The position numbers and the translations under genes were made by a program. From Shinella lacus (GTDB taxonomy: Bacteria > Pseudomonadota > Alphaproteobacteria > Rhizobiales > Rhizobiaceae), in the NCBI RefSeq assembly GCF_010994755.1, contig NZ_WHSB02000002.1, positions 558,001 through 622,000 on the forward strand: a stretch of 64,000 nt of DNA, given 5' to 3'. Below the pieces are notes generated by a model that saw only the letters and a program-made list of their open reading frames with translations, was not told the origin of the DNA and searched no databases. Below are positions 1-64,000 of the stretch, piece after piece (the stretch's first letter is position 1; each line of letters begins with the position of its first letter).

Positions 1-607
1 TGTAGGCTTCGTTACCGACGAAATTGATCTGAGAGATCTTCGTGCGGTCACCTTCATCGACGATATAGGCGAGGTTCACGCGGCCATTGCCGAGCGGATA
101 GACCTGCGTCGTGACGGTGGCGTCACTGCGGCCGATCGCGGCATAGGCATCGCGGATCGCCTGCTTGTCGGCTTCGACGGCAGTCTCGCTATACGGACCG
201 AGCGACTGCGAGCGCAGGACGCCCTGCAGCTTGTCGTCCTTGATCTTGCGGTTGCCGTTGATGACGACCTGATTGATGAGCTGGTTTTCATCGACCACGA
301 CGACGAGCGTGCTGCCGGAAACCGAGATCTTCACATCGGAGAAGTAGCCGGTGGCAAACAGGCGGCGCACGGAGGCGTCGATATCGGCGTTGGAAAAGGC
401 CTTGCCGGGCACAATGGTGACATTGGCCTTGACCGTATCAGCGCTGACGCGGTCAGCGCCATTCACCTGGATGCTGCGAATGACGGCGGCCTCGGCGGCC
501 GTGGCGGAGACAAGCGTGGCAAAAGAGCCGCCCGTGACAACCATCGTGGCCGACAATGCAACGGCCGACACGGCGTTCAAAAATTTTGAACCAGCTTTCA
601 TCTTCAC
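1..607 (-). CDS. bamA: Outer membrane protein assembly factor BamA (N-terminal part, cut by window edge)
   Basis: Core beta-barrel protein of the BAM complex that inserts outer-membrane proteins. Only about 200 N-terminal residues lie in the window: a signal peptide (KAGSKFLNAVSAVALSATMV, ending near an A-E-A-A cleavage region), then POTRA repeat 1 (about 38-105: IRSIQVNGADRVSADTV, then GYFSDVKI), POTRA 2 (VINGNRKIKDDKLQGVL, then LGPYSE) and the start of POTRA 3 (INFVGNEAY). The frame runs open to base 1, so the barrel is outside. Start is ambiguous: GTG at 607 has AAGG at a good distance and ATG at 601 is in frame two codons later. It follows rseP by about 260 bases, the usual rhizobial order. 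Confidence 0.93.
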   Translation of the reverse strand, partial: MKMKAGSKFLNAVSAVALSATMVVTGGSFATLVSATAAEAAVIRSIQVNGADRVSADTVKANVTIVPGKAFSNADIDASVRRLFATGYFSDVKISVSGSTLVVVVDENQLINQVVINGNRKIKDDKLQGVLRSQSLGPYSETAVEADKQAIRDAYAAIGRSDATVTTQVYPLGNGRVNLAYIVDEGDRTKISQINFVGNEAY

Positions 608-864
608 TACTTACCTTCGTTTCAACGTCCCGGCAGGCGCGTACGCCCGATTCCGGTCACGTTTGCCGTTTTAACCGCTTTTGCCATCTAAGCAAGGTCA
701 CGCGTTAATTTCTGTTTACTTCAATTCCAACCGTGGCCCGAAGGTCACTACATCCGTTTCATTACGGTAAACAGAGCGTTAGCACGACTGCGTCGGCGAG
801 AGCGGCACCCCTTTTGATTCCCTGCCGGCAATGCCGGCATTCACTGCCGGTAGCCCGGCAAACC
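608..864. other. rseP-bamA intergenic region with GC-rich hairpins
   Basis: No gene is seen. At 823-861 the repeated GCCGGC/GCCGG words (TGCCGGCAATGCCGGCA, then CTGCCGGTAGCCCGGCA) can form one or two short hairpins just after the rseP stop codon, without a U-run. They may slow or partly terminate rseP transcription. The A/T-rich stretch 700-780 is the likeliest place for a separate bamA promoter, but no convincing -35/-10 pair can be assigned. Confidence 0.35.
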
Positions 865-1998
865 TCAGCCGAGAAGCATGGATATGTCGTTCCAGGTCGC
901 AAACACCATCAGCATGAGCACCAGCGCCATGCCGATGCGAAATGCGATCTCCTGCGCCCCGGGCCCGACAGGCCTGCCCCGGATAGCCTCCACCGCATAG
1001 AACATCAGGTGGCCGCCATCAAGTACCGGAACCGGCATCAGGTTCAAAAGTCCAATGGAAACAGAGAGAACGGCAGCGAGCTGCAGCAGAGCGGCAACAC
1101 CCAGCGTCGCCATCTGGCCGGAAGCCTGCGCGACGCGGATGGGTCCGCCGAGCTGATCGGCCTTCATGCGGCCCGTAACGAGGTTTCCGAGATAGTCGAA
1201 CGTGCCCGTCACGATGTGCCAGCTTTGCAGCACGCCCTGCCCCACCGCCTCGACCGGGCCATATTCCACGACGCGGAAATTGCCGGTTTCCTGGTTGGTG
1301 ACGATGCCGATCAGGCCGAGCTCGATCTTGTTGCCGAACTGGTCGGTGATCTCGGTGCGCTTGGGCACCATCGGAAGGACGAGATCCTGGCCGTCGCGGC
1401 GCACCGTCACGTTGATCGTCAGTTCCGGGCGCACGCTGACATAGCGGCGCACGTCGTCGAAGGTGGTGACCGGATTGCCGTCAAGCGCCACGAGCAGGTC
1501 GCCGGGGAGCACGCCCGCCTCTGAGGCGGCGCTGTCCGGGCGGACTTCGGCGACGATGGGATCGGCGATCTGGCGGCCGTAGATGGTGAACATCACGGCG
1601 AAGATGGCGATGGCGAGCACGAAATTGGCGATCGGACCGGCAGCGACCGTCACCGCTCTTTTCCACAGGGCAGCACCGAGGAACGTGCGCTTGCGCACCG
1701 CCTCCGGCAGCGATGCGACCGCGTCATAGTCTGGAATCGAGGCCGGGTCGTCGTCGCCGAGGAACTTGACATAGCCGCCGAGCGGAATGGCGGAGAGCTT
1801 CCAGCGCGTGCCGTGCCGGTCATTGAACCCGAAAAGTTCCGGGCCGAAGCCGACGGAAAAGGCGGTGATGCCGATGCCGGACCAGCGGCCCGCCAGGTAG
1901 TGGCCCATCTCGTGCACGAAGACGATGAGCGTCAGCACGACCAGGAAGGGAATGATATAGCCCGTCACGAACCCAACGGAGCCAGCCAGCATTTCCAT
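865..1998 (-). CDS. rseP: RIP metalloprotease RseP (site-2 protease family)
   Basis: Intramembrane zinc metalloprotease; family members cleave membrane-anchored anti-sigma factors and remnant signal peptides in the inner membrane. 377 aa. Zinc motif HEMGH at about 29-33 in the first membrane segment, one PDZ domain at about 120-200 (SEAGVLPGDLLVALDG), and the second metal/active-site motif LDGGH at about 326-330 in the last membrane region. E. coli RseP is about 450 aa with two PDZ domains; the shorter single-PDZ form is usual in rhizobia. I chose ATG at 1998 because GGGGA sits 6 bases before it; a TTG two codons upstream is less likely. It follows cdsA by 23 bases; dxr, which lies between them in many bacteria, is absent. 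Confidence 0.95.
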   Translation of the reverse strand: MEMLAGSVGFVTGYIIPFLVVLTLIVFVHEMGHYLAGRWSGIGITAFSVGFGPELFGFNDRHGTRWKLSAIPLGGYVKFLGDDDPASIPDYDAVASLPEAVRKRTFLGAALWKRAVTVAAGPIANFVLAIAIFAVMFTIYGRQIADPIVAEVRPDSAASEAGVLPGDLLVALDGNPVTTFDDVRRYVSVRPELTINVTVRRDGQDLVLPMVPKRTEITDQFGNKIELGLIGIVTNQETGNFRVVEYGPVEAVGQGVLQSWHIVTGTFDYLGNLVTGRMKADQLGGPIRVAQASGQMATLGVAALLQLAAVLSVSIGLLNLMPVPVLDGGHLMFYAVEAIRGRPVGPGAQEIAFRIGMALVLMLMVFATWNDISMLLG

Positions 1999-2021
1999 GA
2001 GCAATCCCCAATGTGTCGCGA

Positions 2022-2855
2022 TTACGGGCCGAAAAGGAACACGCCGGCCGGCGTGTTCGCGGTGCCCGACACGATCGCATCGCCAAGTGCAATGAGGAAC
2101 GCGGCGAAGCAGGCAAAAACAAGGCCGTCAACCCGGTCCATGACGCCGCCATGTCCCGGAATGAGACGGCTTGAGTCCTTTACGCCGAAACGGCGCTTGA
2201 TGAAGGACTCGAAAAGATCACCAACCTGGCTGAAAACCGACAGCACCAGCGCCATGACGGGCACCCAGAGGCCGTTCAGCGAAAAGAAGGCCATGTGCAC
2301 AAGCGTGCCGGCGATGACGGCGGAAATCGCCCCGCCGATCGCCCCCGACCAGGTCTTTCCCGGCGAGATCGGCGGCGCGAGTTTTGGCCCGCCGATGGCG
2401 CGCCCGACGAAATAGGCGAGAATATCCGTCGCCCAGACGACGGCGAAGATGAACAGCATGGCGGCAAAGCCATGCGCCGTATCGCCGCGGATGGCGGCGA
2501 GCGAAATCGCCGTCAGGCCGGCATAGACGATGCCGCCTGCAAGCCAGCCGCTGCCCTGGAGGGCGAAGGCATAGACGATGCCGATCAGCGTCGCGCCGAT
2601 CAGCGCGGGCATGGCGAATTCGTCGATGCCGAAGACCACCAGAAGCGCGATCACGCCGACCGACAGCCAGCCGAACGCATTGGCGCGGAAATCCGTTTCC
2701 GGCAAGCGCGTGATCGTCGACCATTCATAATAGATGAGGAGCGCTATGGCCGAGGCGAGCACGCGAAAGGCGAAACCGCCGAGCCAGGTCGCGACGAGCA
2801 CGACGATAGCCAGCACGATGCCGGAGAGGATGCGCAGACGCAGTTCACTCTGCAT
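2022..2855 (-). CDS. cdsA: Phosphatidate cytidylyltransferase
   Basis: Makes CDP-diacylglycerol from phosphatidic acid and CTP, the branch point for membrane phospholipids. 277 aa, strongly hydrophobic with about eight membrane segments. The CdsA signature is clear near the C-terminus: SFIKRRFGVKDSS, then IPGHGGVMDRVDG, containing the conserved Lys/Arg, Asp-Ser and Gly-His-Gly-Gly-x-x-Asp-Arg residues. Its ATG shares one base with the uppS TGA stop (TGATG), which implies translational coupling in the uppS-cdsA-rseP order. Confidence 0.96.
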   Translation of the reverse strand: MQSELRLRILSGIVLAIVVLVATWLGGFAFRVLASAIALLIYYEWSTITRLPETDFRANAFGWLSVGVIALLVVFGIDEFAMPALIGATLIGIVYAFALQGSGWLAGGIVYAGLTAISLAAIRGDTAHGFAAMLFIFAVVWATDILAYFVGRAIGGPKLAPPISPGKTWSGAIGGAISAVIAGTLVHMAFFSLNGLWVPVMALVLSVFSQVGDLFESFIKRRFGVKDSSRLIPGHGGVMDRVDGLVFACFAAFLIALGDAIVSGTANTPAGVFLFGP

Positions 2856-3601
2856 CAGGAGCCCACCGCAAGGGTCTTTGCGGCCTGCAAGCCGCCGAAC
2901 CGGCGCTCGCGCATAGAATAGCGCGACAGCGCGGCAAGGAAGGTCTCGCGCGAAAAGTCGGGCCAGAAATCGGGAACGAACATCAGTTCGGCATAGGCCG
3001 CCTGCCAGAGCAGGAAATTCGACAGCCGCTCCTCGCCGCTGGTGCGGATGATGAGGTCGGGATCGGGAATGCCGGCAGTATCGAGCGATGCGCCGATGCG
3101 CTCCGAGGTGATCTCGGCCGGATCGAGGCGGCCGGCGGCGACCTCGGCGGCAAGCGTGCGCACCGCACGGGCGATCTCGTCGCGCGAGCCGTAGTTGAAG
3201 GCGATGACCAGCGTGATGCCGCTGTTCGCCCGCGTCGTGTCCTCCGCTTCCAGAAGCAGCGGCAGGATGTCGCTCGACAGGTTCGACTTGTCGCCGATGA
3301 CGCGGATGCGCACGTTCTCCCGGTGCAGCACCGCAAGGTCGCGCCGGATGAAGGTCTTCAGGAGGCCCATGAGATCGGTGATCTCGCTTTCGGGCCGGCT
3401 CCAGTTTTCCGAGGAGAAGGCAAAGAGCGTGAGGTAGCGCACGCCGCTTTCGGCGGCCGTGCGAACAGCCTCACGCACGGATTCGACACCCTTGCGGTGT
3501 CCCATGGCACGCGGCAGGCCGCGCGCACTCGCCCAGCGTCCATTGCCATCCATGATGATGGCGACGTGTGCCGGTACGGTGCTGGGCGAGAGTTGGTTCA
3601 T
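2855..3601 (-). CDS. uppS: Isoprenyl transferase (undecaprenyl diphosphate synthase family)
   Basis: Cis-prenyl chain elongation from farnesyl diphosphate and IPP to the lipid carrier used for peptidoglycan and O-antigen synthesis. 248 aa, the normal family length. The family's first motif ([12 protein letters not shown], catalytic Asp about residue 18) and last motif ([20 protein letters not shown], then the W-P-D-F motif) are both intact. It ends on cdsA with a one-base overlap and follows frr after a 39-base gap, inside the frr-uppS-cdsA-rseP-bamA cluster. Confidence 0.96.
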
Positions 3602-3640
3602 GAGCGATCCGGAATGGAGAAAAGATGCGAGGCGGGCGCC

Positions 3641-4201
3641 TCAAACCTGCATGATTTCCTTTTCCTTCTCGGCAAGCAAGCGATCGACGTCCAAAATCGT
3701 CTCGTCGGTCATCTTCTGCACCCTTTCGGATTGGCTGCGGCTCAGATCCTGGCCGATATCGCCATCCTTTTCGGCTTTCTTGAGGTCGTCCATGCCGTCG
3801 CGGCGCACATGGCGGATCGCCACCTTGGCCTTTTCGGCATAGTCGTGCGCGACCTTCACAAGCGACTTGCGGCGCTCCTCATTGAGCTCCGGCAGCGGGA
3901 TGCGCAGGTTCTGGCCGTCGATGATCGGGTTCAAGCCGAGATTCGATTCGCGGATGCCACGCTCGACGGCGCCAACCATGCTCTTGTCCCACACGGAAAC
4001 CGACAGCATGCGGGGTTCCGGAACGGAGATGTTGGCGACCTGGTTCAGCGGCACGCGCGAACCGTAGGCTTCGACCTGCACCGGATCGAGCACGTTGGCC
4101 GAGGCGCGGCCGGTGCGCAGCGACGCAATGTCGTTCTTGTAAGCGGAAATCGCGCCGTCCATGCGGCGTTTCAGTTCCTTCAGGTCAATACCTTCACTCA
4201 T
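3641..4201 (-). CDS. frr: Ribosome recycling factor
   Basis: With EF-G, splits post-termination ribosomes. 186 aa, standard length; begins [18 protein letters not shown] and contains the conserved LRTGRAS motif and the central helix region ([20 protein letters not shown]). An in-frame ATG 11 codons upstream exists, but ATG 4201 has GGGAG about 7 bases before it and matches the family N-terminus. Lies between pyrH and uppS, all on the minus strand, as in most alphaproteobacteria. Confidence 0.97.
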
Positions 4202-4261
4202 CGGAATACTCCCATTTTCACGGAACGGCTGCACGCATCGGGCGTGCTCGCCTCTAGAGAA

Positions 4262-4984
4262 TCAGTTGTCGGTTACGATGGTACCGCGTCCGCCACCCGT
4301 CAATATTTCGGCGAAACCGCCCTTTTCATGGATGGAGAACACGATGATCGGGATGTGGTTTTCGCGCGCCAGCGCCACGGCGGCAACGTCCATGACGGCG
4401 AGGCCCCGCTCCAGCACTTCGCTGTGCGTCAGGCGGTCGAAGCGGGTGGCGTGCGGGTCCTTCTTCGGATCGGCGGAATAGATGCCGTCGACCTGCGTGC
4501 CCTTGAAGATCGCCTCGGCACCCATTTCGGCGGCGCGGAGCGCTGCGGCAGAATCGGTCGTGAAGAACGGATTGCCGGTGCCGCCCGCAAAGATCACCAC
4601 GCGGCCGAGCGACAGGTGATAGAGTGTGGCGCGCTGCGAAAAGCTCTCGCAGATTTCCGGCATGGCGATTGCCGAGAGAACCACGGTGTCGATATCGAGC
4701 TTGCGCAGCGAGGTCGCGAGCGCCAGTGCGTTGATGACGGTTGCCAGCATGCCCATATGGTCACCCGTCACCCGGTCGCCGCCCTTGGAGGCCACCGCCA
4801 CCCCGCGGAAGATATTGCCGCCGCCGACGACGACGCCCACTTCCACGCCCAGCGCGCGGGCTTCGGCGATGTCGGAGGCGATGCGATCGGCGACCGCGAC
4901 ATCAATGCCGAAGCCTTGCGAGCCCATCAGGGCCTCGCCGGAGGCTTTCAGCAGAACACGTTTATAGATTGGGTTGGCCGTCAT
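4262..4984 (-). CDS. pyrH: UMP kinase
   Basis: Phosphorylates UMP to UDP; bacterial amino-acid-kinase fold, normally hexameric and allosterically controlled by GTP and UTP. 240 aa. N-terminal nucleotide-binding segment (YKRVLLKASGEALMGSQGFG), the GGGNIFRG loop, and the FAGGTGNPFFTTDSAAALRA segment are all present. Start ATG 4984 has AGGAG at 5 bases; the open frame continues 43 codons further upstream but that part is not UMP-kinase-like and overlaps the hairpin at 5117-5142. Followed by frr after 60 bases. Confidence 0.96.
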   Translation of the reverse strand: MTANPIYKRVLLKASGEALMGSQGFGIDVAVADRIASDIAEARALGVEVGVVVGGGNIFRGVAVASKGGDRVTGDHMGMLATVINALALATSLRKLDIDTVVLSAIAMPEICESFSQRATLYHLSLGRVVIFAGGTGNPFFTTDSAAALRAAEMGAEAIFKGTQVDGIYSADPKKDPHATRFDRLTHSEVLERGLAVMDVAAVALARENHIPIIVFSIHEKGGFAEILTGGGRGTIVTDN

Positions 4985-5116
4985 GGTCGCTCCTGAACTC
5001 GTGAACCTGCTCACCCGATCGGGCAGCCGGCCAGAACCGGGAGCGGTTCGGCACAGGGCAACCCTCGCCGCAGAAGAAAATTCGGGGCAGGCATTTCGGC
5101 AAGCCGGATACACGAA

Positions 5117-5142
5117 GGGCGCCGCGTTGTCACGCGGCGCCC
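5117..5142 (-). terminator. Hairpin between tsf and pyrH
   Basis: Perfect 10-bp stem (GGGCGCCGCG with CGCGGCGCCC) around a 6-base loop, 29 bases after the tsf stop codon. On the minus strand it is followed by CTTCGTGT rather than a clean U-run, so it probably attenuates or protects rpsB-tsf mRNA 3' ends rather than terminating fully. Confidence 0.6.
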
Positions 5143-5171
5143 TGTTCTTTTCCCGATTGGGATTAAGAAAA

Positions 5172-6098
5172 TCAGCCCTTGGCCACAGCCGCGACTTCGG
5201 CAGCGAAGTCCGTCTCTTCCTTCTCGACGCCTTCGCCGAGCAGGAGACGGGCCATGCCGACGACTTCGATCGGCGCGCCGACAGTCTTTTCAGCTTCCTT
5301 GACGGCAGCGCCGACGGTGATGTCGGGGTTCATGACGAAGGCCTGCGACAGCAGGGCGACTTCTTCGAAGAACTTGCGCATGCGGCCTTCAACCATCTTC
5401 TCGATGATGTTGTCCGGCTTGCCGGAAGCGCGCGACTGCTCGATGAAGACGTTGCGTTCGCGTTCGGCGACGGCAGCATCGACTTCTTCGGCGCGGATGG
5501 CGAGCGGAGCCGTTGCAGCAACGTGCATGGCGACCTGGCGGCCGATGGCGTTGAGGGCTTCCTTGTCGCCGGTGGACTTCAGCGCCACGAGAACACCGAG
5601 CTTGCCGAGACGGTCGGCGGCAGCGTTGTGGATGTAGGTCGCAACGACGCCGTCTTCGACCGACAGCAGGACCGAGCGACGCAGGTTCATGTTCTCGCCG
5701 ATGGTGGCGATTGCGTCCTTGATCGTGTCGGTGACCGACTTGCCGGTTGCCGGGTAGGTGGCGGCGCCAACGGCTTCAACGGTGCCGTCGGTGGTCAGCG
5801 CCACGTCGGCAACGCCGCGGACGATCGTCTGGAACGCATCGTTGCGGGCAACGAAGTCGGTTTCCGAGTTGACTTCGACGACAACGGCCTTGGTGCCGGA
5901 GGTGGCGACGCCGATGAGGCCTTCAGCGGCGGTGCGGCCCGACTTCTTGTCGGCCTTGGCGATGCCCTTGGCGCGCAGCCAGTCGATTGCTGCTTCGATG
6001 TCGCCGTCGTTTTCAGCCAGCGCCTTCTTGCAGTCCATCATGCCTGCGCCGGACTTTTCGCGCAGTTCCTTCACCAGTGCAGCGGTGATTTCAGCCAT
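5172..6098 (-). CDS. tsf: Translation elongation factor Ts
   Basis: Guanine nucleotide exchange factor for EF-Tu. 308 aa. N-terminal UBA-like domain ([20 protein letters not shown], then DCKKAL) and the core-domain signature ([13 protein letters not shown], containing the T-D-F-V motif that contacts EF-Tu) are intact, as is the second conserved segment near [14 protein letters not shown] at 6098 follows an AGAGG ribosome-binding site. Lies 244 bases downstream of rpsB with a hairpin between them, the usual rpsB-tsf pair. Confidence 0.97.
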
Positions 6099-6266
6099 TG
6101 TGAGCCTCTTGTCGGTTCTTGTTGCGTGCCGCCGAGAAACCCCGGCGAACTCAAGGTTTTGGGAACGAATGTACCCGGAAATATGACAGGGTGATGAAGA
6201 TCACCTCCGACCTGTCGCCTTAACCACGACCCTTGGGATCGTCGGCAGACAGGGTCTTCAAACAAG

Positions 6267-6297
6267 CCGAGGCCAGGGATCGTCTCTCTGGCCTCGG
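6267..6297 (-). terminator. Hairpin between rpsB and tsf
   Basis: 10-bp stem (CCGAGGCCAG with CTGGCCTCGG) with an 11-base loop, 45 bases after the rpsB stop codon. Minus-strand reading continues CTTGTTTG, a weak U-run. Position and form fit partial attenuation between rpsB and tsf, allowing more S2 than EF-Ts message. Confidence 0.6.
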
Positions 6298-6342
6298 TTA
6301 TCTCAGATAAGCGGGAGCGAATGTCTCGCTCCGACCTCGGCC

Positions 6343-7104
6343 TTACGCTTCGGCTTCGAGTTCCGGCTCGACCGGAGCCTCGGCGGATGCGCCGAGGTCA
6401 CGGCCCGATGCACCCTGCTGGCGCGCGATGCCGTCGATGGCGGCGCGGGCGATCAGGTCGCAGTAAAGGGCGATGGCACGCGAAGCGTCGTCGTTGCCGG
6501 GGATCGGGAAGTCGATCGGGTCCGGATCGCAGTTGGAGTCGATAACGGCGACGACCGGGATGCCGAGACGCTTGGCTTCCTGGATCGCGATCGATTCCTT
6601 GTTGGTGTCGATGATGAACATCAGGTCCGGCGTGCCGCCCATGTCGCGGATACCGCCGAGGGCCTTTTCAAGCTTCTCGCGTTCGCGCTCGAGGGTCAGG
6701 CGCTCCTTCTTGGAATAGCCGGAGCCTTCCGAGTTCAGGATCTCGTCGAGCTTGCGCAGGCGCTGGATCGAGTTGGAGATCGTCTTCCAGTTCGTCAGCA
6801 TGCCGCCGAGCCAGCGAGCGTTGACGTAGTACTGGGCCGAACGCTTGGCAGCGTCCGCAATGATGTCGGACGCCTGGCGCTTGGTGCCGACGAACAGAAC
6901 GCGGCCGCCGCCGGCGACGGTGTCGGACACGACCTGAAGGGCGCGCGACAGGAGCGGAACGGTCTGTGCCAGGTCGATGATGTGAACGTTGTTACGATCG
7001 CCGAAGATGTACGGCTTCATCTTCGGGTTCCAGCGGTGCGTCTGGTGGCCGAAGTGAATACCAGCTTCCAGAAGCTGGCGCATAGAGAAATCGGGCAATG
7101 CCAT
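6343..7104 (-). CDS. rpsB: 30S ribosomal protein S2
   Basis: Small-subunit protein at the head-body junction, needed for S1 binding. 253 aa. Starts [20 protein letters not shown]; conserved [40 protein letters not shown] and the [20 protein letters not shown] segment are all in place. The last ~25 residues are acidic and Ala-rich ([15 protein letters not shown]), common in alphaproteobacterial S2. It is first in the rpsB-tsf-pyrH-frr series; the 189 bases upstream (7105-7293) should hold its promoter. Confidence 0.98.
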
Positions 7105-7293
7105 GCCTTGTTATCCTTTTCCGGTTGAACCTCCGCAAGGCGAACAGCATCCCTTATCGAGGAATGCCACCGGGCGGAACGGTCCGGATTTCTCCCGGAC
7201 GATCCCATGCCTTACGTGTGGAATGGCTGCCCCATACCCTCAGTTTCCGGGCAAATCAAGGGCAGCGGGTTAAAAAATGCGATCGCAGGGTGC

Positions 7294-8121
7294 TTACTTG
7301 CACTCCTGCTGCTTGAACATCTCAAGCTTGGCAAGCTTTCCGGTCAGCGAGAACTCGCCATAATCCATGGTGAGGTCGCGGGTGATGCCATTCTCGTAGA
7401 GCTTGAAGGACATGCGGTAGACCGGCAGCGCGTCGCCCTCGCTGGTGTCGTTGTAATAGGCGATCGACACCGGCCAGAACGCATCCTTGGAAAAATCGCC
7501 AGCCTTGGCGGCGTCAAGGTCGCCGGCCTTCGGCGTTTCCTTCTTGCCGACCACGGCGGTGGTCAACAGCGTCTTGTCGCCCGCATCCGAGCCGTCGTAG
7601 ATGCGCGATTCGAAGAAGCGGTCGCCCTTCTTGGCGTGATCGATGACTTCCAGCATGTGTTCGGTCGGAAAACGGCTGGCGGCAAGCTCCACCTGGCGGT
7701 TGTCCGGCGCCGTCAGGTCGACGCTGACGCCCTGCTTCTCCTCGCGGGCGGAACCGCGCACTTCCTTGTCCAGCTTTTCGTCGGTGAAGGAGCGGGTGAG
7801 GAAGCGGAAGCTGCCGTTCTTCAGGTCCTCGTAGGTGGTCGTCTGCTGGTCGGTGAGGCGCGTCTCCTCGCCGGTATTGACCTGCGTGACGAAACGGAAG
7901 CTTACCGTGTAGCCGTCGCAGGGGCTGCCGTTGAACTCATAGACCATGCGGCCATACATGCCGGCGATGCCCGAGCGCTCGGTCGCATCCTTGAGCTGGA
8001 GGTCGTAGACGGCACGGTGCGGCGCAAGCCCGGTCGCCGGCGTGGCAAAGGCGCTCGAGACGCCGCTGCCGGCGAAGCATGCCCCGGCCATGGCGGCCGC
8101 GACAAAGGCTGAACGAAACAT
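7294..8121 (-). CDS. EipB-like cell envelope integrity protein (DUF1849)
   Basis: Periplasmic protein of the DUF1849/EipB family; the Brucella member is known to be needed for cell-envelope integrity and forms a beta-spiral with one conserved disulfide. 275 aa from ATG 8121 (AGGAGG 6 bases before). Sec signal peptide of about 26 residues (FRSAFVAAAMAGACFAG, then SSAFA). The mature part begins LAPHRAVYDLQL and contains YEFNGSPCDGY. The two cysteines expected for the disulfide are Cys68 and Cys274, the latter next to last. Monocistronic; divergent from the ridA-like gene. Confidence 0.85.
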   Translation of the reverse strand: MFRSAFVAAAMAGACFAGSGVSSAFATPATGLAPHRAVYDLQLKDATERSGIAGMYGRMVYEFNGSPCDGYTVSFRFVTQVNTGEETRLTDQQTTTYEDLKNGSFRFLTRSFTDEKLDKEVRGSAREEKQGVSVDLTAPDNRQVELAASRFPTEHMLEVIDHAKKGDRFFESRIYDGSDAGDKTLLTTAVVGKKETPKAGDLDAAKAGDFSKDAFWPVSIAYYNDTSEGDALPVYRMSFKLYENGITRDLTMDYGEFSLTGKLAKLEMFKQQECK

Positions 8122-8256
8122 CCGTTTCCTCCTGTTGAAGTCGGTCGCGATGTTATAAGAACTCTTCCGGCAAAAGCGAGGCAATATCCGCGCGCTGCCC
8201 TATTCATTTCGATATCGCGACGGCAGGCCCGAACGCGAGCAACGACGGAGACCGCA

Positions 8257-8721
8257 ATGTCCGCTGAAATCGAGAATCGCGTCAAGGAACTGGGCTACGA
8301 AATCCCCGTGGCAGCGGCCCCCGCGGCAAACTACGTGCCCTTCGTCATCAGCGGCAACGTGCTACACATTTCCGGCCAGCTGCCGATGCTCGACGGCAAG
8401 CTCGCCGTAACCGGCCATCTCGGCAGGAACGTCGACGTCGCCGGCGGCGAAAAAGCGGCGGAATTGTGTGCGCTCGGCCTGCTCGCCCAGGCGAAGGCAG
8501 CCCTCGGCGACCTGTCGCGCATCAAGCGCATCATCAAGATCAACGGCTTCGTCGCCTCCGCCCCGGACTTCGTCGAACAGCACCTCGTCATCAACGGTGC
8601 GTCCAACTTCCTCGTCGGCGCGCTGGGTGACGCCGGCAAACATGCCCGCGCCGCCGTCGGCATGGCCGCGCTGCCGCTCAATGCCGCCGTCGAGATCGAC
8701 GCCATCATGGAAATCGCCTGA
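8257..8721 (+). CDS. RidA family protein (long YjgF/UK114 subgroup)
   Basis: RidA-type proteins hydrolyse reactive enamine/imine intermediates or bind related ligands. 154 aa, longer than classical RidA (about 128). N-terminal extension, then YVPFVISGNVLHISGQLPML, and the C-terminal signature HARAAVGMAALPLNAAVEID with the arginine at the position of the catalytic Arg105 of E. coli RidA conserved. GGAG 8 bases before ATG 8257. Its TGA overlaps the start of the next gene by one base (TGATG), so the two are probably co-translated. The substrate is unknown. Confidence 0.85.
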   Translation: MSAEIENRVKELGYEIPVAAAPAANYVPFVISGNVLHISGQLPMLDGKLAVTGHLGRNVDVAGGEKAAELCALGLLAQAKAALGDLSRIKRIIKINGFVASAPDFVEQHLVINGASNFLVGALGDAGKHARAAVGMAALPLNAAVEIDAIMEIA

Positions 8722-9446
8722 TGCATAAATTCAACTGGCTGACCGAGAGGCCGATCGCCCATCGCGGCTATCACGACCTCAACCGGGCCGTCTGGGAAAA
8801 CACGCTTTCCGCCTTCGCACGCGCGGCCGATGCCGGTTTCGCCATCGAATGCGACCTGCAATATACCGCCGATGCCATTCCCGTCGTCTTCCATGACGAT
8901 GACTTGAAGCGCCTGTGCGGCATCGAGGGCGATGTGCGTGCGCGCACCGCCGGTGAACTCGGCCTGCTGCCGATCGGCGGCACGGCGGACCGCATTCCGA
9001 CGCTCAACCAGTTGCTCCACCTCGTGAAGGGCCGCGTGCCGCTGGTGCTGGAACTCAAGGGCCGCAAGGGTGACGACGAAGGTTTCGCCATGGCGGTGCT
9101 CGACGCGCTCGAGGACTATGAAGGCCCCGTCGCGCTGATGAGCTTCGATCACTGGCTTTTGAAGGACCTCAAGGCTCTCGGCACCACCCGCCCCGTCGGC
9201 CTGACGGCTGAAGGCGCAAGGCCGGAGAATTTTGCGGTGCACGAGGAGGCGATGCAGCTCGGTCTCGATTTCATCTCCTACCATTATGGCCACCTGCCCA
9301 ACGCCTTCATCAGCAAGGAGCGCGACCTCGGCAAGCAGATCATCACCTGGACCGTGCGCGACGACGAAGCGCGCACGATCACGGCGCTCAACGCGGACCA
9401 GATGACCTTCGAAGGTTTCGATCCCCGTGAGGCATTGACGGCCTGA
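8721..9446 (+). CDS. Glycerophosphodiester phosphodiesterase family protein
   Basis: GDPD-type TIM-barrel enzyme splitting glycerophosphodiesters to glycerol-3-phosphate and an alcohol. 241 aa with no signal peptide, so cytoplasmic (UgpQ-like rather than GlpQ-like). Motifs: IAHRGYHD at 12-19 (catalytic His and Arg), ENTLSAF, AIECDLQYT (metal-binding Glu and Asp), VVFHDDDL (second catalytic His) and VPLVLELKG. The gene is sandwiched tightly between a RidA-like gene (one-base overlap) and an acyltransferase gene (one-base gap). Confidence 0.9.
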   Translation: MHKFNWLTERPIAHRGYHDLNRAVWENTLSAFARAADAGFAIECDLQYTADAIPVVFHDDDLKRLCGIEGDVRARTAGELGLLPIGGTADRIPTLNQLLHLVKGRVPLVLELKGRKGDDEGFAMAVLDALEDYEGPVALMSFDHWLLKDLKALGTTRPVGLTAEGARPENFAVHEEAMQLGLDFISYHYGHLPNAFISKERDLGKQIITWTVRDDEARTITALNADQMTFEGFDPREALTA

Positions 9447-9447
9447 T

Positions 9448-10635
9448 ATGGTCGAGCCCGTGCGCATCCGCGTCGAAACGAGCTTCGCCGACATTGCGGC
9501 GGACCAATGGGGGCGCCTTGCCGGCGCCTCCAGGGGCGACGCGCACATGCCCTACAACCCCTTCGTCAGCCACGCCTTTCTCTCTTCCCTCGAAGAGTCC
9601 GGCTGCGCCACCGCCGAAACGGGCTGGCTCGGCCAGCATCTCCTGCTGGAAGGCGACGATGGCGCTATCCTCGGCGCCCTGCCCGCCTATCTCAAGAGCC
9701 ACAGCCAGGGCGAATATGTCTTCGATCACGGCTGGGCCGATGCTTTCGAGCGCGCCGGCGGGCGCTATTATCCGAAGCTGCAGGCCACAATCCCGTTTAC
9801 GCCCGCGACTGGCCCACGTCTGCTTCACCGCCCCGACCAGCCGCTGATCGAGACACAATCGGGGCTCGCCGAAGGCCTGAAGGAACTCGCCCGGAGGCAC
9901 GGCGCCTCCTCCGCCCATGTCACCTTTGTGCCGGAACAGGAAATGCCGATCTTCGAGGCGACGGGCTACCTGCACCGCACGGACCAGCAGTTCCACTTCC
10001 TCAATGCCGGCTACGGCTCGCATGACGATTTTCTGGAAACCCTCGCCTCGCGCAAGCGCAAGGCGCTGAAGAAGGAGCGCCGCGCGGCGCTGGAGCATGG
10101 GATCTCGATCGACTGGTTGACGGGTGCGGCCCTGACGGAAGAGATCTGGGACCAGTTCTTCACCTTCTATATGGATACCGGCAGCCGCAAATGGGGCCGG
10201 CCCTACCTCAACCGTGAATTCTACAGCCTGATCGGCGAGCGCATGGCCGACGACATCCTGCTCGTCATGGCGAAGCGCAACGGCCGCTACGTTGCCGGTG
10301 CGATCAATTTCATCGGCGGCGATGCGCTCTATGGCCGGCATTGGGGCTGCATCGAGGACCATCCCTTCCTGCATTTCGAGGTCTGCTACCACCAGGCGAT
10401 CGATTTCGCGATCGAGAAGCGGCTGGCGCGCGTCGAGGCGGGCGCACAGGGCGAACACAAGCTCGCGCGCGGCTACCTGCCGGCCATCACCCATTCGGCC
10501 CATTTCATCACCCATCCGGGCCTGCGCCGCGCCGTCGCCGACTATCTGGAGCGCGAGCGCCGCGATGTGGAGACGATGGGCGAATATCTTGCCGAACACG
10601 GTCCCTTCCGCCGCGGCGAAAACGAAAGCGACTAG
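9448..10635 (+). CDS. GNAT-fold acyltransferase, COG3146/DUF482 family
   Basis: 395 aa, matching the COG3146 family, which has a Fem/GNAT-like fold and an unproven role often guessed to be aminoacyl or acyl transfer. Recognisable blocks are YNPFVSHAFL, GWLGQHLLL, YYPKLQATIPFTPATGPRLL, SRKRKALKKERR, GSRKWGRPYLNREF, GRHWGC and the C-terminal GAQGEHKLARGYLP. No signal peptide or membrane segment. Third gene of a tight plus-strand run (8257-10635), followed by an intergenic repeat. The substrate cannot be told from sequence. Confidence 0.8.
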   Translation: MVEPVRIRVETSFADIAADQWGRLAGASRGDAHMPYNPFVSHAFLSSLEESGCATAETGWLGQHLLLEGDDGAILGALPAYLKSHSQGEYVFDHGWADAFERAGGRYYPKLQATIPFTPATGPRLLHRPDQPLIETQSGLAEGLKELARRHGASSAHVTFVPEQEMPIFEATGYLHRTDQQFHFLNAGYGSHDDFLETLASRKRKALKKERRAALEHGISIDWLTGAALTEEIWDQFFTFYMDTGSRKWGRPYLNREFYSLIGERMADDILLVMAKRNGRYVAGAINFIGGDALYGRHWGCIEDHPFLHFEVCYHQAIDFAIEKRLARVEAGAQGEHKLARGYLPAITHSAHFITHPGLRRAVADYLERERRDVETMGEYLAEHGPFRRGENESD

Positions 10636-10710
10636 AGCAATTCCATAAAAGTTCGTGAAAACAAAGAGATAGAGCGTTTTTGCGACTCGACTAAAAGCGA
10701 AAATGCTCTA
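10633..10710. repeat. Rhizobial-type intergenic palindromic repeat
   Basis: A/T-rich element filling the gap between two genes. It has three hexamer boxes: TAGAGC at 10633-10638, TAGAGC at 10670-10675 and the inverted GCTCTA at 10705-10710, so the second and third can pair (TAGAGCGTTTTTGC with GCGAAAATGCTCTA). The opening AGAGCAATTCC and the AAAACAAAGAG stretch resemble the shorter element at 56281-56335. Elements of this style are scattered through Rhizobiaceae intergenic regions. Confidence 0.6.
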
Positions 10711-10730
10711 AGCATCATCGGGAGACGAGC

Positions 10731-11159
10731 ATGAGCGCCTACGACACCAACAACATCTTCGCCAAAATCCTGCGCGGCGAAATCCCCTCGCACCGCGTCT
10801 ACGAGGACGAGCACACGGTCGCTTTCATGGATGTGATGCCGCAGGCGAACGGGCACACGCTCGTCATCCCCAAGGCGCCGTCGCGCAACATCCTCGATGC
10901 CGATCCTGAGACGCTTTCGCGGCTCTTTCCCGTCGTGCAGAAGGTGGCCGTCGCGGCCAAGGAGGCTTTCGAGGCCGACGGCGTGACGGTGATCCAGTTC
11001 AATGAACCGGCGGCGGGCCAAACCGTCTACCACCTGCATGTGCATATCATCCCGCGCGTCGAGGGCGTGGCGCTGAAGCCGCATTCGGGCACGATGGAAG
11101 ATCAGGGCGTGCTGGCGGCAAATGCCGAGAGGCTCCGGGCGGCGCTGGCGAAGGGCTGA
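10731..11159 (+). CDS. HIT (histidine triad) family protein
   Basis: Nucleotide hydrolase or transferase of the HIT superfamily (HinT-like), acting on AMP-linked substrates. 142 aa. The triad HLHVHIIPR places His101, His103 and His105; the upstream part has the family's IFAKILRGEIPSHRVYEDE start and GHTLVIPK. ATG 10731 has GGGAGA about 6 bases before it. It stands alone between an intergenic repeat and the convergent azlDC pair; the exact substrate is not predictable. Confidence 0.92.
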   Translation: MSAYDTNNIFAKILRGEIPSHRVYEDEHTVAFMDVMPQANGHTLVIPKAPSRNILDADPETLSRLFPVVQKVAVAAKEAFEADGVTVIQFNEPAAGQTVYHLHVHIIPRVEGVALKPHSGTMEDQGVLAANAERLRAALAKG

Positions 11160-11504
11160 TCACACCCCGAGAATGGCAAGACCCGCGGCCAGGAAACCGA
11201 TGGCCGCGGCGATGCCGGCGATCTGGCGGAAGCGCCCGCCGACGAAGAAACACAGGCCGCCGAACACCACGGACCCCAGCCGCAGCCAGAGCGGCGAGGC
11301 CTCCAGCGTGCCGGTCGGAAAGAAGATCAGCTTGGCGATGACCGCGGCGACGAGTGCGGTCGCGACCGCCTTCACCCAGTTCAGCACCTCCGACTTCTCG
11401 TCGATGCGATTGCCCGCGAGAACACCCGCCCAGCGCCACAGATCGGTGGCAAGCCATCCGGCGACGGCGATGAAGATATAGGGCCAGAGGCCATCGAAAC
11501 TCAT
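11160..11504 (-). CDS. AzlD domain-containing protein
   Basis: Small membrane subunit paired with AzlC in branched-chain amino acid export systems. 114 aa with three to four hydrophobic segments (YIFIAVAGWLATDLWRW, VKAVATALVAAVIAKLIFF, SVVFGGLCFFVGG, IAAAIGFLAAGLAIL). Its ATGA start overlaps the end of the azlC gene by 4 bases, indicating translational coupling. Its stop abuts the HIT gene stop, so the two units converge with no spacer. Confidence 0.88.
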   Translation of the reverse strand: MSFDGLWPYIFIAVAGWLATDLWRWAGVLAGNRIDEKSEVLNWVKAVATALVAAVIAKLIFFPTGTLEASPLWLRLGSVVFGGLCFFVGGRFRQIAGIAAAIGFLAAGLAILGV

Positions 11505-12241
11505 GAACGCGCCTCCCGCTGGCGCAGTGCCCGCTCACCCCACCAGGCGAGCGTACCCCCGATGACGCCGGCAAGCAGGATATCGTATTCCGGCGCGACG
11601 ATGGCGAAGAACCAGCCGAGTGCCAGCCCGATGCCGAGCGCCCAGTAGATCACCCGGTGGCGTGCGGAAATCCAGATTGAGGTCAAAAAATAGACCGGCG
11701 TCAGAAAGAAAAGGCAGCCCGAAACGATCGGCGGAAATTCCGAGACCGCGCCGTAGACGAGCCCGACGAGCAGGATGTTGAGCAGCGTCAGCGTGATGCC
11801 GAAGCCGGCGAAAAACGCGACGCGGCCGTCGCGCGGCACGCCGTTCACCCGCTCGATGGCAAAGACCCAGGCGGTGATGGCGACGAAATGCGAGAGGAAC
11901 AGCAGAAGCCAGGTCGGCGTGCGGCTGGTGCGGATTTCCGGGATCAGCGCCGCCACCATCGGCATCATGCGCACGGAAGAGAGCGTCACCGCGATGAAGG
12001 CCGTGAGGATGTGGGCGCCCGACAGCATGGAGCCGACGAGGATCACCTTGGCCGGCAGCGCCCAGACCATGCCGGTCATGAACATCACCTGCTCGACCGG
12101 GATCTTCGCCTCCGCGGTGAAGGCCGCGAAGCCGACGAAGGACAGCATGAGGATGATCGCCGGCAGGCTGAAGATGCCGCGCATGCCGAGCAGGAACCAG
12201 TGGGTCTGGGATTGTGGGTCTGGCGCAGTCTCGGCCGTCAT
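11501..12241 (-). CDS. AzlC family branched-chain amino acid permease
   Basis: Large membrane subunit of an AzlCD-type exporter. 246 aa, about seven membrane segments, with the family's conserved N-terminal stretch (IILMLSFVGFAAFTAEA), then GMVWALPAKVIL and a mid-region SHFVAITAWVF. ATG 12241 is preferred over the TTG one codon earlier. It forms a two-gene unit with azlD (4-base overlap) and lies directly after the clpA terminator. The transported substrate is inferred only from the family. Confidence 0.88.
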   Translation of the reverse strand: MTAETAPDPQSQTHWFLLGMRGIFSLPAIILMLSFVGFAAFTAEAKIPVEQVMFMTGMVWALPAKVILVGSMLSGAHILTAFIAVTLSSVRMMPMVAALIPEIRTSRTPTWLLLFLSHFVAITAWVFAIERVNGVPRDGRVAFFAGFGITLTLLNILLVGLVYGAVSEFPPIVSGCLFFLTPVYFLTSIWISARHRVIYWALGIGLALGWFFAIVAPEYDILLAGVIGGTLAWWGERALRQREARS

Positions 12242-12262
12242 CAACGTCTCGGGTCTTCAACA

Positions 12263-12293
12263 TAAAGAAAGCCGGGCAGTTACCTGCCCGGCT
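12263..12293 (-). terminator. Rho-independent terminator of clpA
   Basis: Ten-bp stem AGCCGGGCAG with CTGCCCGGCT and a 4-base loop, followed on the minus strand by TTTCTTT. It lies 20 bases beyond the clpA stop codon. Confidence 0.9.
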
Positions 12294-12312
12294 CATGGGA
12301 TTTGTAAAGCCG

Positions 12313-14829
12313 TTATTTCTTGCGCGGCACCTTCGGCACGGCGCTGGAGGCCTTGCGCGGCGGCTCGTCCTTCGGCTCCTCGGCCTTGGGCTCAGCCGTC
12401 TTCTTGGACGACTTGGCCTTGGCCGGCGCAGCCTCAGCAGCAACCGTTTCCTTGGCCTTGCGCGGCTTGGCCTTCTTGGCCGCCGCTTCCTCGATTTCGG
12501 CCTTCGGCTTGATCGGCGCGGTTTCCGGCACTGCATCAAGGATCAGGCCGTTCGAGCCATCTTCCTTGGTGCCGACGGAGACGCGCACGACGCCGCCCTT
12601 CTTGAGCTTGCCGAAGAGGATTTCGTCGGCGAGCTTCTTCTTGATGTTTTCCTGGATGACGCGCGCCAGCGGCCGGGCACCCATCTTCTCGTCGTAACCC
12701 TTCTCCGCCAGCCAGGCGATTGCTTCCTGCTTGAGGTCGAAGGTGACGTTGCGTTCGGCAAGCTGGGTTTCCAGCTGCATGACGAACTTCTGCACGACCT
12801 GATGGATGACCGGGGTCGGCAACGAGCCGAACGGGATGATCGCATCGAGACGGTTGCGGAATTCCGGCGTGAACAGGCGGTTGATCGCCTCCATGTCCTC
12901 GCCTTCGCGCTTCGACGAGCCGAAGCCGATGGCGGCCTTGGCCATGTCGGATGCGCCCGCATTGGTCGTCATGATCAGGATGACGTTGCGGAAGTCGATC
13001 TTCTTGCCGTTATGGTCGGTCAGCGAGCCGTGATCCATGACCTGCAACAGGATGTTGTAGAGGTCCGGATGCGCCTTCTCGATTTCGTCGAGCAGCAGCA
13101 CGCAATGCGGATGCTGGTCGACGCCATCTGTCAGGAGGCCGCCCTGGTCGAAGCCGACATAGCCGGGAGGTGCACCGAGCAGACGGGAAACCGTATGCCG
13201 CTCCATATATTCCGACATGTCGAAGCGCAGCAGTTCCACGCCGAGCGAACCGGCGAGCTGCTTGGCCACTTCGGTCTTGCCGACGCCGGTCGGACCGGAG
13301 AACAAATAGCAGCCGATCGGCTTGTTCGGTTCACGCAGGCCCGCACGGGCGAGCTTGATCGCCGACGCCAGAGCCTCGATCGCCAGATCCTGGCCGTAGA
13401 CCACGGAACGCAGTTCCCGCTCCAGGTTGGCGAGCACCTGCTCGTCGTCCTTCGACACGGTCTTGGGCGGAATGCGGGCCATCGTCGCGACTGTCGCCTC
13501 GATCTCCTTCTCGGTGATCAGCTTGCGGCGCTTGCTAACGGGCAGCAGCATCTGGGCCGCACCGGTCTCGTCGATCACGTCGATCGCCTTGTCCGGCAGC
13601 TTGCGGTCGTTGATGTAGCGCGCCGAAAGCTCGACGGCCGATTTGATCGCCTCGTTGGAGTACCGGAGCTTGTGGTACTCTTCGAAGTATGGCTTGAGAC
13701 CCTTCATGATCTCGATCGTGTCGTCGATGGTCGGCTCGTTGACGTCGATCTTCTGGAAGCGGCGCACGAGCGCCCGGTCCTTCTCGAAGAACTGGCGATA
13801 TTCCTTGTAGGTCGTCGAGCCGATGCAACGGATCGCGCCGGAGGAAAGCGCCGGCTTCAAGAGGTTCGATGCATCCATCGCGCCGCCGGACGTGGCGCCG
13901 GCGCCGATCACCGTATGGATCTCGTCGATGAACAGCACGGCGCCCGGATAGTCTTCCAGCTCCTTGACGACCTGCTTCAGGCGCTCTTCGAAATCACCGC
14001 GATAACGCGTGCCGGCAAGCAGCGTGCCCATGTCGAGCGAGAAGATGGTCGCGTCGGCGAGCGCTTCCGGCACCTTGCCTTCGACGATGCGCTTTGCGAG
14101 ACCTTCGGCGATGGCCGTCTTGCCGACGCCCGGATCGCCCACATAAAGCGGGTTGTTCTTGGAGCGGCGGCAGAGAACCTGAATCGTACGGTTGACCTCG
14201 GCGTGGCGGCCGATCAGCGGATCGATCTTGCCGTTCTTGGCCTTCTCGTTGAGGTTCACGCAGTAGGCGGTGAGCGCGTCCTGCTTCTTGGCAGCCTCTT
14301 CCTGTTCGCCGCCGCCATTGCCGCGCTGCTGCTTCGGCTCGCTCTCGGCGTCATCCGAGCCGCGCACCGGGCGCTGCTCGGTGGAGCCGGGGCGCTTGCC
14401 GATGCCATGCGAGATGAAGTTGACGGCGTCGTACCGCGTCATCTCCTGCTCCTGCAGGAAATAGGCGGCATGGCTCTCGCGCTCGGCGAAGATCGCGACG
14501 AGCACGTTGGCGCCGGTCACTTCTTCGCGACCGGACGACTGGACATGGATCACTGCGCGCTGGATGACGCGCTGGAAGCCGGAGGTCGGCTTGGAATCTT
14601 CTTCGTAACCCGTCACCAGGTTGGCTAGGTCGTGGTCGACATAGTCGGTGACGGTCTTGCGCAGCACGTCGAGGTTGACATTGCAGGCACCCATCACGGC
14701 AGCCGCGTCGGCGTCGTCGATGAGGGCGAGCAGCAGGTGCTCGAGCGTCGCATATTCGTGGTGGCGCTCGTTCGCGTAGGTCAGTGCCTGGTGGAGCGCC
14801 TTTTCAAGGCTTGCAGAAAATGTTGGCAC
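12313..14829 (-). CDS. clpA: ATP-dependent Clp protease ATP-binding subunit ClpA
   Basis: Unfoldase that feeds substrates, including N-degron proteins delivered by ClpS, to ClpP. 838 aa from GTG 14829 (GAGGAAC ribosome-binding site). N-domain PTFSASLEKALHQAL; AAA module 1 with Walker A GDPGVGKTA and Walker B VLFIDEIH; AAA module 2 with Walker A GPTGVGKTEV and VLLLDEIEKAHPD; the ClpP-docking IGFG loop follows MAKAA. It exceeds E. coli ClpA (758 aa) by a 70-80 residue Lys/Ala/Pro/Glu-rich tail, likely disordered. clpS lies 9 bases upstream. Confidence 0.96.
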   Translation of the reverse strand: MPTFSASLEKALHQALTYANERHHEYATLEHLLLALIDDADAAAVMGACNVNLDVLRKTVTDYVDHDLANLVTGYEEDSKPTSGFQRVIQRAVIHVQSSGREEVTGANVLVAIFAERESHAAYFLQEQEMTRYDAVNFISHGIGKRPGSTEQRPVRGSDDAESEPKQQRGNGGGEQEEAAKKQDALTAYCVNLNEKAKNGKIDPLIGRHAEVNRTIQVLCRRSKNNPLYVGDPGVGKTAIAEGLAKRIVEGKVPEALADATIFSLDMGTLLAGTRYRGDFEERLKQVVKELEDYPGAVLFIDEIHTVIGAGATSGGAMDASNLLKPALSSGAIRCIGSTTYKEYRQFFEKDRALVRRFQKIDVNEPTIDDTIEIMKGLKPYFEEYHKLRYSNEAIKSAVELSARYINDRKLPDKAIDVIDETGAAQMLLPVSKRRKLITEKEIEATVATMARIPPKTVSKDDEQVLANLERELRSVVYGQDLAIEALASAIKLARAGLREPNKPIGCYLFSGPTGVGKTEVAKQLAGSLGVELLRFDMSEYMERHTVSRLLGAPPGYVGFDQGGLLTDGVDQHPHCVLLLDEIEKAHPDLYNILLQVMDHGSLTDHNGKKIDFRNVILIMTTNAGASDMAKAAIGFGSSKREGEDMEAINRLFTPEFRNRLDAIIPFGSLPTPVIHQVVQKFVMQLETQLAERNVTFDLKQEAIAWLAEKGYDEKMGARPLARVIQENIKKKLADEILFGKLKKGGVVRVSVGTKEDGSNGLILDAVPETAPIKPKAEIEEAAAKKAKPRKAKETVAAEAAPAKAKSSKKTAEPKAEEPKDEPPRKASSAVPKVPRKK

Positions 14830-14838
14830 GTTCGTTCC

Positions 14839-15189
14839 TCATTTCTTTTCCATGACACATTGCAGGGGATGCTGGTGCTGGCGGGAGAAATCCATCACCT
14901 GTGTCACTTTGGTTTCGGCAACCTCGTAGGTGAACACGCCACACTCGCCTACGCCATGATTGTGCACATGCAGCATGATCCGCGTGGCCGCTTCGCGGTC
15001 CTTCTGGAAGAAACGTTCCAGAATGTGAATCACAAACTCCATGGGCGTATAATCATCGTTGAGAAGCAGGACGCGATAAAGGCTCGGCTTCTTCGTTTTA
15101 GGCTTCGTGCGGGTAATGACGGAGGTGCTGCGACCGGGAGTGTCGCCGCCGCCTTCCCCATCCTGCATTCGAACCCGTCTCACATCCAT
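14839..15189 (-). CDS. clpS: ATP-dependent Clp protease adaptor ClpS
   Basis: Binds N-terminal destabilising residues and hands substrates to ClpA. 116 aa; the core [20 protein letters not shown] carries the N-D-D and T-P-M residues lining the N-degron pocket, with the conserved [21 protein letters not shown] block following. The N-terminal ~35 residues are variable and Gly/Arg-rich. Start ATG 15189 has AAGGGA upstream; an ATG seven codons later is possible. Directly upstream of clpA, the usual clpS-clpA unit. Confidence 0.95.
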
Positions 15190-15392
15190 TCGTGTTCATT
15201 CCCTTGATTTCGGTCGCTTCCTTTGGGCGAACCGTTCAGCCGAGGCTGCCTTCTGGACCTGTTATCTAATGTCTCGTCACACGATTGTAAGAGCCTCGCT
15301 TCGCACTGCAATCATAATCGCCGGTCATCCGAAGGAAATAGCGAAATTTGCGCCCGCTCCATCAGCCTCGCGCAATCCCCGCAACGCGCAAA

Positions 15393-15420
15393 GGCCGGCT
15401 GCGGTTGCCCGCAGCCGGCC
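15393..15420 (-). terminator. Strong hairpin after the phasin gene
   Basis: Twelve-bp perfect stem GGCCGGCTGCGG with CCGCAGCCGGCC and a 4-base loop, 35 bases after the phasin stop. The following minus-strand bases (TTTGCGCG) give only a short U-run, so it is a probable rather than certain terminator. Confidence 0.7.
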
Positions 15421-15455
15421 TCTAAACGCTATACGCGTACGCAGTACTGAAAAAA

Positions 15456-15809
15456 TCAGGCGGCGACAGCAGCCTTGGCAGCAGCCGTGGTCTTGGCGAC
15501 CGGCGCTTCGTAGGACTTGTAGGCGCCCTTGGCGAGGTCGGCGTACATTTCGGTGAGCTTCGTGGCTTCGGCGACGAAACCTTCATAGGCGGACTTCACG
15601 AAGGCGGTCTGCAGTTCGAGAGCGGCTTCGACGCTCTTGACGCCCGAGAGCTTTTCGAAATGGGCGACGTTGCTTTCGAAGGACTTCTTCGAGTAGTCGG
15701 CCGTTTCGGTGGCAATCGCCTGGAAACCCTGCGCAACGGTCGTGTAGCTCTTTACGAAAGTGTCCACGGCTTCCTTGCTCTTCTTGTTTGCGTCGTCGAG
15801 ATTGAACAT
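15456..15809 (-). CDS. Phasin family protein
   Basis: Phasins coat polyhydroxyalkanoate granules and control their number and surface. 117 aa, almost wholly helical, no cysteine: FNLDDANKKSKEAVDTFVK, then YTTVAQGFQAIA and a middle repeat FEKLSGVKSVEAALELQTAF, ending in an Ala/Lys tail. This is the alphaproteobacterial phasin pattern. AGGAG lies 7 bases before ATG 15809. A class I PHA synthase gene is about 22 kb away (37627), which makes a granule role plausible. Flanked by hairpins on both sides, so probably monocistronic. Confidence 0.88.
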   Translation of the reverse strand: MFNLDDANKKSKEAVDTFVKSYTTVAQGFQAIATETADYSKKSFESNVAHFEKLSGVKSVEAALELQTAFVKSAYEGFVAEATKLTEMYADLAKGAYKSYEAPVAKTTAAAKAAVAA

Positions 15810-15972
15810 CGAAGTCTCCTTTGGATCCCGGTTTAGGCCCGAAATCTATATGCGCCGCACAAAAAAGTCAATAATCATGCTGCAATGCAATATTCCACAA
15901 ACAAAGCAAGACCTTGCGCAATAGGTATGATCATTGGGACAGAAAAAGACGAATTTGTCGCAAAACAATAAT

Positions 15973-16007
15973 AAAAAAGCCCGGCGCAGAGGCAGCCGGG
16001 CTTTTTT
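15973..16007 (-). terminator. Bidirectional rho-independent terminator
   Basis: AAAAAAGCCCGGC and GCCGGGCTTTTTT pair perfectly over 13 bp around a 9-base loop, giving a U-run on either strand. It sits 19 bases after the DUF3126 gene stop and ends that minus-strand transcript before the phasin promoter region. Confidence 0.92.
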
Positions 16008-16026
16008 CTGGAAATAATACCGACGA

Positions 16027-16230
16027 TCAGAGATCGATGTCGAGGATCGCCATGGAGAAGTTGTAGGAGAGTTCCCCATCTTCGTCATCGCGGAAGATGA
16101 CGCCCAGGAATTCGTCCGCGAGATAGACTTCCGCCGATTCATCCTTGCGCGGACGGGCCTTCACCACAATCTCCTTGTTGATATTGCGCTTGAAGTAGGC
16201 CTCGAGCTTCCTGATTTCTTCCGGCTTCAC
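16027..16230 (-). CDS. DUF3126 family protein
   Basis: Small conserved alphaproteobacterial protein of unknown function. 67 aa from GTG 16230: VKPEEIRKLEAYFKRNINK, then basic IVVKARPRKDESAEVYL, and an acidic C-terminal half with GVIFRDDEDGELSYNF. The upstream open frame continues 42 codons but GGAGA lies about 7 bases before the GTG, and the family begins with this sequence. No membrane segment or signal. Lies between cysE (153 bases upstream) and a strong terminator. Confidence 0.85.
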   Translation of the reverse strand: MKPEEIRKLEAYFKRNINKEIVVKARPRKDESAEVYLADEFLGVIFRDDEDGELSYNFSMAILDIDL

Positions 16231-16383
16231 GATATGTCTCCGTCGTCGATTGATTTGCCGCGCTTCTCGCACCTGCTCCGGGGCGTGTAAACCCTCGATT
16301 TCCACGAGAAAGCGACTTTCCCCGCGTTGGAGTCTTTCCCGCAACGCCGCATGCAAACCGCCTCGCGCTTTTGCCGGCGTCGC

Positions 16384-17217
16384 TTACAGGTCGTAGTCGA
16401 AGGCCGCGAGAAGCTGGTCCATGGCGCGCGAGGGCTCGTTGCAACCGGCTTCGCCGATGACCTTGGCCGGCACGCCGGCGACCGTCGATTTCGGCGGCAC
16501 GGGCTTCAGCACGACCGAGCCGGCGGCGATGCGCGAGCAATGGCCGATATGGATGTTGCCGAGGATTTTTGCGCCGGCGCCGATCATCACGCCGTCGCCG
16601 ATCTTCGGATGACGGTCGCCGCCTTCCTTGCCGGTGCCGCCGAGCGTGACGTTGTGGAGGATCGAGACATTGTCGCCGATCGTCGCCGTCTCGCCGACGA
16701 CGAAGCCGGTGGCGTGATCGAGGAAGATGCCCTTGCCGATGCGCGCGGCCGGGTTGATGTCCGTCTGGAAGACGCTGGAGGAGCGGCTTTGCAGATAGAG
16801 CGCGAGGTCGCGCCGGCCCTTGTTATAGAGCCAGTGGGCGACGCGATGGGTCTGGATGGCGTGGAAGCCCTTGAAATAGAGCACGGCATCCAGGAACCGC
16901 AGGCATGCGGGGTCGCGGTCGTAGACGGCCTGGATATCGACGCGCAGAATACCGCCCCATTCCGGCCAGTCTTCGAGCATCTCGTCAAAAATCTGGTGCA
17001 GCAGGTTCGCCTGCAGGTCCGGATGGTCGAGGCGCTCGCAGACGCGATGGATCACGCTTTCTTCCAGCGAGCGGTGGTTCAACACCGTCGAATAGAGGAA
17101 GGCCGCCAGCAGCGGCTCGGCCTGGGCGGCAACGCGCGCTTCCTCGCGCAGGCTGTCCCAGATTGGATCCATGGCCTTGAGATTCTCGCCGGCCCGCAGT
17201 TCGTTCGTCGCGACCAT
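16384..17217 (-). CDS. cysE: Serine O-acetyltransferase
   Basis: First step of cysteine synthesis, acetyl-CoA plus L-serine to O-acetylserine. 277 aa. N-terminal helical SAT domain (DPIWDSLREEA, AFLYSTVLNHRSLEESVIHR), then a left-handed beta-helix of hexapeptide repeats (PAARIGKGIFLDHATGFVVG, then ETATIGDNVSILHNVTLGGT) with the catalytic Asp-His pair in DHATG and the GKEGGDRHPKIGDGVMIGAG loop. AAGGAG 8 bases before ATG 17217; the open frame extends 14 codons further without a better start. Monocistronic. Confidence 0.96.
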   Translation of the reverse strand: MVATNELRAGENLKAMDPIWDSLREEARVAAQAEPLLAAFLYSTVLNHRSLEESVIHRVCERLDHPDLQANLLHQIFDEMLEDWPEWGGILRVDIQAVYDRDPACLRFLDAVLYFKGFHAIQTHRVAHWLYNKGRRDLALYLQSRSSSVFQTDINPAARIGKGIFLDHATGFVVGETATIGDNVSILHNVTLGGTGKEGGDRHPKIGDGVMIGAGAKILGNIHIGHCSRIAAGSVVLKPVPPKSTVAGVPAKVIGEAGCNEPSRAMDQLLAAFDYDL

Positions 17218-17307
17218 CGCCGCACTCCTTATGGTCATTCCCGTCCATATATAAAGCAAAGGGCGCCGGAGCGAAATGGCCCGGCGGCCGTTGTCGTAAA
17301 CGCCGCG

Positions 17308-18093
17308 TCAGCGGCCGTCGATCTTCGCATAGAAATCCAGAACGGCGCGTTTGAAAACCTTGTCGCCGACGGCGAGCATGTGATCTCGGCCGGGGATGTC
17401 GAGCGCGCGGGCGTTCTGCATCAGATCGGCGAGCGGCTGCGGCGCACCCGCAATGTCGTCCTTCGTGCCGACGCCGATCAGCGCGGGCACATCGATGCGG
17501 CCCATGTCCTGCGGCGTCAAAAGGTCACGCGAGGTCATGATACAGGCGGCGAGCGCCTGGCGGTCGGATTTCGTCTGGTCGGCGAAGGCGCGGAACATGC
17601 GGCCGCGCTCGTGGGTCACCACGTCGAGCGAAGGGGCGAGCAGGGCGTCGGCGATCGGGTCCCAGTCGCCGACCCCCGTCACCATGCCGATGCCGAGCCC
17701 GCCGAAGACCACGGAGCGCACGCGATGCGGATGCGCCAGCGCCATGAAGGCGGTGATGCGGGCGCCCATGGAATAACCGAAGACATGCGCCTCGGGGATC
17801 GCCAGGTGATCGAGCAGGGCTGCCGCATCGCCTGCCATCAGCGGCGGCGTATAGACCGCGGGATCGTGCGGCTTGCTGCTCGCACCATGGCCGCGGTTGT
17901 CGAGCGCGATGACGCGGTAGCCGGCGTCCCCCAGCGTCTTCAGCCAGCCGGGAAACACCCAGTTGACGTTGGCGCTGGAGGCAAAGCCGTGGATCAGCAG
18001 CACCGGATCGCCCGACGGGTCGCCCTCGTCGAAGAAGGCAAGTTCGAGGCCGTCATGCGCGAAACTGGAAAAGGACGGAGCATCGAGGTTCAT
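17308..18093 (-). CDS. Alpha/beta fold hydrolase
   Basis: 261 aa. Oxyanion region VLLIHGFASSANVNW, nucleophile elbow GYSMGAR with Ser108, and the catalytic His about 238 in GRDHMLAVGD are all present, so it should be an active serine hydrolase. VIALDNRGHGAS is the usual second conserved segment. ATG 18093 chosen because AGAAGG lies about 7 bases upstream. Divergently placed from the zinc-finger gene at 18261. The family is too broad to name a substrate; esterase or peptidase is equally possible. Confidence 0.88.
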   Translation of the reverse strand: MNLDAPSFSSFAHDGLELAFFDEGDPSGDPVLLIHGFASSANVNWVFPGWLKTLGDAGYRVIALDNRGHGASSKPHDPAVYTPPLMAGDAAALLDHLAIPEAHVFGYSMGARITAFMALAHPHRVRSVVFGGLGIGMVTGVGDWDPIADALLAPSLDVVTHERGRMFRAFADQTKSDRQALAACIMTSRDLLTPQDMGRIDVPALIGVGTKDDIAGAPQPLADLMQNARALDIPGRDHMLAVGDKVFKRAVLDFYAKIDGR

Positions 18094-18260
18094 CGCGGGC
18101 CTTCTTTCGTTTTCATGCCCTGCTCTTAATGCCGTTTGATCGTCGAGAAAACGGTGGCCACGCGGATTTCTCACCGGCCGCGACGGTTTTGCATCTACAC
18201 ATTCGCCCGGAAGGCGATTATGGTCCGGCGCAGAAAACAGGCATTCCCACGGAGCATGAC

Positions 18261-18509
18261 ATGGCTGGACACGGCATTCCTCATTTCCAGAACGACGGCG
18301 GCCATCGCACGATCGAGATCGGCGTGAAGGAATTCATGTGCGTCGGCGCCTCCGTGCCCTACGACCATCCGCACGTCTTCCTCGACATGGGCGACGACAA
18401 CGAGAAGGTTTGCCCGTACTGCTCAACGCTCTACCGCTACAACCCGACCTTCAAGGCCACGCAGACCGACCCGGTCGGCTGCACCTTCACCAACCAGGTC
18501 GCGGCGTAA
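18261..18509 (+). CDS. Zinc-finger domain protein, CHCC type (NDUFS6-like)
   Basis: 82 aa. Zinc ligands Cys27 (VKEFMCVGAS), His36 or His38 (YDHPHVFLDMG) and CPYC at Cys51 and Cys54 match the zf-CHCC family, which includes the mitochondrial complex I subunit NDUFS6 and its alphaproteobacterial relatives. In those relatives the zinc protein associates with respiratory complex I. GGAG lies 8 bases before ATG 18261. Followed by a monooxygenase gene after 22 bases; a functional link to it is not evident. Confidence 0.88.
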   Translation: MAGHGIPHFQNDGGHRTIEIGVKEFMCVGASVPYDHPHVFLDMGDDNEKVCPYCSTLYRYNPTFKATQTDPVGCTFTNQVAA

Positions 18510-18531
18510 CGGCCGAAAGGCCGGCACCAGC

Positions 18532-19692
18532 ATGTCCCCTCCAAAATTCGCAACCATCGTCGGTGCCGGCATTGCCGGCCTGACGGCGGCCCTGGCGCTC
18601 GCCCAGAAGGGCATCGTCTCGCATATCCTGGAGCAGGCTCCCGCGCTCGAAGAGGTCGGCGCCGGCCTGCAAATCTCGCCGAACGCCTCCCGCATCCTTT
18701 CGGATCTCGGCCTGCTGGACGCGCTCAGCGCCCGCTGGAGCGAGCCGGGCCATATACTGCTGTCGTCCGGAAGCTCGCTTTCCCCCCTCGCCTCGATTCC
18801 CGCCGGCAAGGCGGCGCGCACCCGCTGGTGTGCGCCCTACGGCGTGCTGCACCGCGCCGCGCTGCACGCCGTGCTGCTGGAGGCCGTGCGCCGCGAGCCG
18901 CTGTGCACGCTGACGACGGACCAGCGGATAGAGACCGCGCAGGATGCTCTTTCCATCGCGCCCGCGGACGTGCTGATCGGCGCGGACGGCGTCTGGTCGC
19001 GCCTGCGGCAGGCGGTGCCCGGCGCCCTGCCCGCACACTATTCCGGCAATGTCGCCTGGCGCTTCCTCCTGCCCTACGCCGCCGCGCCGCCCTTCCTCAA
19101 CCCGCGCACCGTGACTGCCTTCCTCGGCCCGCAGGCGCACCTCGTCGCCTATCCGCTCGCGCAAACCCAGACATTCAACATCGTCGCCATTCATCAATCG
19201 GCAGAAGCGCCGCCGGAAGGCTGGTCGCGGACCGGCGATGCCGCCGCGCGAGCGCGCCTGCTCGGCGCCTTTTCCGGCTGGCACAGTGATATAAGACGAC
19301 TGCTGGACGACGCACGCGAGCCGCTGATGTGGCCGCTCTTCGAATGCCCGGACGGCGCCTGGACGGATGGCAGCAACACCGTGCTGATCGGCGACGCCGC
19401 GCACGCCATGACGCCCTTCGCGGCCCAGGGCGCCGCAATGGCCATCGAGGACGCTGCGCTGCTGGCAAACCGGCTCGCCGGCGCAACCGACGTCGGACAA
19501 GTGCTGCGGCGATTCGAGACGACCCGCCGCGACCGCGTCGCCCGCGTGCGCAGCCGCGGCGCCTTCAACCGCTTTGCCTACCATGCGCGCGGGCCGATCG
19601 CCCTCGCCCGCAATCTGGTGCTTTCGCTACGCCGGCCCGAAAGCCTCGCCGCGGATCTCGACTGGCTCTACGGCTACCGAACGCCGGATTGA
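18532..19692 (+). CDS. FAD-dependent monooxygenase (salicylate hydroxylase-like)
   Basis: Class A flavoprotein aromatic hydroxylase by family. 386 aa. FAD-binding Rossmann motif IVGAGIAGLTAALALAQ at the N-terminus, the DG motif in DVLIGADGVWSRLR, and the second FAD-binding GD motif in LIGDAAHAMTPFAAQGAAMA are all intact. N-terminal region EVGAGLQISPNASRIL is characteristic of the salicylate/6-hydroxynicotinate 3-monooxygenase branch. No ring-cleavage or other catabolic genes are near, so the substrate is open. It ends 4 bases before the convergent metC. Confidence 0.85.
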   Translation: MSPPKFATIVGAGIAGLTAALALAQKGIVSHILEQAPALEEVGAGLQISPNASRILSDLGLLDALSARWSEPGHILLSSGSSLSPLASIPAGKAARTRWCAPYGVLHRAALHAVLLEAVRREPLCTLTTDQRIETAQDALSIAPADVLIGADGVWSRLRQAVPGALPAHYSGNVAWRFLLPYAAAPPFLNPRTVTAFLGPQAHLVAYPLAQTQTFNIVAIHQSAEAPPEGWSRTGDAAARARLLGAFSGWHSDIRRLLDDAREPLMWPLFECPDGAWTDGSNTVLIGDAAHAMTPFAAQGAAMAIEDAALLANRLAGATDVGQVLRRFETTRRDRVARVRSRGAFNRFAYHARGPIALARNLVLSLRRPESLAADLDWLYGYRTPD

Positions 19693-19696
19693 GCTG

Positions 19697-20887
19697 TTAA
19701 ACCGCCCGCGCCGCGGCAAGCCCGCGCTCGATATCGGCCCTGATGTCCTTGACGTCCTCAAGACCGATCTGAAGGCGCAGCACCGGGCCTTCCTCCGGGG
19801 CCTTGGCGACGCGGCGGTCGTTGAGATTGACGTGCACCGCGAGGCATTCAAAACCGCCCCAGGAATAGCCGAGGCCGAAGATTCCCAGTGCATCGAGGAA
19901 AGCGTGCGCCTTGGCCTTGTAACGGTCCCGCGAACCGCCGTTCAGGACGATCGAGAAGATGCCGCTGGATCCCTTGAAGTCCCGCTTCCAGAGGTCGTGG
20001 CCGGGGAAACTCGGCAGCGCGGGATGCAGCACGCGCGACACGTCGTCGACGCCTTCCAGCCAGCCCGCCAGTTCCAAGGCGCTTTCCTGGTGGCGCTCCA
20101 GCCGCACGCCCATGGTGCGCAGGCCGCGCAGCACCTGGTAGGCGTCATCCGGCGAGGCACAGGTACCGAGCGCGATCTGCGTGTCGTGCAGTTGTTCCCA
20201 ATGGGCGGCATTGGCCGAGACGGTGCCGAACAGCACGTCCGAATGGCCGGCCGGATATTTCGTCGCCGCATGGATGGAGACGTCGACACCGAAATCCAGC
20301 GGGCGGAAATAGAGCGGCGTCGCCCAGGTATTGTCCATGGTCACGACCGCGCCGTGCTTGTGGGCGACGGCGGCAATAGCCGGGATATCCTGCATTTCGA
20401 ATGTATTGGAGCCCGGCGCCTCGGTATGCACCAGCCTGGTGTTCGGCCTGATCAGCGTCTCGATGCCGGCGCCGATCATCGGATCGTAATATTCGACGGT
20501 GACGCCGAGGCGCTTCAGCATCGTGTCACAGAAATGGCGGGTCGGGTGATAGACCGAATCGACGATCAGCGCGTGATCGCCGGACGACAGATAGGCCAGG
20601 AACGGCACAGTGACGGCGGCAAGGCCCGAGGGCAAGAGGATCGTGCCGGCCGAGCCTTCCAGCTCGTCGATGGCGGCACAGAGCGCATCCGTCGTCGGCG
20701 TGCCGCGCGTGCCATAGGTGTATTTCTGCGCGCGGCTTTCCATCGTCGCGGCATCGGGGAAGAGCACGGTGGAGGCATGCACGACGGGCGGATTGACGAA
20801 ACCATAGTAGTCGGCCGGGTCGTTTCCGGCATGGGCAAGGCGGGTGTTCACGCCGGCGCCAGCGAAGATTTCGTCTCTGTTTTTCAT
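19697..20887 (-). CDS. metC: Cystathionine beta-lyase
   Basis: PLP enzyme of the Cys/Met gamma-family converting cystathionine to homocysteine. 396 aa. PLP-lysine Lys210 in SIHAATKYPAGHSDVLFG; TMDNTWATPLYFRPLDFG and the LPSGLAAVT phosphate-binding segment are typical of the MetC branch rather than MetB or MetZ. Open frame extends upstream, but ATG 20887 fits the family N-terminus (begins MKNRDEIFAGAGVNTRLAHA). The ribosome-binding site is weak. Divergent from aapJ across 357 bases. Confidence 0.92.
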   Translation of the reverse strand: MKNRDEIFAGAGVNTRLAHAGNDPADYYGFVNPPVVHASTVLFPDAATMESRAQKYTYGTRGTPTTDALCAAIDELEGSAGTILLPSGLAAVTVPFLAYLSSGDHALIVDSVYHPTRHFCDTMLKRLGVTVEYYDPMIGAGIETLIRPNTRLVHTEAPGSNTFEMQDIPAIAAVAHKHGAVVTMDNTWATPLYFRPLDFGVDVSIHAATKYPAGHSDVLFGTVSANAAHWEQLHDTQIALGTCASPDDAYQVLRGLRTMGVRLERHQESALELAGWLEGVDDVSRVLHPALPSFPGHDLWKRDFKGSSGIFSIVLNGGSRDRYKAKAHAFLDALGIFGLGYSWGGFECLAVHVNLNDRRVAKAPEEGPVLRLQIGLEDVKDIRADIERGLAAARAV

Positions 20888-21244
20888 GGATCTGTCCGAA
20901 GCAATGCGAGGGGTTTTGTGGGGCCGACTTTTCGCCAGCGGGACCGGCAGGTCAACCCCCATACGAAAGGATGAGCAAGCGTCCAAAGCGCTTCAAGTCC
21001 TCATTGCGCGGAAATTTTGTGCGATTTACTGCACAAGTCCACGGTTTTTTGCCCAAAAACCCATCAACTGCCGACAAATTTAGGTTACCGAACGGAAAAT
21101 GGTTCGGATCACTTGACCCTGCGAAATTTTGAGCATGAGATAAGCAACCTCGCGCCGGGAGGGTGGCGAGTTTTCGTGGGCGCGCCCGTCAGGGGTGCGG
21201 GGCCTGCGGACAAAACAAAGACAACAGAAAAAGGTTGTAAAAAA
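20888..21244. other. metC-aapJ divergent intergenic region (357 bases)
   Basis: No gene is seen. The stretch must hold the metC and aapJ promoters and a long aapJ leader. An A/T-rich block at 21010-21090 (TTGTGCGATTTACTGCACAA, then a run with TTTTTTGCCCAAAAA) is the likeliest promoter region. The 21200-21244 part is purine-rich and ends in AAAAAGGTTG before the aapJ ATG, serving as the ribosome-binding site. Confidence 0.4.
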
Positions 21245-22273
21245 ATGGCAAAAAAAATCATGGCTGCGCTCGTCGGCGCTGCCGTACTGGGGCTTGGCGC
21301 AAATGCAGCACAGGCGGACACGCTGACTGACGTGAAGGCAAAGGGCTTCGTGCAGTGCGGCGTGAACGGCTCGAACCTCGCCGGTTTCGGCGCACAGGAT
21401 TCGGCCGGCAACTGGTCCGGTCTCGACATCGACCTGTGCAAGGCCGTGGCCGCTGCCGTCTTTGGCGACGCCACCAAGGTGAAATACACGCCGCTCTCGG
21501 CCAAGGACCGCTTCCCGGCCCTGCAGTCCGGCGAAATCGACATTCTCGCCCGCAACACCACCTGGAGCATCAGCCGCGATTCGCAGCTCGGCTTCGATTT
21601 CCGCGCCGTGAACTATTATGACGGCCAGGGCTTCATGGTGAAGAAGGAGCTCGGCGTGAAGTCGGCGCTCGAACTGTCCGGCGCCTCCGTCTGCGTGCAG
21701 TCCGGCACGACGACCGAACTCAACCTCGCCGACTTCTTCCGCTCGAACAACATGGACTTCAAGCCGGTCGTCTTCGAAGCGCAGGATGAAGCCGACGCCG
21801 CCTACAATGCCGGCCGTTGCGACGTCTACACGACGGACGCCTCGGGCCTCTACTCGATCCGCCTGAAGATGGCCAACCCCGACGACCACATGGTTCTGCC
21901 GGAAATCATCTCCAAGGAGCCGCTCGGCCCGGCCGTTCGCCAGAACGACTCCAAGTGGTTCGACATCGTGACATGGTCGCACTACGCGATGGTTGCCGCC
22001 GAAGAATTCGGCATCACCCAGGCGAATGTCGAAGAGATGAAGAAGTCGGCCAACCCGGACATCAAACGCTTCCTCGGCGAAGAAGCTGACAGCACCATCG
22101 GCGCCGACCTCGGCGTGCCGAAGGACTGGGCCGTGCAGATCATCAAGGCGGTCGGCAACTACGGCGAATCCTTCGAGCGCAATGTCGGCGAAGGTTCCCC
22201 GCTCAAGATCGCCCGCGGCCTGAACGGCCTGTGGACGAAGGGCGGCCTGCAGTACGCACCGCCGGTTCGCTAA
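21245..22273 (+). CDS. aapJ: General L-amino acid ABC transporter, periplasmic binding protein AapJ
   Basis: Periplasmic receptor of the broad-specificity amino acid importer known from Rhizobium. 342 aa. Signal peptide of about 24 residues (KKIMAALVGAAVLGLGANAAQA). Mature family-3 solute-binding domain: VKAKGFVQCGVNGSNLAGFG, GLDIDLCKAVAAAVFGDATK, DILARNTTWSISRDSQLGFD and a C-terminal NEGSPL-like EGSPLKIARGLNGLW. Several earlier starts are open, but only ATG 21245 gives a signal peptide. First gene of aapJQMP; a hairpin separates it from aapQ. Confidence 0.95.
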   Translation: MAKKIMAALVGAAVLGLGANAAQADTLTDVKAKGFVQCGVNGSNLAGFGAQDSAGNWSGLDIDLCKAVAAAVFGDATKVKYTPLSAKDRFPALQSGEIDILARNTTWSISRDSQLGFDFRAVNYYDGQGFMVKKELGVKSALELSGASVCVQSGTTTELNLADFFRSNNMDFKPVVFEAQDEADAAYNAGRCDVYTTDASGLYSIRLKMANPDDHMVLPEIISKEPLGPAVRQNDSKWFDIVTWSHYAMVAAEEFGITQANVEEMKKSANPDIKRFLGEEADSTIGADLGVPKDWAVQIIKAVGNYGESFERNVGEGSPLKIARGLNGLWTKGGLQYAPPVR

Positions 22274-22293
22274 GCGATCATCCGCACCACTCC

Positions 22294-22321
22294 GGGAGGG
22301 CAAGCGATTGCCCTCCCTTTC
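22294..22321 (+). terminator. Intra-operon hairpin between aapJ and aapQ
   Basis: Perfect 10-bp stem GGGAGGGCAA with TTGCCCTCCC, loop GCGA, followed by TTTC. Such a hairpin after a binding-protein gene usually stabilises the upstream message or causes partial termination, giving more receptor than permease. Confidence 0.75.
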
Positions 22322-22369
22322 AAACAAAACGCCCGGAAAACAGGGCGACAACAATGTCAGGGGAAATGC

Positions 22370-23578
22370 ATGGCTCTTGCGGATGCCCGAACAGGGTCCG
22401 GCGAACCGCCGAAGGTATCTCTTCTCTACAATCCGGCGCTGAGAAGCACTGTCTACCAGGTCGTGACGATCATCGTTATCGTCTCCGCCGTATGGTATGC
22501 GTGGAACAACGTCGTCCAGAACCTTGCCCGCGCCAACATGTCGGCGGGCTTCGGCTTTCTGAACAGCCGCGCCGGCTTCGACGTCGCGCAGTCGTTGATC
22601 GCCTATAGCAGCGACTCGACCTATTTCCGCGCCCTTCAGGTCGGCCTTATCAACACGCTCGTCGTCGCCGCCGCCGGCATCGTCACCGCGACGATCGTCG
22701 GCCTGCTCGTCGGCATCGGGCGCCTGTCGCACAATTGGCTGATCGCGCGGCTGTGCACGATCTATGTGGAGATCTTCCGCAACATTCCGCCGTTGCTCGT
22801 CATCTTCTTCTGGTATCTCGGCGTTCTCGCCCTGCTGCCGTCGATCCGCACTATCTTCCAGCATGTGAAGGACAATCCGGACGCGATCTTCTTCATCTCG
22901 AACCGCGGCATCTACATGCCGGCGCCGGTCTTCGGCGAGGGTTTTGGGGTGGTGCTGGCCGCCTTCCTGATCGGCGTCGTCGCGGCGATCGCCTTCACGG
23001 TCTGGGCCAATGCCCGCCAGCGCGCCACGGGCATCCGCCCGCCGGTGCTCTGGATCAATCTCGGCCTGATCGTGCTGTTCCCGCTCCTCGTCTTCGTCGT
23101 GATGGGCAGCCCGCTTTCGCTCGACTATGCGGTGCCGGGCTCGTTCAACATGAACGGCGGCATGGTGATCGGACCGGAATTCCTGGCGCTCTACCTCGCG
23201 CTGTCCCTCTACACGGCCTCGTTCATCGCCGAGATCGTGCGCGCCGGCATCCGCGGCGTCTCGAAGGGCCAGTCGGAAGCCTCCTATGCGCTGGGGCTGC
23301 GCCCCGGCCAGGCGACGCGCCTCGTCGTGCTGCCGCAGGCGCTGCGCATCATCATTCCGCCGCTCACCTCGCAATATCTCAACCTCATCAAGAACTCCTC
23401 CCTCGCGGTGGCCGTCGGTTATGCCGATCTCGTCGCGGTCGGCGGCACCATCCTCAACCAGTCGGGCAAGTCGATCGAGATCATCTCGATCTGGATGCTG
23501 ATCTACGTCTCGATCAGCCTCATCACCTCGCTGTTCATGAACTGGTTCAACGCCAAAATGGCATTGGTGGAGCGCTGA
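22370..23578 (+). CDS. aapQ: General L-amino acid ABC transporter, permease AapQ
   Basis: Inner-membrane permease of the Aap importer. 402 aa, longer than typical HisM-type permeases because of extra N-terminal and central segments, as known for AapQ. Membrane segments are evident ([37 protein letters not shown]). The ATPase-docking EAA loop reads [20 protein letters not shown] followed by [19 protein letters not shown]. It ends one base before aapM. Confidence 0.95.
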
Positions 23579-23579
23579 T

Positions 23580-24734
23580 ATGGCTGAAAGCATTACCTAC
23601 GTCCGCAGCCAGTTCCTTGAGCCGGAGAAGGCCCCGATGTCGGATTCCTCCGCCATCGGCTGGGTCCGCAAGAACCTCTTCGCCTCGTGGAAGGACAGCA
23701 TCCTGTCCCTCGTCGCGCTGGCGGCGATCCTCTACTTCATACCGGGCCTCCTCAACTGGCTGTTCGTATCGGCCGTCTGGACCGGCGCAGACCGCACGGC
23801 CTGCCTGACCGTCGATCAGGGCGGCCAGCTTCCGGCCGGCTGGAACGGCGCCTGCTGGGCCTATGTCGGCGACCGCTTCGTCCAGTTCATGTTCGGCTCC
23901 TATCCGCGCGACGAACTCTGGCGGCCGCTCTTGGTCGTCGTCATGTTCGTTGGCCTGCTCATCCCCTTCCTGATCCCGAAGGTGCCGCGCAAGGGCCTGA
24001 ACGCGCTCCTGCTCCTGATCGTGCTGCCGGTCGTCGCCTTCTTCCTGCTGCTTGGCGGCGTGTTCGGCCTGCGGCATGTCGAGACCTCGCTCTGGGGCGG
24101 GCTGATGGTGACGCTCATCATCTCCTTCGTCGGCATCGTCGTCTCGCTGCCGGCCGGCATCCTGCTGGCGCTCGGCCGCCGTTCGACCATGCCGGTGCTG
24201 AAGACGGCCTGCGTCGTCTTCATCGAGCTGATCCGCGGCGTGCCGCTGATCACCGTCCTTTTCATGGCGAGCGTGCTGCTGCCGCTGTTCCTGGAACCCG
24301 GCAACAATATCGACAAGTTCCTGCGCGCGCTGATCGGCGTTTCGATCTTCGCGTCCGCCTATATGGCGGAGGTTATTCGCGGCGGTCTCCAAGCCATTCC
24401 AAAAGGGCAATATGAAGCGGCCGACGCTCTTGGTCTAAACTACTTCCACAAAATGACCTTCGTCGTGCTTCCGCAGGCCATCAAGCTCGTGATCCCCGGC
24501 ATCGTGAACACCTTCATCGGCATGTTCAAGGATACCTCACTCGTCACGATCATTTCGATGTACGATCTGCTCGGCATCGTGAAGGCAAGTTTTGGGGACT
24601 CGGCCTGGATCACGCCGGTCACGCCCCTGACGGGCCTGATCTTCGCCGGTTTCGTGTTCTGGATTTTCTGCTTCGGCATGTCGCGCTATTCGGCCTTCGT
24701 GGAACGCCGGCTCGACAAGGGCCACAAACGATAA
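23580..24734 (+). CDS. aapM: General L-amino acid ABC transporter, permease AapM
   Basis: Second permease subunit, forming a heterodimer with AapQ. 384 aa with about eight hydrophobic segments. EAA loop: [20 protein letters not shown], then [21 protein letters not shown] periplasmic loop with two cysteines ([20 protein letters not shown], then CW) is typical of AapM. ATG 23580 follows the aapQ stop with a single base; an in-frame ATG 19 codons later is a less likely start. Confidence 0.95.
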
Positions 24735-24749
24735 AAGAGAGGAAACACA

Positions 24750-25526
<777 letters not shown>

Positions 25527-25547
25527 GCGGATCCGGGCGGCACAGCG

Positions 25548-25575
25548 AAAAGGCGGGCCAAAAGCCCGCCTTTTT
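25548..25575 (+). terminator. Rho-independent terminator of aapJQMP
   Basis: AAAAGGCGGGC pairs with GCCCGCCTTTT around a 5-base loop and is followed by a U-run; on the minus strand it also gives a U-run, so it can serve the convergent regulator gene, whose stop lies at its edge. Confidence 0.92.
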
Positions 25576-26549
25576 CATTTGACGCGCAGTTCCGCCCTGA
25601 GCTTCAGCGGGCTTGCGCCAAAGTGGTTGCGGAAGGCGCGCGAGAAGGCGGAGAGACTGTCGAAGCCGCTGCGCAGCGCCACATCCTGAATCGACAGCGG
25701 CGTATCGCGCACCATCCGCTGCGCCGCCGTCAGGCGCAGCCGCAGGTAATATTTGCCCGGCCCGATGCCGAGCCCGGTCGCAAACAGCGTCTCCAGCTTG
25801 CGCGTCGAAAATCCGAGTCGCCGGGCAAGTGCGGCGATCGTCAGCGGCCGGTCGATCGTGCGCTCCATAAGGCGGATGGCGGCGGCCAATTCCGGCTGGT
25901 GTTCCCCGAGCCGACCGAGCGAGACGAGCGGCTGCGCATCCGTCGCCGCATGGGTTTCGTCATAGACGAAGACGCTCGCCACATCGAGCGCCACCGCCGA
26001 GCCGAAACGCTCTCGCACCAGATGCAGCATCATGTCGAAGGTCGGCGAGGCACCGCCGGACGTCCAGAGCGGCCCGTCGGTGACAAAGCGGTCGGCGCGC
26101 ACATTGAGCGCCGGAAAGGCCGCCGCGAAATCCTCCAGTTCCTCCCAATGCGCCGTCGCATCGCGCCCGTCGAGCAGGCCTGAACGCGCCAGCAGCCAGC
26201 AGCCCGATTCGATGCCCGCGACCACCCCGAAGCGGCGCGCCACTTTCTTTAGCCGAGCAACGAAATTACGGTCAGCATGGCGATCCTGATTGAAGCCGGC
26301 AATCAGCAGCAGTGCATCGCCGCTGGTGACATCGGCAAAATCCCCATCCACCCGGATCTCCACGCCGCAAGTCAACAGGACCGGCCTGCCCTGCGGCGAC
26401 AGGATCGTCCAGCGGAACACCGGCTCCGGCACAACGCGGTTTGCCGCGCGCATCGGGTCGAGCACCGAGGCGAGCGACATGATCGACGACTCGGGCAGAA
26501 GGACGATCGTCACCTCGAGCGGCCCCTGCCGCAGCTCTTTTTTACGCAT
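25575..26549 (-). CDS. GlxA family transcriptional regulator (DJ-1/PfpI plus AraC-type HTH)
   Basis: 324 aa. N-terminal glutamine-amidotransferase-like domain (about 12-180: [56 protein letters not shown]) with the nucleophile-elbow Cys in ESGCWLLA, then a C-terminal AraC double helix-turn-helix (about 215-320: [20 protein letters not shown] and [20 protein letters not shown]). GlxA-type regulators control amine or arginine catabolism in several proteobacteria. It converges on aapP, so regulation of the amino acid transporter is possible but only by neighbourhood. Confidence 0.9.
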
Positions 26550-26824
26550 GTGGAAATTGTCAAAAAAGATGCGGGTTATGTCAATCGAGAAAAGCGCATT
26601 CGGGCATGATCCGCTTTACAGGAGATCTGGAGATGCAGCCGGATTGTGGTGAGAGCCCCTGTAACCCCGAACACCCTGATCCGCATTTTACCGGAACGGG
26701 TTGGCGAGCCGAACAGGCGGACCAACCCGTTTTTTTTGCCTCTGAGACACGCCCTTTCGAGATCGCGGGGAACAACCACGGCAGTGCCACGTTCTTCTGC
26801 CGATCAAGCACGAAAGGTTTTATC

Positions 26825-27259
26825 ATGTTGAAGCTCAAGACCGGTTTTGCCGCGGGCGCATTGTCCATCGCCATTGCGCTGACCTCCATCGTCCCGGCCC
26901 AGGCCGTGACATTCGCGAGGGTTCCGGTTCCGGAAGCCTCGAATATCGAACAGGTTCAGTATCGCTATGAGCGCCGCCGCGACCGCTATGAACGCCGTGC
27001 GGAACGCCGCTGGCACGGCCACCGCGGCTATCGTGACCGCCGCGCAGGCTATCGCCGCCATTCTGACGGCTGGTGGTATCCGTTGGCAGCGTTCGGGGCG
27101 GGTGCCATCATCGGCGGCGCGATTTCCAACCAGCCGCAGGCCGGCAGCGGATCGCACACAAGCTGGTGCGCCAACCGCTACCGCTCTTACCGGTCGTACG
27201 ACAACACATTCCAGCCCTACGGCGGCCCTCGCCAGCAGTGCGTTTCGCCCTATTCGTAA
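26825..27259 (+). CDS. BA14K family protein
   Basis: Small exported protein of the BA14K family, first described as an immunoreactive Brucella protein with lectin-like activity. 144 aa. Signal peptide of about 28 residues ([20 protein letters not shown], cleaved after PAQA); an Arg/Tyr-rich middle ([20 protein letters not shown]); a Gly/Ala membrane-like stretch [16 protein letters not shown]; and the diagnostic C-terminus [20 protein letters not shown] with a closing QQCVSPYS. The two cysteines probably pair. Followed by a clear terminator at 27279. Confidence 0.88.
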
Positions 27260-27278
27260 TAGGTTGTTGTTCCCAAAC

Positions 27279-27307
27279 AAAAGGGCAGCTCTCGAGCTGC
27301 CCTTTTT
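27279..27307 (+). terminator. Rho-independent terminator of the BA14K gene
   Basis: AAAAGGGCAGCT pairs with AGCTGCCCTTTT around loop CTCG, with a U-run; 20 bases after the stop codon. Confidence 0.92.
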
Positions 27308-27321
27308 CATGTGAAAAGGCT

Positions 27322-27398
27322 TGGCGACCCCTGCAGGGCTCGAACCTGCGACATTCTGCTTAGAAGGCAGATGCTCTATCCAGCTGAGCTAAGGGGCC
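27322..27398 (-). tRNA. tRNA-Arg (anticodon UCU)
   Basis: 77 nt including an encoded CCA. Acceptor GGCCCCT with AGGGGTC, D-stem GCTC/GAGC, anticodon stem TCTGC/GCAGA around loop CTTCTAA (anticodon TCT), T-stem GCAGG/CCTGC with loop TTCGAGC. All four arms pair. Reads AGA codons; the wobble U can also read AGG. Confidence 0.97.
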
Positions 27399-27422
27399 GG
27401 GACTGGTGGCGCCAGTAGAACC

Positions 27423-27728
27423 TCAGTGGGTCCAGGGCTGCATGCGGTTGAAGCGGAAGTTATCCGGATAGGCGACGCGCTTGCGGGTCGCTTCCTTCGG
27501 CTCGATCACGCGATATTCAATGCCGTTGCGGTCTGCGTAAGCAATCGCGTCTTCGCTCGTCTCGAAGGTGAGCTTGACCTGCTGGTACATGTCGCCCGAG
27601 CTCGTATAGCCCATGATCGGGTCGATCGTCCGCGGCTTTTCCGCATCAAATTCCAAAACCCAGAGATGGGTCTTGGCCTTGCCGGATTGCATGGCGGTCT
27701 TGGCAGGACGATAGATCTTCGCGGTCAT
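27423..27728 (-). CDS. ETC complex I subunit family protein (NDUFS4-like)
   Basis: 101 aa, matching the conserved region of the 18-kDa complex I subunit (NDUFS4), an accessory subunit shared by mitochondria and alphaproteobacteria. Begins MTAKIYRPAKTAMQSGKAKT; then the family's WVLEFDAEKPRTIDPIMGYT, with QVKLTFETSEDAIAYADRNG and the C-terminal PDNFRFNRMQPWTH. The open frame extends 37 codons upstream, but homology starts at ATG 27728. Sits between tRNA-Arg and tRNA-Pro on the same strand; the nuo operon is not in this window. Confidence 0.9.
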   Translation of the reverse strand: MTAKIYRPAKTAMQSGKAKTHLWVLEFDAEKPRTIDPIMGYTSSGDMYQQVKLTFETSEDAIAYADRNGIEYRVIEPKEATRKRVAYPDNFRFNRMQPWTH

Positions 27729-27854
27729 CGAAGCGGCTCCAGAATTCTCGCAGACAAGCACACCGTTCCGTCGGCGCGCGTTCGAGCATGCATAACCCAG
27801 ATTCCGTAAAGGGGGAATGACCGGTCGCGCATTTGCCATAGAAACGCCCGCCGA

Positions 27855-27931
<77 letters not shown>

Positions 27932-28027
27932 TCCGTCCCGGCGAAGGGGGAGATACACGCATTCGCCGGCTGCCGCAACAGCTAATAGGCGCTTTCGGGC
28001 GCTTGTCGCGAGAAATGCGGGGACGGT

Positions 28028-28525
28028 CTATTGCGCCTTGCGCTGGGATTCCAGGAGTTCGTTCTGAACGCGGTTGCCGGCGCGGATGCCGAGGCGTTTG
28101 ACGGTGCCGCCGTTGAGTTCCAGCACGTAGTCGATCGGTCCCTGCGAATCGATGATCGCTTCGGAGAGCGGCTCGGCATTTTCCTTGATGGCGCGCACCT
28201 TGCCGTCCTTGGCGATGAACAGCATGTCGAGCGGCAGGTAGGTGTTCTTCATCCACATGAAGACCTGCCGCGTTTCGCCAAAGGCGAAGAGCATGCCGTG
28301 GTCCTCGGCCATTTCGCGGCGGTTCATCAGGCCCTGCTCGCGCTGGCGCGGCGTCACGGCGAGTTCGACCGTGAAGACATGGCTCTTGCCATCCTTGGTC
28401 ACGATCGTCAGCGGCTGCTTGTCAAAGGTTTCCGCGGCATGGGCAGAGAGCGAGAAACAGAAAAAAAGCGCCATGACGGCGCTCGCCAGGCGCGCGAAGC
28501 CGAACGTCCGCGCGAGACACCCCAT
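28028..28525 (-). CDS. DUF192 family protein, exported
   Basis: 165 aa. Signal peptide (LARTFGFARLASAVMALFFC, then SLSAHAAE). DUF192 domain: VELAVTPRQREQGLMNRREM, GMLFAFGETRQVFMWMKNTY, LPLDMLFIAKDGKVRAI and the YVLELNGGT ending. Family function is not established; it is found widely in bacteria and archaea as a small secreted domain. Its ATG shares one base with the TGA of the cold-shock gene upstream (TGATG), so the two are translationally coupled, an arrangement common in rhizobia. Confidence 0.88.
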   Translation of the reverse strand: MGCLARTFGFARLASAVMALFFCFSLSAHAAETFDKQPLTIVTKDGKSHVFTVELAVTPRQREQGLMNRREMAEDHGMLFAFGETRQVFMWMKNTYLPLDMLFIAKDGKVRAIKENAEPLSEAIIDSQGPIDYVLELNGGTVKRLGIRAGNRVQNELLESQRKAQ

Positions 28526-29103
28526 CAGTGCGCCCTGTTGCCGGGAACCGGCATGTCCGGGTGGATTTCCGCGGCCATCAGGCCCTTTTCGCCATCGCCG
28601 AAGCGCACGAGCACGACCTGGCCCGGGCGAAGCTCGGTGAGGCCGAAGCGACGCAGCGTCTCCATATGGATGAAGATATCCTCGGTGCCTTCGCCGCGCG
28701 TCAGGAAGCCAAAACCCTTGGTGCGGTTGAACCACTTGACCAGCACGCGCTCCAGCCCGCTCGACGGCGTGACCTGAACGTGAGTCTTCACCGGCGGCAT
28801 CTGCGAGGGATGCACGGCCGTCGACTGGTCCATGGAAAGAATGCGGAAAGCCTGGTAGCCGCGGTCGCGCTTCTGGATCAGCGCGACGACGCGCGTTCCT
28901 TCCAGAACCGTCTGGTAGCCATCGCGCCGGAGGCAGGTGACGTGCAGCAGGACATCCTGCATGCCGTTGTCCGGCACGATGAAGCCGAAGCCCTTGGCGA
29001 CGTCGAACCATTTGATGATGCCGGTGATCTCGATCAGATCGACGGCGTCATTGCTCTGGTCATCACGGGTCGTGATTTCCTTTGAAGACACCCTGTCCAC
29101 CAT
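28525..29103 (-). CDS. Cold-shock protein with two cold-shock domains
   Basis: 192 aa with two CSDs instead of the single ~70-aa domain of CspA. Domain 1 (about 26-92): GIIKWFDVAKGFGFIVPDNG, RNP1 KGFGFI, with RNP2 as DVLLHV. Domain 2 (about 119-185): VLVKWFNRTKGFGFLTRGEG, with RNP2 as DIFIHM. The linker is about 27 residues. Nucleic-acid-binding aromatics are kept in both RNP1 motifs; RNP2 of domain 1 departs from the VFVH consensus. Single-stranded RNA/DNA binding is expected. Precedes and overlaps the DUF192 gene. Confidence 0.9.
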   Translation of the reverse strand: MVDRVSSKEITTRDDQSNDAVDLIEITGIIKWFDVAKGFGFIVPDNGMQDVLLHVTCLRRDGYQTVLEGTRVVALIQKRDRGYQAFRILSMDQSTAVHPSQMPPVKTHVQVTPSSGLERVLVKWFNRTKGFGFLTRGEGTEDIFIHMETLRRFGLTELRPGQVVLVRFGDGEKGLMAAEIHPDMPVPGNRAH

Positions 29104-29299
29104 GACCTGCCAGCCCCTCGTTTACGCGTCACATGAGTTTACGGTTAACTGATTCTTGATAACCAGAATAACATTGTCCCGATGCGAATGCGCAAGCCCC
29201 TTTGAAAGTTTTGCCGGCCCTATTGGTAGGCTGCAAGGCTTGCCTGAGGCTGACAAAACCCTACTCTTTCGGACGACCCCACATTCAGAGGATTTTCCA

Positions 29300-29740
29300 A
29301 TGCGTTATCTCCACACGATGGTCCGCGTCAAAGACGTCGACCAGTCCCTCAACTTCTACTCGACGCTGTTCGGCCTCAAGGAAGTGCGCCGCTATGAGAA
29401 CGAAAAGGGCCGCTTCACGCTGATCTTCCTGGCGGCCTCCGAGGATGTCGACGCCGCGCGCGAAAATGCGGCGCCGTGCCTGGAGCTCACCTACAACTGG
29501 GACACCGAGGACTATGCCGGCGGGCGCAATTTCGGCCACCTCGCCTATGAGGTCGACGATATCTATGCGCTCTGCCAGAAGCTGATGGACAACGGCATCA
29601 CCATCAACCGTCCGCCGCGCGACGGCCACATGGCCTTCGTACGCTCGCCGGACGGCATTTCCATCGAGATCCTGCAGAAGGGCGAAAACCTGGCGCCCGC
29701 CGAGCCTTGGGCGTCGATGGGCAATACCCGCGTCTGGTAA
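29300..29740 (+). CDS. gloA: Lactoylglutathione lyase (glyoxalase I)
   Basis: Converts the methylglyoxal-glutathione hemithioacetal to S-lactoylglutathione. 146 aa, two VOC repeats: RYLHTMVRVKDVDQSLNFYS (metal His in the first strand) and GFGHLAYEV-like NFGHLAYEVDDIYALCQKL. Metal ligands His6 (LHTM), the Glu in LELTYN, the His in GHLAYEV and the Glu in SIEILQ fit the Ni-type bacterial enzyme. The open frame extends 48 codons upstream without family similarity; ATG 29300 is used. Confidence 0.94.
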   Translation: MRYLHTMVRVKDVDQSLNFYSTLFGLKEVRRYENEKGRFTLIFLAASEDVDAARENAAPCLELTYNWDTEDYAGGRNFGHLAYEVDDIYALCQKLMDNGITINRPPRDGHMAFVRSPDGISIEILQKGENLAPAEPWASMGNTRVW

Positions 29741-30082
29741 GTTCGGACCCGGCAAGTCCTGCGGGACGCAAGCTCCGGGCAAAGCTTGCGTCCTATAGCT
29801 TTGTCACAAGACCATCGTTTCGCCGTATTTGGCCGGGATTTCTTGCCTTCCGGTCGATCGCCAGCGAGAGGGGCGCCTTGGCCGATTCCGGCCGGTTTGC
29901 TTCCCGTATTGCGTTATCGGCTCCACACGCTTCGGCCTTTACACTTTTGGCCGAAACGGTAACATCGCGGCAACCGCAGCCTGGCCCTTCGGCTTTTCTC
30001 GCTTGCGGTTGCGACTGTTTGAAGAAATGGCCCGATCGGCGGCAAGACCGAGGGCGCGAACGTCGAAAGCGGGGGAAAGCCT
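29741..30082. other. Gap of 342 bases between gloA and the YcbK-like gene
   Basis: No gene is seen. The first 55 bases hold the gloA 3' hairpin. The rest has several GGCCG/CGGCC words (29874-29904, GCCTTGGCCGATTCCGGCC) and a repeated TTTTGGCCGAA/TTCGGC pattern that can pair locally, but no tRNA-like or recognisable RNA fold. A promoter for the following lipoprotein gene is expected; none could be pinned down. Confidence 0.35.
29764..29793 (+). terminator. Hairpin after gloA
   Basis: Eleven-bp stem GGACGCAAGCT with AGCTTGCGTCC, 8-base loop, 23 bases after the gloA stop. The following TATAGCTTT is a poor U-run, so termination may be partial. Confidence 0.6.
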
Positions 30083-31417
30083 TTGCAGGACATGCAGGGA
30101 AAGTGGCCAGGCCTGAAGGCGCTGCGGTATGGATTGCTGCTGGCCGTGTCGGTCGCCACGCTCTCGGGCTGCGTTTCCGCAGTCTCCACCGATATGCGCG
30201 CGGAAAACAAGGCCGTGCAGGAAAATGAAGAAACGGTCGCCGAGGGCAGCACCGACGACACCACCACGCCGGTGGTGACGGCCGATGCCGCTCAAGGCAC
30301 GGCGAAGGATCCATCAATAACGGCCGATGCCGGAGCGACGGCGGGTGGGCAGGTCGCCGGCGAAGAGGCCGGGCGCGACATGGCGGGCCTCGTCATGCAG
30401 CAGACCACGCTGAATGCCGGCCAGTCGAGCATCTATGCGAATGGCGGCCAGACCAGCACCGCCTATGCGACGCAGACGTCGGGCACGAATGCCTCCGTCA
30501 AGAGCCTCTATGCCGGTTCCGGCGAGGCGCAGGGCACGGACCAGTCCGGCCGGTTGCCCGTCGAGGACATGCCGCACGTCGAATCGACCGGGCAGCAGCC
30601 GCTCGAAACGCTCGGTGACGAACAGGCCGAAGTGGTGCTGCCGGAGAACGTGCCGATCCCGAAGACCGCGCGCACGGCGCTCGTCGCGGAGGCAGCGACC
30701 GGCAATGCCGCCGATCTTGCGCTTACGACACCCGCGGAAGACAGCGTGACGCTGCCGGAAACGACGGCTCAGGCCGGTCTTGCCGAGACGCAGACGAAGA
30801 AGGACCAGCCGCGCAAGACGGTGACGCTCGCCTCGCTTTTCGCCAGCAAGCGCGAAGCGAAAGACCAGTTCGACGGCGATCGTTTTGCCGAGCAGCCGCG
30901 CCGCGTCCTCAACCGCGAGAGCGCAAATGCGACGCGCAAGGCGTCGCTCGGCACGCTTCCCGGCGTTTCGACCGCCAATGCGCTGTTTTCGACCGATCAT
31001 TCGGAATCCGAAGAGGTCGAGGACGACGCGCCGCAGTTCAAGGAAGTGGCTTCGCTTGCCGGCCTTGCGCGGCTCGCGCCGAATGGGCTGTGGCTGCAGA
31101 CCGAAAAGGTGAAGACCGGCTGTTTCAAGCCGGAATTGCTGCAGGTGCTGAAGACGATCGAGACGCATTATGACAAGCCGATCATCGTCACCTCGGGCCT
31201 GCGCGACCTGAAACGCAACCGCGCAAAACAATCGCTGCATACGCGTTGCGAGGCCGCCGATATCCAGATCGCGGGCGTCACCAAATGGGAGCTTGCGGAA
31301 TATCTGCGCAGCATGCCCGGCCGCGGCGGCGTGGGCACCTATTGCCACACCGAATCCGTGCATATCGACGTCGGCCCGGAACGCGACTGGAACTGGCGCT
31401 GCCGCCGGCGCAAATAG
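30083..31417 (+). CDS. Lipoprotein with C-terminal M15-type peptidase domain (YcbK/DUF882-like)
   Basis: 444 aa. N-terminal lipoprotein signal (ALRYGLLLAVSVATLSGCVS, lipobox LSGC), then about 280 residues of low-complexity Thr/Ala/Glu-rich sequence, probably disordered and periplasmic. The C-terminal ~110 residues are a peptidase M15A domain with zinc ligands in SLHTRCEAADIQI (His, Asp) and ESVHIDVG (His); FKPELLQVLKTIETHYDKPI and VTSGLRD support it. M15A members cut peptidoglycan cross-links. Start is either TTG 30083 (GGGGGAAAG upstream) or ATG 30092. A terminator follows at 31464. Confidence 0.85.
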   Translation: MQDMQGKWPGLKALRYGLLLAVSVATLSGCVSAVSTDMRAENKAVQENEETVAEGSTDDTTTPVVTADAAQGTAKDPSITADAGATAGGQVAGEEAGRDMAGLVMQQTTLNAGQSSIYANGGQTSTAYATQTSGTNASVKSLYAGSGEAQGTDQSGRLPVEDMPHVESTGQQPLETLGDEQAEVVLPENVPIPKTARTALVAEAATGNAADLALTTPAEDSVTLPETTAQAGLAETQTKKDQPRKTVTLASLFASKREAKDQFDGDRFAEQPRRVLNRESANATRKASLGTLPGVSTANALFSTDHSESEEVEDDAPQFKEVASLAGLARLAPNGLWLQTEKVKTGCFKPELLQVLKTIETHYDKPIIVTSGLRDLKRNRAKQSLHTRCEAADIQIAGVTKWELAEYLRSMPGRGGVGTYCHTESVHIDVGPERDWNWRCRRRK

Positions 31418-31463
31418 GCTTTCGGCCTAAGCGTCTGTAATTGGTGCGCTTTCGCGCATCCGA

Positions 31464-31493
31464 AGCCGCCCTCCCGGCGGCTTTTCATTTTTT
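31464..31493 (+). terminator. Rho-independent terminator of the YcbK-like gene
   Basis: Stem AGCCGCC with GGCGGCT, 5-base loop, followed by TTTCATTTTTTT. About 47 bases after the stop codon. Confidence 0.88.
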
Positions 31494-31557
31494 TGTCACA
31501 ACGGCTTTTTCCCGCTTGCGGAAGCCAAAGCGCCCTTCTATAAGACGCCCACCGCAC

Positions 31558-31632
31558 GCGCCCTTCGTCTATCGGTTAGGACGTCAGATTTTCATTCTGA
31601 AAAGAGGGGTTCGACTCCCCTAGGGCGTGCCA
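31558..31632 (+). tRNA. tRNA-Glu (anticodon UUC), copy 1
   Basis: 75 nt with encoded CCA. Acceptor GCGCCCT with AGGGCGT (first pair G-U), anticodon stem TCAGA/TCTGA around loop TTTTCAT (anticodon TTC), T-stem AGGGG/CCCCT. Identical to copies 2 and 3, and the 15 bases before it (AAGACGCCCACCGCAC) are also shared. Confidence 0.97.
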
Positions 31633-32081
31633 CTTCCCCCACATCACGCATTAATGACCGCCCGAAGCTTTTCGTGCTCGCCTTGGCGTGGAACGACACA
31701 TGTTAAGGATCGTTTAGGATTTACGGCTGCGATCTTACGCGGTCGGGAGAGAGGCCCCGTCGAGTATGGCCCAGCGCTCCGGGGTCTCGATCCGCTCAGT
31801 CGCACCGCTCGTCCGGCCCAGCATGCCGGACGAGCGGCTGCGTGTTGCCGACAACGGCAACGGAGCTGAGCCAACGGGCACCGCCGGGAGGGTCAACGGC
31901 GGCAACCTCAGGACCTTCAGCAAGGATTATATGGGAAGGCTCCCGCGAAATTGCCAGTCGTCAATTCGACGACGGCGCCCTACCCCGTGGGTTCCGGTTT
32001 CCACCGATGAAAAAGTTGCGATTTTCGCGATTTTCCGTCTTGCGCATCCGGCCGGTCCTGATTAGAAGACGCCCACCGCAC
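31633..32081. other. 449-base spacer between tRNA-Glu copies 1 and 2
   Basis: No convincing protein gene; the few open frames are short and lack ribosome-binding sites. The striking content is the palindrome cluster at 31751-31902 described separately. The last 17 bases (AAGACGCCCACCGCAC region) repeat the leader of copies 1 and 3. Confidence 0.5.
31751..31902. repeat. Nested palindrome cluster between tRNA-Glu genes (possible structured RNA or mosaic repeat)
   Basis: Five stems in 152 bases. (A) GAGGCCCCG 31751-31759 with CGGGGTCTC 31780-31788. (B) 13-bp CCGCTCGTCCGGC 31805-31817 with GCCGGACGAGCGG 31825-31837. (C) GTTGCCG 31844-31850 with CGGCAAC 31855-31861, loop ACAA. (D) GCTCAG 31794-31799 with CTGAGC 31866-31871, enclosing B and C. 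(E) CCGCCG 31881-31886 with CGGCGG 31897-31902. D with B and C makes a three-way junction. I do not recognise it as a known RNA; rhizobial mosaic elements (RIME-type) are the main alternative. Confidence 0.5.
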
Positions 32082-32156
32082 GCGCCCTTCGTCTATCGGT
32101 TAGGACGTCAGATTTTCATTCTGAAAAGAGGGGTTCGACTCCCCTAGGGCGTGCCA
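32082..32156 (+). tRNA. tRNA-Glu (anticodon UUC), copy 2
   Basis: Identical over all 75 bases to copies 1 and 3. The leader AGAAGACGCCCACCGCAC immediately before it is shared exactly with copy 3, so the duplicated unit is about 93 bases: leader plus tRNA. Confidence 0.97.
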
Positions 32157-32284
32157 CTTCCCCTCCCCGAATACAGTCTCGGCCTCTCCGGACCGGCTCA
32201 TCAATCGAGCGGGAAAAAAGAGAAAAATCCTGCCTTTAGGGCTTGCGCAAATCGGCAGGCCCGACTAGAAGACGCCCACCGCAC

Positions 32285-32359
32285 GCGCCCTTCGTCTATC
32301 GGTTAGGACGTCAGATTTTCATTCTGAAAAGAGGGGTTCGACTCCCCTAGGGCGTGCCA
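32285..32359 (+). tRNA. tRNA-Glu (anticodon UUC), copy 3
   Basis: Identical to copies 1 and 2. The spacer from copy 2 (32157-32284, 128 bases) is unrelated to the first spacer apart from the leader, and holds no gene. recJ converges from the other strand 35 bases later. Confidence 0.97.
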
Positions 32360-32393
32360 CCTCCCCCGTCGATTTCTCCACAAAATACGTCCG

Positions 32394-34196
32394 TCAGAAC
32401 GCCTTTGCCGCGTCCAGCACGCGGAACTGCATGCGCCGGCTGCCCTGCCAGCTATCGGCCGAAAGCGTGCCGGCGAGATGCACCGCCTGGCCGCGCTCCT
32501 TCATCAGGAACATGCCGAGATCGGCTTCCGCCGCGCGAAACGCCATGGCGTCGATGCGCCCGCCATCGGGACCTTCAAGGGCGATGCGCAGGTGGTTGAC
32601 GCCGACGGGGCGCACATCGCGGACACGATGCGCCGGCAGCGCGAAGATCGGCTGCGGATGGCCGGAGCCGTAGGGGCCGGCCTGTTCGAGCTGGTCGGCG
32701 AGCGCCAGGGTGGCGCCGCTGGCGCTCATCGCGCCGTCGATCTTCAGCGCCTCGGCCGCGACCAGGTCGCGCACGGTGCGCTCGGCGCGTTCCTGGAAGA
32801 AGGTGCGCAGGCGGCCGAGATTGGCCCGCTCCACTGTCAGGCCGGCCGCCATGGCGTGGCCGCCGCCCTTGACCAGGATGCCCTCGTCCACTGCGGCGCG
32901 CACCATGCGTCCGAGATCGAAGCCGCTGATCGAGCGGCCGGAGCCGGTGCCCTTACCGGAAGGATCGAAGGCGATGGCGAAGGCGGGGCGGCGGAAGCGG
33001 TCCTTCAGCCGCGAGGCAAGCAGGCCGACGACGCCCGGATGCCAGCCCTCGCGGGCCGTCAGGATCACCGAGGCGCTTTCGCCGGTGCCGTACTCCGCCT
33101 GCGCCTCGGCTTCCGCCTCGGCGAGCATGGCAGCCTCCATGGCCTGGCGCTCGCGGTTCAGCTCGTCGAGCTGCTTGGCGATGCGCTCGGCCTCGCCCGG
33201 CTCATCGATGGTCAGCAGGCGGCTGCCGAGCGCGGCATCGCCGATGCGCCCGCCGGCATTGATGCGCGGGCCGACGAGGAAGCCGAGATGGTAGGGCGTC
33301 ACCGGCCCGCCGATGCCCGCCTGCTTCAGGAGCGCCGTCAGGCCGGCATTGCCGAGATGGCGCGCGGCGACGAGCCCCTTCACCACATAGGCGCGGTTGA
33401 GCCCCTTCAGCGGAACGACGTCGCAGACCGTGGAGAGCGCCACGAGATCGAGCATGGAGAGGAGATCGAAGCCGGCGGCACGCGTATCGCCCCGCGCGCG
33501 CAAAACGCGCTGCAAGGCCACCAGCACGAGGAAGACGACGCCGGCGGCGGACAGGTGCCCCTGCCCCGACAGATCGTCTTCGCGGTTGGGATTGACCAGG
33601 GCATGGGCCGGCGGCAGATCCTCGCCGACCTGATGGTGGTCGATCACCACGACATCGATGCCGCGATCGCGCGCGACCGCCAGCGATTCGTGGCTGGTCG
33701 AGCCGCAATCGACGGTGACGATCAGCTGCGCGCCGCGCTCGATGAGCTGGGCGATGGCGTTCGGATTCGGGCCGTAGCCCTCGAAAATGCGGTCGGGAAT
33801 ATAGATTTCCGCCTGCACGCCGAAATGCACGAGGAAACGGTAGAGCAGTGCCGAGGAGGACGCGCCGTCGACGTCGTAATCGCCGAAGATCGCCACGCGC
33901 TCGCCGCGCTCCACGGCGCGCGCCAGCCGCTCCGTCGCCGCCTCGCAGTCCATCAGGCTGTGGGGTTCGGGCATCAGGCGGCGCAGCGTCGGGTCTAGGA
34001 ATTCGAGCGCGGTCTCGAAGGGCACGCCGCGGCCGGCCAGCACGCGCGAGATCAGGTCCGGCAGGCCATGCGTCTGGCTCATCGCCAGCGCGCGGTTTTC
34101 CCCCGCCTGGTCGAGCCGCGCCACCCAGCGCTGGCCCGTCGCCGAGCGCTCGACGCCGAGAAAGGCGCGGCTGACGGGATCTGCGTTTTCCAGCAT
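32394..34196 (-). CDS. recJ: Single-stranded-DNA-specific exonuclease RecJ
   Basis: 5'-3' ssDNA exonuclease of recombination and mismatch repair. 600 aa. DHH phosphoesterase motifs: AIFGDYDVDGASSSALLYR (motif I), IVTVDCGST (II), VVIDHHQVGEDLPPAHALVN (III, with the DHH), then SAAGVVFLVL; the DHHA1 part carries GGHAMAAGLTVE near residue 490 and an OB-like C-terminus. I use ATG 34196 (MLENADPVSRAFLGVERSAT); the open frame continues 49 codons upstream through the palindromic repeat at 34250 and is not family-like. A similar order, hom upstream and recJ downstream, is common in rhizobia. Confidence 0.95.
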   Translation of the reverse strand: MLENADPVSRAFLGVERSATGQRWVARLDQAGENRALAMSQTHGLPDLISRVLAGRGVPFETALEFLDPTLRRLMPEPHSLMDCEAATERLARAVERGERVAIFGDYDVDGASSSALLYRFLVHFGVQAEIYIPDRIFEGYGPNPNAIAQLIERGAQLIVTVDCGSTSHESLAVARDRGIDVVVIDHHQVGEDLPPAHALVNPNREDDLSGQGHLSAAGVVFLVLVALQRVLRARGDTRAAGFDLLSMLDLVALSTVCDVVPLKGLNRAYVVKGLVAARHLGNAGLTALLKQAGIGGPVTPYHLGFLVGPRINAGGRIGDAALGSRLLTIDEPGEAERIAKQLDELNRERQAMEAAMLAEAEAEAQAEYGTGESASVILTAREGWHPGVVGLLASRLKDRFRRPAFAIAFDPSGKGTGSGRSISGFDLGRMVRAAVDEGILVKGGGHAMAAGLTVERANLGRLRTFFQERAERTVRDLVAAEALKIDGAMSASGATLALADQLEQAGPYGSGHPQPIFALPAHRVRDVRPVGVNHLRIALEGPDGGRIDAMAFRAAEADLGMFLMKERGQAVHLAGTLSADSWQGSRRMQFRVLDAAKAF

Positions 34197-34249
34197 GCTA
34201 ATGGCCGCTCCCGTCTCTCCAGACTGCTCAAAATCCCCAAACCTCTCTT

Positions 34250-34330
34250 TCGTCATGCTCGGGCTTGACCCGAGCATCCACAAACCGTTGAGAAGAATGG
34301 ATCCTCGGCTCAAGGCCGAGGATGACGGCA
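34250..34330. repeat. Dyad intergenic repeat between hom and recJ
   Basis: Two adjacent perfect palindromes: ATGCTCGGG-CTTGA-CCCGAGCAT (34254-34278) and ATCCTCGGC-TCAAG-GCCGAGGAT (34301-34323), bracketed by CGTCATGC and GATGACGGC. Their halves resemble each other in inverted orientation, so the whole element is a large imperfect palindrome. This CGTCATGCTCGGG...GAGGATGACG pattern is a widespread short intergenic repeat in Rhizobiales genomes. Confidence 0.75.
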
Positions 34331-34388
34331 GTGGGTGAGGCAAGTTTTGTCAGCAACCTGATACCACGCCGCGCCGGAGAAGCGAAAA

Positions 34389-35711
34389 TCAGGCCGTCTT
34401 CGGCCGCTCGATGCGGATGACCTGCGGTTCGCCGACGAGATAGCCCTCGCCCTTGATGGAGGCGACCGCCTTGCGGACCGAATCTTCCATCGTCGCATGG
34501 GTGACGAGGATGATGGTCTTGGGATCGGTCGATTCGGTCGTGGACTGCGCGCGCTGGACGATCGATTCGAGCGAGATGCCGTTTGCCGCCATGTGCTTGG
34601 CGATGCTGGCGAAAACGCCGGTCCGGTCTTCCACCGAGAGGCGGATGAAGTAGCCGCCGTGGTGCTTGCGGATCTGCGCGCGCTTGTAAGGCGCAAGGGA
34701 CGCGGCCGGGCGGCCGAGCGCCGGCACGGTCTGCGCGCCGGGGCGGCTTTTCGCGATGTCGGCAATGTCGCCGAGCACGGCGGATGCCGTGGCGTTGCCG
34801 CCCGCGCCGGGGCCGACCATCAACAGCTCGCCGAGAATGTCCGATTCGATCGCCACGGCGTTCGTCACGCCATCGACCTGCGCGATGACCGAATCAAGCG
34901 GCACCATGGTCGGGTGCACGCGCTGTTCGACACCGGTATCGGTCTTCTGGGCCACGCCGAGCAGCTTGATGCGGTAGCCGAGGTCGGCGGCGGCGCGGAT
35001 GTCGTCGATCGAGATGTTGGTGATGCCTTCGAGATAGATGTCGTCGGCCGAGATCTTCGTGCCGAAGGCGAGCGTCGTCAGGATCGACAGCTTGTGCGCC
35101 GTGTCGTTCCCCTCGATGTCGAAGGCAGGATCCGCTTCCGCATAACCCAGGCGCTGGGCTTCCTTCAGGCAGGCCTCGAAGGACAGGCCTTCCTTCTCCA
35201 TCTTGGTGAGGATGTAGTTGCAGGTGCCGTTCATGATGCCGTAGACGCGGGAAATCGTGTTGCCGGTCAAGGACTCACGCAACGCCTTGATGACCGGGAT
35301 GCCGCCGGCGACAGCCGCCTCGTAATTGAGGATGCAGCCGTTTTTCTCGGCGATGCCGGCAAGCTCGACGCCGTGCGCGGCAAGCAGCGCCTTGTTGGCC
35401 GTCACCACATGCACGCCACGCGACAGCGCCGCCTTGACTGCTGAATAGGCCGGATCGCCCGCCCCGCCCATCAGCTCGACGAAAACGTCGATCTTCGCTT
35501 CGCGGGCGAGCGCGACGGAATCGTCGAACCATTCGATGGCGGAAAGATCGACGCCGCGATCGCGGCCCTTGGTGCGCGCGGTGACGGCGATAATCTCGAT
35601 CGGCCGGCCGCACGTCGTCGTGAGCATGTCCCTGCGTTCGACGAGAATCTTCGCGAGCGAAGCACCAACGGTGCCCAAGCCCGCAATGCCGATCTTCAGG
35701 GCATCAGCCAT
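34389..35711 (-). CDS. hom: Homoserine dehydrogenase
   Basis: NAD(P)H-dependent reduction of aspartate semialdehyde to homoserine, on the way to Thr and Met. 440 aa. N-terminal Rossmann motif IGIAGLGTVGASLAKIL, catalytic-domain signature (GGIPVIKALRESLTGN, then GIMNGTCNYILTKM, AQRLGYAEADPAFDIEGND) and a C-terminal ACT domain (about 352-430: YFIRLSVEDRTGVFASIAKH) expected to sense threonine. Two start codons lie two codons apart; ATG 35711 has AGGA at 8 bases, better than ATG 35717 at 2 bases. A terminator separates it from the upstream aminotransferase gene. Confidence 0.96.
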   Translation of the reverse strand: MADALKIGIAGLGTVGASLAKILVERRDMLTTTCGRPIEIIAVTARTKGRDRGVDLSAIEWFDDSVALAREAKIDVFVELMGGAGDPAYSAVKAALSRGVHVVTANKALLAAHGVELAGIAEKNGCILNYEAAVAGGIPVIKALRESLTGNTISRVYGIMNGTCNYILTKMEKEGLSFEACLKEAQRLGYAEADPAFDIEGNDTAHKLSILTTLAFGTKISADDIYLEGITNISIDDIRAAADLGYRIKLLGVAQKTDTGVEQRVHPTMVPLDSVIAQVDGVTNAVAIESDILGELLMVGPGAGGNATASAVLGDIADIAKSRPGAQTVPALGRPAASLAPYKRAQIRKHHGGYFIRLSVEDRTGVFASIAKHMAANGISLESIVQRAQSTTESTDPKTIILVTHATMEDSVRKAVASIKGEGYLVGEPQVIRIERPKTA

Positions 35712-35732
35712 GGTCATGTCCTAACGTTTTGG

Positions 35733-35760
35733 AAAAAGCCCTCCGCCTGGCGCGGAGGGC
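35733..35760 (-). terminator. Rho-independent terminator after the aminotransferase gene
   Basis: Nine-bp stem GCCCTCCGC with GCGGAGGGC, 5-base loop, followed on the minus strand by TTTTTCC. It starts 9 bases after the aminotransferase stop and ends about 20 bases before the hom start, so hom needs its own promoter or readthrough. Confidence 0.9.
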
Positions 35761-35768
35761 GGATGGTG

Positions 35769-36986
35769 TCAGCGATGGGCGTTCAGCGAGATGACGTTGT
35801 GCATCGTCTCGTCGGCCGTGGAGAGGAACTTCTTGATGTTGCGCGCCGCCTGGCGGATGCGGTGCTCGTTCTCGACCAGCGCGAGGCGGACGTAATCGTC
35901 GCCCATCTCGCCGAAGCCGATGCCCGGGGCAACCGCGACGTCGGCCTTCTCGACGAGAAGCTTGGAGAATTCCAGCGAGCCGAGATGGCGGAACTTTTCC
36001 GGGATCTTGGCCCAGGCGAACATGGTGGCCGCCGGCGGCGGAACCTCGAAGCCGGCCTTGCCGAAGGTGTCGACCATCACGTCGCGGCGGCGCTTGTAGA
36101 TGCTGCGCACTTCCGCAATGTCCGCACCGTCGCCGTTTAGCGCGTGCGTCGCCGCCACCTGGATCGGCGTGAAGGCGCCGTAGTCCAGGTAGGACTTTAC
36201 GCGGGTGAGTGCTGCGATCAGGCGTTCGTTGCCGACGGCAAAGCCCATGCGCCAGCCGGGCATGGAGAAGGTCTTCGACATCGAAGTGAACTCGACGGTG
36301 ATGTCGATGGCGCCCGGAACTTCCAGCACGGACGGCGGCGGCGCGTCGTCGAAGTAGATTTCCGAATAGGCAAGGTCGGACAGCACGATGATGTCATGCT
36401 TCTTCGCGAACGCGATGACGTCCTTGTAGAAATCGAGTGTCGCGACATGCGCCGTCGGGTTGGACGGATAGTTGATGATCAGCGCGAGCGGCTTCGGGAT
36501 CGAGTGGCGCACGGCGCGTTCGAGCGGCGGGAAGAAGCTCTCGTCCGGCTCGACCGACATGGAGCGGATCACGCCGCCGGCCATGAGGAAGCCGAAGGCA
36601 TGGATCGGATAGGTCGGGTTCGGGCAGAGGATGACATCGCCCGGCGCGGTGATCGCCTGCGCCATGTTGGCGAAGCCTTCCTTCGAGCCGAGCGTCGCGA
36701 CGACCTGCGTCTCCGGGTTCAGCTTCACGCCGAAGCGGCGGGCGTAATAAGCGGCCTGGGCGCGGCGCAGGCCGGGAATGCCCTTGGACGAGGAATAACG
36801 ATGGGTGCGCGGGTCTTGGACGACTTCGCAGAGCTTGTCGACGATCGCCTTGGGGGTCGGCAGATCGGGATTGCCCATGCCAAGGTCGATGATATCGGCG
36901 CCACCCGCTCGCGCGCTTGCTTTCAAACGGTTGACCTGTTCGAAAACATACGGCGGCAGACGCCGGACCTTGTGAAACTCTTCCAT
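35769..36986 (-). CDS. Class I aminotransferase (AlaC / LL-diaminopimelate aminotransferase-like)
   Basis: PLP fold-type I aminotransferase, 405 aa. PLP Lys238 in FTSMSKTFSMPGWRMGFAVG; IIDLGMGNPDLPTP, GSKEGFANM and IINYPSNPTAHVATLDFYKD are the usual substrate and cofactor segments. Rhizobial relatives are annotated as LL-diaminopimelate aminotransferase or as the alanine transaminase AlaC; the sequence alone does not decide, and alanine synthesis or a broader specificity is likely. It lies directly upstream of hom on the same strand, a conserved neighbourhood. Confidence 0.88.
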   Translation of the reverse strand: MEEFHKVRRLPPYVFEQVNRLKASARAGGADIIDLGMGNPDLPTPKAIVDKLCEVVQDPRTHRYSSSKGIPGLRRAQAAYYARRFGVKLNPETQVVATLGSKEGFANMAQAITAPGDVILCPNPTYPIHAFGFLMAGGVIRSMSVEPDESFFPPLERAVRHSIPKPLALIINYPSNPTAHVATLDFYKDVIAFAKKHDIIVLSDLAYSEIYFDDAPPPSVLEVPGAIDITVEFTSMSKTFSMPGWRMGFAVGNERLIAALTRVKSYLDYGAFTPIQVAATHALNGDGADIAEVRSIYKRRRDVMVDTFGKAGFEVPPPAATMFAWAKIPEKFRHLGSLEFSKLLVEKADVAVAPGIGFGEMGDDYVRLALVENEHRIRQAARNIKKFLSTADETMHNVISLNAHR

Positions 36987-37162
36987 CTTTTACCCCGTTG
37001 AGCGCGGAGCCCCTCCGGCGGCTCTGCCGGAAGACGCAAAACTCCACGCGAATCAAGTGACCGGATAAGGGCGAAAGCGCTCAAAATGAAGGCGCTTCGC
37101 CTGCGCCGGCGGTCCAGGGGACCGCCCATCGCTTTGCTGCCAAACGGCAAGAAAGGCAAGTG

Positions 37163-37501
37163 CTAATTCGTGCCCTGGATCTCAGAAAGTGTCGCCGCGC
37201 CGTGTCCGTCGCGCAGAGCCTGCAATTCGGCGAGCTGACGACGGTATTCCGCCTCCGAAATCACCCCGGAACTGCGGCGGCGCGACAGCGACGACAGGCG
37301 TGCGCTGTAGCTTGCGGCTTCCTCGTCGCTCATCTGCTTCGTTTCAGCGCTGACGATCGCGGTGATGTCCGGATAGACATCGGCGCGGTTGGCGCCGCTG
37401 TTGACCGTCGAGGGCGTCTCGCTGGAAGCGCAGGAGGCAAGGACGACCGGCATGGCGGCCATGAGAAAGGCGGCGCTCAAGCGCCTGAATTCGAACGCCA
37501 T
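37163..37501 (-). CDS. Small hypothetical lipoprotein
   Basis: 112 aa. Signal AFEFRRLSAAFLMAAMPVVL followed by lipobox LASC, so a lipid-anchored periplasmic or outer-membrane protein. The mature part is Ser/Ala/Glu-rich and helical; its C-terminal GVISEAEYRRQLAELQALRD resembles the short helical SHOCT-like motif seen in many membrane-associated proteins. No enzymatic motif. Divergent from phaC over 125 bases; AGGAG lies upstream but rather far from the ATG (11 bases). Confidence 0.75.
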   Translation of the reverse strand: MAFEFRRLSAAFLMAAMPVVLASCASSETPSTVNSGANRADVYPDITAIVSAETKQMSDEEAASYSARLSSLSRRRSSGVISEAEYRRQLAELQALRDGHGAATLSEIQGTN

Positions 37502-37626
37502 GTGGCAGTATGCTCCTGTCGAAACGACCGGTTCCGTATCTTTCCGTGAAAGGCTGTCAGGCCCTTGTAATCTGTTTCGCAGAGAATGTAAAAATACAAA
37601 AGTAACAATAAAATCGGGAGGGAACG

Positions 37627-39483
37627 ATGGCCGAGGACAGCAAAGCGAACGACCGCGATGCAGCCGGAAACAAGCCCGGTTTCCAGCCCTTCGACCCCGC
37701 CGCGATCGAACCCTATGTCGTGAAGGACCCTGAAGCGCTGACGGTCAACCTGGCCCGCACCGTCGAGCAGCTCGGCAAGGCGGCGTCGGCCTGGCTGGCG
37801 CCCCGCGAAAGCGGCGAGAAGGTCGATACCGTCTCCGAGCCGATGGTCGACATGGTGAAAACCCTCTCCAAAGTCTCGGAATACTGGCTGACGGACCCGC
37901 GCCGCACGCTGGAAGCGCAGACCATGCTGCTCGGCAGCTATTTCAACATCTGGTCGCGCACGCTGAGCCGTCTTTCCGGCGAAGAGCCCGACGCCACGCC
38001 CGATCCGCACAGCAAGGACAAGCGCTTCAGCGACGAGGACTGGGTGAAGAACCCCTTCTTCGACTTCCTGCGACAGGCCTATTTCGTGACCTCCGACTGG
38101 GCGGAAAAGCTGGTGGCGGATGCGGAAGGCCTCGACGAGCACACGCGCCACAAGGCGGGCTTCTATGTGAAGCAGATCGCCAGCGCGATCTCGCCCAGCA
38201 ACTTCGTCACCACCAATCCGCAGCTCTATCGCGAGACGGTCGCATCGAACGGCGCGAACCTCGTGCGCGGCATGAAGATGCTGGCGGAGGACATCGCCGC
38301 CGGCCGGGGCGACCTGAAGCTGCGCCAGACCGACACGAGCAAGTTCGCGATCGGCGAGAACATGGCGCTGACGCCCGGCAAGGTTCTCGCGCAGAGCGAT
38401 GTCTGCCAGGTCATCCAGTACGACGCGACGACGGAGACGGTGCTGAAGCGCCCGCTCCTCATCTGCCCACCGTGGATCAACAAGTTCTACATCCTCGATC
38501 TCAACCCGGCGAAATCCTTCATCAAATGGGCCGTCGACCAGGGCCATACGGTCTTCGTCATCTCCTGGGTGAACCCGGACGAGCGCCACGCCGCCAAGGA
38601 CTGGGAGGCCTATGCGCGCGAGGGCATCGGCTTCGCGCTCGACACGATCAAGCAGGCGACCGGCGAGGAAGAGGTCAACGCCATCGGCTATTGCGTCGGC
38701 GGCACGCTGCTGGCAGCGACGCTGGCGCTGCATGGGCAGGAGGGCGACAAGCGCATCCGCACGGCGACGCTCTTCACCACGCAGGTCGATTTCACCCATG
38801 CCGGCGACCTCAAGGTCTTTGCCGACGAGGAGCAGATCGACCTCATGGAGCGCGGCATGAAGGCGACCGGCTATCTCGACGGCTCAAAGATGGCGACCGC
38901 CTTCAACATGCTGCGCGCCTCCGAGCTGATCTGGCCCTATTTCGTCAACAACTACCTGAAGGGCCAGGACCCCATGCCCTTCGACCTCCTGTACTGGAAT
39001 TCAGATTCCACGCGAATGCCCGCCGCCAACCACTCGTTTTATCTCAGGAATTGCTATCTTAACAACACCCTCACCAAGGGCAAGATGGTGCTTGCGGGCA
39101 AAACGCTTTCGCTGAAGGACGTGAAAATCCCGATCTACAATCTCGCGACCAAGGAGGACCATATAGCGCCAGCGAAATCGGTCTTCGTCGGCAGCCAGTT
39201 CTTCGGCGGCAAGGTCACATACGTCATGGCGGGCTCCGGCCACATTGCCGGCGTCGTCAATCCGCCGGACAAGATGAAGTACCAGTTCTGGACCGGCGGC
39301 CCGGTGAAAGGTGCCTTCGAGGAATGGGTCGAGAAGGCAAACGAGACGGCCGGGTCCTGGTGGCCGCACTGGCACGCCTGGATCAAGGCCGAGGACGACC
39401 GCATGGTGCCGGCCCGCAAGACCGGCGGCGCGATGAATTCCATCGAGGAAGCCCCCGGCTCCTATGTGCGCGTGCGTGCCTGA
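37627..39483 (+). CDS. phaC: Class I polyhydroxyalkanoate synthase
   Basis: Polymerises 3-hydroxyacyl-CoA into PHA granules. 618 aa, in the class I range. Catalytic Cys356 in the lipase-like box GYCVGG; Asp in TKEDHIAP and His in GSGHIAGVVNPP complete the triad. N-terminal domain motifs LARTVEQL and YFNIWSRTL, and the central LLICPPWINKFYILDLNPAK, all match. ATG 37627 follows GGGAGGG. The acetyl-CoA acetyltransferase and reductase genes (phaAB) are not here; a phasin gene is at 15456. Followed by sfsA after 6 bases. Confidence 0.95.
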   Translation: MAEDSKANDRDAAGNKPGFQPFDPAAIEPYVVKDPEALTVNLARTVEQLGKAASAWLAPRESGEKVDTVSEPMVDMVKTLSKVSEYWLTDPRRTLEAQTMLLGSYFNIWSRTLSRLSGEEPDATPDPHSKDKRFSDEDWVKNPFFDFLRQAYFVTSDWAEKLVADAEGLDEHTRHKAGFYVKQIASAISPSNFVTTNPQLYRETVASNGANLVRGMKMLAEDIAAGRGDLKLRQTDTSKFAIGENMALTPGKVLAQSDVCQVIQYDATTETVLKRPLLICPPWINKFYILDLNPAKSFIKWAVDQGHTVFVISWVNPDERHAAKDWEAYAREGIGFALDTIKQATGEEEVNAIGYCVGGTLLAATLALHGQEGDKRIRTATLFTTQVDFTHAGDLKVFADEEQIDLMERGMKATGYLDGSKMATAFNMLRASELIWPYFVNNYLKGQDPMPFDLLYWNSDSTRMPAANHSFYLRNCYLNNTLTKGKMVLAGKTLSLKDVKIPIYNLATKEDHIAPAKSVFVGSQFFGGKVTYVMAGSGHIAGVVNPPDKMKYQFWTGGPVKGAFEEWVEKANETAGSWWPHWHAWIKAEDDRMVPARKTGGAMNSIEEAPGSYVRVRA

Positions 39484-39489
39484 CGCGAC

Positions 39490-40209
39490 ATGAAATTCGA
39501 TCCGCCGCTCGTCTCCGGCACCCTCGTGCAGCGCTACAAGCGCTTCCTGTTCGACGCCATCCTCGATGACGGATCGGCGATCACCGGCTCCTGCCCCAAC
39601 ACCGGCTCGATGCGCGGCCTCACCGCGCCGGGCTCGCGCATCTGGATGTCGCAGAGCGACAGCCCAACGCGAAAACACCGGCATCGGCTGGAACTGGTGG
39701 AGGCGGACGACACGATCGTCGGCATCAATACCGGCCTGCCGAACCGGCTCGCCGAGGAAGCGATCCGCGCCGGCCTCGTCGCCGATCTCGGCACCTATCC
39801 GGTTCTTGAGCGCGAAAGGAAATACGGCCGCAACTCCCGCATCGACATCCTGCTCTCCGGCGACGGCCGCCCGTCGGCCTATGTCGAGGTGAAGAACGTG
39901 CATTTCCGCCGCACGCCCGGCCTCTCGGAATTCCCCGATACGGTGACGGAGCGCGGTTCAAAACATCTCGAAGAGCTCGGCGACATGGCGGAGGCCGGTT
40001 TTCGCGCCGTCATGCTCTATCTCATCCAGCGCGAGGACTGTTCGCGCTTCCGCATCTGCGCCGACCTCGACCCGGCCTATGCGACGGGCTTCCGGCGGGC
40101 GATTGCGCGCGGTGTGGAGGCCTATGCGGTCAAATGCGCGGTTACATCCCAGCAAATCCATCCTGTCGCAGCGATCGCCATGGACGAACCCGGTGTCGCT
40201 GATTTATGA
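39490..40209 (+). CDS. sfsA: DNA/RNA nuclease SfsA
   Basis: 239 aa. SfsA family, first named sugar fermentation stimulation protein and later shown to have nuclease activity. Domains: N-terminal OB-like part ([27 protein letters not shown]), then a PD-(D/E)XK-type nuclease core with [20 protein letters not shown], then [10 protein letters not shown], and [20 protein letters not shown]. Lies between phaC and map with short gaps, so it probably shares their transcript. Confidence 0.93.
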
Positions 40210-40239
40210 CGGTCTCTAAAGATTAGCGAAAGTTCGACC

Positions 40240-41067
40240 ATGGTGACCTATATCGACGCGACCTCCGCGCCGCTGAAGAACACGGGCGTGATCCGCCTCT
40301 ACGACGCGGAGGCCTTCGCCGGCATGCGCAAGGCCTGCCAGCTCACCGCGCGCTGCCTGGACGAGCTCTATCCTCTGGTGAAGCCGGGCGTCGCCACCGA
40401 CGTCATCGACCGTTTCGTCTTCGAATTCGGCATGGACCACGGCGCGCTACCGGCAACGCTGAACTATCGCGGTTACACCAAGTCGAGCTGTACCTCGATC
40501 AACCACGTCGTCTGTCACGGCATTCCGAACGACAAGCCGCTGCGCGAAGGCGATGTCGTCAATATCGACGTCACCTTCATCCTGGACGGCTGGCATGGCG
40601 ATTCGAGCCGCATGTATCCGGTGGGTGAGATCAAGCGCGCCGCCGAGCGGCTCCTCGAAGTAACGCACGAATGCCTGATGCGCGGCATCGCCGCCGTGAA
40701 GCCGGGTGCACGCACCGGCGCCATCGGCGAAGCGATCCAGATCTATGCGGAAGTCGAGCGCTGCTCGGTCGTGCGCGATTTCTGCGGCCACGGCGTCGGG
40801 CGGCTTTTCCACGATGCGCCGAACATCCTGCATTACGGCCGCGCCAATGAGGGGCCGGAAATGAAGGAGGGCATGATCTTCACCATCGAGCCGATGATCA
40901 ATCTCGGCCGACCGCATGTGAAGGTGCTGTCCGACGGCTGGACGGCGGTCACGCGCGACCGCTCGCTCTCCGCGCAATACGAGCACACCGTCGGCGTGAC
41001 GGCGGATGGCTGCGAGATTTTTACGCTTTCGCCCGGCGGCCTCGACCGTCCCGGCCTTCCGGCATAG
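40240..41067 (+). CDS. map: Methionine aminopeptidase, type I
   Basis: Removes the initiator Met from nascent proteins. 275 aa. Five metal ligands are visible: two Asp ([19 protein letters not shown]), His ([18 protein letters not shown]), Glu ([10 protein letters not shown]) and Glu (QYEHTVGVT). [14 protein letters not shown] supplies the substrate-side His. No N-terminal zinc finger, as expected for a bacterial type I enzyme. Starts 30 bases after sfsA; radC begins 7 bases after the stop. Confidence 0.96.
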
Positions 41068-41074
41068 GTCGCCC

Positions 41075-41905
41075 ATGGCAGGATCGCGCGGACGAAAGGA
41101 CACGACATCCTCCACCACGACGGTGGACGACGCCTCGACCGCCGACGATCTTTTCGACTCCATGGACGAACGCGGCCATTTCTACGAGCGCCCTGCCCGC
41201 ACGACGAACGCCAAGGCGATCCCGACGGTCGAAGACAAACACTATCACGGCCACCGCGAGAGGCTGCGCCTGCGCTTCCGCGACAGTGGCGACGGCGCGC
41301 TTGCGGATTACGAAATCCTCGAACTGCTGCTGTTCCGCCTCATTCCCCGGCGCGACACCAAGCCGGTGGCAAAGGCGCTGCTCGACCGCTTCGGCACGCT
41401 TTCCGGCGTGTTCGGCGCCACGCCCGCGCTGTTGCAGGAGGTGAAGGGCATCGGCGAGGCAGTGGCGCTCGACCTGAAACTCATTTCAGCCGTCGCCCAG
41501 CGCACGCTGAAAAGCGAGATCCGCAACAAGACGGTGCTCGCCTCCTGGTCCTCCGTCATCCAATATTGCCACGCCGCCATGGCGCACGAGCCGCGCGAAC
41601 AGTTCCGCATCCTCTTCCTCGACAAGCGCAACACGCTGATCGCCGACGAGGTGCAGGGGCACGGCACGGTCGATCACACGCCGGTCTATCCGCGCGAAGT
41701 CGTGCGCCGGGCGCTTGAATTGTCGTCGACGGCGATCATTCTGGTCCACAACCACCCGTCGGGTGACCCGACCCCGTCGCGGGCGGACATCGACATGACG
41801 AAGACGATCGTGGAAACGGCGCGGCCGCTTGGTATCACGGTGCATGACCACATCATCATCGGCAAGGATGGGCATGCCAGTCTCAAGGGACTGAGACTTA
41901 TGTGA
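41075..41905 (+). CDS. radC: RadC family protein (JAB/MPN+ domain)
   Basis: 276 aa. N-terminal ~60 residues are charged and variable, followed by a helix-hairpin-helix region ([20 protein letters not shown]) and the RadC JAB domain with the metalloprotease-like JAMM residues in [19 protein letters not shown] (His-x-His ... Asp). Despite the name, a DNA-repair role is not supported for E. coli RadC and the molecular function is unknown. ATG 41075 preferred to an upstream frame overlapping map. Confidence 0.92.
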
Positions 41906-42043
41906 AATCCCAAAATCGGGTGAACCGGCTTTCATCCGATTGAAACGGTTCGCTGTCACATTCGGTTGACGTAAAAATGCGAGGCGAAGACAATTGCTGC
42001 AACGCAATATGATTCTTCCCGCAAAAGACTGGGGCACCCTCAC

Positions 42044-43450
42044 ATGCAGGAATTCGATCTCGTCGTCGTGGGCAGCGGCCCCGCAGGCCGCCGCGGCGCC
42101 ATCCAGGCCGCCAAGCTCGGGCGCAAGGTTCTCGTCATCGAACAGGGCAAGCGCGTCGGCGGCGTTTCCGTGCACACCGGCACGATCCCGTCGAAGACGC
42201 TGCGCGAGACCGCGCTGAACCTCTCCGGCTGGCGCGAGCGCGGCTTCTATGGCCGCTCCTATCGCGTGAAGCAGGAAATCAGCGCCGACGACCTGCGCCG
42301 CCGCCTGCTCATCACGCTCGATCACGAGGTCGACGTGCTGGAGCACCAGTTCGCGCGCAACCGCGTGCAGCACATCCGCGGCAAGGCGAAGTTCGTCACG
42401 CCCGATACGATGGAAATCGTCAAGGACGACGGCGAGACCGTGCATGTGAAGGGCGCCGGCATCATGCTTGCAGTCGGCACCAAGCCCTATCGCCCGGAAA
42501 GTATTCCGTTCGATGGCGTCAGCGTGCTCGACAGCGATGAGTTGCTCGACATCCAGAGCCTGCCGCGCTCCATGGCCGTCATCGGCGCCGGCGTCATCGG
42601 CATCGAATATGCCACGATCTTCAGCGCGCTCGACACGCAGGTGACGGTTATCGATCCCAAGGCGACGATCCTCGATTTCATCGACAAGGAAATTATCGAG
42701 GAGTTCACCCATGATCTGCGCGATCGCAACATGAAGCTGATCCTCGGCCAGAAGGCCGACAAGGTGGAGAAGCTCGAAAACGGCAAGTGCGAGATCACGC
42801 TGGACAACGGCCGCCACGTCACCTGCGACATGGTGCTCTATGCCGCCGGCCGCGTCGGTGCGACGGACAGCCTGAACCTTGCCGCCGCCGGCCTCACCGC
42901 CGATTCGCGCGGCCGCCTCAGCGTCAATCCGGAGACGTTCCAGACCGAAGTGCCGCATATCTTCGCCGCCGGCGATGTCGTCGGCTTCCCGGCGCTTGCC
43001 TCGACCTCGATGGAACAGGGCCGCATCGCCGCCCGCGTCGCCGTCGGCGCCATTGCCAAGGAACCGCCGAAATATTTCCCCTACGGCATCTATGCCGTGC
43101 CGGAAATCTCGACCTGCGGCCTCACCGAGGAAGAGGTCAAGGAACGTGGCATCCCCTATGAGTGCGGCATGGCGCGGTTCCGCGAAACCTCGCGCGGCCA
43201 TATCATGGGCCTCAATTCCGGCCTGCTGAAGATGATCTTCTCGCTGAAGACCCGCCGCCTGCTCGGCGTGCACATCGTCGGCGAAGGTGCCACCGAACTC
43301 GTCCATATCGGCCAGGCCGTGCTGAACCTGAAGGGCACCGTCGAATATTTCGTCGAAAACACCTTCAACTACCCGACGCTCGCCGAAGCCTACAAGATCG
43401 CCGGCCTCGACGCCTGGAACCGCATGGGCGACCTGTCGCAGACGGCATGA
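42044..43450 (+). CDS. sthA: Soluble NAD(P)+ transhydrogenase
   Basis: FAD enzyme moving hydride between NADPH and NAD+. 468 aa, pyridine nucleotide disulfide oxidoreductase fold. FAD motif FDLVVVGSGPAGRRGAIQAA; the sequence GGVSVHTGTIPSKTLRE replaces the redox-active CxxxxC of lipoamide dehydrogenases with no Cys, the hallmark of SthA. NAD-binding AVIGAGVIGIEYATIFSALD, then IFAAGDVVGFPALAS. C-terminal dimerisation domain intact. The last four bases (ATGA) overlap the EEP gene start. Confidence 0.94.
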   Translation: MQEFDLVVVGSGPAGRRGAIQAAKLGRKVLVIEQGKRVGGVSVHTGTIPSKTLRETALNLSGWRERGFYGRSYRVKQEISADDLRRRLLITLDHEVDVLEHQFARNRVQHIRGKAKFVTPDTMEIVKDDGETVHVKGAGIMLAVGTKPYRPESIPFDGVSVLDSDELLDIQSLPRSMAVIGAGVIGIEYATIFSALDTQVTVIDPKATILDFIDKEIIEEFTHDLRDRNMKLILGQKADKVEKLENGKCEITLDNGRHVTCDMVLYAAGRVGATDSLNLAAAGLTADSRGRLSVNPETFQTEVPHIFAAGDVVGFPALASTSMEQGRIAARVAVGAIAKEPPKYFPYGIYAVPEISTCGLTEEEVKERGIPYECGMARFRETSRGHIMGLNSGLLKMIFSLKTRRLLGVHIVGEGATELVHIGQAVLNLKGTVEYFVENTFNYPTLAEAYKIAGLDAWNRMGDLSQTA

Positions 43451-44250
43451 AGATCCTGTCGCTGAACGTCTGGGGCGGCATGCTGCACGCGCCGCTCATC
43501 GACTATCTCGCCACGGTCGATGCCGACGTCTATTGCCTGCAGGAGGCGCCGCGGGCCGTCGCCGCGCGGTCGGACTGGCTCACCTATCGCGACGGCGCGG
43601 TGGAGCTCCAGCAGCGCGCCAATCTCTACCGGGACATCGCCACCGCCCTTCCCGCCCATGACGGCTTCTTCGCGCCGGCCATGCGCGGCGAATTGCTGGA
43701 CGGCGACCAGGCCTGCTGGCAGGAATTCGGCCTCGCCACCTTCATCCGGCAGGACATCGCGGTCATCGGACAGGCGCTCGATTTCGTGCACGGCGCGTAT
43801 TCCCCACACGGTTTCGGCGCCCATCCCCGCGCCCGCAACGCCCATGCCTTCCGTCTCTACGACTACGCGGCCGATCGCGCGTTGTCCGTCGTGCAACTCC
43901 ACGGCCTGCGGACCGAGGACGGCAAGGGCGATACGCCCGCCCGCGACGCGCAGGCCGACGCCCTCGTCGCGCTCATCGAGCGCCTGCATCGCAAGGACGA
44001 AGGCGTCGTGCTGTGCGGCGACCTCAACCTGCTGCCCGACAGCCGCACCTTCAAGACACTCGAACAGCTCGGCCTCACCGACCTCGTCACGACCCGCGGC
44101 TTCACCGACACGCGAACCTCGCTCTACAAGAAGCCCGGCCGCTATGCGGACTACATGCTGGTCAATGCGGAAGTGCCGGTCGCCGAGTTCACAGTCGTAG
44201 AAACACCTGAAGTCTCAGATCACCGGGCGCTGCTTCTCACCCTCGGCTGA
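43447..44250 (+). CDS. Endonuclease/exonuclease/phosphatase (EEP) family protein
   Basis: 267 aa from ATG 43447, which overlaps the sthA stop (ATGA), implying coupling. EEP fold motifs: ILSLNVWGG (Asn), YCLQEAPR (metal Glu), VQLHGL, VVLCGDLNLLPDSRTF (GDxN) and VSDHRALLLTL (SDH, catalytic His). Substrate could be DNA, a phosphodiester lipid or a nucleotide; the sequence does not say. No signal peptide. It converges with the DUF2306 gene, sharing 14 bases at the 3' ends. Confidence 0.87.
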   Translation: MKILSLNVWGGMLHAPLIDYLATVDADVYCLQEAPRAVAARSDWLTYRDGAVELQQRANLYRDIATALPAHDGFFAPAMRGELLDGDQACWQEFGLATFIRQDIAVIGQALDFVHGAYSPHGFGAHPRARNAHAFRLYDYAADRALSVVQLHGLRTEDGKGDTPARDAQADALVALIERLHRKDEGVVLCGDLNLLPDSRTFKTLEQLGLTDLVTTRGFTDTRTSLYKKPGRYADYMLVNAEVPVAEFTVVETPEVSDHRALLLTLG

Positions 44251-44884
44251 CGGCGGGTCGAAAGCCTACCCGCTGCTGCCCTGGTTTGCTCCGGCGCACG
44301 ATGACCTCAGCCAGAAGAAGATTGGGTATCCAGCATCCCCACGCCAGCGCTCCGGCAACCTCGTCGTAGGATAGGCCGGCCACGATGGAGAGCCCGAGGT
44401 AGATGCGAAGTGTCACCGCGGCCATCGTCAGGGCGGCGGAGCGGATCATCCAGCGGCGATGCGCCGCCACATCCCCCGTCATTGCGAGAATGACGCCGTA
44501 GACCGTAGTGCCGACCCAGGCAATGGCCAGGCAAGCGAAGCCAGAGGCTGCAAAAGCGCCCGATTCGGTGCCCACCGCAAGAAAGAAGCCGCCCGCGCCG
44601 GAGGCGAGAATCGAAATCGCGTAGACTCTCCCGAGCGTTCGGTGAAGGGTGATGCGGCGTTGCCGCAACCCTGGCCATAGTTGCACGGGCACGAGAGCAA
44701 GCGCGACCGACGCCAGCACGATGTGGGCATAGAATGCGACCGGCCGCAGGTTGGCGTGATAGACGAAGTCGGCCATCGTCACCTCGACGCCTCCGAGGAG
44801 AAAGCGAAATGAGGCAATGGCCACGACGGGACAGAGAATCCAAAGCAGGACGAACCTGCTGATGGCGACAGTTGATTTCAACAT
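44237..44884 (-). CDS. DUF2306 family membrane protein
   Basis: 215 aa from ATG 44884 (GGAG 8 bases before; a GTG three codons earlier is the alternative). Six or so membrane segments, among them FVLLWILCPVVAIASFRFLL, FYAHIVLASVALALVPVQLW, and FACLAIAWVGTTVYGVILAM. The conserved histidines H-x-x-L-G-R-V-Y (LHRTLGRVYAISILA) and the A-H-R-R-W-M (DVAAHRRWMIRSAALT) match DUF2306, a family of unknown function that may bind heme or a quinone. 3' ends of this gene and the EEP gene overlap by 14 bases. Confidence 0.82.
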   Translation of the reverse strand: MLKSTVAISRFVLLWILCPVVAIASFRFLLGGVEVTMADFVYHANLRPVAFYAHIVLASVALALVPVQLWPGLRQRRITLHRTLGRVYAISILASGAGGFFLAVGTESGAFAASGFACLAIAWVGTTVYGVILAMTGDVAAHRRWMIRSAALTMAAVTLRIYLGLSIVAGLSYDEVAGALAWGCWIPNLLLAEVIVRRSKPGQQRVGFRPAVSRG

Positions 44885-45057
44885 GCAGCACACTCCGGCA
44901 TTGCGGCCGCGCTATTTGCACAGCAGGCGGCGACCGCGTTTTCGACCCGGTCATCACTGGCATAATCGAGCGTATTGGCGGGTTTCGTTGTGCTGCGCTT
45001 TGTTGCGGAGGCCGCGTGTGGCTGCCCGGTCTACGCGGAAGCATTCTGTCCAAACGC

Positions 45058-45081
45058 AAAAAGGCCGCCCAATGGGCGGCC
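45058..45081 (-). terminator. Rho-independent terminator of tig
   Basis: Eight-bp stem GGCCGCCC with GGGCGGCC, loop AAT, minus-strand U-run TTTTTGCG. 28 bases after the tig stop. Confidence 0.9.
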
Positions 45082-45108
45082 TCTTCGTATTCGATCGGGT
45101 CGATCCGA

Positions 45109-46584
45109 TTATTCGGCGTCGCCTTCGGCGGCCTTCTTCTTGGCGGCAGCCTTCTTCTTCGGAGCGGCTTCTTCGCCGTCCGCAGCTTCGGCCTTGGCGG
45201 CGGCCTTCTTCTTCGGCGCGGCCTTCTTGGTTTCCTTTTCGGAACCCTCTTCGTCTTCGGCCATCAGCTCGTCCTTGGAGACGGCCTTGTCCGTCACCTT
45301 GATTTCGCTGAGCAGGTGATCGACGACCTTTTCTTCGAAGATCGGCGCGCGCAGCGAGGCGGCGGCACCCGGGGTCTTCTGGAAATATTCGAGGATCTGC
45401 TTTTCCTGGCCCGGGAACTGGCGGAGCTGCTGGTAAAGCGACTGCTGCATTTCTTCGTCGGTCACCTGGACGCCGGCCTTTTCGCCGATTTCCGAGAGAA
45501 CGAGGCCGAGGCGGACGCGGCGTTCGGCAAGCTTGCGGTATTCTTCGCGAGCGGCTTCTTCCGTCGTGTCTTCGTCAGCGAAGGTCTTGCCGGACTGCTG
45601 GAGGTCCGTGTTGATCTGGCGCCAGATGTTTTCGAATTCGGCGTCGACCAGGCGTTCCGGCGAATCGAACTTGTACATCTCGTCGAGCTGGTCGAGGATC
45701 TGACGCTTGACCTTCTGGCGGGTGACCGAGCCGTACTGGCTTTCGATCTGGCCGCGGACGATTTCGCGCAGCTTGTCGGCCGATTCGAGGCCGAGCTTCT
45801 TGGCGAGGTCGTCGTTGATCTCGACGTCGGCGGCGGCAGCGACTTCCTTGACGTTGATGTCGAAGGTGGCTTCCTTGCCGGCGAGGTTTTCAGCCGGGTA
45901 ATCGGCCGGGAAGGTCACGGTGATGACCTTCTCGTCGCCAGCCTTCAGGCCGATGAGCTGCTCTTCGAAGCCCGGGATGAAGCGGTTGGAGCCGATGACG
46001 AGTTCAGCGTCTTCGTCCTTGCCGCCGTCGAAGGCTTCGCCATCGACCTTGCCGAGGTAATCGATCGTGACGCGGTCGCCGTCGGCGGCCTTGCCCTTCT
46101 TGGTCTCGTAGGTGCGGGCGCTTTCGGCGATCTTCAGGATCTGCTCGTCGACCTCGGAAGCGTCGACTTCAACGACTTCGCGCGTGACGGCGATGCCGGA
46201 AGCGTCCTTCAGCGTGATCGCCGGAATGACTTCATAGGACAGGGTGAATTCGAAATCGGCTTCGGCGGCAAGGATCTTTTCCGCTTCGGCCTGGTCTTCG
46301 GTCATCACGATTTCCGGCTGGGTCGCCGACTTTTCGCCACGCTCGGAAAGGATGGCCGACGGACGGTCGCGGATGATCTCGTTGACGAGCTCAGCCATGA
46401 TCGACTTGCCGTACATCTTCTTGAGATGGGCGAAGGGGACCTTGCCCGGACGGAAGCCGTTGATGCGGACACGGCCCTTGGCGTCTTCAAGACGCTCGTT
46501 CATCTGAGCTTCCATGTCCTTGGCCGGGATAACGACCTTGATTTCGCGCTTCAGCCCTTCAGCGAGCGTTTCGATAACCTGCAT
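45109..46584 (-). CDS. tig: Trigger factor
   Basis: Ribosome-bound chaperone and peptidyl-prolyl isomerase. 491 aa from ATG 46584 (GAAGG 8 bases before). N-terminal ribosome-docking signature [17 protein letters not shown] with the F-R-x-G-K motif; FKBP-type domain about 150-245 ([20 protein letters not shown]); C-terminal chaperone arms. Family length is about 430-450; this one ends in a Lys/Ala/Glu-rich tail of about 50 residues ([20 protein letters not shown], then [20 protein letters not shown]). Monocistronic. Confidence 0.96.
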
Positions 46585-46762
46585 GTTCAAACCTTCAATT
46601 TCGAGTTGGCGGTGCTCAAACCGGCCTGCCGGTTATGGCGAGCACCCCGCCGGTCCATTTGCCAGCGGTGGCTTTACTGAATTCCGTGGCCTTTTGGCAA
46701 GCAAAATGGCGCTCTACAATGACCCACAGCCGCGGAAACCTCCATTTCCACGGTTCGTGGCT

Positions 46763-46848
<86 letters not shown>

Positions 46849-46984
46849 GTCTCAGATACTGCAGTGCCACGGGCGGCATGGCCGCTGCCGTGGCGCCCTC
46901 CGAGCGCGGCGTCTCTATATCACCCGTTTCCGGCGGATCAAAGGAAAAATGCGGAGCAGAGCGGCGTGATCCAGCCCGTTCTCG

Positions 46985-47581
46985 TCAATAGAGCGGTTCG
47001 TCATAAATCGGCTCGCCCTTCAGGATGAGCCGGGCGATCTGCGGCGTGCCCTCCTTCGAGACGCGCGCCTCCACCTCCAGTTCCTCCTGGTTGCGGGCAT
47101 CCTCCAGCACTTTGCCCTCGCCTTCCGGCACATAATAGCGCTCGATGCCGTAGCTGACGAAGATGTTATCCGGCAGGACATTGTCCACCGACGAATAATA
47201 TTCGAAGGGCAGCGTGCGCAGCACGACGCTGCCTTCCGCCGGCGCAAGGTCGCCGAAACTCGCCTCGCTTGCCGTCCATAGGCCGTCCGCGCCGGGCTTC
47301 AGCCGCACCGACATGCGCACCTGCTGGCTGTCCTTCGGTATCTCGCCCGTCACGATATCCTTCGGGATCGTCGAGATCGGATAGGACAGGATGACGTAGT
47401 CGCCGCGCAGCAGGTCGCGCGGATCGACGGGCAGCGTCTTCAATTTAATGTCGGCGCCGCTGCGCAGGATCGAGGCGCGGCTTTCGACCATATAACCGAG
47501 CACCGCGGTCTGGAGGGCAGCGGCGACGATGGCGGCGGCAAGCGGGGGCACGCGGAGGAAACTGGATATCGTCATGCTCAC
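46985..47581 (-). CDS. GDYXXLXY domain-containing protein
   Basis: 198 aa. One N-terminal membrane segment (PPLAAAIVAAALQTAVLGYM), then a soluble domain with the naming motif LLRGDYVILSY at about 58-68. The family is uncharacterised and nearly always encoded next to DUF2157 membrane proteins, as here: GTG 47581 overlaps the DUF2157 gene TGA (GTGA). An ATG two codons later is an alternative start. Function unknown; membrane-associated by the N-terminal segment. Confidence 0.85.
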   Translation of the reverse strand: MSMTISSFLRVPPLAAAIVAAALQTAVLGYMVESRASILRSGADIKLKTLPVDPRDLLRGDYVILSYPISTIPKDIVTGEIPKDSQQVRMSVRLKPGADGLWTASEASFGDLAPAEGSVVLRTLPFEYYSSVDNVLPDNIFVSYGIERYYVPEGEGKVLEDARNQEELEVEARVSKEGTPQIARLILKGEPIYDEPLY

Positions 47582-48681
47582 GCCTCCACCTTGGTTTCAG
47601 CCTTGGAAAAACGCCGCTCCAGCGCGATCACGCCCCAGGCGATCAGAGCCACCACCAGGCCCGAGACGAGGAAGAAGCCGGACGTGCCGATGATGGAGCC
47701 GATCGTTTCGGAGGCGAGATAGAGCGTCTCGGCAGCGAAAGCACCGTAGCCGAGATAACGCACCGCCCCGTTCTCCTTGCCCGAAAGCGCAATGCCGGCG
47801 ATGGCGGCCATGAGCGTGAGGATGCCGAGGAACAGCCGGTCCGCCACATTGTCGAATTCGGCATGCAGCACGAGAAGGCCGACCATCAGCACCAGGTAGG
47901 AATAGAAGGCGGGTGCGGCGCCGGCGCTGCGGGCAAAGGCATGGAGCGGCGACTGCGGCACGGCGGCCAGCAGATAGGCGACCGCGCCGAAGGCGGCAAT
48001 CGCGATGGCGGTCGTCGGCGTCTCGTATTCGCTATAGATAAAGGCGAGCCAGGTGACGAGCAGCAGATAGGCGAGATGGCGGACCCGCGCGGCGCCGGTA
48101 TACCGCACCAGCAGGATAATGATGACGGCCATCAGCGGCATCAGCCAGAGCAGCACGGTCTCGTTGGCGCTGTAGGATTGCGTCCAGTCCGCACCGGAAA
48201 CGACGAAGGCCAGGAAACCCGCGACGGCGGTGACGGCGCCCGAGCGGAAGAGCGCAGCCGCCACGACCGCGCCGACGAACCAGACGAGCGTCGCCTGGAA
48301 CGTATCGCCGGAGAGATGGTACATTTGCCCGACCAGCGCGATTGCCCCGCCGAAGGCGAGCGTGCCGAACACCAGGAAGGCGGCGGCGAGCCGCTCCGCG
48401 CCGCGCGTGATGAGCACTGCGCCGGCCAGATAGGCGCCCCAGATCAGCCCGACGATGCCGACGAGCCGCACGAGGCGCGGAATCGCATCCCAGTTGGCGG
48501 CGACCAGCAGCAGGACTGCGGCGGCGACCAGCAGTGCGGCGATGATCATCAGCACACGGCCGAGGCTGAAGGAACTGGGGCGGGAATCGTATTCCTTGAG
48601 CAGCCGCCCAACCGTCGGCGCGTCGATCAGGCCCTGCACCTCCCAGAGTTTGAGGTCGCGCTCCAGCCTGCCCCTGTACAT
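47578..48681 (-). CDS. DUF2157 family membrane protein
   Basis: 367 aa from ATG 48681 (AGGA 5 bases before; the open frame extends 30 codons further). The N-terminal cytoplasmic helix region ERDLKLWEVQGLIDAPTVGR, then VLMIIAALLVAAAVLLLVAA and N-W-D match DUF2157. About ten membrane segments follow. Uncharacterised; the 4-base overlap with the GDYXXLXY gene suggests they act together in the membrane. Confidence 0.83.
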   Translation of the reverse strand: MYRGRLERDLKLWEVQGLIDAPTVGRLLKEYDSRPSSFSLGRVLMIIAALLVAAAVLLLVAANWDAIPRLVRLVGIVGLIWGAYLAGAVLITRGAERLAAAFLVFGTLAFGGAIALVGQMYHLSGDTFQATLVWFVGAVVAAALFRSGAVTAVAGFLAFVVSGADWTQSYSANETVLLWLMPLMAVIIILLVRYTGAARVRHLAYLLLVTWLAFIYSEYETPTTAIAIAAFGAVAYLLAAVPQSPLHAFARSAGAAPAFYSYLVLMVGLLVLHAEFDNVADRLFLGILTLMAAIAGIALSGKENGAVRYLGYGAFAAETLYLASETIGSIIGTSGFFLVSGLVVALIAWGVIALERRFSKAETKVEA

Positions 48682-48945
48682 GCGTTCCTGCTCCGTTCCG
48701 AAAATATCATTCGATCGCGCCGATTCCGGCTCTGTCAACAGGGACGATATAGGTTGCAGAGAAATTCGCAATCGGGGCGAAAACTCGAAAAATGGGCAAA
48801 TCTTCGCGAGTTATGCCCTTGAATGCGGGCCAATGACAACCAAGATTAACGGGAAATAAAGAAATGCATGGTAATTCTAGCCCTCAAGAGCCGATTGGCT
48901 CGGCGGTTTCGGGCATGCAGCGGGCGCATATCATCCATGCCCATA
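48682..48945. other. Region upstream of the small-RNA locus
   Basis: The DUF2157 promoter should lie here. No gene found. The stretch 48880-48900 (CCCTCAAGAGCCGATTGGCT) and GGGCATGCAGCGGGCGCAT-like words near 48911 lead into the promoter-like module at 48946. Confidence 0.35.
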
Positions 48946-48980
48946 TTGCACTGCACAAAATCGACGGGCGCGGTTATAGT
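48946..48980 (+). promoter_or_regulatory. Promoter-like module P1 upstream of sRNA copy 1
   Basis: TTGCACTGCAC at 48946-48956 and TATAGT at 48975-48980, 29 bases from start to start. The same 11-mer lies at exactly the same distance before TATATA in P4 (50178/50207), upstream of the second DUF1127 gene. After the -10, TCATCGGATCAG resembles TCATCAGATCAG after the -10 of P3. If used, the transcript would begin near 48987 and run about 260 nt to the sRNA-1 terminator. Confidence 0.45.
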
Positions 48981-49127
48981 TCAGTCATCGGATCAGAGAT
49001 GGTTCGGCCCGGAAATCAAGGCGCCGCGTTTCGTATGGCGACAGAGGACCGGAAGAGCGGATTGGTCGAACGCCTGGCATGATGCCTGAAGACCCGATGC
49101 CCGGAAACGGGGATCGACATAGAATTC

Positions 49128-49248
49128 GGGGCGACGCACTCCTCCTCCCAGCGTCGCTTCGATACGATTGGCAACACTCCTCCTCCCAGTTGCCAGTCAC
49201 CTTCAATGACGCCCGCTGGATCTCCTCCCCCAGCGGGCGTTATTATTT
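49128..49248 (+). ncRNA. Anti-Shine-Dalgarno small RNA, alpha-r14 (NfeR1-like) family, copy 1
   Basis: About 121 nt in three hairpins. H1: GCGACGC 49131-49137 with GCGTCGC 49151-49157. H2: GGCAAC 49170-49175 with GTTGCC 49189-49194. H3, the terminator: CGCCCGCTGG 49210-49219 with CCAGCGGGCG 49230-49239, then TTATTATTT. Each loop exposes a CU-rich motif: CCTCCTCCC at 49141-49149 and 49179-49187, CTCCTCCCC at 49222-49230, complementary to Shine-Dalgarno sequences. Size, three-hairpin form and loop motif fit the rhizobial alpha-r14 trans-acting RNAs. A TAGAAT at 49120 could be its own -10; a GAAA-loop hairpin at 49095-49116 precedes it. Confidence 0.85.
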
Positions 49249-49350
49249 GCGCCAGACGCATGGCGCGCCCTCTCTTTCCCGGCAAAATCCTCCGACGCTG
49301 GGCAGATCCGCGCAAAGTTTGCGCAATTTCGCGCGCCTGATGTTGAACGC

Positions 49351-49416
49351 ATGCAAGCGACGCATGGGTGCCATTCCGATCGCGCTCTTTTTTACGCGAC
49401 GGCGCCATCCTATATT
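49351..49416 (+). promoter_or_regulatory. Promoter P2 of sRNA copy 2 with conserved upstream box
   Basis: ATGCA-N5-CGCATGGGTGCC at 49351-49372, then a pyrimidine-rich -35 region (GCGCTCTTTTTT) and -10 TATATT at 49411-49416. The same box, spacing (within one base) and TATATTCC recur in P3 at 49641-49705. The likely RNA start is about 49422, just before hairpin 1. Confidence 0.7.
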
Positions 49417-49421
49417 CCTCT

Positions 49422-49547
49422 CATCGGTCGGGCGACGATCTCCTCCTCCCAACGTCCCCGACAGGATCGGCACCCCTCCTCCTCCCAGGTTGCCGATCGA
49501 GACCAGAAACGCCCGCCGGATCTCCTCCCCGGCGGGCGTTTCTTTTT
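49422..49547 (+). ncRNA. Anti-Shine-Dalgarno small RNA, alpha-r14 (NfeR1-like) family, copy 2
   Basis: About 126 nt, the same design as copy 1 with diverged stems. H1: TCGGG-C-GACG 49428-49437 with CGTCCCCGA 49453-49461 (one bulged C). H2: GATCGGCA 49465-49472 with TGCCGATC 49491-49498. H3, the terminator: CGCCCGCCGG 49510-49519 with CCGGCGGGCG 49529-49538, then TTTCTTTTT. Loop motifs: CCTCCTCCC at 49442-49450, CCTCCTCCTCCC at 49475-49486, CTCCTCCCC at 49522-49530. Stems change while loops stay, the pattern of selection on loop sequence and structure. Confidence 0.88.
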
Positions 49548-49640
49548 GCACTGCACCCAACCAGAGATGCATACCGGCCTTAACCTTTGTGGCCGAAAGC
49601 CCGGATTTTGGCCAGAATTTTGCCAAAATTTCTGCTTGAC

Positions 49641-49705
49641 ATGCACAAAACGCATGGGTGCCGTGCTGGAACAGCGCTGTTCTTTTCGGCGGCGCAGCGT
49701 ATATT
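49641..49705 (+). promoter_or_regulatory. Promoter P3 of the first DUF1127 gene, sharing the P2 box
   Basis: ATGCA-N5-CGCATGGGTGCC at 49641-49662 and -10 TATATT at 49700-49705, with GCGCTGTTCTTTTC between. Box-to--10 distance is 59 bases (60 in P2). Expected RNA start is about 49712, leaving a leader of about 67 nt before ATG 49779. Confidence 0.7.
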
Positions 49706-49778
49706 CCGTTTCATCAGATCAGGGCGGCGCCAAAGACGAGCGGCCGCCCAGTACGAAGCCCAAGAAAGGGGTAATCAC

Positions 49779-49922
49779 ATGAACCTGGCACGCTCTTTTA
49801 ACAACTGGCGCAAGTATCGTCAGACCGTCAACGAACTCGGCCGCATGTCGGACCGCGAGCTCCGCGACCTCGGCATCGGCCGCAGCGATATCCCGTACAT
49901 CGCTCGCAAGGCTTCCAACTAA
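49779..49922 (+). CDS. DUF1127 domain protein 1
   Basis: 47 aa. N-terminal amphipathic basic helix (NLARSFNNWRKYRQTVNELG) and the DUF1127 core MSDRELRDLGIGRSDIPYIA. Arg/Lys-rich and Asp-Leu-Gly-containing, as in family members. Alphaproteobacterial small DUF1127 proteins affect RNA turnover, phosphate and carbon metabolism; CcaF1 of Rhodobacter is RNA-binding and encoded with the anti-SD RNAs CcsR1-4. AAGGGG precedes ATG 49779. Two palindromes (GACCGTTAACGGTC at 49930, then the terminator at 49952) follow the stop. Confidence 0.93.
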   Translation: MNLARSFNNWRKYRQTVNELGRMSDRELRDLGIGRSDIPYIARKASN

Positions 49923-49951
49923 GCCGAACGACCGTTAACGGTCCTTTTTCG

Positions 49952-49984
49952 AACGCCCTCCGGTTCCCGCCGGAGGGCGTTTTG
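49952..49984 (+). terminator. Rho-independent terminator of DUF1127 gene 1
   Basis: ACGCCCTCCGG (49953-49963) pairs with CCGGAGGGCGT (49970-49980) around loop TTCCCG, then TTTTG. A shorter palindrome with a U-run (GACCGTTAACGGTCCTTTTT) at 49930-49949 may act first. Confidence 0.92.
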
Positions 49985-50153
49985 CTGTGCGCGACTTATT
50001 GCGGCGCACAATGTCGCGATTCATCGTCTGCGACACGCCTGCTTTTCTTCCCCGAAAATGCTGAAAATCCCTATCCGCCTGGAATAGCGGCACTTTCTGC
50101 CTATTATGCTCGCAGCGTTCGCAACTGCCCGATCCGTGATCGTCTTATTGCAC
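49985..50153. other. Gap between the first terminator and promoter P4
   Basis: No gene is seen. A/T-richer than its surroundings from 50035 to 50100. Together with P4 it makes up the 346-base space between the two DUF1127 genes. Confidence 0.35.
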
Positions 50154-50212
50154 AAATGCATAGCAGCTGCATTTTCTTTGCACTGCACATTAACAAGAGT
50201 GTCGCGTATATA
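50154..50212 (+). promoter_or_regulatory. Promoter P4 of DUF1127 gene 2 with dyad and 11-mer box
   Basis: Perfect inverted repeat AAATGCA-TAGCAGC-TGCATTT at 50154-50174, then TTGCACTGCAC at 50178-50188 (also in P1) and TATATA at 50207-50212. The dyad is centred about 43 bases before the -10, a usual activator position. Like P2 and P3 it has GCAT/TGC words well upstream of a TATAT-type -10. Confidence 0.55.
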
Positions 50213-50268
50213 AGCATCACAAACCGGTTGACAGACGTCCCGGACAACCGCTTCGAGGAGCAAAGACG

Positions 50269-50412
50269 ATGAACCCGATCCGCATTGCAAAGAACTGGAT
50301 TTCCTACCGCCGCACGATGAACGAACTCGGCAACCTGTCGAACCACACGCTGTCCGACATCGGCCTGACGCGTTACGACATCCGCGACATCGCAGCCCGT
50401 TCCTTCCGCTAA
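50269..50412 (+). CDS. DUF1127 domain protein 2
   Basis: 47 aa, too short for most gene lists. Reads MNPIRIAKNWISYRRTMNEL then GNLSNHTLSDIGLTRYDIRD and IAARSFR. It aligns along its whole length with DUF1127 protein 1 (Asn-Trp, Tyr-Arg, N-E-L-G, L-x-D-I/L-G-x-x-R-x-D-I), so the two are paralogues. GAGGAG 8 bases before ATG. Net positive N-terminal helix suggests nucleic-acid binding. Its own promoter (P4) and terminator (50471) make it a separate unit. Confidence 0.92.
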   Translation: MNPIRIAKNWISYRRTMNELGNLSNHTLSDIGLTRYDIRDIAARSFR

Positions 50413-50470
50413 GACATCAGCCGAATTTCCGCCGCTGCGGCCGGAATAGGCGACGCGCGAGGAACGCTTC

Positions 50471-50495
50471 AAACGGCACCATCTGGTGCCGTTTT
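50471..50495 (+). terminator. Rho-independent terminator of DUF1127 gene 2
   Basis: ACGGCACCA (50473-50481) pairs with TGGTGCCGT (50484-50492) and is followed by TTTTTG; the inner pairs open to give a normal loop. 60 bases after the stop codon. Confidence 0.9.
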
Positions 50496-50558
50496 TGATT
50501 CAAGCTTTTGATTTCGGGGTGATGGAAAGCCGCACGCCGCCGTGGTAACGAACCGGCC

Positions 50559-51968
50559 ATGAACAACACCTCCTCCCCAGCCCCCATCCATATCATCGGC
50601 GGCGGCCTTGCCGGCTCCGAAGCCGCCTGGCAGATCGCCGAGCGTGGCGTGCCCGTCATCCTGCATGAAATGCGCGGCGTGCGCGGCACGGATGCCCACA
50701 AGACGGACGGCCTTGCCGAGCTCGTCTGTTCCAATTCCTTCCGCTCCGACGATGCGACCAGCAATGCGGTCGGCGTGCTGCACGCCGAAATGCGGCTGGC
50801 CGGTTCGCTGATCATGCGTTCGGCCGATGCCAACCAGGTGCCGGCCGGCGGCGCGCTCGCGGTCGATCGCGATGGCTTTTCCGTTGCCGTCACGGCCGCT
50901 CTCGAAAGCCACCCGCTGATCACCATCACGCGCGAGGAAGTGACCGGACTGCCGCCGGAGGAATGGGACCAGGCGATCATCGCGACCGGTCCGCTGACCG
51001 CACCATCGCTCGCCGCAGCGATCCAGGCGCGCACCGGCGCCGATTCGCTCGCCTTCTTCGATGCCATCGCGCCGATCGTGCACACGGCAAGCATCGACAT
51101 GGAAATCTGCTGGTTCCAGTCGCGCTACGACAAGGTCGGCCCGGGCGGCACGGGCAAGGACTATATCAACTGCCCGATGGACGAGGCGCAGTACAATGCC
51201 TTCATCGATGCGCTGATCGCCGGCGACACGACGGGCTTTAAAGAATGGGAAGGCACGCCCTATTTCGACGGCTGCCTGCCGATCGAGGTGATGGCGGAGC
51301 GCGGCCGCGAGACGCTGCGCCACGGGCCGATGAAGCCGATGGGCCTCACCAATGCGCATAACCCGACCGTCAAGGCCTATGCCGTCGTGCAGCTGCGCCA
51401 GGACAATGCGCTCGGCACGCTCTACAACATGGTCGGCTTCCAGACAAAGCTGAAATATGGCGCGCAGGCAGAGATCTTTCGCCTGATTCCCGGGCTCGAA
51501 AATGCGGAATTCGCCCGCCTCGGCGGCCTGCACCGCAACACCTACATCAACTCGCCGACGCTGCTCGACCGTTCGCTGACGCTGAAAGGCCGCCCGGGCC
51601 TGCGCTTCGCCGGCCAGATCACCGGCTGCGAAGGTTATGTGGAGAGCGCCAGCATCGGCCTGCTCGCTGGCCGGTTCGCGGCCGCCGAGCGGCTGGGCGA
51701 AACGCCCTCGCTGCCGCCGGAAACGACCGCCTTCGGCGCGCTGCTGAACCATATTACCGGTGGCCACATCGTCTCCGACGACGAGCCGGGAAAACGCTCC
51801 TTCCAGCCGATGAACGTCAATTTCGGCCTGTTTCCGCCGCTGGAGCCGGGCGCGGTGATCAGGCCCGAAGGCCTGAAGCGCTTTCGCGGCAACGACAAGG
51901 CGATCGCCAAGAAGCACGCGACCGCCGCCCGCGCGCTTGAAGACTGCACGCGCTGGTTAAGCCTGTAA
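50559..51968 (+). CDS. trmFO: Methylenetetrahydrofolate-tRNA (uracil-54-C5) methyltransferase
   Basis: FAD/folate enzyme making ribothymidine 54 in tRNA T-loops. 469 aa. FAD motif [20 protein letters not shown], then the family-specific [40 protein letters not shown], and [20 protein letters not shown], with [20 protein letters not shown] near the C-terminus. It stands alone after the DUF1127 locus and converges with the next gene one base past its stop. Confidence 0.96.
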
Positions 51969-51969
51969 A

Positions 51970-52422
51970 TTAGTGCGGCTGGCCCGCGGCCTGCGGATCG
52001 AGGCTGGCGATACCAGGCATGAAGCTGCCGAGCAGCCACAGCGAGACTTCCGCGGCGTCCCGCTCGTCGCGGAACTCGAAGGTGCCGCCCTCATAGGCGG
52101 CATTGGCGAACTTGACGTCGAGACGCTTCGGGCCGGCGCCGTTGACGCGCACCGTGCCCGGTTCGATCAGGTGGCAGGAATAGTGGTGGCCGTGCGCATT
52201 CATGCAGCCGGCCTTGCCGTCATGCAGCCGCAGGAACACCGTGCGGCCATTCGCGGTGGTGATCATCTCGCGGATCGCCTCGTCGGGAAACGCCCGGCCG
52301 AATTCCAGGATCGCCAGGCCGGCATCCTCGCCCGCCAGTTCCTGCTCCTCCTCCCGGCGAAACATCTGACGAAAGACCAGGCCGGCCAAGAGCAGGCTGG
52401 CGATGGTGATGGTCCAGAGCAT
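51970..52422 (-). CDS. Hypothetical membrane-anchored protein
   Basis: 150 aa. One N-terminal membrane segment (LWTITIASLLLAGLVFRQMF), an acidic linker REEEQELAGED, then a small soluble domain (GRTVFLRLHDGKAGCMNAHG, HHYSCHLIEPGTVRVNGAGP) with Cys and several His. Ends in FMPGIASLDPQAAGQPH. I do not recognise the family; orthologues in rhizobia are likely. Cytoplasmic or periplasmic placement of the domain cannot be told. Confidence 0.75.
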   Translation of the reverse strand: MLWTITIASLLLAGLVFRQMFRREEEQELAGEDAGLAILEFGRAFPDEAIREMITTANGRTVFLRLHDGKAGCMNAHGHHYSCHLIEPGTVRVNGAGPKRLDVKFANAAYEGGTFEFRDERDAAEVSLWLLGSFMPGIASLDPQAAGQPH

Positions 52423-52500
52423 CGGCGCGACTCCTCCGCGAAAAACGTCCTGACGCTGTAGCCGACAAGGCTTGCGCCAGTTTTGCGTCCCGTCAATTTT

Positions 52501-53355
52501 CTAGAACGGCCCGCGCCGCATCGCCCGCCACATCCACCATTGACGCCGCCATTGCGCCGGCTGGGGGGAGCGTTCCAGCGCCGCAGCGCCCGCCTTCTCG
52601 GCGGCGTCCAAGATATGCGGAACAAGGGCGACGGGCAAAAAGGCCGGGCGATTCGCCGATGAGACGCCACCTGCGGCCCGTGCCTTGGCCAGATGCTCCC
52701 GCCCGAGCCCCACGAAAGCCTGCACCGCGCGCGTGGCCGCAGCGGCATCGCTGCCGCCGAGAAGCGCTTCCGGCGTCAGGCCGGTCGCGGCCAAGAGATC
52801 GGCCGGCAGGTAGACCTGCCCACGGCGGCGATGGATCGGTAGCAGTAGGAGCGTTCCGGCCACCGTCTGCGCCACGCCGGCATGGCCGGCCGCGTCCGCC
52901 GATTTCGGCGCGGTGGCTGGATCGAGGATGAGGCTCGCAAGCTGGATCAGCGCGGAGGCCGTCTCGCCGGCGTAACCTTCGAAGGACGCACGGCTCTCCA
53001 TCGGGTCATTGTAGACGTCGAAGATGCGCGCCTCGATCATGTCCGTCAGCACGGCGATCGGCAGCCGGTGTTCCCTGACGCAGGCCATCAGGCCGGCGGC
53101 GAGCGGATTGGCCATGGCGTCGCCGTCGGCCTCGCCCTCCAGCAGGTCACGCCACCATTGCAGGCGGATTTCGCCGGGAAGCGCCTCGCGCACCACGTCG
53201 CGCACGCGGGCGATCTCGGCATTGAAGGCGTAGAGCGCGGCAAGCGCGCCGCGCTTTTCCGCCGGCGCCAGCAGGCAGGCGAGATAGCGGTCGCGATCGG
53301 TCTCGCGAAGCACCGTCAGGCAGTGCTCGTAATGGGCGTCCGTCTTGTCGGTCAC
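52501..53355 (-). CDS. Squalene/phytoene synthase family protein (NDUFAF6-like)
   Basis: 284 aa from GTG 53355. Trans-isoprenyl synthase fold: YLACLLAPAEKRGALAALYA, FNAEIARVRDVV, LPGEIRLQWWRDLLEGEADG and ETASALIQLASLILDP. The paired Asp-rich prenyl-PP motifs are not clear (D-x-x-D is reduced), as in NDUFAF6, a mitochondrial complex I assembly factor of this fold. No carotenoid or hopanoid genes are near. It lies 22 bases from the NDUFAF3-like gene on the same strand, which supports the assembly-factor reading. Confidence 0.82.
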   Translation of the reverse strand: MTDKTDAHYEHCLTVLRETDRDRYLACLLAPAEKRGALAALYAFNAEIARVRDVVREALPGEIRLQWWRDLLEGEADGDAMANPLAAGLMACVREHRLPIAVLTDMIEARIFDVYNDPMESRASFEGYAGETASALIQLASLILDPATAPKSADAAGHAGVAQTVAGTLLLLPIHRRRGQVYLPADLLAATGLTPEALLGGSDAAAATRAVQAFVGLGREHLAKARAAGGVSSANRPAFLPVALVPHILDAAEKAGAAALERSPQPAQWRRQWWMWRAMRRGPF

Positions 53356-53377
53356 GTCGAAAAAACCGCCTTCCGCG

Positions 53378-53764
53378 TCACACCGCGATCAGCGCCGCGG
53401 CGACCGCCCGGCTTTCCGCCAGCATGACATTGAACGTGCGCACGGCGGCCCCCGTGCTCATCGGGTCGGAGCTGATCCGGCGCTCCTTAAGCGCCGCCTT
53501 GATATCCGCCGGCAGGGGGCGGATGTCCTTGCCGGTGCCGACCAGCAGCACCTCGATATCGCCCGCCTCGTCCAGCACGCGCTGGAGGTCGGCGACCGTC
53601 AGCGCCTCACCCTCCTCCTTGTCCCAGCCGTGGATGCCGGAGGGCAGGCAGAGGATGGAGCCGCGGTGCGACATGTCGGCAAAGCGAAAACCGCCATTGC
53701 CATATGCGTCGATCGGCGCACGCCCGGGGAAGTGCGCCTCGCGGATTTCGATGCCTTTAGCCAT
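53378..53764 (-). CDS. Mth938-like domain protein (DUF498, NDUFAF3-like)
   Basis: 128 aa. Conserved blocks: AYGNGGFRFADMSHRGSILC, PSGIHGW, IEVLLVGTGKDIRPLPADIK and RTFNVMLAESRAVAAALI. The family includes NDUFAF3, a mitochondrial complex I assembly factor. ATG 53764 overlaps the end of secDF by 8 bases. Order yajC-secDF-DUF498-phytoene synthase-like is conserved in alphaproteobacteria. Confidence 0.88.
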   Translation of the reverse strand: MAKGIEIREAHFPGRAPIDAYGNGGFRFADMSHRGSILCLPSGIHGWDKEEGEALTVADLQRVLDEAGDIEVLLVGTGKDIRPLPADIKAALKERRISSDPMSTGAAVRTFNVMLAESRAVAAALIAV

Positions 53765-56264
53765 TGCTTTCCGTCGCTTCCGTAACCGGTGCCTTACTAC
53801 CCTTGCCCGGGCGGTAGCGCTCCGGCTGCAGGCGGAACAGGATGAGGATCGGTCCGGCAATATAGATAGAGGAAATGGTGCCGATCGCCACCCCGAAGAG
53901 CAGCGTCAGCGCGAAGGTGCGGATCGCCTCGCCGCCGAAGAGCGCCAGCGCCGAAAGCGCGATCAGCGTCGTCGCGGAGGTCAGCACGGTGCGCGACAGC
54001 GTGCGGTTGATCGCGTCGTCGATCAGGATCGGCAGCGGCATCTGCTTGAAATTCCGGAGATTTTCGCGGATCCGATCGTAGACGACCATGGTGTCGTTCA
54101 ACGAATAGCCGGCGACAGTCAGGAGGGCTGCGACGGCGGTGATGTTGAACTCGATCTTGGCGAGCGCCAGGAAGCCGAGCGTGAAGAACACGTCATGCGC
54201 CAGCGCGATGATCGCGCCGATGGCGAAATGCCATTCGAAGCGGACCCAGATATAGGCGACGAGCGCCACGAGGCCGACGACGAAGCCGAGCGTCGCGGTG
54301 TCGATCAGCTCGCCGGATATTGCCGGGCCGACCGCCTCGACGCGGCGGAAATCGTAATCGTCCTCAAGCTCGCCGCGGGCGATGAGCACGGAGGTCTGCT
54401 CGGCATTCTCGCCCTCGCCGGCCGATGTCAGCCGCACCAGCGCGTGGCGCGCATCGCGGTGCTTGGTGACGTTCAGCACGTCGACGCCGGCATCCGTCAG
54501 GCGCGCGGCAATATCGTCGGGATCGGCATTGCCCGCCTTCGCCTGCACTTCGAGCGCCGCGCCGCCGGTGAAATCGATACCGGGCTTGAGCTTTCCGGCA
54601 ATCAGCAGGCCCGCGATGGAGAGTGAGAGCACGGCCGTCAGCAGGAAGACGACGTTGCGCACCGCCATGAAGCGCAGATTGAGGCTTTCGAAGAAGCCGG
54701 AGCGCACGCCCTTCGGCAGGTGCGTCGCGTGGCTGCGGTTGAGCCAGGCGCTCACAAGGCGGCGCGTCAGCGTGAAGGTGGTGACGAGCGTTGCCAAAAG
54801 GCCGATGCCGACGGCAAGCGCGAAGGCGCGCACCGGCGCGGCCGAGAGCAGGAAAAGGACCGCGATGGCAATGAACATGGTGATGGAGGCGTCAAGCACC
54901 GTGGCGCGGGCACGGCGGAAGCCGACCAGGACCGCCCGCGAGAGCTCGCGCCCGCCCTTCACTTCCTCGCGAATGCGCTCGAAGATCAGCACGCTGGCAT
55001 CCACAGTGATGCCGACGGTGAGCACTATGCCGGCGATCATGGAAAGCGACAGCGGCGCTCCGACCAGCGCCAGAACGGCGAAGGTGAGGATGACGTTGAA
55101 GAACAGTGCTATCGAGGCGATGACCCCGAGCACACCGTAAAAGAAGGTCATGAAGGCGACGACGGCCCCGACCGCGACGACGAGCGCGGCGGCCATCGTG
55201 ACCCTGGACGTCGTGCCGAGCGCCGGCTCGATCGAGCGCTCCTCGATGATGGTGAGCGGTGCAGGCAGCGGGCCGCTGGCGATGATGCGCGCGAGGTTTC
55301 CCGCACCCTCCGCGTCGAAATCGCCGGAAAGCCGGCCGACGCCATCGGTGATGGCGCCCTGGATGCGCGAGGTCGAGATGATCTGGCCATCGAGCAGGAT
55401 GGCGATGGTGCGGCCGCTGTTTTCGCGCGTGAAGGCGGCAAGCCGTTCGGCCGCTTCGCCTCTCAGCACGAATTCAATGAAGGGTTCGCCATTGGCGGCC
55501 GGCTGCGCGGAGGCGACATCCGACGCGGTGAAGAGATCGTCCTGCCGGACCAGATAGCCGACCGGCGGCTCCCCGGTGGAGTAGAGCACTTCGGAGCCCG
55601 CCGGCGCGCCGTCCTCGATCGCCGTGTTGACCGGCACGCTGTCATCGACCAGCCGCGCAGAGAGCCGGCCGACCTGCGCCAGCATGTCCTTGACGCGTTG
55701 GGGATTGGTGAGGCCCGGCATGGCGACGACGATGCGGTCATGCTCGCCGCGCCCGACGACAAGGGTCGGAATATCGAGGCTCTCGACGCGGCGACGCACC
55801 GCATCGACGGCGCCGAGCGAGGCGGCGCGGACGGAATCGTCGATGGCGGCGGCCGACAGGACGAGGCGGAATGCGTTGCTTTCCGGCTCGCTGAGCGTGC
55901 CGAGATCGAGGCCTGCCAGCGTCGTGCGGGCGGCCTCAACGCGATCGGCGGCCGTCACGGTCACGTCGATCGTGTCATCCGCGCCGTTGAGATCGCTATA
56001 GGGAACGCGGGCGGCGCGCAGCGCGTTGCCGATCGTTTCCACGGCGGCGCGCAGCCGGTCGGCGGCAATGTCGCTGCGCGAAACCTCCAGCACGAGGCGG
56101 GAGCCGCCGGTGAGGTCGATGCCGGGCTCGAGGCGGTGCATCGTCAGCCAGCCCGGAAGGCGGGCGGCGGTGCGCGTGGGCAATAGGCTGGGCAGAATGA
56201 CAAGAAGGCTCGCCGCAAGGACGAGCCAGAGGGAAACGGTCTTCCAGCGGGCGGATTGCTGCAT
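53757..56264 (-). CDS. secDF: Protein translocase subunit SecDF (fused)
   Basis: Proton-driven accessory to SecYEG, here as one 835-aa chain with the SecD and SecF halves fused. N-terminal membrane segment (VSLWLVLAASLLVILPSLL), SecD periplasmic domain (PGIDLTGGSRLVLEV), then the SecD membrane block with VGITVDASVLIFERIREEVK. SecF half has KPGIDFTGGAALEVQ and SLNDTMVVYDRIRENLRNFK. The D-x-S/T-V-x-I/V-x-D/E-R-I-R-E motifs of both halves are kept. ATG 56264 chosen; the upstream open frame crosses the repeat at 56281. Confidence 0.95.
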   Translation of the reverse strand: MQQSARWKTVSLWLVLAASLLVILPSLLPTRTAARLPGWLTMHRLEPGIDLTGGSRLVLEVSRSDIAADRLRAAVETIGNALRAARVPYSDLNGADDTIDVTVTAADRVEAARTTLAGLDLGTLSEPESNAFRLVLSAAAIDDSVRAASLGAVDAVRRRVESLDIPTLVVGRGEHDRIVVAMPGLTNPQRVKDMLAQVGRLSARLVDDSVPVNTAIEDGAPAGSEVLYSTGEPPVGYLVRQDDLFTASDVASAQPAANGEPFIEFVLRGEAAERLAAFTRENSGRTIAILLDGQIISTSRIQGAITDGVGRLSGDFDAEGAGNLARIIASGPLPAPLTIIEERSIEPALGTTSRVTMAAALVVAVGAVVAFMTFFYGVLGVIASIALFFNVILTFAVLALVGAPLSLSMIAGIVLTVGITVDASVLIFERIREEVKGGRELSRAVLVGFRRARATVLDASITMFIAIAVLFLLSAAPVRAFALAVGIGLLATLVTTFTLTRRLVSAWLNRSHATHLPKGVRSGFFESLNLRFMAVRNVVFLLTAVLSLSIAGLLIAGKLKPGIDFTGGAALEVQAKAGNADPDDIAARLTDAGVDVLNVTKHRDARHALVRLTSAGEGENAEQTSVLIARGELEDDYDFRRVEAVGPAISGELIDTATLGFVVGLVALVAYIWVRFEWHFAIGAIIALAHDVFFTLGFLALAKIEFNITAVAALLTVAGYSLNDTMVVYDRIRENLRNFKQMPLPILIDDAINRTLSRTVLTSATTLIALSALALFGGEAIRTFALTLLFGVAIGTISSIYIAGPILILFRLQPERYRPGKGSKAPVTEATESNG

Positions 56265-56280
56265 CGCGGTCTCGCCTACG

Positions 56281-56335
56281 GCAATTCCAGCAAAAGGGCG
56301 GAACGCGGTCCTGCTGGCATTGCGTAAAAACAAAA
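56281..56335. repeat. Rhizobial-type intergenic repeat upstream of secDF
   Basis: GCAATTCCAGCA (56281-56292) and TGCTGGCATTGC (56312-56323) form an 11-bp imperfect inverted repeat, followed by GTAAAAACAAAAACAAC. The GCAATTCCA and AAAACAAA words match the element at 10633-10710. It lies in the secDF leader, 17 bases before the start codon, and could fold in the mRNA. Confidence 0.65.
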
Positions 56336-56371
56336 ACAACCCGGCACGGACGCCGGCTGAAAACCAGTCGG

Positions 56372-56405
56372 GCCGTCTGGCCGGGTTTTTGCCCGGCCAG
56401 ACGGC
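56372..56405 (-). terminator. Large hairpin between yajC and secDF
   Basis: Fourteen-bp perfect stem GCCGTCTGGCCGGG with CCCGGCCAGACGGC, 6-base loop, starting 8 bases after the yajC stop. There is no U-run on the minus strand, so attenuation or mRNA end protection is likelier than full termination. Confidence 0.65.
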
Positions 56406-56413
56406 AGGCCAAG

Positions 56414-56749
56414 TTATTCCTTGACGGGTTCGCCCTTGACGCGGACTTCGCTGATGCCGCTGCGCACGACGCGCACCTTCATGCCCTCGGCGATTTCGAC
56501 TTCAAGCTCGTGGTCGTCGACGACCTTGGTGACCTTGCCGACGATGCCACCGCCGGTGACGACCTGGTCGCCGCGGCGGATGTTCTTCAGAAGCTCTTCG
56601 CGACGCTTCATGTTGGCACGCTGCGGGCGGATGATGAGGAAATACATCACCACGAAGATCAGCAGAAACGGCAGGACCGACATGAGAATGTCTGCACCGC
56701 CAGCTGCCCCGCCGGGTGCCGTCTGGGCGAAGGCCTCGGTAATGAACAT
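56414..56749 (-). CDS. yajC: Preprotein translocase subunit YajC
   Basis: Small partner of the SecDF complex. 111 aa: short periplasmic N-terminus, one membrane segment (MSVLPFLLIFVVMYFLIIRP) ending in the conserved RPQ, then a basic cytoplasmic tail (QRANMKRREELLKNIRRGDQ, GGIVGKVTKVVDDHELEVEI). All typical of YajC. Directly upstream of secDF, separated by a strong hairpin; divergent from the ATPase gene. Confidence 0.94.
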   Translation of the reverse strand: MFITEAFAQTAPGGAAGGADILMSVLPFLLIFVVMYFLIIRPQRANMKRREELLKNIRRGDQVVTGGGIVGKVTKVVDDHELEVEIAEGMKVRVVRSGISEVRVKGEPVKE

Positions 56750-56917
56750 CAGCTACTCCTTGAAATCTTGAATTTGTGCGGCCTGAGGGGCCATTTCGGT
56801 TGCCGGAATATAGGCAAGCAGGCCTTGAATGCAACACACGAGACTGAGAAGCCGGCTCTTTTCAAGCGCTTTCCCCCTTTTCGCCACCTGCCGCCCCATG
56901 TTACCCGGCAGGGACGC

Positions 56918-57802
56918 ATGAGGAGAGAGAAATTGCAGGAAGACCACGTCAAGCTTTTGCTCGCCGAAATCGGCCGTATCAATGCCGCGCTGGAACGCCT
57001 CGCCGGCCCCGCGCCCGCTATCAACGACTGGAACGCCGCCGACGTCTTCGTCTGGTCGCCGGCCCGCCAGCACCTCCAGCCGGTGAAGCGCCCGAACCGC
57101 ATCGACATCGAGCTCATCCGCGGGGTCGACCATGTGCGCGATATCCTGGTCGACAACACCGTGCGATTCGCCCGCGGCCTGCCGGCCAACAACGTGCTGC
57201 TCTGGGGCGCGCGCGGCATGGGCAAGTCGTCGCTGGTGAAATCGGTGCATGCGCTTGCGGCCAAGGAGACCGGCAGCGGCCTGAAGCTCGTCGAGGTGCA
57301 CCGCGAGGATATTTCGACGCTGCCGGCGCTGATGGAGATCCTGAAGGACGCGCCCGCGCCGATCATCATCTTCTGCGACGACCTCTCCTTCGACCATGAC
57401 GACACGTCCTACAAATCGCTGAAGGCGGCGCTCGACGGCGGCGTGGAAGGCCGGCCGGACAATGTGCTGCTCTACGCCACCTCGAACCGCCGGCACCTCC
57501 TGCCGCGCGACATGATGGAAAACGAGCAGTCGACGGCGATCAATCCCTCCGAGGCCGTGGAGGAGAAGGTGTCGCTGTCCGACCGTTTCGGCCTCTGGCT
57601 CGGCTTCTACAAGTGCAGCCAGACCGAATATCTCGAAATGATCGACGGCTATGCCGGCCATTTCGAGCTCGACCTCCCCGCGGAACAGCTCCATGCCGAG
57701 GCGCTGGAATGGGCGACGACGCGCGGTTCGCGTTCGGGCCGCGTCGCCTGGCAATATGTGCAGGACCTTGCGGGGCGCCTCGGCAAGCCGCTGGTGAAAT
57801 GA
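56918..57802 (+). CDS. AAA-type ATPase, DUF815 family
   Basis: 294 aa from ATG 56918, or 289 aa from TTG 56933, which has AGGAG 7 bases before it and looks the better start. P-loop VLLWGARGMGKSSLVKS (Walker A), Walker B IIIFCDDLSFDHDD, and the family's KRPNRIDIELIRGVDHVRDI, NVLLYATSNRRHLLPRDMME and the C-terminal TRGSRSGRVAWQYVQDL. The DUF815 family is a bacterial AAA group of unknown role. No partner domain is visible. Confidence 0.87.
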   Translation: MRREKLQEDHVKLLLAEIGRINAALERLAGPAPAINDWNAADVFVWSPARQHLQPVKRPNRIDIELIRGVDHVRDILVDNTVRFARGLPANNVLLWGARGMGKSSLVKSVHALAAKETGSGLKLVEVHREDISTLPALMEILKDAPAPIIIFCDDLSFDHDDTSYKSLKAALDGGVEGRPDNVLLYATSNRRHLLPRDMMENEQSTAINPSEAVEEKVSLSDRFGLWLGFYKCSQTEYLEMIDGYAGHFELDLPAEQLHAEALEWATTRGSRSGRVAWQYVQDLAGRLGKPLVK

Positions 57803-57812
57803 CGGCCGCCCG

Positions 57813-58202
57813 ATGCGCTTCGTCAATCCGATCCCCTTCGTCCGCGATATCGGTCGCTCCCGGGACTTTTATCGCGATAGGCTCGGCCTGAAGGTTCTGG
57901 AGGATTTCGGGACCTTCGTGCTCTTCGAGACCGGCTTTGCGATTCACGACGGTCGCGCGCTGGAGCAAACGGTCTGGCGAAAGGAAACAGGCGGGGAAGA
58001 GCCCTACGGGCGAAAGAACCTGCTGCTCTATTTCGAGCACGAGGATGTCGATGCGGCCTTTGCGGCCATCGCGCCGCATGTGGAGCTGATCCACCCGGTC
58101 GAACGGCAGGCCTGGGGGCAGCGCGTGTTCCGGTTTTACGATCCGGACGGGCATGCGATCGAGATCGGCGAGCCGCAGGATCTCGGCGCTTCAGTCCCCT
58201 GA
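57813..58202 (+). CDS. VOC family protein (glyoxalase/dioxygenase fold)
   Basis: 129 aa, one pair of beta-alpha-beta-beta-beta modules. Starts RFVNPIPFVRDIGRSRDFYR; the second repeat has LLYFEHEDVDAAFAAIAPHV, ending RVFRFYDPDGHAIEIGEPQD. Metal ligands could be the His in YFEHEDV and the Glu in AIEIGE; the first-repeat ligand is not obvious, so it may be a binding protein rather than an enzyme. Starts 10 bases after the ATPase gene and probably shares its transcript. Substrate unknown. Confidence 0.82.
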   Translation: MRFVNPIPFVRDIGRSRDFYRDRLGLKVLEDFGTFVLFETGFAIHDGRALEQTVWRKETGGEEPYGRKNLLLYFEHEDVDAAFAAIAPHVELIHPVERQAWGQRVFRFYDPDGHAIEIGEPQDLGASVP

Positions 58203-58265
58203 AAATGCGTCTGCCGCGAAACGGGGCGTTTCGCGGCAGTTGTTTGTTTGGCGTGGAGGCTGAGC

Positions 58266-59825
58266 CTATTCGAGGAAGGTCATCGGGTTGACCGGGGTGG
58301 CGTTCTTGCGCACCTCGAAGTGGACCTTCGGGCGGGTGGCGTTGCCGCTCATGCCGGAGGTGGCGACCGTCTGGCCGCGCTGGATCTTCTGGCCGCGCTG
58401 GACGCTCAGGTCGCCGGCGTGACCGTAGACCGTGACGGTGCCGTCGTCGTGGCGCACGAGAACCGCGTTGCCGAGTTCCTTCAGGCTGCTGCCGGCATAG
58501 ATGACCACGCCGTTTTCGGCGGCCTTGATCGGCGTGCCTTCCGGAACCGAGATGTCGATGCCGTCGTTGCGGTTGCCTTCGACATTGGCGCCGTAACCGG
58601 CGATGACCGCGCCGCGCACCGGCCAGCGATATTTGCCGATGCCGGTCGATTCGGGGGCATCTTCCGTTACGTCCGACTTTTCCGTCGCTTCGGTCACGGA
58701 GACGGTCTTCACCGGCGCCTTGTAGGTTTCCGGCTTCTTTTCCGTCGTCTCGACCTTCTTTTCCTTGTTGACCGGAACCGAGGCCGTCGTCGTCTTGTCC
58801 GTCGTCGTTTCGACGCTCGCGCCGCCGGCCGGGATCGTCAGCTTCTGGCCGATGCGGATGGACGCGGTCTCAAGCCCGTTCGCCTTCTTCAGCGCATCGA
58901 CGGAAACGCCGTTGCTGCGCGCGATCTTGGCAAGCGAGTCGCCCGGCTGCACTTCGTAGCCGGCCTTGCCCTTGCCTTCGCCGGCCTCGGCGACCTTGGA
59001 ATTCGTCTGGCCGCTTTCCGACTTCACCTTGTCGCGGGTGGATGTACCCGGCAGGATGGCGACGTTCTGCTCGCCCTTGCGCTCCGGCGTCGGCAGCTTT
59101 TCGCCGACCTTCAGCGTGTGGTCCGTCGAGGCCTTTGCGGCACTTGCCGTCGTGCTGAAGGTCGGGATGACGATCTTCTGGCCGGGCTCGGCATCCGCAG
59201 CGCGCTTCAGGCCGTTGGCGGCGAGAATTTCCTTTTCCGGCACACCATAACGGTTGGCGAGCGTCTTCACGCTTTCGCCCTGACGCAGCATGACGACCGG
59301 TGCGTTCTTCGTCGACCAGCCGGCCTTGCCCTTGACGGTTGAGGTCGTCAGCGTATCGACTTCCTTGACCTTGCGCTCGGGAAGTTCCTGGGCCATCGCG
59401 ACGTCGCGTTCGGCTTCCTGGCGGGCGCCGGCGGTCGGGTCGTTGAGTTCGCCACGCTGTACGGTCATCGGCGTCGTAGCGAGCCGCGTGCCGGAACCAC
59501 CGGTGGTGGATGTGTTGATCGGGTCGTAGGAGACCGTGCCCTGATCCGGGAATTCCTGGTTCAGCGCCTGGTCGCGGGTGCCCATCTGGTCGGTTGCGAC
59601 GACCTGCTGGCCGTTGCCGACCGAGCCGCGCGGCACGACATTGTTGCCGAAGAGCGTGCGGCGCGGGACCGAACTCGTCGTGATGTTGTCTGAGCCGGAG
59701 GAGGAGAAGAGGCCGCCAAAACGGGAGACGTCCGAGCTGCACCCGGTCGCTACGCTTGCCAGCAGGGCGGCGGCCACGAGGCGGGTCGCGGTCCTACCAA
59801 AACTCGGCGATACACTCTTACGCAT
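58266..59825 (-). CDS. nlpD: LysM/M23-domain lipoprotein, NlpD-like amidase activator
   Basis: 519 aa. Lipoprotein signal (LVAAALLASVATGCSSDVSR, lipobox TGCS). Long disordered part, then two LysM domains (about 175-220 with LRQGESVKTLANRYGVPEKE; about 275-320 with VQPGDSLAKIARSNGVSVDA), a Lys/Thr/Glu-rich linker, and a C-terminal M23/LytM domain. Two zinc-ligand histidines are missing: the first His of H-x-x-x-D is Asn (NRNDGIDIS) and H-x-H reads K-V-H (RPKVHFEVR). That degeneracy marks NlpD/EnvC-type activators of cell-division amidases. The order surE-pcm-(unknown)-nlpD on one strand matches the enterobacterial surE-pcm-nlpD. Confidence 0.85.
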   Translation of the reverse strand: MRKSVSPSFGRTATRLVAAALLASVATGCSSDVSRFGGLFSSSGSDNITTSSVPRRTLFGNNVVPRGSVGNGQQVVATDQMGTRDQALNQEFPDQGTVSYDPINTSTTGGSGTRLATTPMTVQRGELNDPTAGARQEAERDVAMAQELPERKVKEVDTLTTSTVKGKAGWSTKNAPVVMLRQGESVKTLANRYGVPEKEILAANGLKRAADAEPGQKIVIPTFSTTASAAKASTDHTLKVGEKLPTPERKGEQNVAILPGTSTRDKVKSESGQTNSKVAEAGEGKGKAGYEVQPGDSLAKIARSNGVSVDALKKANGLETASIRIGQKLTIPAGGASVETTTDKTTTASVPVNKEKKVETTEKKPETYKAPVKTVSVTEATEKSDVTEDAPESTGIGKYRWPVRGAVIAGYGANVEGNRNDGIDISVPEGTPIKAAENGVVIYAGSSLKELGNAVLVRHDDGTVTVYGHAGDLSVQRGQKIQRGQTVATSGMSGNATRPKVHFEVRKNATPVNPMTFLE

Positions 59826-59975
59826 GAGACTACCCAATCGGTACGCTACTTGATGTAGACCGATTAAAGCGCGTTAGAGTTACTGCACGGTTAAGGACGG
59901 GCTATCCGCAACAGGTTTTTGATGAATTGATAACCATGCTGCCCCTGCACCATGGCAAAACGAGGGTGAAAGACC

Positions 59976-60602
59976 TCAGAAGCCCGTCGCGTACATGCTG
60001 TCGGCGCGCGAGATGCGGCCGTTGACGCGGGCGACATTCTCGACATCGGCAGCACTTGGCTGGAAGATTGCCGAAATGGGCGTCGCGCGGCGCGTGGCCC
60101 GCTCGCCGAGGACGGCGGCATTCTCGAGGGCGGCGTCGGGCGCCGTCATGTCGAGGGCGCTTTCATTATAGGCGATGGCTTGCAGGGCGGCGACGGCCGG
60201 CTCGCGTGTTCCGGCATAACGCGCGCTGCGCTGGTCCTGCGCCGGCATGCTGTCGAAATATTCGACATAGGCGCGGTAATAGGCCTTGCGGTCGTCCTTC
60301 TCCAGGAAATGGCCAAAGGCGGCATATTCGCGCTTTTCGAGTTCTGATGTGTCGAGGTTGTCGCGTTCGGCAGCGGTCAGCGCCGGCAGGCTGGAGGTCG
60401 TCTCTTCCCTGGCGACGCTCAGCACGAGCAGCGCATCGACCGTCAGGCCGACATGGGAGGACGGGTCGTAGCTGCCGCCGGCGAGATGCGCGGTCGATCC
60501 GGCCTCGGCATTCTCCTCGACAGCCTTGCCCGCAGCCTTGCCTGCGAGATAGGCGAGGCTGTCGCTGGTCGAGCTGCTGGTGATCCTGTTCGAGACGTAC
60601 AT
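59976..60602 (-). CDS. Hypothetical protein between pcm and nlpD
   Basis: 208 aa from ATG 60602 (GAGAGGG 6 bases before; an ATG four codons earlier is possible). Not recognised. Begins MYVSNRITSSSTSDSLAYLA; mostly helical, no signal peptide, no clear membrane segment, Ala/Ser-rich. Acid/base-mixed middle (VAREETTSSLPALTAAERDN, LEKREYAAFGHFLEKDDRKA) and a C-terminal NESALDMTAPDAALENAAVL. The N-terminal third could be an export or secretion signal of type III flagellar style, but nothing supports a specific one. Its 255-base upstream gap is otherwise empty. Confidence 0.7.
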   Translation of the reverse strand: MYVSNRITSSSTSDSLAYLAGKAAGKAVEENAEAGSTAHLAGGSYDPSSHVGLTVDALLVLSVAREETTSSLPALTAAERDNLDTSELEKREYAAFGHFLEKDDRKAYYRAYVEYFDSMPAQDQRSARYAGTREPAVAALQAIAYNESALDMTAPDAALENAAVLGERATRRATPISAIFQPSAADVENVARVNGRISRADSMYATGF

Positions 60603-60857
60603 TTCCCTCTCCATCGGAACGGCCTCAAAAAACCGGCGTCCTGTGTGGAAACTTCTGCTTCGTTATCGGCCTACGCCCCGAAGCTTGCGCGAAGCTTACG
60701 TTGGTTAACAAAAGGTTAACGCGCTGGAATCGCGACGGGAATCCGTGCGGTGCGCCGAGGCGCATGCGCTGGAGGTACTGATTTTCCGGCAAAAATCGCC
60801 AAGAGACTCAGCAGGCGGATGCCTGCCAAGCCGTAAAAGCGATGGATGAGAGTTTGA

Positions 60858-61514
60858 CTAGAGGGCCTGCGCCATCTGCGGCACGATCGGCAGGTAAGGC
60901 ACCTCGAAGAGGTCCTCGCGGTCGAAGCGGCTGCCGGTCTTGGTCAGCTTCAGCATGCGGCACTCGGTGTCGCTGACCATGACCGGGGCGATCAGCATGC
61001 CGCCGGAGACGAGCTGTTCGGCGAAGAAGCGCGGCAGGGCCTGAAAGGCGGCGGTGACGAGGATGCGGTCGAAGGTGCCCTCGCCCGGCATGCCGTTGCT
61101 GCCATCCGCCTGGCGCACGATGACGTTGCGGATGCCGGCTTTCTCTATGGATTGCTGCGCATTGGTGGCGAGCGTGCGGTAGCGGTCGACCGTCAGCACG
61201 CGCTCCGTCAGGCGGCCCATGACGGCGGCGGTGAAGCCGCTGCCGGTGCCGACTTCGAGGATGCGCTGGCCGGCCTTGAGGCTGAGCAGATGCAGCACGC
61301 GCACCGCAAGATCGATGCCCTCCATGAAGGAGCCGCAGTCGAGCGGCAGGACGCGGCGCGAATAGGCCTCGCCGGCAAACTGCGGCGGCACGAAGAGCGT
61401 GCGCGGCGTCTGCTCCACGGCCGTCAGGAGTTCGAGATTGTTGATGCCCTGCCCGCGCAGGCGCAGCGCCAGCGCGGCAAAACCTTCCTTCTCGATCACC
61501 CGTCCCGTGTTCAA
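60858..61514 (-). CDS. pcm: Protein-L-isoaspartate O-methyltransferase
   Basis: Methylates isoaspartyl residues using SAM so they can revert to Asp. 218 aa from TTG 61514. SAM-binding motif [18 protein letters not shown]; the family substrate segments [20 protein letters not shown], then LDCGSFM, and [24 protein letters not shown] overlaps the surE stop by 4 bases and GAGGAT lies 8 bases before the TTG, so surE and pcm are coupled. The Pcm N-terminal helix is intact. Confidence 0.92.
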
Positions 61515-62281
61515 TCCGCATCCTCACCGTTGAGCACGCGCTGCACGCGATCGAGCACGGTGTAATCCGTGAGGTCGAGTTTCAGCGGCGTGACCGAGAT
61601 CTTGTGGTTCTTGACCGCGTGGATATCGGTGCCGACGCGGAAGTCGCCCTTCCGCTCGCCGAAGCGCAGCCAGTAATAGGGGAAGCCCCGGCCATCGGCG
61701 CGCTCGTCGATCGTGAGGCCGAAATCGAGCTTGCCCTGGCTGGTCACCTCGACGCCCTTGAGTTCGGCGGGGGTGCAGTTCGGGAAGTTCAGGTTGAAGA
61801 AGGTCCAGTCCGGCAGCTCGACGTCCATCAGCTGGCGAATGAGTTTTGGCGCGAAGGTTTCCGCCACCTCCCACGGCACGACGCGGCCGCTGGCATGGTG
61901 GTAGGCCTGGCTCAGCGCCATCGACTTGATGCCCTGCAGCGTGCCTTCGATGGCGCCGGCGATCGTGCCCGAATAGGTCACGTCGTCGGCCATGTTGGCG
62001 CCGGCATTGACGCCGGAGAGGACGAGGTCCGGCTTGACGTCCAGCACTTCGCGCACGCCCATGATGACGCAGTCCGTCGGCGTGCCGCGCAGCGCATAAC
62101 GCTTGTCGTCGATCTTGCGCAGGCGCAGTGGCTCGGAGAGCGTCAGCGAGTGGGCAAGACCGCTCTGGTCGGTCTCCGGCGCCACGACCCAGACGTCGTC
62201 CGTCAGTTCCCGGGCGACCCGCTCGAGGGCGGCGAGGCCCTCGGCGTGGATGCCGTCGTCATTGGTCAGAAGGATGCGCAT
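61511..62281 (-). CDS. surE: 5'/3'-nucleotidase SurE
   Basis: Metal-dependent nucleoside monophosphatase with polyphosphatase side activity. 256 aa. Catalytic/metal residues: [20 protein letters not shown] (paired Asp and Asn), the [20 protein letters not shown] loop, and the Ser in [26 protein letters not shown] is the usual substrate segment. TTGA overlap into pcm. Lies 19 bases after serS on the same strand, so serS-surE-pcm may be one transcript. Confidence 0.95.
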
Positions 62282-62300
62282 CTCGTCTCCGCCCGCCGCC

Positions 62301-63584
62301 TCAGGCGGCCTTCTCGATCTTCTTCAGGCCGCCCATATAGGGCAGCAGGACATCGGGCACCGTGATCGTGCCGTCCTCGTTCAGGTAGTTTTCCATGACG
62401 GCGATCAGCGCGCGGCCGACGGCCGTGCCCGAACCGTTCAGCGTGTGCACGAACTTGGTCGCCTTGTCGTCCTTGCCGCGATAGCGCGCATTCATGCGGC
62501 GCGCCTGAAAATCACCGCAGACCGAAACGGACGAGATCTCGCGAAACGTATCCTGCCCGGGCAGCCAGACTTCCAGGTCGTAGGTCTTGCGGGCGCCAAA
62601 ACCCATGTCGCCGGTGCACAGCGTCATGACGCGGTAGTGCAGGCCGAGGCGCTTGAGGATCTCTTCGGCGCAGGCGGTCATACGCTCATGTTCGTCGATC
62701 GAGCTGTCCGCATCGGTGATCGAGACGAGTTCGCACTTCATGAACTGGTGCTGGCGCAGCATGCCGCGCGTGTCGCGACCGGCCGAACCCGCTTCCGAGC
62801 GGAAACACGGGGTGAGCGCGGTGAAGCGCAGCGGCAGCTTGTCCTGATCGAGAATTTCCTCGCGCACAAGGTTGGTCAGCGAGACTTCCGCCGTCGGGAT
62901 CAGCCAGCGGCCGTCAGTGGTGCGAAACAGGTCTTCCGCGAACTTGGGAAGCTGACCGGTGCCGTACATGGCGTCGTCACGCACCAGCAGCGGCGCATGC
63001 ACTTCCGTGTAGCCGTGTTCGCCGGTGTGAACGTCGATCATGAACTGGCCGAGCGCACGCTCCAGGCGGGCAAGCTGGCCCTTCAGCACGGTGAAGCGCG
63101 AGCCGGCGATCTTCGCCGCGGCCTCGAAATCCATCCAGCCGAGCGCCTCGCCGATTTCATAATGCTCCAGCGGCTTGTGGTTCCAGCCGGGCTTGGCTCC
63201 CCATTGCAGCTTTTCCACATTGCCGGTCTCGTCCGAGCCGACCGGCACGTCGTCAAACGGGATGTTGGGAATGCGCGAGAGCTGGTCGGTGAGCTCGGCG
63301 GTGACCTGGCGCTCTTCCTCTTCGGCTGCGGGAAGCAGATCCTTGATGGCGGAGACTTCGGCCTTCAGCTTGTCGGCAAGCTCGCCGTTCTTCTGCGCCA
63401 TCGCCGCGCCGATCTCCTTGGAGGCGGCGTTGCGGCGCGACTGCATGTCCTGCGCCTTCTGGATGACGCTGCGGCGCTTCTCGTCGAGGTCGATCAGCGC
63501 CTTTGCGAGGGGGCTAGCGCCGCGCTTCGCCAGGGCGGCGTCGAAGGCGTCGGCATTGTCGCGGATCCATTTGATATCAAGCAT
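62301..63584 (-). CDS. serS: Seryl-tRNA synthetase
   Basis: Class II aminoacyl-tRNA synthetase. 427 aa. N-terminal coiled-coil tRNA-binding arm (about 30-110: [40 protein letters not shown]), then class II motifs: [40 protein letters not shown] (motif 2) and [20 protein letters not shown] (motif 3). ATG 63584 fits [20 protein letters not shown]. 76 bases separate it from tatC on the same strand. Confidence 0.96.
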
Positions 63585-63659
63585 TGTCGTTCCAGGCGTT
63601 CTTTGGATGAAGGCTCACCCCGCCCGGCAGCGACCTGCGGCAACGCCGCGGGAAAAGCC

Positions 63660-64000
63660 TCAGTCGGCCTCGCCCGGGGTTGCTGCGACCTCGTTTTCCG
63701 CGTCCTGCGCGTTCGAGGCGTTCGCCCGCTGCCGTTCGATGAGTCGGGCCGTATAGATGGAAATCTCGTAGAGAAGGATGGCCGGCAGTGCAAGGCCGAT
63801 CTGGGAAACCGGATCAGGCGGCGTCAGCACGGCCGCCACCACGAAGGCGATGACGATCGCGTATTTGCGCTTTTCCTTCAGCGTCTGCGACGTGATGAAA
63901 CCGGCGCGCACCAGGAGCGACGAGATGACCGGAAGCTGGAACACGAGGCCGAAGGCGAAGATCAGCGACATGATCAGGCTGAGATATTCGGAAACCTTCG
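63660..64000 (-). CDS. tatC: Sec-independent translocase TatC (C-terminal part; 5' end outside the window)
   Basis: Substrate-receptor subunit of the Tat export system. About 113 C-terminal residues are present: KVSEYLSLIMSLIFAFGLVF, QLPVISSLLVRAGFITSQTL, then KEKRKYAIVIAFVVAAVLTP and P-D-P, and QIGLALPAILLYEISIYTAR. These are the last three membrane segments with the conserved F-E/Q-x-P and P-x-D-P motifs. The frame is open to base 64000, so the start lies beyond the window. Followed by serS. Confidence 0.94.
   Translation of the reverse strand, partial: KVSEYLSLIMSLIFAFGLVFQLPVISSLLVRAGFITSQTLKEKRKYAIVIAFVVAAVLTPPDPVSQIGLALPAILLYEISIYTARLIERQRANASNAQDAENEVAATPGEAD

Follow-up and report, generated by a model that had tools for sequence, protein, structure and literature searches.

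Two anti-Shine-Dalgarno (anti-SD) RNAs of the ar14 family lie just upstream of two DUF1127 genes in Shinella lacus, which raises the question of whether RNAs and proteins form one functional unit or are separate products of a common signal. In the window (the whole 64,000-nt stretch of DNA analysed here), RNAs and genes are found where the initial annotation had placed them, all on the plus strand, in the order ar14 copy 1, ar14 copy 2, DUF1127-1, DUF1127-2 and then trmFO. We conclude that the locus is most likely an LsrB-controlled set of four transcripts. The full explanation that we favour, and consider likely, is a cluster of four separately promoted transcripts activated by LsrB/VtlR, with anti-SD RNAs acting in trans, copy 1 made as a precursor and the DUF1127 genes co-induced. 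We speak of a cluster rather than one operon because all four units seem to be individually promoted and terminated. The features are as follows.

48916-48950, LsrB/VtlR motif region of promoter P1 (pattern matches): TGCA-N6-GCAT (48916-48929, plus) and composite box (48932-48950, minus)
48952-48987, plus, putative core promoter P1: -35-like TGCACA, -10 TATAGT (48975-48980), inferred start 48987
48987-49120, plus, predicted 134-nt 5' leader of copy 1: 5' hairpin 48990-49005, GNRA-loop hairpin 49100-49111 (consensus fold, pair counts)
49121-49248, plus, ar14 RNA copy 1: three hairpins with anti-SD loops, the third being the terminator (RF02344, fold z, covariation)
49122-49129, plus, RNase-E-like motif (RNWUU) GAATTCGG, candidate cleavage site at the ar14 5' edge of copy 1
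49309-49325, plus, NtrC-like site (CGC-N11-GCA, a single mismatch to TGC-N11-GCA), -114 to -98 relative to copy 2
49352-49374, plus, LsrB/VtlR box before copy 2, containing the two published motifs
49411-49423, plus, -10 element TATATT of copy 2, with the inferred start (sequence reading)
49423-49547, plus, ar14 RNA copy 2, the NfeR1-like copy (RF02344, fold z, NfeR1-type promoter layout)
49642-49664, plus, LsrB/VtlR box of DUF1127-1
49700-49713, plus, -10 TATATT and inferred start of the DUF1127-1 mRNA (sequence reading)
49779-49922, plus, DUF1127-1, 47 aa (PF06568, 65.1 bits, cut-off 23.3)
49952-49983, plus, terminator of DUF1127-1, resembling ar14 hairpin 3 minus the anti-SD loop
50147-50159, minus, VtlR motif GCATTTGTGCAAT upstream of DUF1127-2 (pattern match)
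50269-50412, plus, DUF1127-2, 47 aa (PF06568, 53.6 bits, cut-off 23.3)
50473-50496, plus, terminator of DUF1127-2 (sequence reading)
50559-51968, plus, trmFO/GidA-family gene (PF01134, 326.4 bits), a conserved neighbour used as the anchor for locus comparison

The sigma-70 promoter and terminator scans are uninformative as evidence, since their counts are near expectation (one promoter-like match against 0.8 expected; six terminators against 3.7); the terminator scan permits loops of up to 8, and the ar14 terminators are absent from its list.

Family membership and fold of the two RNAs

The assignment of both RNAs to the alpha-r14 family held in a covariance-model search against RF02344 (cut-off 58.8 bits), in which copy 1 matched at 49121-49245 with 121.5 bits (E 5.2e-22) and copy 2 at 49423-49544 with 90.7 bits (E 3.6e-15). 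The three hairpins described for each RNA were borne out by folding of 49121-49248 (z -9.98) and 49424-49547 (z -6.55; 200 shuffles each), and each hairpin carries an unpaired CCUCCUCCC-type loop on variable, covarying stems, as is the hallmark of ar14. CTCCTCC matches 21 times in the window, where 10.3 are expected over the whole 64 kb, and 10 of these (overlapping) fall within the six hairpin loops, in agreement with the CUCCUCC-type motifs reported there. Covariation was counted on copy 1 only: among 20 copy-1 relatives, 26 cells had changed on both sides of the ar14 helices where shuffles averaged 7.8 (none of 500 was as high), and a second measure, further pair types, was unexceptional (equalled by 99 of 500 shuffles).

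LsrB/VtlR motifs before the four units

Two published motifs are relevant here: TGCA-N6-GCAT, the LsrB motif of the NfeR1 promoter (PMC10746234), and GCAT-N3-TG-N3-T, which spans -61 to -49 in the abcR1 promoter (PMC8844928). An LsrB/VtlR motif lies upstream of all four units. Both motifs precede copy 2 and DUF1127-1, with GCAT-N3-TG-N3-T at -61 to -49, the published distance, from starts that are themselves inferred; before copy 1 and DUF1127-2 the GCAT-N3-TG form is on the minus strand. Furthermore, the putative promoter of copy 2 has the layout of the NfeR1 type (LsrB motif near -72 to -57, sigma-70 core), with TGCA-N6-GCAT at 49352-49365, which is -71 to -58 relative to the inferred start at 49423. 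Copy 2 would thus be the equivalent of NfeR1, made directly as an RNA of about 124 nt and possibly repressed by NtrC. The NtrC-like site differs from that of NfeR1 by its one mismatch; the exact TGC-N11-GCA was seen by eye at the equivalent place in L016, L017 and L030, three of the seven named tandem loci.

The evidence given by TGCA-N6-GCAT is its position, because its count over the 64 kb is unexceptional (six matches, a number reached by 6 of 100 shuffles). A stricter composite box, put together after the promoters had been inspected, occurs three times in the window, each time inside the locus, and 12 times in the 7.04-Mb genome (backward pattern, 3), with 3 of the 12 at the locus. Counted over the 2.2 kb that precede trmFO, it was found 15 times in 41.8 kb at the 19 named loci in which an RNA comes first, against once in 174.8 kb of flank, and 20 times in 131.9 kb at the 61 other named loci, against none in 537.6 kb of flank. 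Seven of the nine boxes elsewhere in the S. lacus genome fall within a reading frame of at least 150 codons, a weak test, as one box of the locus does likewise. Box L127 is located 56 nt upstream of a presumed pyruvate dehydrogenase E1 alpha gene. Rfam found no ar14 at the nine other composite-box loci or at the AbcR locus.

Similar positions recur in relatives. Across 22 aligned loci, a motif precedes the first DUF1127 gene in 13 of 13 cases in which that gene was recognised and the second in 19 of 21 (within 200 nt upstream), as well as 16 of 17 recognised second RNA copies. Where two DUF1127 genes precede two or three RNAs (nine DUF-DUF-RNA loci), the second gene has no such motif (0/9), which fits its co-transcription with the first. 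Among loci with DUF1127 genes only, 21 in all, the motif stands before the first gene in 10 of the 17 examined. Of the seven DUF1127 genes in the S. lacus genome, this examination covered all except the weakest (L011).

The regulator itself may be a 302-aa LysR protein encoded after a trxB-like end (by eye) and before two ar15/AbcR RNAs, the published lsrB/vtlR layout; the first of these RNAs is also preceded by an LsrB/VtlR motif. None of the 25 NCBIfam models listed for this protein passed its own cut-off. We propose that LsrB/VtlR, a LysR-type regulator, would turn on four short transcripts here, two ar14 RNAs and two DUF1127 mRNAs. The locus resembles the VtlR/LsrB regulon of Agrobacterium and Brucella in its binding motif and in the combination of a short DUF1127-type gene with a small RNA as targets (abcR1 or abcR2 and short DUF1127 genes, including atu1667 in Agrobacterium; PMC7486931, PMC12595884), but the RNAs beside the DUF1127 genes in Shinella are ar14 rather than AbcR, and the LsrB sites are predicted. 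With motifs common to the four units, and a strongly conserved RNA-DUF1127 neighbourhood, the initial view of a single regulatory locus is supported.

The DUF1127 genes and their neighbourhood

The two genes are indeed paralogues of 47 codons, as first described: both products pass the PF06568 cut-off, and they are 47% identical. Their size and domain (47-48 aa, PF06568) are those of short DUF1127 proteins (SDPs) as described in Agrobacterium tumefaciens.

Among 108 ar14 matches over the cut-off in 61 genomes, at least 82 have a DUF1127 gene on the same strand within 1.5 kb, and at most 26 are without a listed one; the linkage is a lower bound, with three DUF1127 genes of the S. lacus genome itself added to the listed matches. 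The order RNA-(RNA)-DUF-DUF occurs in all 21 genomes of the genus and is therefore not unusual here. The tandem order RNA-RNA-DUF-DUF was found at no fewer than 19 loci of the 61 genomes and at 7 of 80 named trmFO loci (one Infernal search among the locus counts used stricter filters), which speaks against the suggestion that the duplication and the order were unusual, as does the match to published tandem sRNAs of S. meliloti (PMC2873474). At 21 of the 80 trmFO loci, DUF1127 genes occur without a detected ar14, by a DUF1127 profile that was built from four S. lacus proteins and may miss distant members; locus L048 ends 145 nt upstream of trmFO. In line with the hairpin-3-like terminator of DUF1127-1, partial ar14 remnants, in a graded series, were seen by eye in L044, L018, L023, L026 and L029.

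RNA-DUF1127 pairing in alphaproteobacteria has already been published as the "CIN1 locus" (as cited in PMC10253847). The same paper describes CcsR1-4/CcaF1 of Rhodobacter sphaeroides (CIN1/cuckoo), where, as in Shinella, anti-SD hairpin RNAs adjoin a DUF1127 gene. In Rhodobacter, one 71-aa DUF1127 gene stands at the head of a co-transcript that also contains the four RNAs, is driven by an RpoHI/HII promoter and is then processed, whereas in Shinella the order is reversed and a separate LsrB-type promoter seems to serve each unit, with individual motifs, -10s and terminators read from the sequence in place of a single co-transcript.

By analogy with that system, the DUF1127 proteins might bind or mature the adjoining RNAs, so that the four genes would be one functional unit, a reading that we regard as possible but rather unlikely. 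It agrees with the linkage described above, with the frequent association of DUF1127 genes and CcsR-like RNAs and the RNA binding demonstrated for the 71-aa CcaF1 (both PMC10253847), with the involvement of RNase E and CcaF1 in CcsR maturation (PMC8625941), and with the RNase-E-like motif at the position where a cut would be expected in ar14. However, the Shinella genes seem to be separately promoted and terminated, and both the ar14 RNAs without a nearby listed DUF1127 gene and the trmFO loci without a detected ar14 argue against such a unit. Furthermore, the kinase PhoR is the published partner of the 47-48-aa Agrobacterium proteins, and Salmonella YjiS yielded no evidence that it binds RNA (PMC12501420). 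In the LsrB-controlled cluster that we prefer, one signal would bring about both the RNAs and the DUF1127 proteins; the latter most likely act by modulating a kinase, for instance PhoR, and may have a role in RNA maturation.

The predicted copy 1 leader and likely targets of the RNAs

Both RNAs had been described as about 120 nt long. This agrees with the 124 nt predicted for copy 2 (about 123 nt being typical of the family) but probably not with copy 1, for which we predict a primary RNA of some 262 nt before any processing because a conserved promoter-like region sits further upstream (48916-48987). P1 is the sole sigma-70-like match in 48000-51600, weak on its own since 0.8 would be expected by chance. 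All 22 aligned genomes retain its region, though the -10 varies, and each has TGCA-N6-GCAT, on either strand, at most 240 nt upstream of copy 1. We thus regard copy 1 as probably an RNA of about 262 nt with a partly structured 134-nt leader. The leader helices covary (consensus fold and pair counts, 20 sequences), one measure of this being equalled by 65 of 500 shuffles. A small leader protein was considered and rejected, as the one 27-codon frame in the window has lost its start or frame in L099 and L106 (by eye).

It is improbable that both RNAs are ordinary 120-nt products that merely share a neighbourhood with two genes, with the leader transcribed separately from P1 and copy 1 starting at about 49128. 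By eye, TAGAAT at 49117-49122 does resemble a -10, and the leader alone is not significantly folded (z -0.32 against shuffles), so that a strongly folded domain is unsupported, the covarying helices notwithstanding. Yet the P1 region is kept throughout, LsrB/VtlR motifs precede all four units, and in L095 and L096, of the same genus, the leader is missing and the P1 region is joined almost directly to ar14. A start at P1 also fits published lengths: in S. meliloti, SmelC398 is 217 nt and SmelC397 (NfeR1) 124 nt, with 5' ends 368 nt apart (PMC2873474), and for three Sinorhizobium/Ensifer loci, none of them from S. meliloti itself, we predict a first RNA of 212-227 nt and 5' ends 371-379 nt apart, a prediction that followed knowledge of the published length and set aside a second -10 candidate in L016 (331 nt). 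The S. meliloti pair is alike in having tandem RNAs, the long one first, and an LsrB motif and NtrC site upstream of NfeR1 (PMC2873474, PMC10746234); the Shinella leader, at 134 nt, is longer than the 81-95 nt predicted in L016, L017 and L030. Copy 1 may be weak, because Northern blots reliably detect only one of six S. meliloti copies (review PMC7143759).

On our preferred explanation, copy 1 would be the equivalent of SmelC398, and RNase E may cut its leader-bearing precursor at GAAUUCGG to give an ar14 RNA of about 125 nt. RNWUU stands at the ar14 5' edge in 22 of 22 copy-1 loci of the aligned genomes, in 15 of 19 first or single copies at named RNA-first loci (the leader was checked in part of these) and in 22 of 30 RNAs located after a DUF1127 gene, but in none of seven named second copies; it matches at 10.7% of random positions. 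The test followed noticing of the motif, and the sequences are related to one another. The motif thus appears often where the RNA would be cut from a longer transcript, and second copies with a predicted promoter of their own lack it.

Released by either route, the CUCCUCC loops would pair in trans with ribosome-binding sites and block translation. ntrB is a likely target, its start carrying GGGGAGG (pairing -15.0 kcal/mol). An autoregulatory loop, in which the RNAs would control the DUF1127 mRNAs next to them, is very doubtful, for while the ribosome-binding site of DUF1127-2 is GAGGAG, with GAGGA kept in most relatives displayed, the pairing energies are unremarkable (ranks 25 of 45 for DUF1127-1 and 15 of 45 for DUF1127-2 among the window's long ORFs), and we therefore reject a special RNA-DUF1127 mRNA link.

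More speculatively, one LsrB signal might feed two release routes, with copy 2 ready-made and copy 1 freed from its precursor by RNase E, possibly with DUF1127 help; the Rhizobiaceae locus would then be an ancestral DUF1127-ar14 operon dismantled into individually promoted LsrB units, its old 3'-UTR RNA having decayed to a bare terminator. We hold this combined scenario only tentatively.

In summary, the pairing of RNAs with DUF1127 genes was already known in relatives, and what goes beyond it is the LsrB motifs of four units, the probable copy-1 leader and the edge motif. The locus joins LsrB/NfeR1 riboregulation with short DUF1127 protein function, which are unlinked in the literature searched, where we found no paper treating both NfeR1 and DUF1127. 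If one LysR regulator does control anti-SD RNAs and DUF1127 genes together, the question of what DUF1127 proteins act on, RNA or kinases, would become testable at a single locus. Furthermore, the copy-1 leader and its edge motif would offer a concrete test of whether DUF1127 proteins help to free ar14 RNAs outside Rhodobacter.

The locus and its relatives

The locus comprises four short units at 48916-50496 on the plus strand, followed by a trmFO/GidA-family gene with a PF01134 match:

49121-49248 (+), ar14 copy 1
49423-49547 (+), ar14 copy 2, NfeR1-like
49779-49922 (+), DUF1127-1
50269-50412 (+), DUF1127-2
50559-51968 (+), trmFO

The initial annotation of two ar14-family RNAs followed on the plus strand by two paralogous 47-codon DUF1127 genes was borne out. 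Covariance search placed both RNAs over the RF02344 cut-off of 58.8 bits (copy 1, 121.5; copy 2, 90.7), both fold far better than shuffled sequences (z -9.98 and -6.55, respectively), and the two 47-aa proteins match PF06568 and are 47% identical to each other. Across 20 relatives, the three ar14 helices of copy 1 keep standard pairs in 99.7% of cells and show both-side changes in 26 cells against a shuffled mean of 7.8, a value reached by none of 500 shuffles; further pair types are not exceptional in number (99 of 500 shuffles reach the observed value). Elsewhere in the window, Rfam matches include an rpsB sRNA (RF01815; 7109-7220, minus strand, 46.5 bits) and three tRNA genes of equal score (31558-32356, plus strand, 57.2 bits), two of which were seen in alignments to be identical.

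The S. lacus genome (7.04 Mb) contains four ar14 and seven DUF1127 matches. Together with 60 relatives (61 genomes), it yielded 108 ar14 matches over the cut-off, at least 82 of which have a same-strand DUF1127 gene within 1.5 kb and at least 64 within 500 nt; 26 of the 108, among the matches listed, have none nearby. By our estimate, at a density of roughly six DUF1127 genes in every 5 Mb, chance would produce fewer than one such linkage. The order and duplication had been considered unusual, but RNA-RNA-DUF-DUF occurs at no fewer than 19 loci of these genomes and at 7 of 80 named trmFO loci. RNA-DUF-DUF was found at least 7 times, DUF-RNA (over cut-off) at least 28 times, and a few other loci are mixed. 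Within the genus, RNA-DUF-DUF with one or two RNAs is present in all 21 genomes, and DUF-RNA also occurs at another site, for example on contig C45 of S. lacus. In one genus genome (G001:C2:1283571-1284850) the tandem ar14 copies lie about 1.0 kb apart versus the usual 0.18 kb or so, as if by insertion between them.

Among the 80 named trmFO loci (best match Shinella yambaruensis, 94% identical), RNA comes first in 19 (7 RNA-RNA-DUF-DUF, 9 RNA-DUF-DUF and 3 RNA-DUF-RNA-DUF), DUF1127 precedes RNA in 27, DUF1127 lacks an RNA in 21, and RNA lacks DUF1127 in 2, of which one lies on a cut contig; in the other 11 neither was found. The RNA-first loci carry what we take to be Rhizobiaceae-type names (Shinella, Sinorhizobium, Ensifer, Rhizobium, Ciceribacter and others), although two have no label beyond Rhizobiales; at some Rhizobium- and Agrobacterium-named loci of the 80, no RNA was found. 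The DUF-first loci include Mesorhizobium, Phyllobacterium, Brucella, Aurantimonas, Oricola and Roseibium; one from Aurantimonas (L054:4089-4893) has six tandem ar14-like RNAs after a single DUF1127 gene, 5' of trmFO.

By eye, the sequence after DUF1127-1 differs among loci: Pararhizobium haloflavum (L044) has an ar14 there that carries two anti-SD loops and GAATTCGG, L018 and L023 have a single loop of this type, L026 and L029 show CTCCA-like remnants, and the window has a bare terminator resembling ar14 hairpin 3. These graded remnants, and the DUF-RNA order at this position outside these genera, suggest that an older DUF-RNA pair may have decayed once the RNAs had gained their own promoters.

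Length and 5' edge of copy 1

Both RNAs had been put at about 120 nt. The two RF02344 RNAs stand, but copy 1 probably extends to about 262 nt. P1, a conserved promoter-like region that aligns in 22/22 genomes with a somewhat variable -10, ends 134 nt 5' of the ar14 match, at 48987. Two genomes, L095 and L096, lack the leader, and there P1 nearly abuts ar14 (22 nt to the match), which ties P1 to the RNA. In the 20 leader-bearing genomes, 96.4% of cells in three leader helices hold standard pairs, 14 cells show both-side changes (shuffled mean 5.9; 0/500 shuffles reach this), and sliding the partners lowers pairing to 44.5% or less; the structure was derived from the same alignment, which biases these figures in its favour. 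Pairs with a both-side change number four, which is not exceptional (reached by 65 of 500 shuffles), and taken by itself the leader is not better folded than shuffled sequences.

Published S. meliloti sequencing independently supports a longer copy 1: SmelC398 (217 nt) and SmelC397 (124 nt) are neighbours on the same strand, and 368 nt separate their 5' ends (PMC2873474); SmelC397 is NfeR1 (PMC7143759). The pair likewise consists of a longer RNA and then a shorter one, the lengths here being predicted. At L016, L017 and L030, all from Sinorhizobium or Ensifer, P1 gives lengths of 212-227 nt and 5'-end distances of 371-379 nt, estimates made with the published lengths already known.

The ar14 5' edge carries RNWUU, a motif reported for sites that RNase E cleaves in Salmonella (PMC5222698), at all 22 aligned copy-1 loci, at 15 of the 19 named RNA-first loci (first or single copy) and in 22/30 RNAs after a DUF1127 gene. 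It occurs in 0/7 second copies at named loci, RNAs that seem to be self-promoted, and at 10.7% of random positions; the motif was spotted first and counted afterwards. This pattern would be expected if ar14 were excised from a longer transcript in the first three groups, as is reported for CcsR RNAs with RNase E and CcaF1 (PMC8625941). The edge motif is a putative site of possible RNase-E-like processing.

LsrB/VtlR motifs as a candidate shared switch

In the NfeR1 promoter, TGCA-N6-GCAT is an LsrB binding site (PMC10746234), and the LsrB/VtlR consensus GCAT-N3-TG-N3-T lies at -61 to -49 of abcR1 (PMC8844928; PMC7486931). The window contains six TGCA-N6-GCAT matches, four of them within 48916-49655. 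Fusing both published motifs for this analysis (TGCA-N6-GCAT-N3-TG) gave three matches in the window, all at the locus: before copy 2 and DUF1127-1 on the plus strand and before copy 1 on the minus strand. The VtlR motif 5' of DUF1127-2 is also on the minus strand. Two boxes share the abcR1 spacing, from starts inferred from the -10:

49362-49374 (+), GCAT box of copy 2, -61 to -49 of start 49423
49652-49664 (+), GCAT box of DUF1127-1, -61 to -49 of start 49713

Genome-wide, the combined pattern has 12 matches and the same pattern read backwards, as control, 3. In the aligned set (21 loci of the genus and one of another genus), TGCA-N6-GCAT lies on either strand within 240 nt 5' of copy 1 in 22/22, and one or other motif precedes copy 2 in 16/17, DUF1127-1 in 13/13 and DUF1127-2 in 19/21 recognised cases. 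Of 27 DUF-first named loci, 25 have a motif in the 260 nt that precede their first DUF1127 domain. The combined box occurs 15 times in 41.8 kb upstream of trmFO in the 19 RNA-first loci (flanks, 1 in 174.8 kb) and 20 times in 131.9 kb in the other 61 named loci (flanks, 0 in 537.6 kb).

Motifs also accompany the third short DUF1127 gene of S. lacus, on C45, and the 49-aa DUF1127 of L008 has TGCA-N6-GCAT matches; within 250 nt upstream, none was found for two longer DUF1127 proteins (L009, L010) or the ar14 on contig C15. The C45 gene precedes an ar14 that has an additional anti-SD hairpin on its 5' side (L003:1144-1625); by eye, gene and RNA have separate motifs, the RNA a single one. The C15 ar14 (L002:1501-1617; C15:20538-20654) has no DUF1127 match on its contig. 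A strict composite box (L127:1501-1519; C13:403529) lies 56 nt 5' of another gene, which resembles pyruvate dehydrogenase E1 alpha.

A candidate regulator is a 302-aa LysR protein whose gene is flanked by a trxB-like end (by eye) on one side and, on the other, by two ar15/AbcR RNAs, the first with a motif upstream. This is the place expected for LsrB, a name that no curated model, among the matches listed, gives the protein.

Targets and relation to known systems

NfeR1 silences ntrB through its anti-SD loops (PMC10746234). In S. lacus, the start of the reading frame 5' of ntrC carries GGGGAGG, which at -15.0 kcal/mol pairs best within the 500 nt scanned, where another stretch reaches -14.4; just 2 of 45 window starts pair better, measured on a slightly longer stretch. 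The DUF1127-1 and DUF1127-2 starts are unremarkable as targets (ranks 25 and 15 of 45). An NtrC-like dyad that departs from the motif by one mismatch lies at -114 to -98 of copy 2; the motif is exact in L016, L017 and L030.

The locus is real and well conserved, and its kind of neighbourhood is already known: the CIN1 locus is a published association of DUF1127 with anti-SD RNA (PMC10253847). LsrB control of NfeR1 in S. meliloti is likewise known. In A. tumefaciens, VtlR controls atu1667, which encodes a small protein (PMC7486931), and in Brucella it controls three DUF1127 genes (PMC12595884). The literature searched, which covered few subscription papers, yielded neither NfeR1 and DUF1127 together nor a description of the joint motifs, the copy-1 leader or the edge motif. 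To this known kind of locus, our analysis adds a corrected, predicted size for one RNA and a testable proposal that a shared LsrB/VtlR switch may act over the whole locus.
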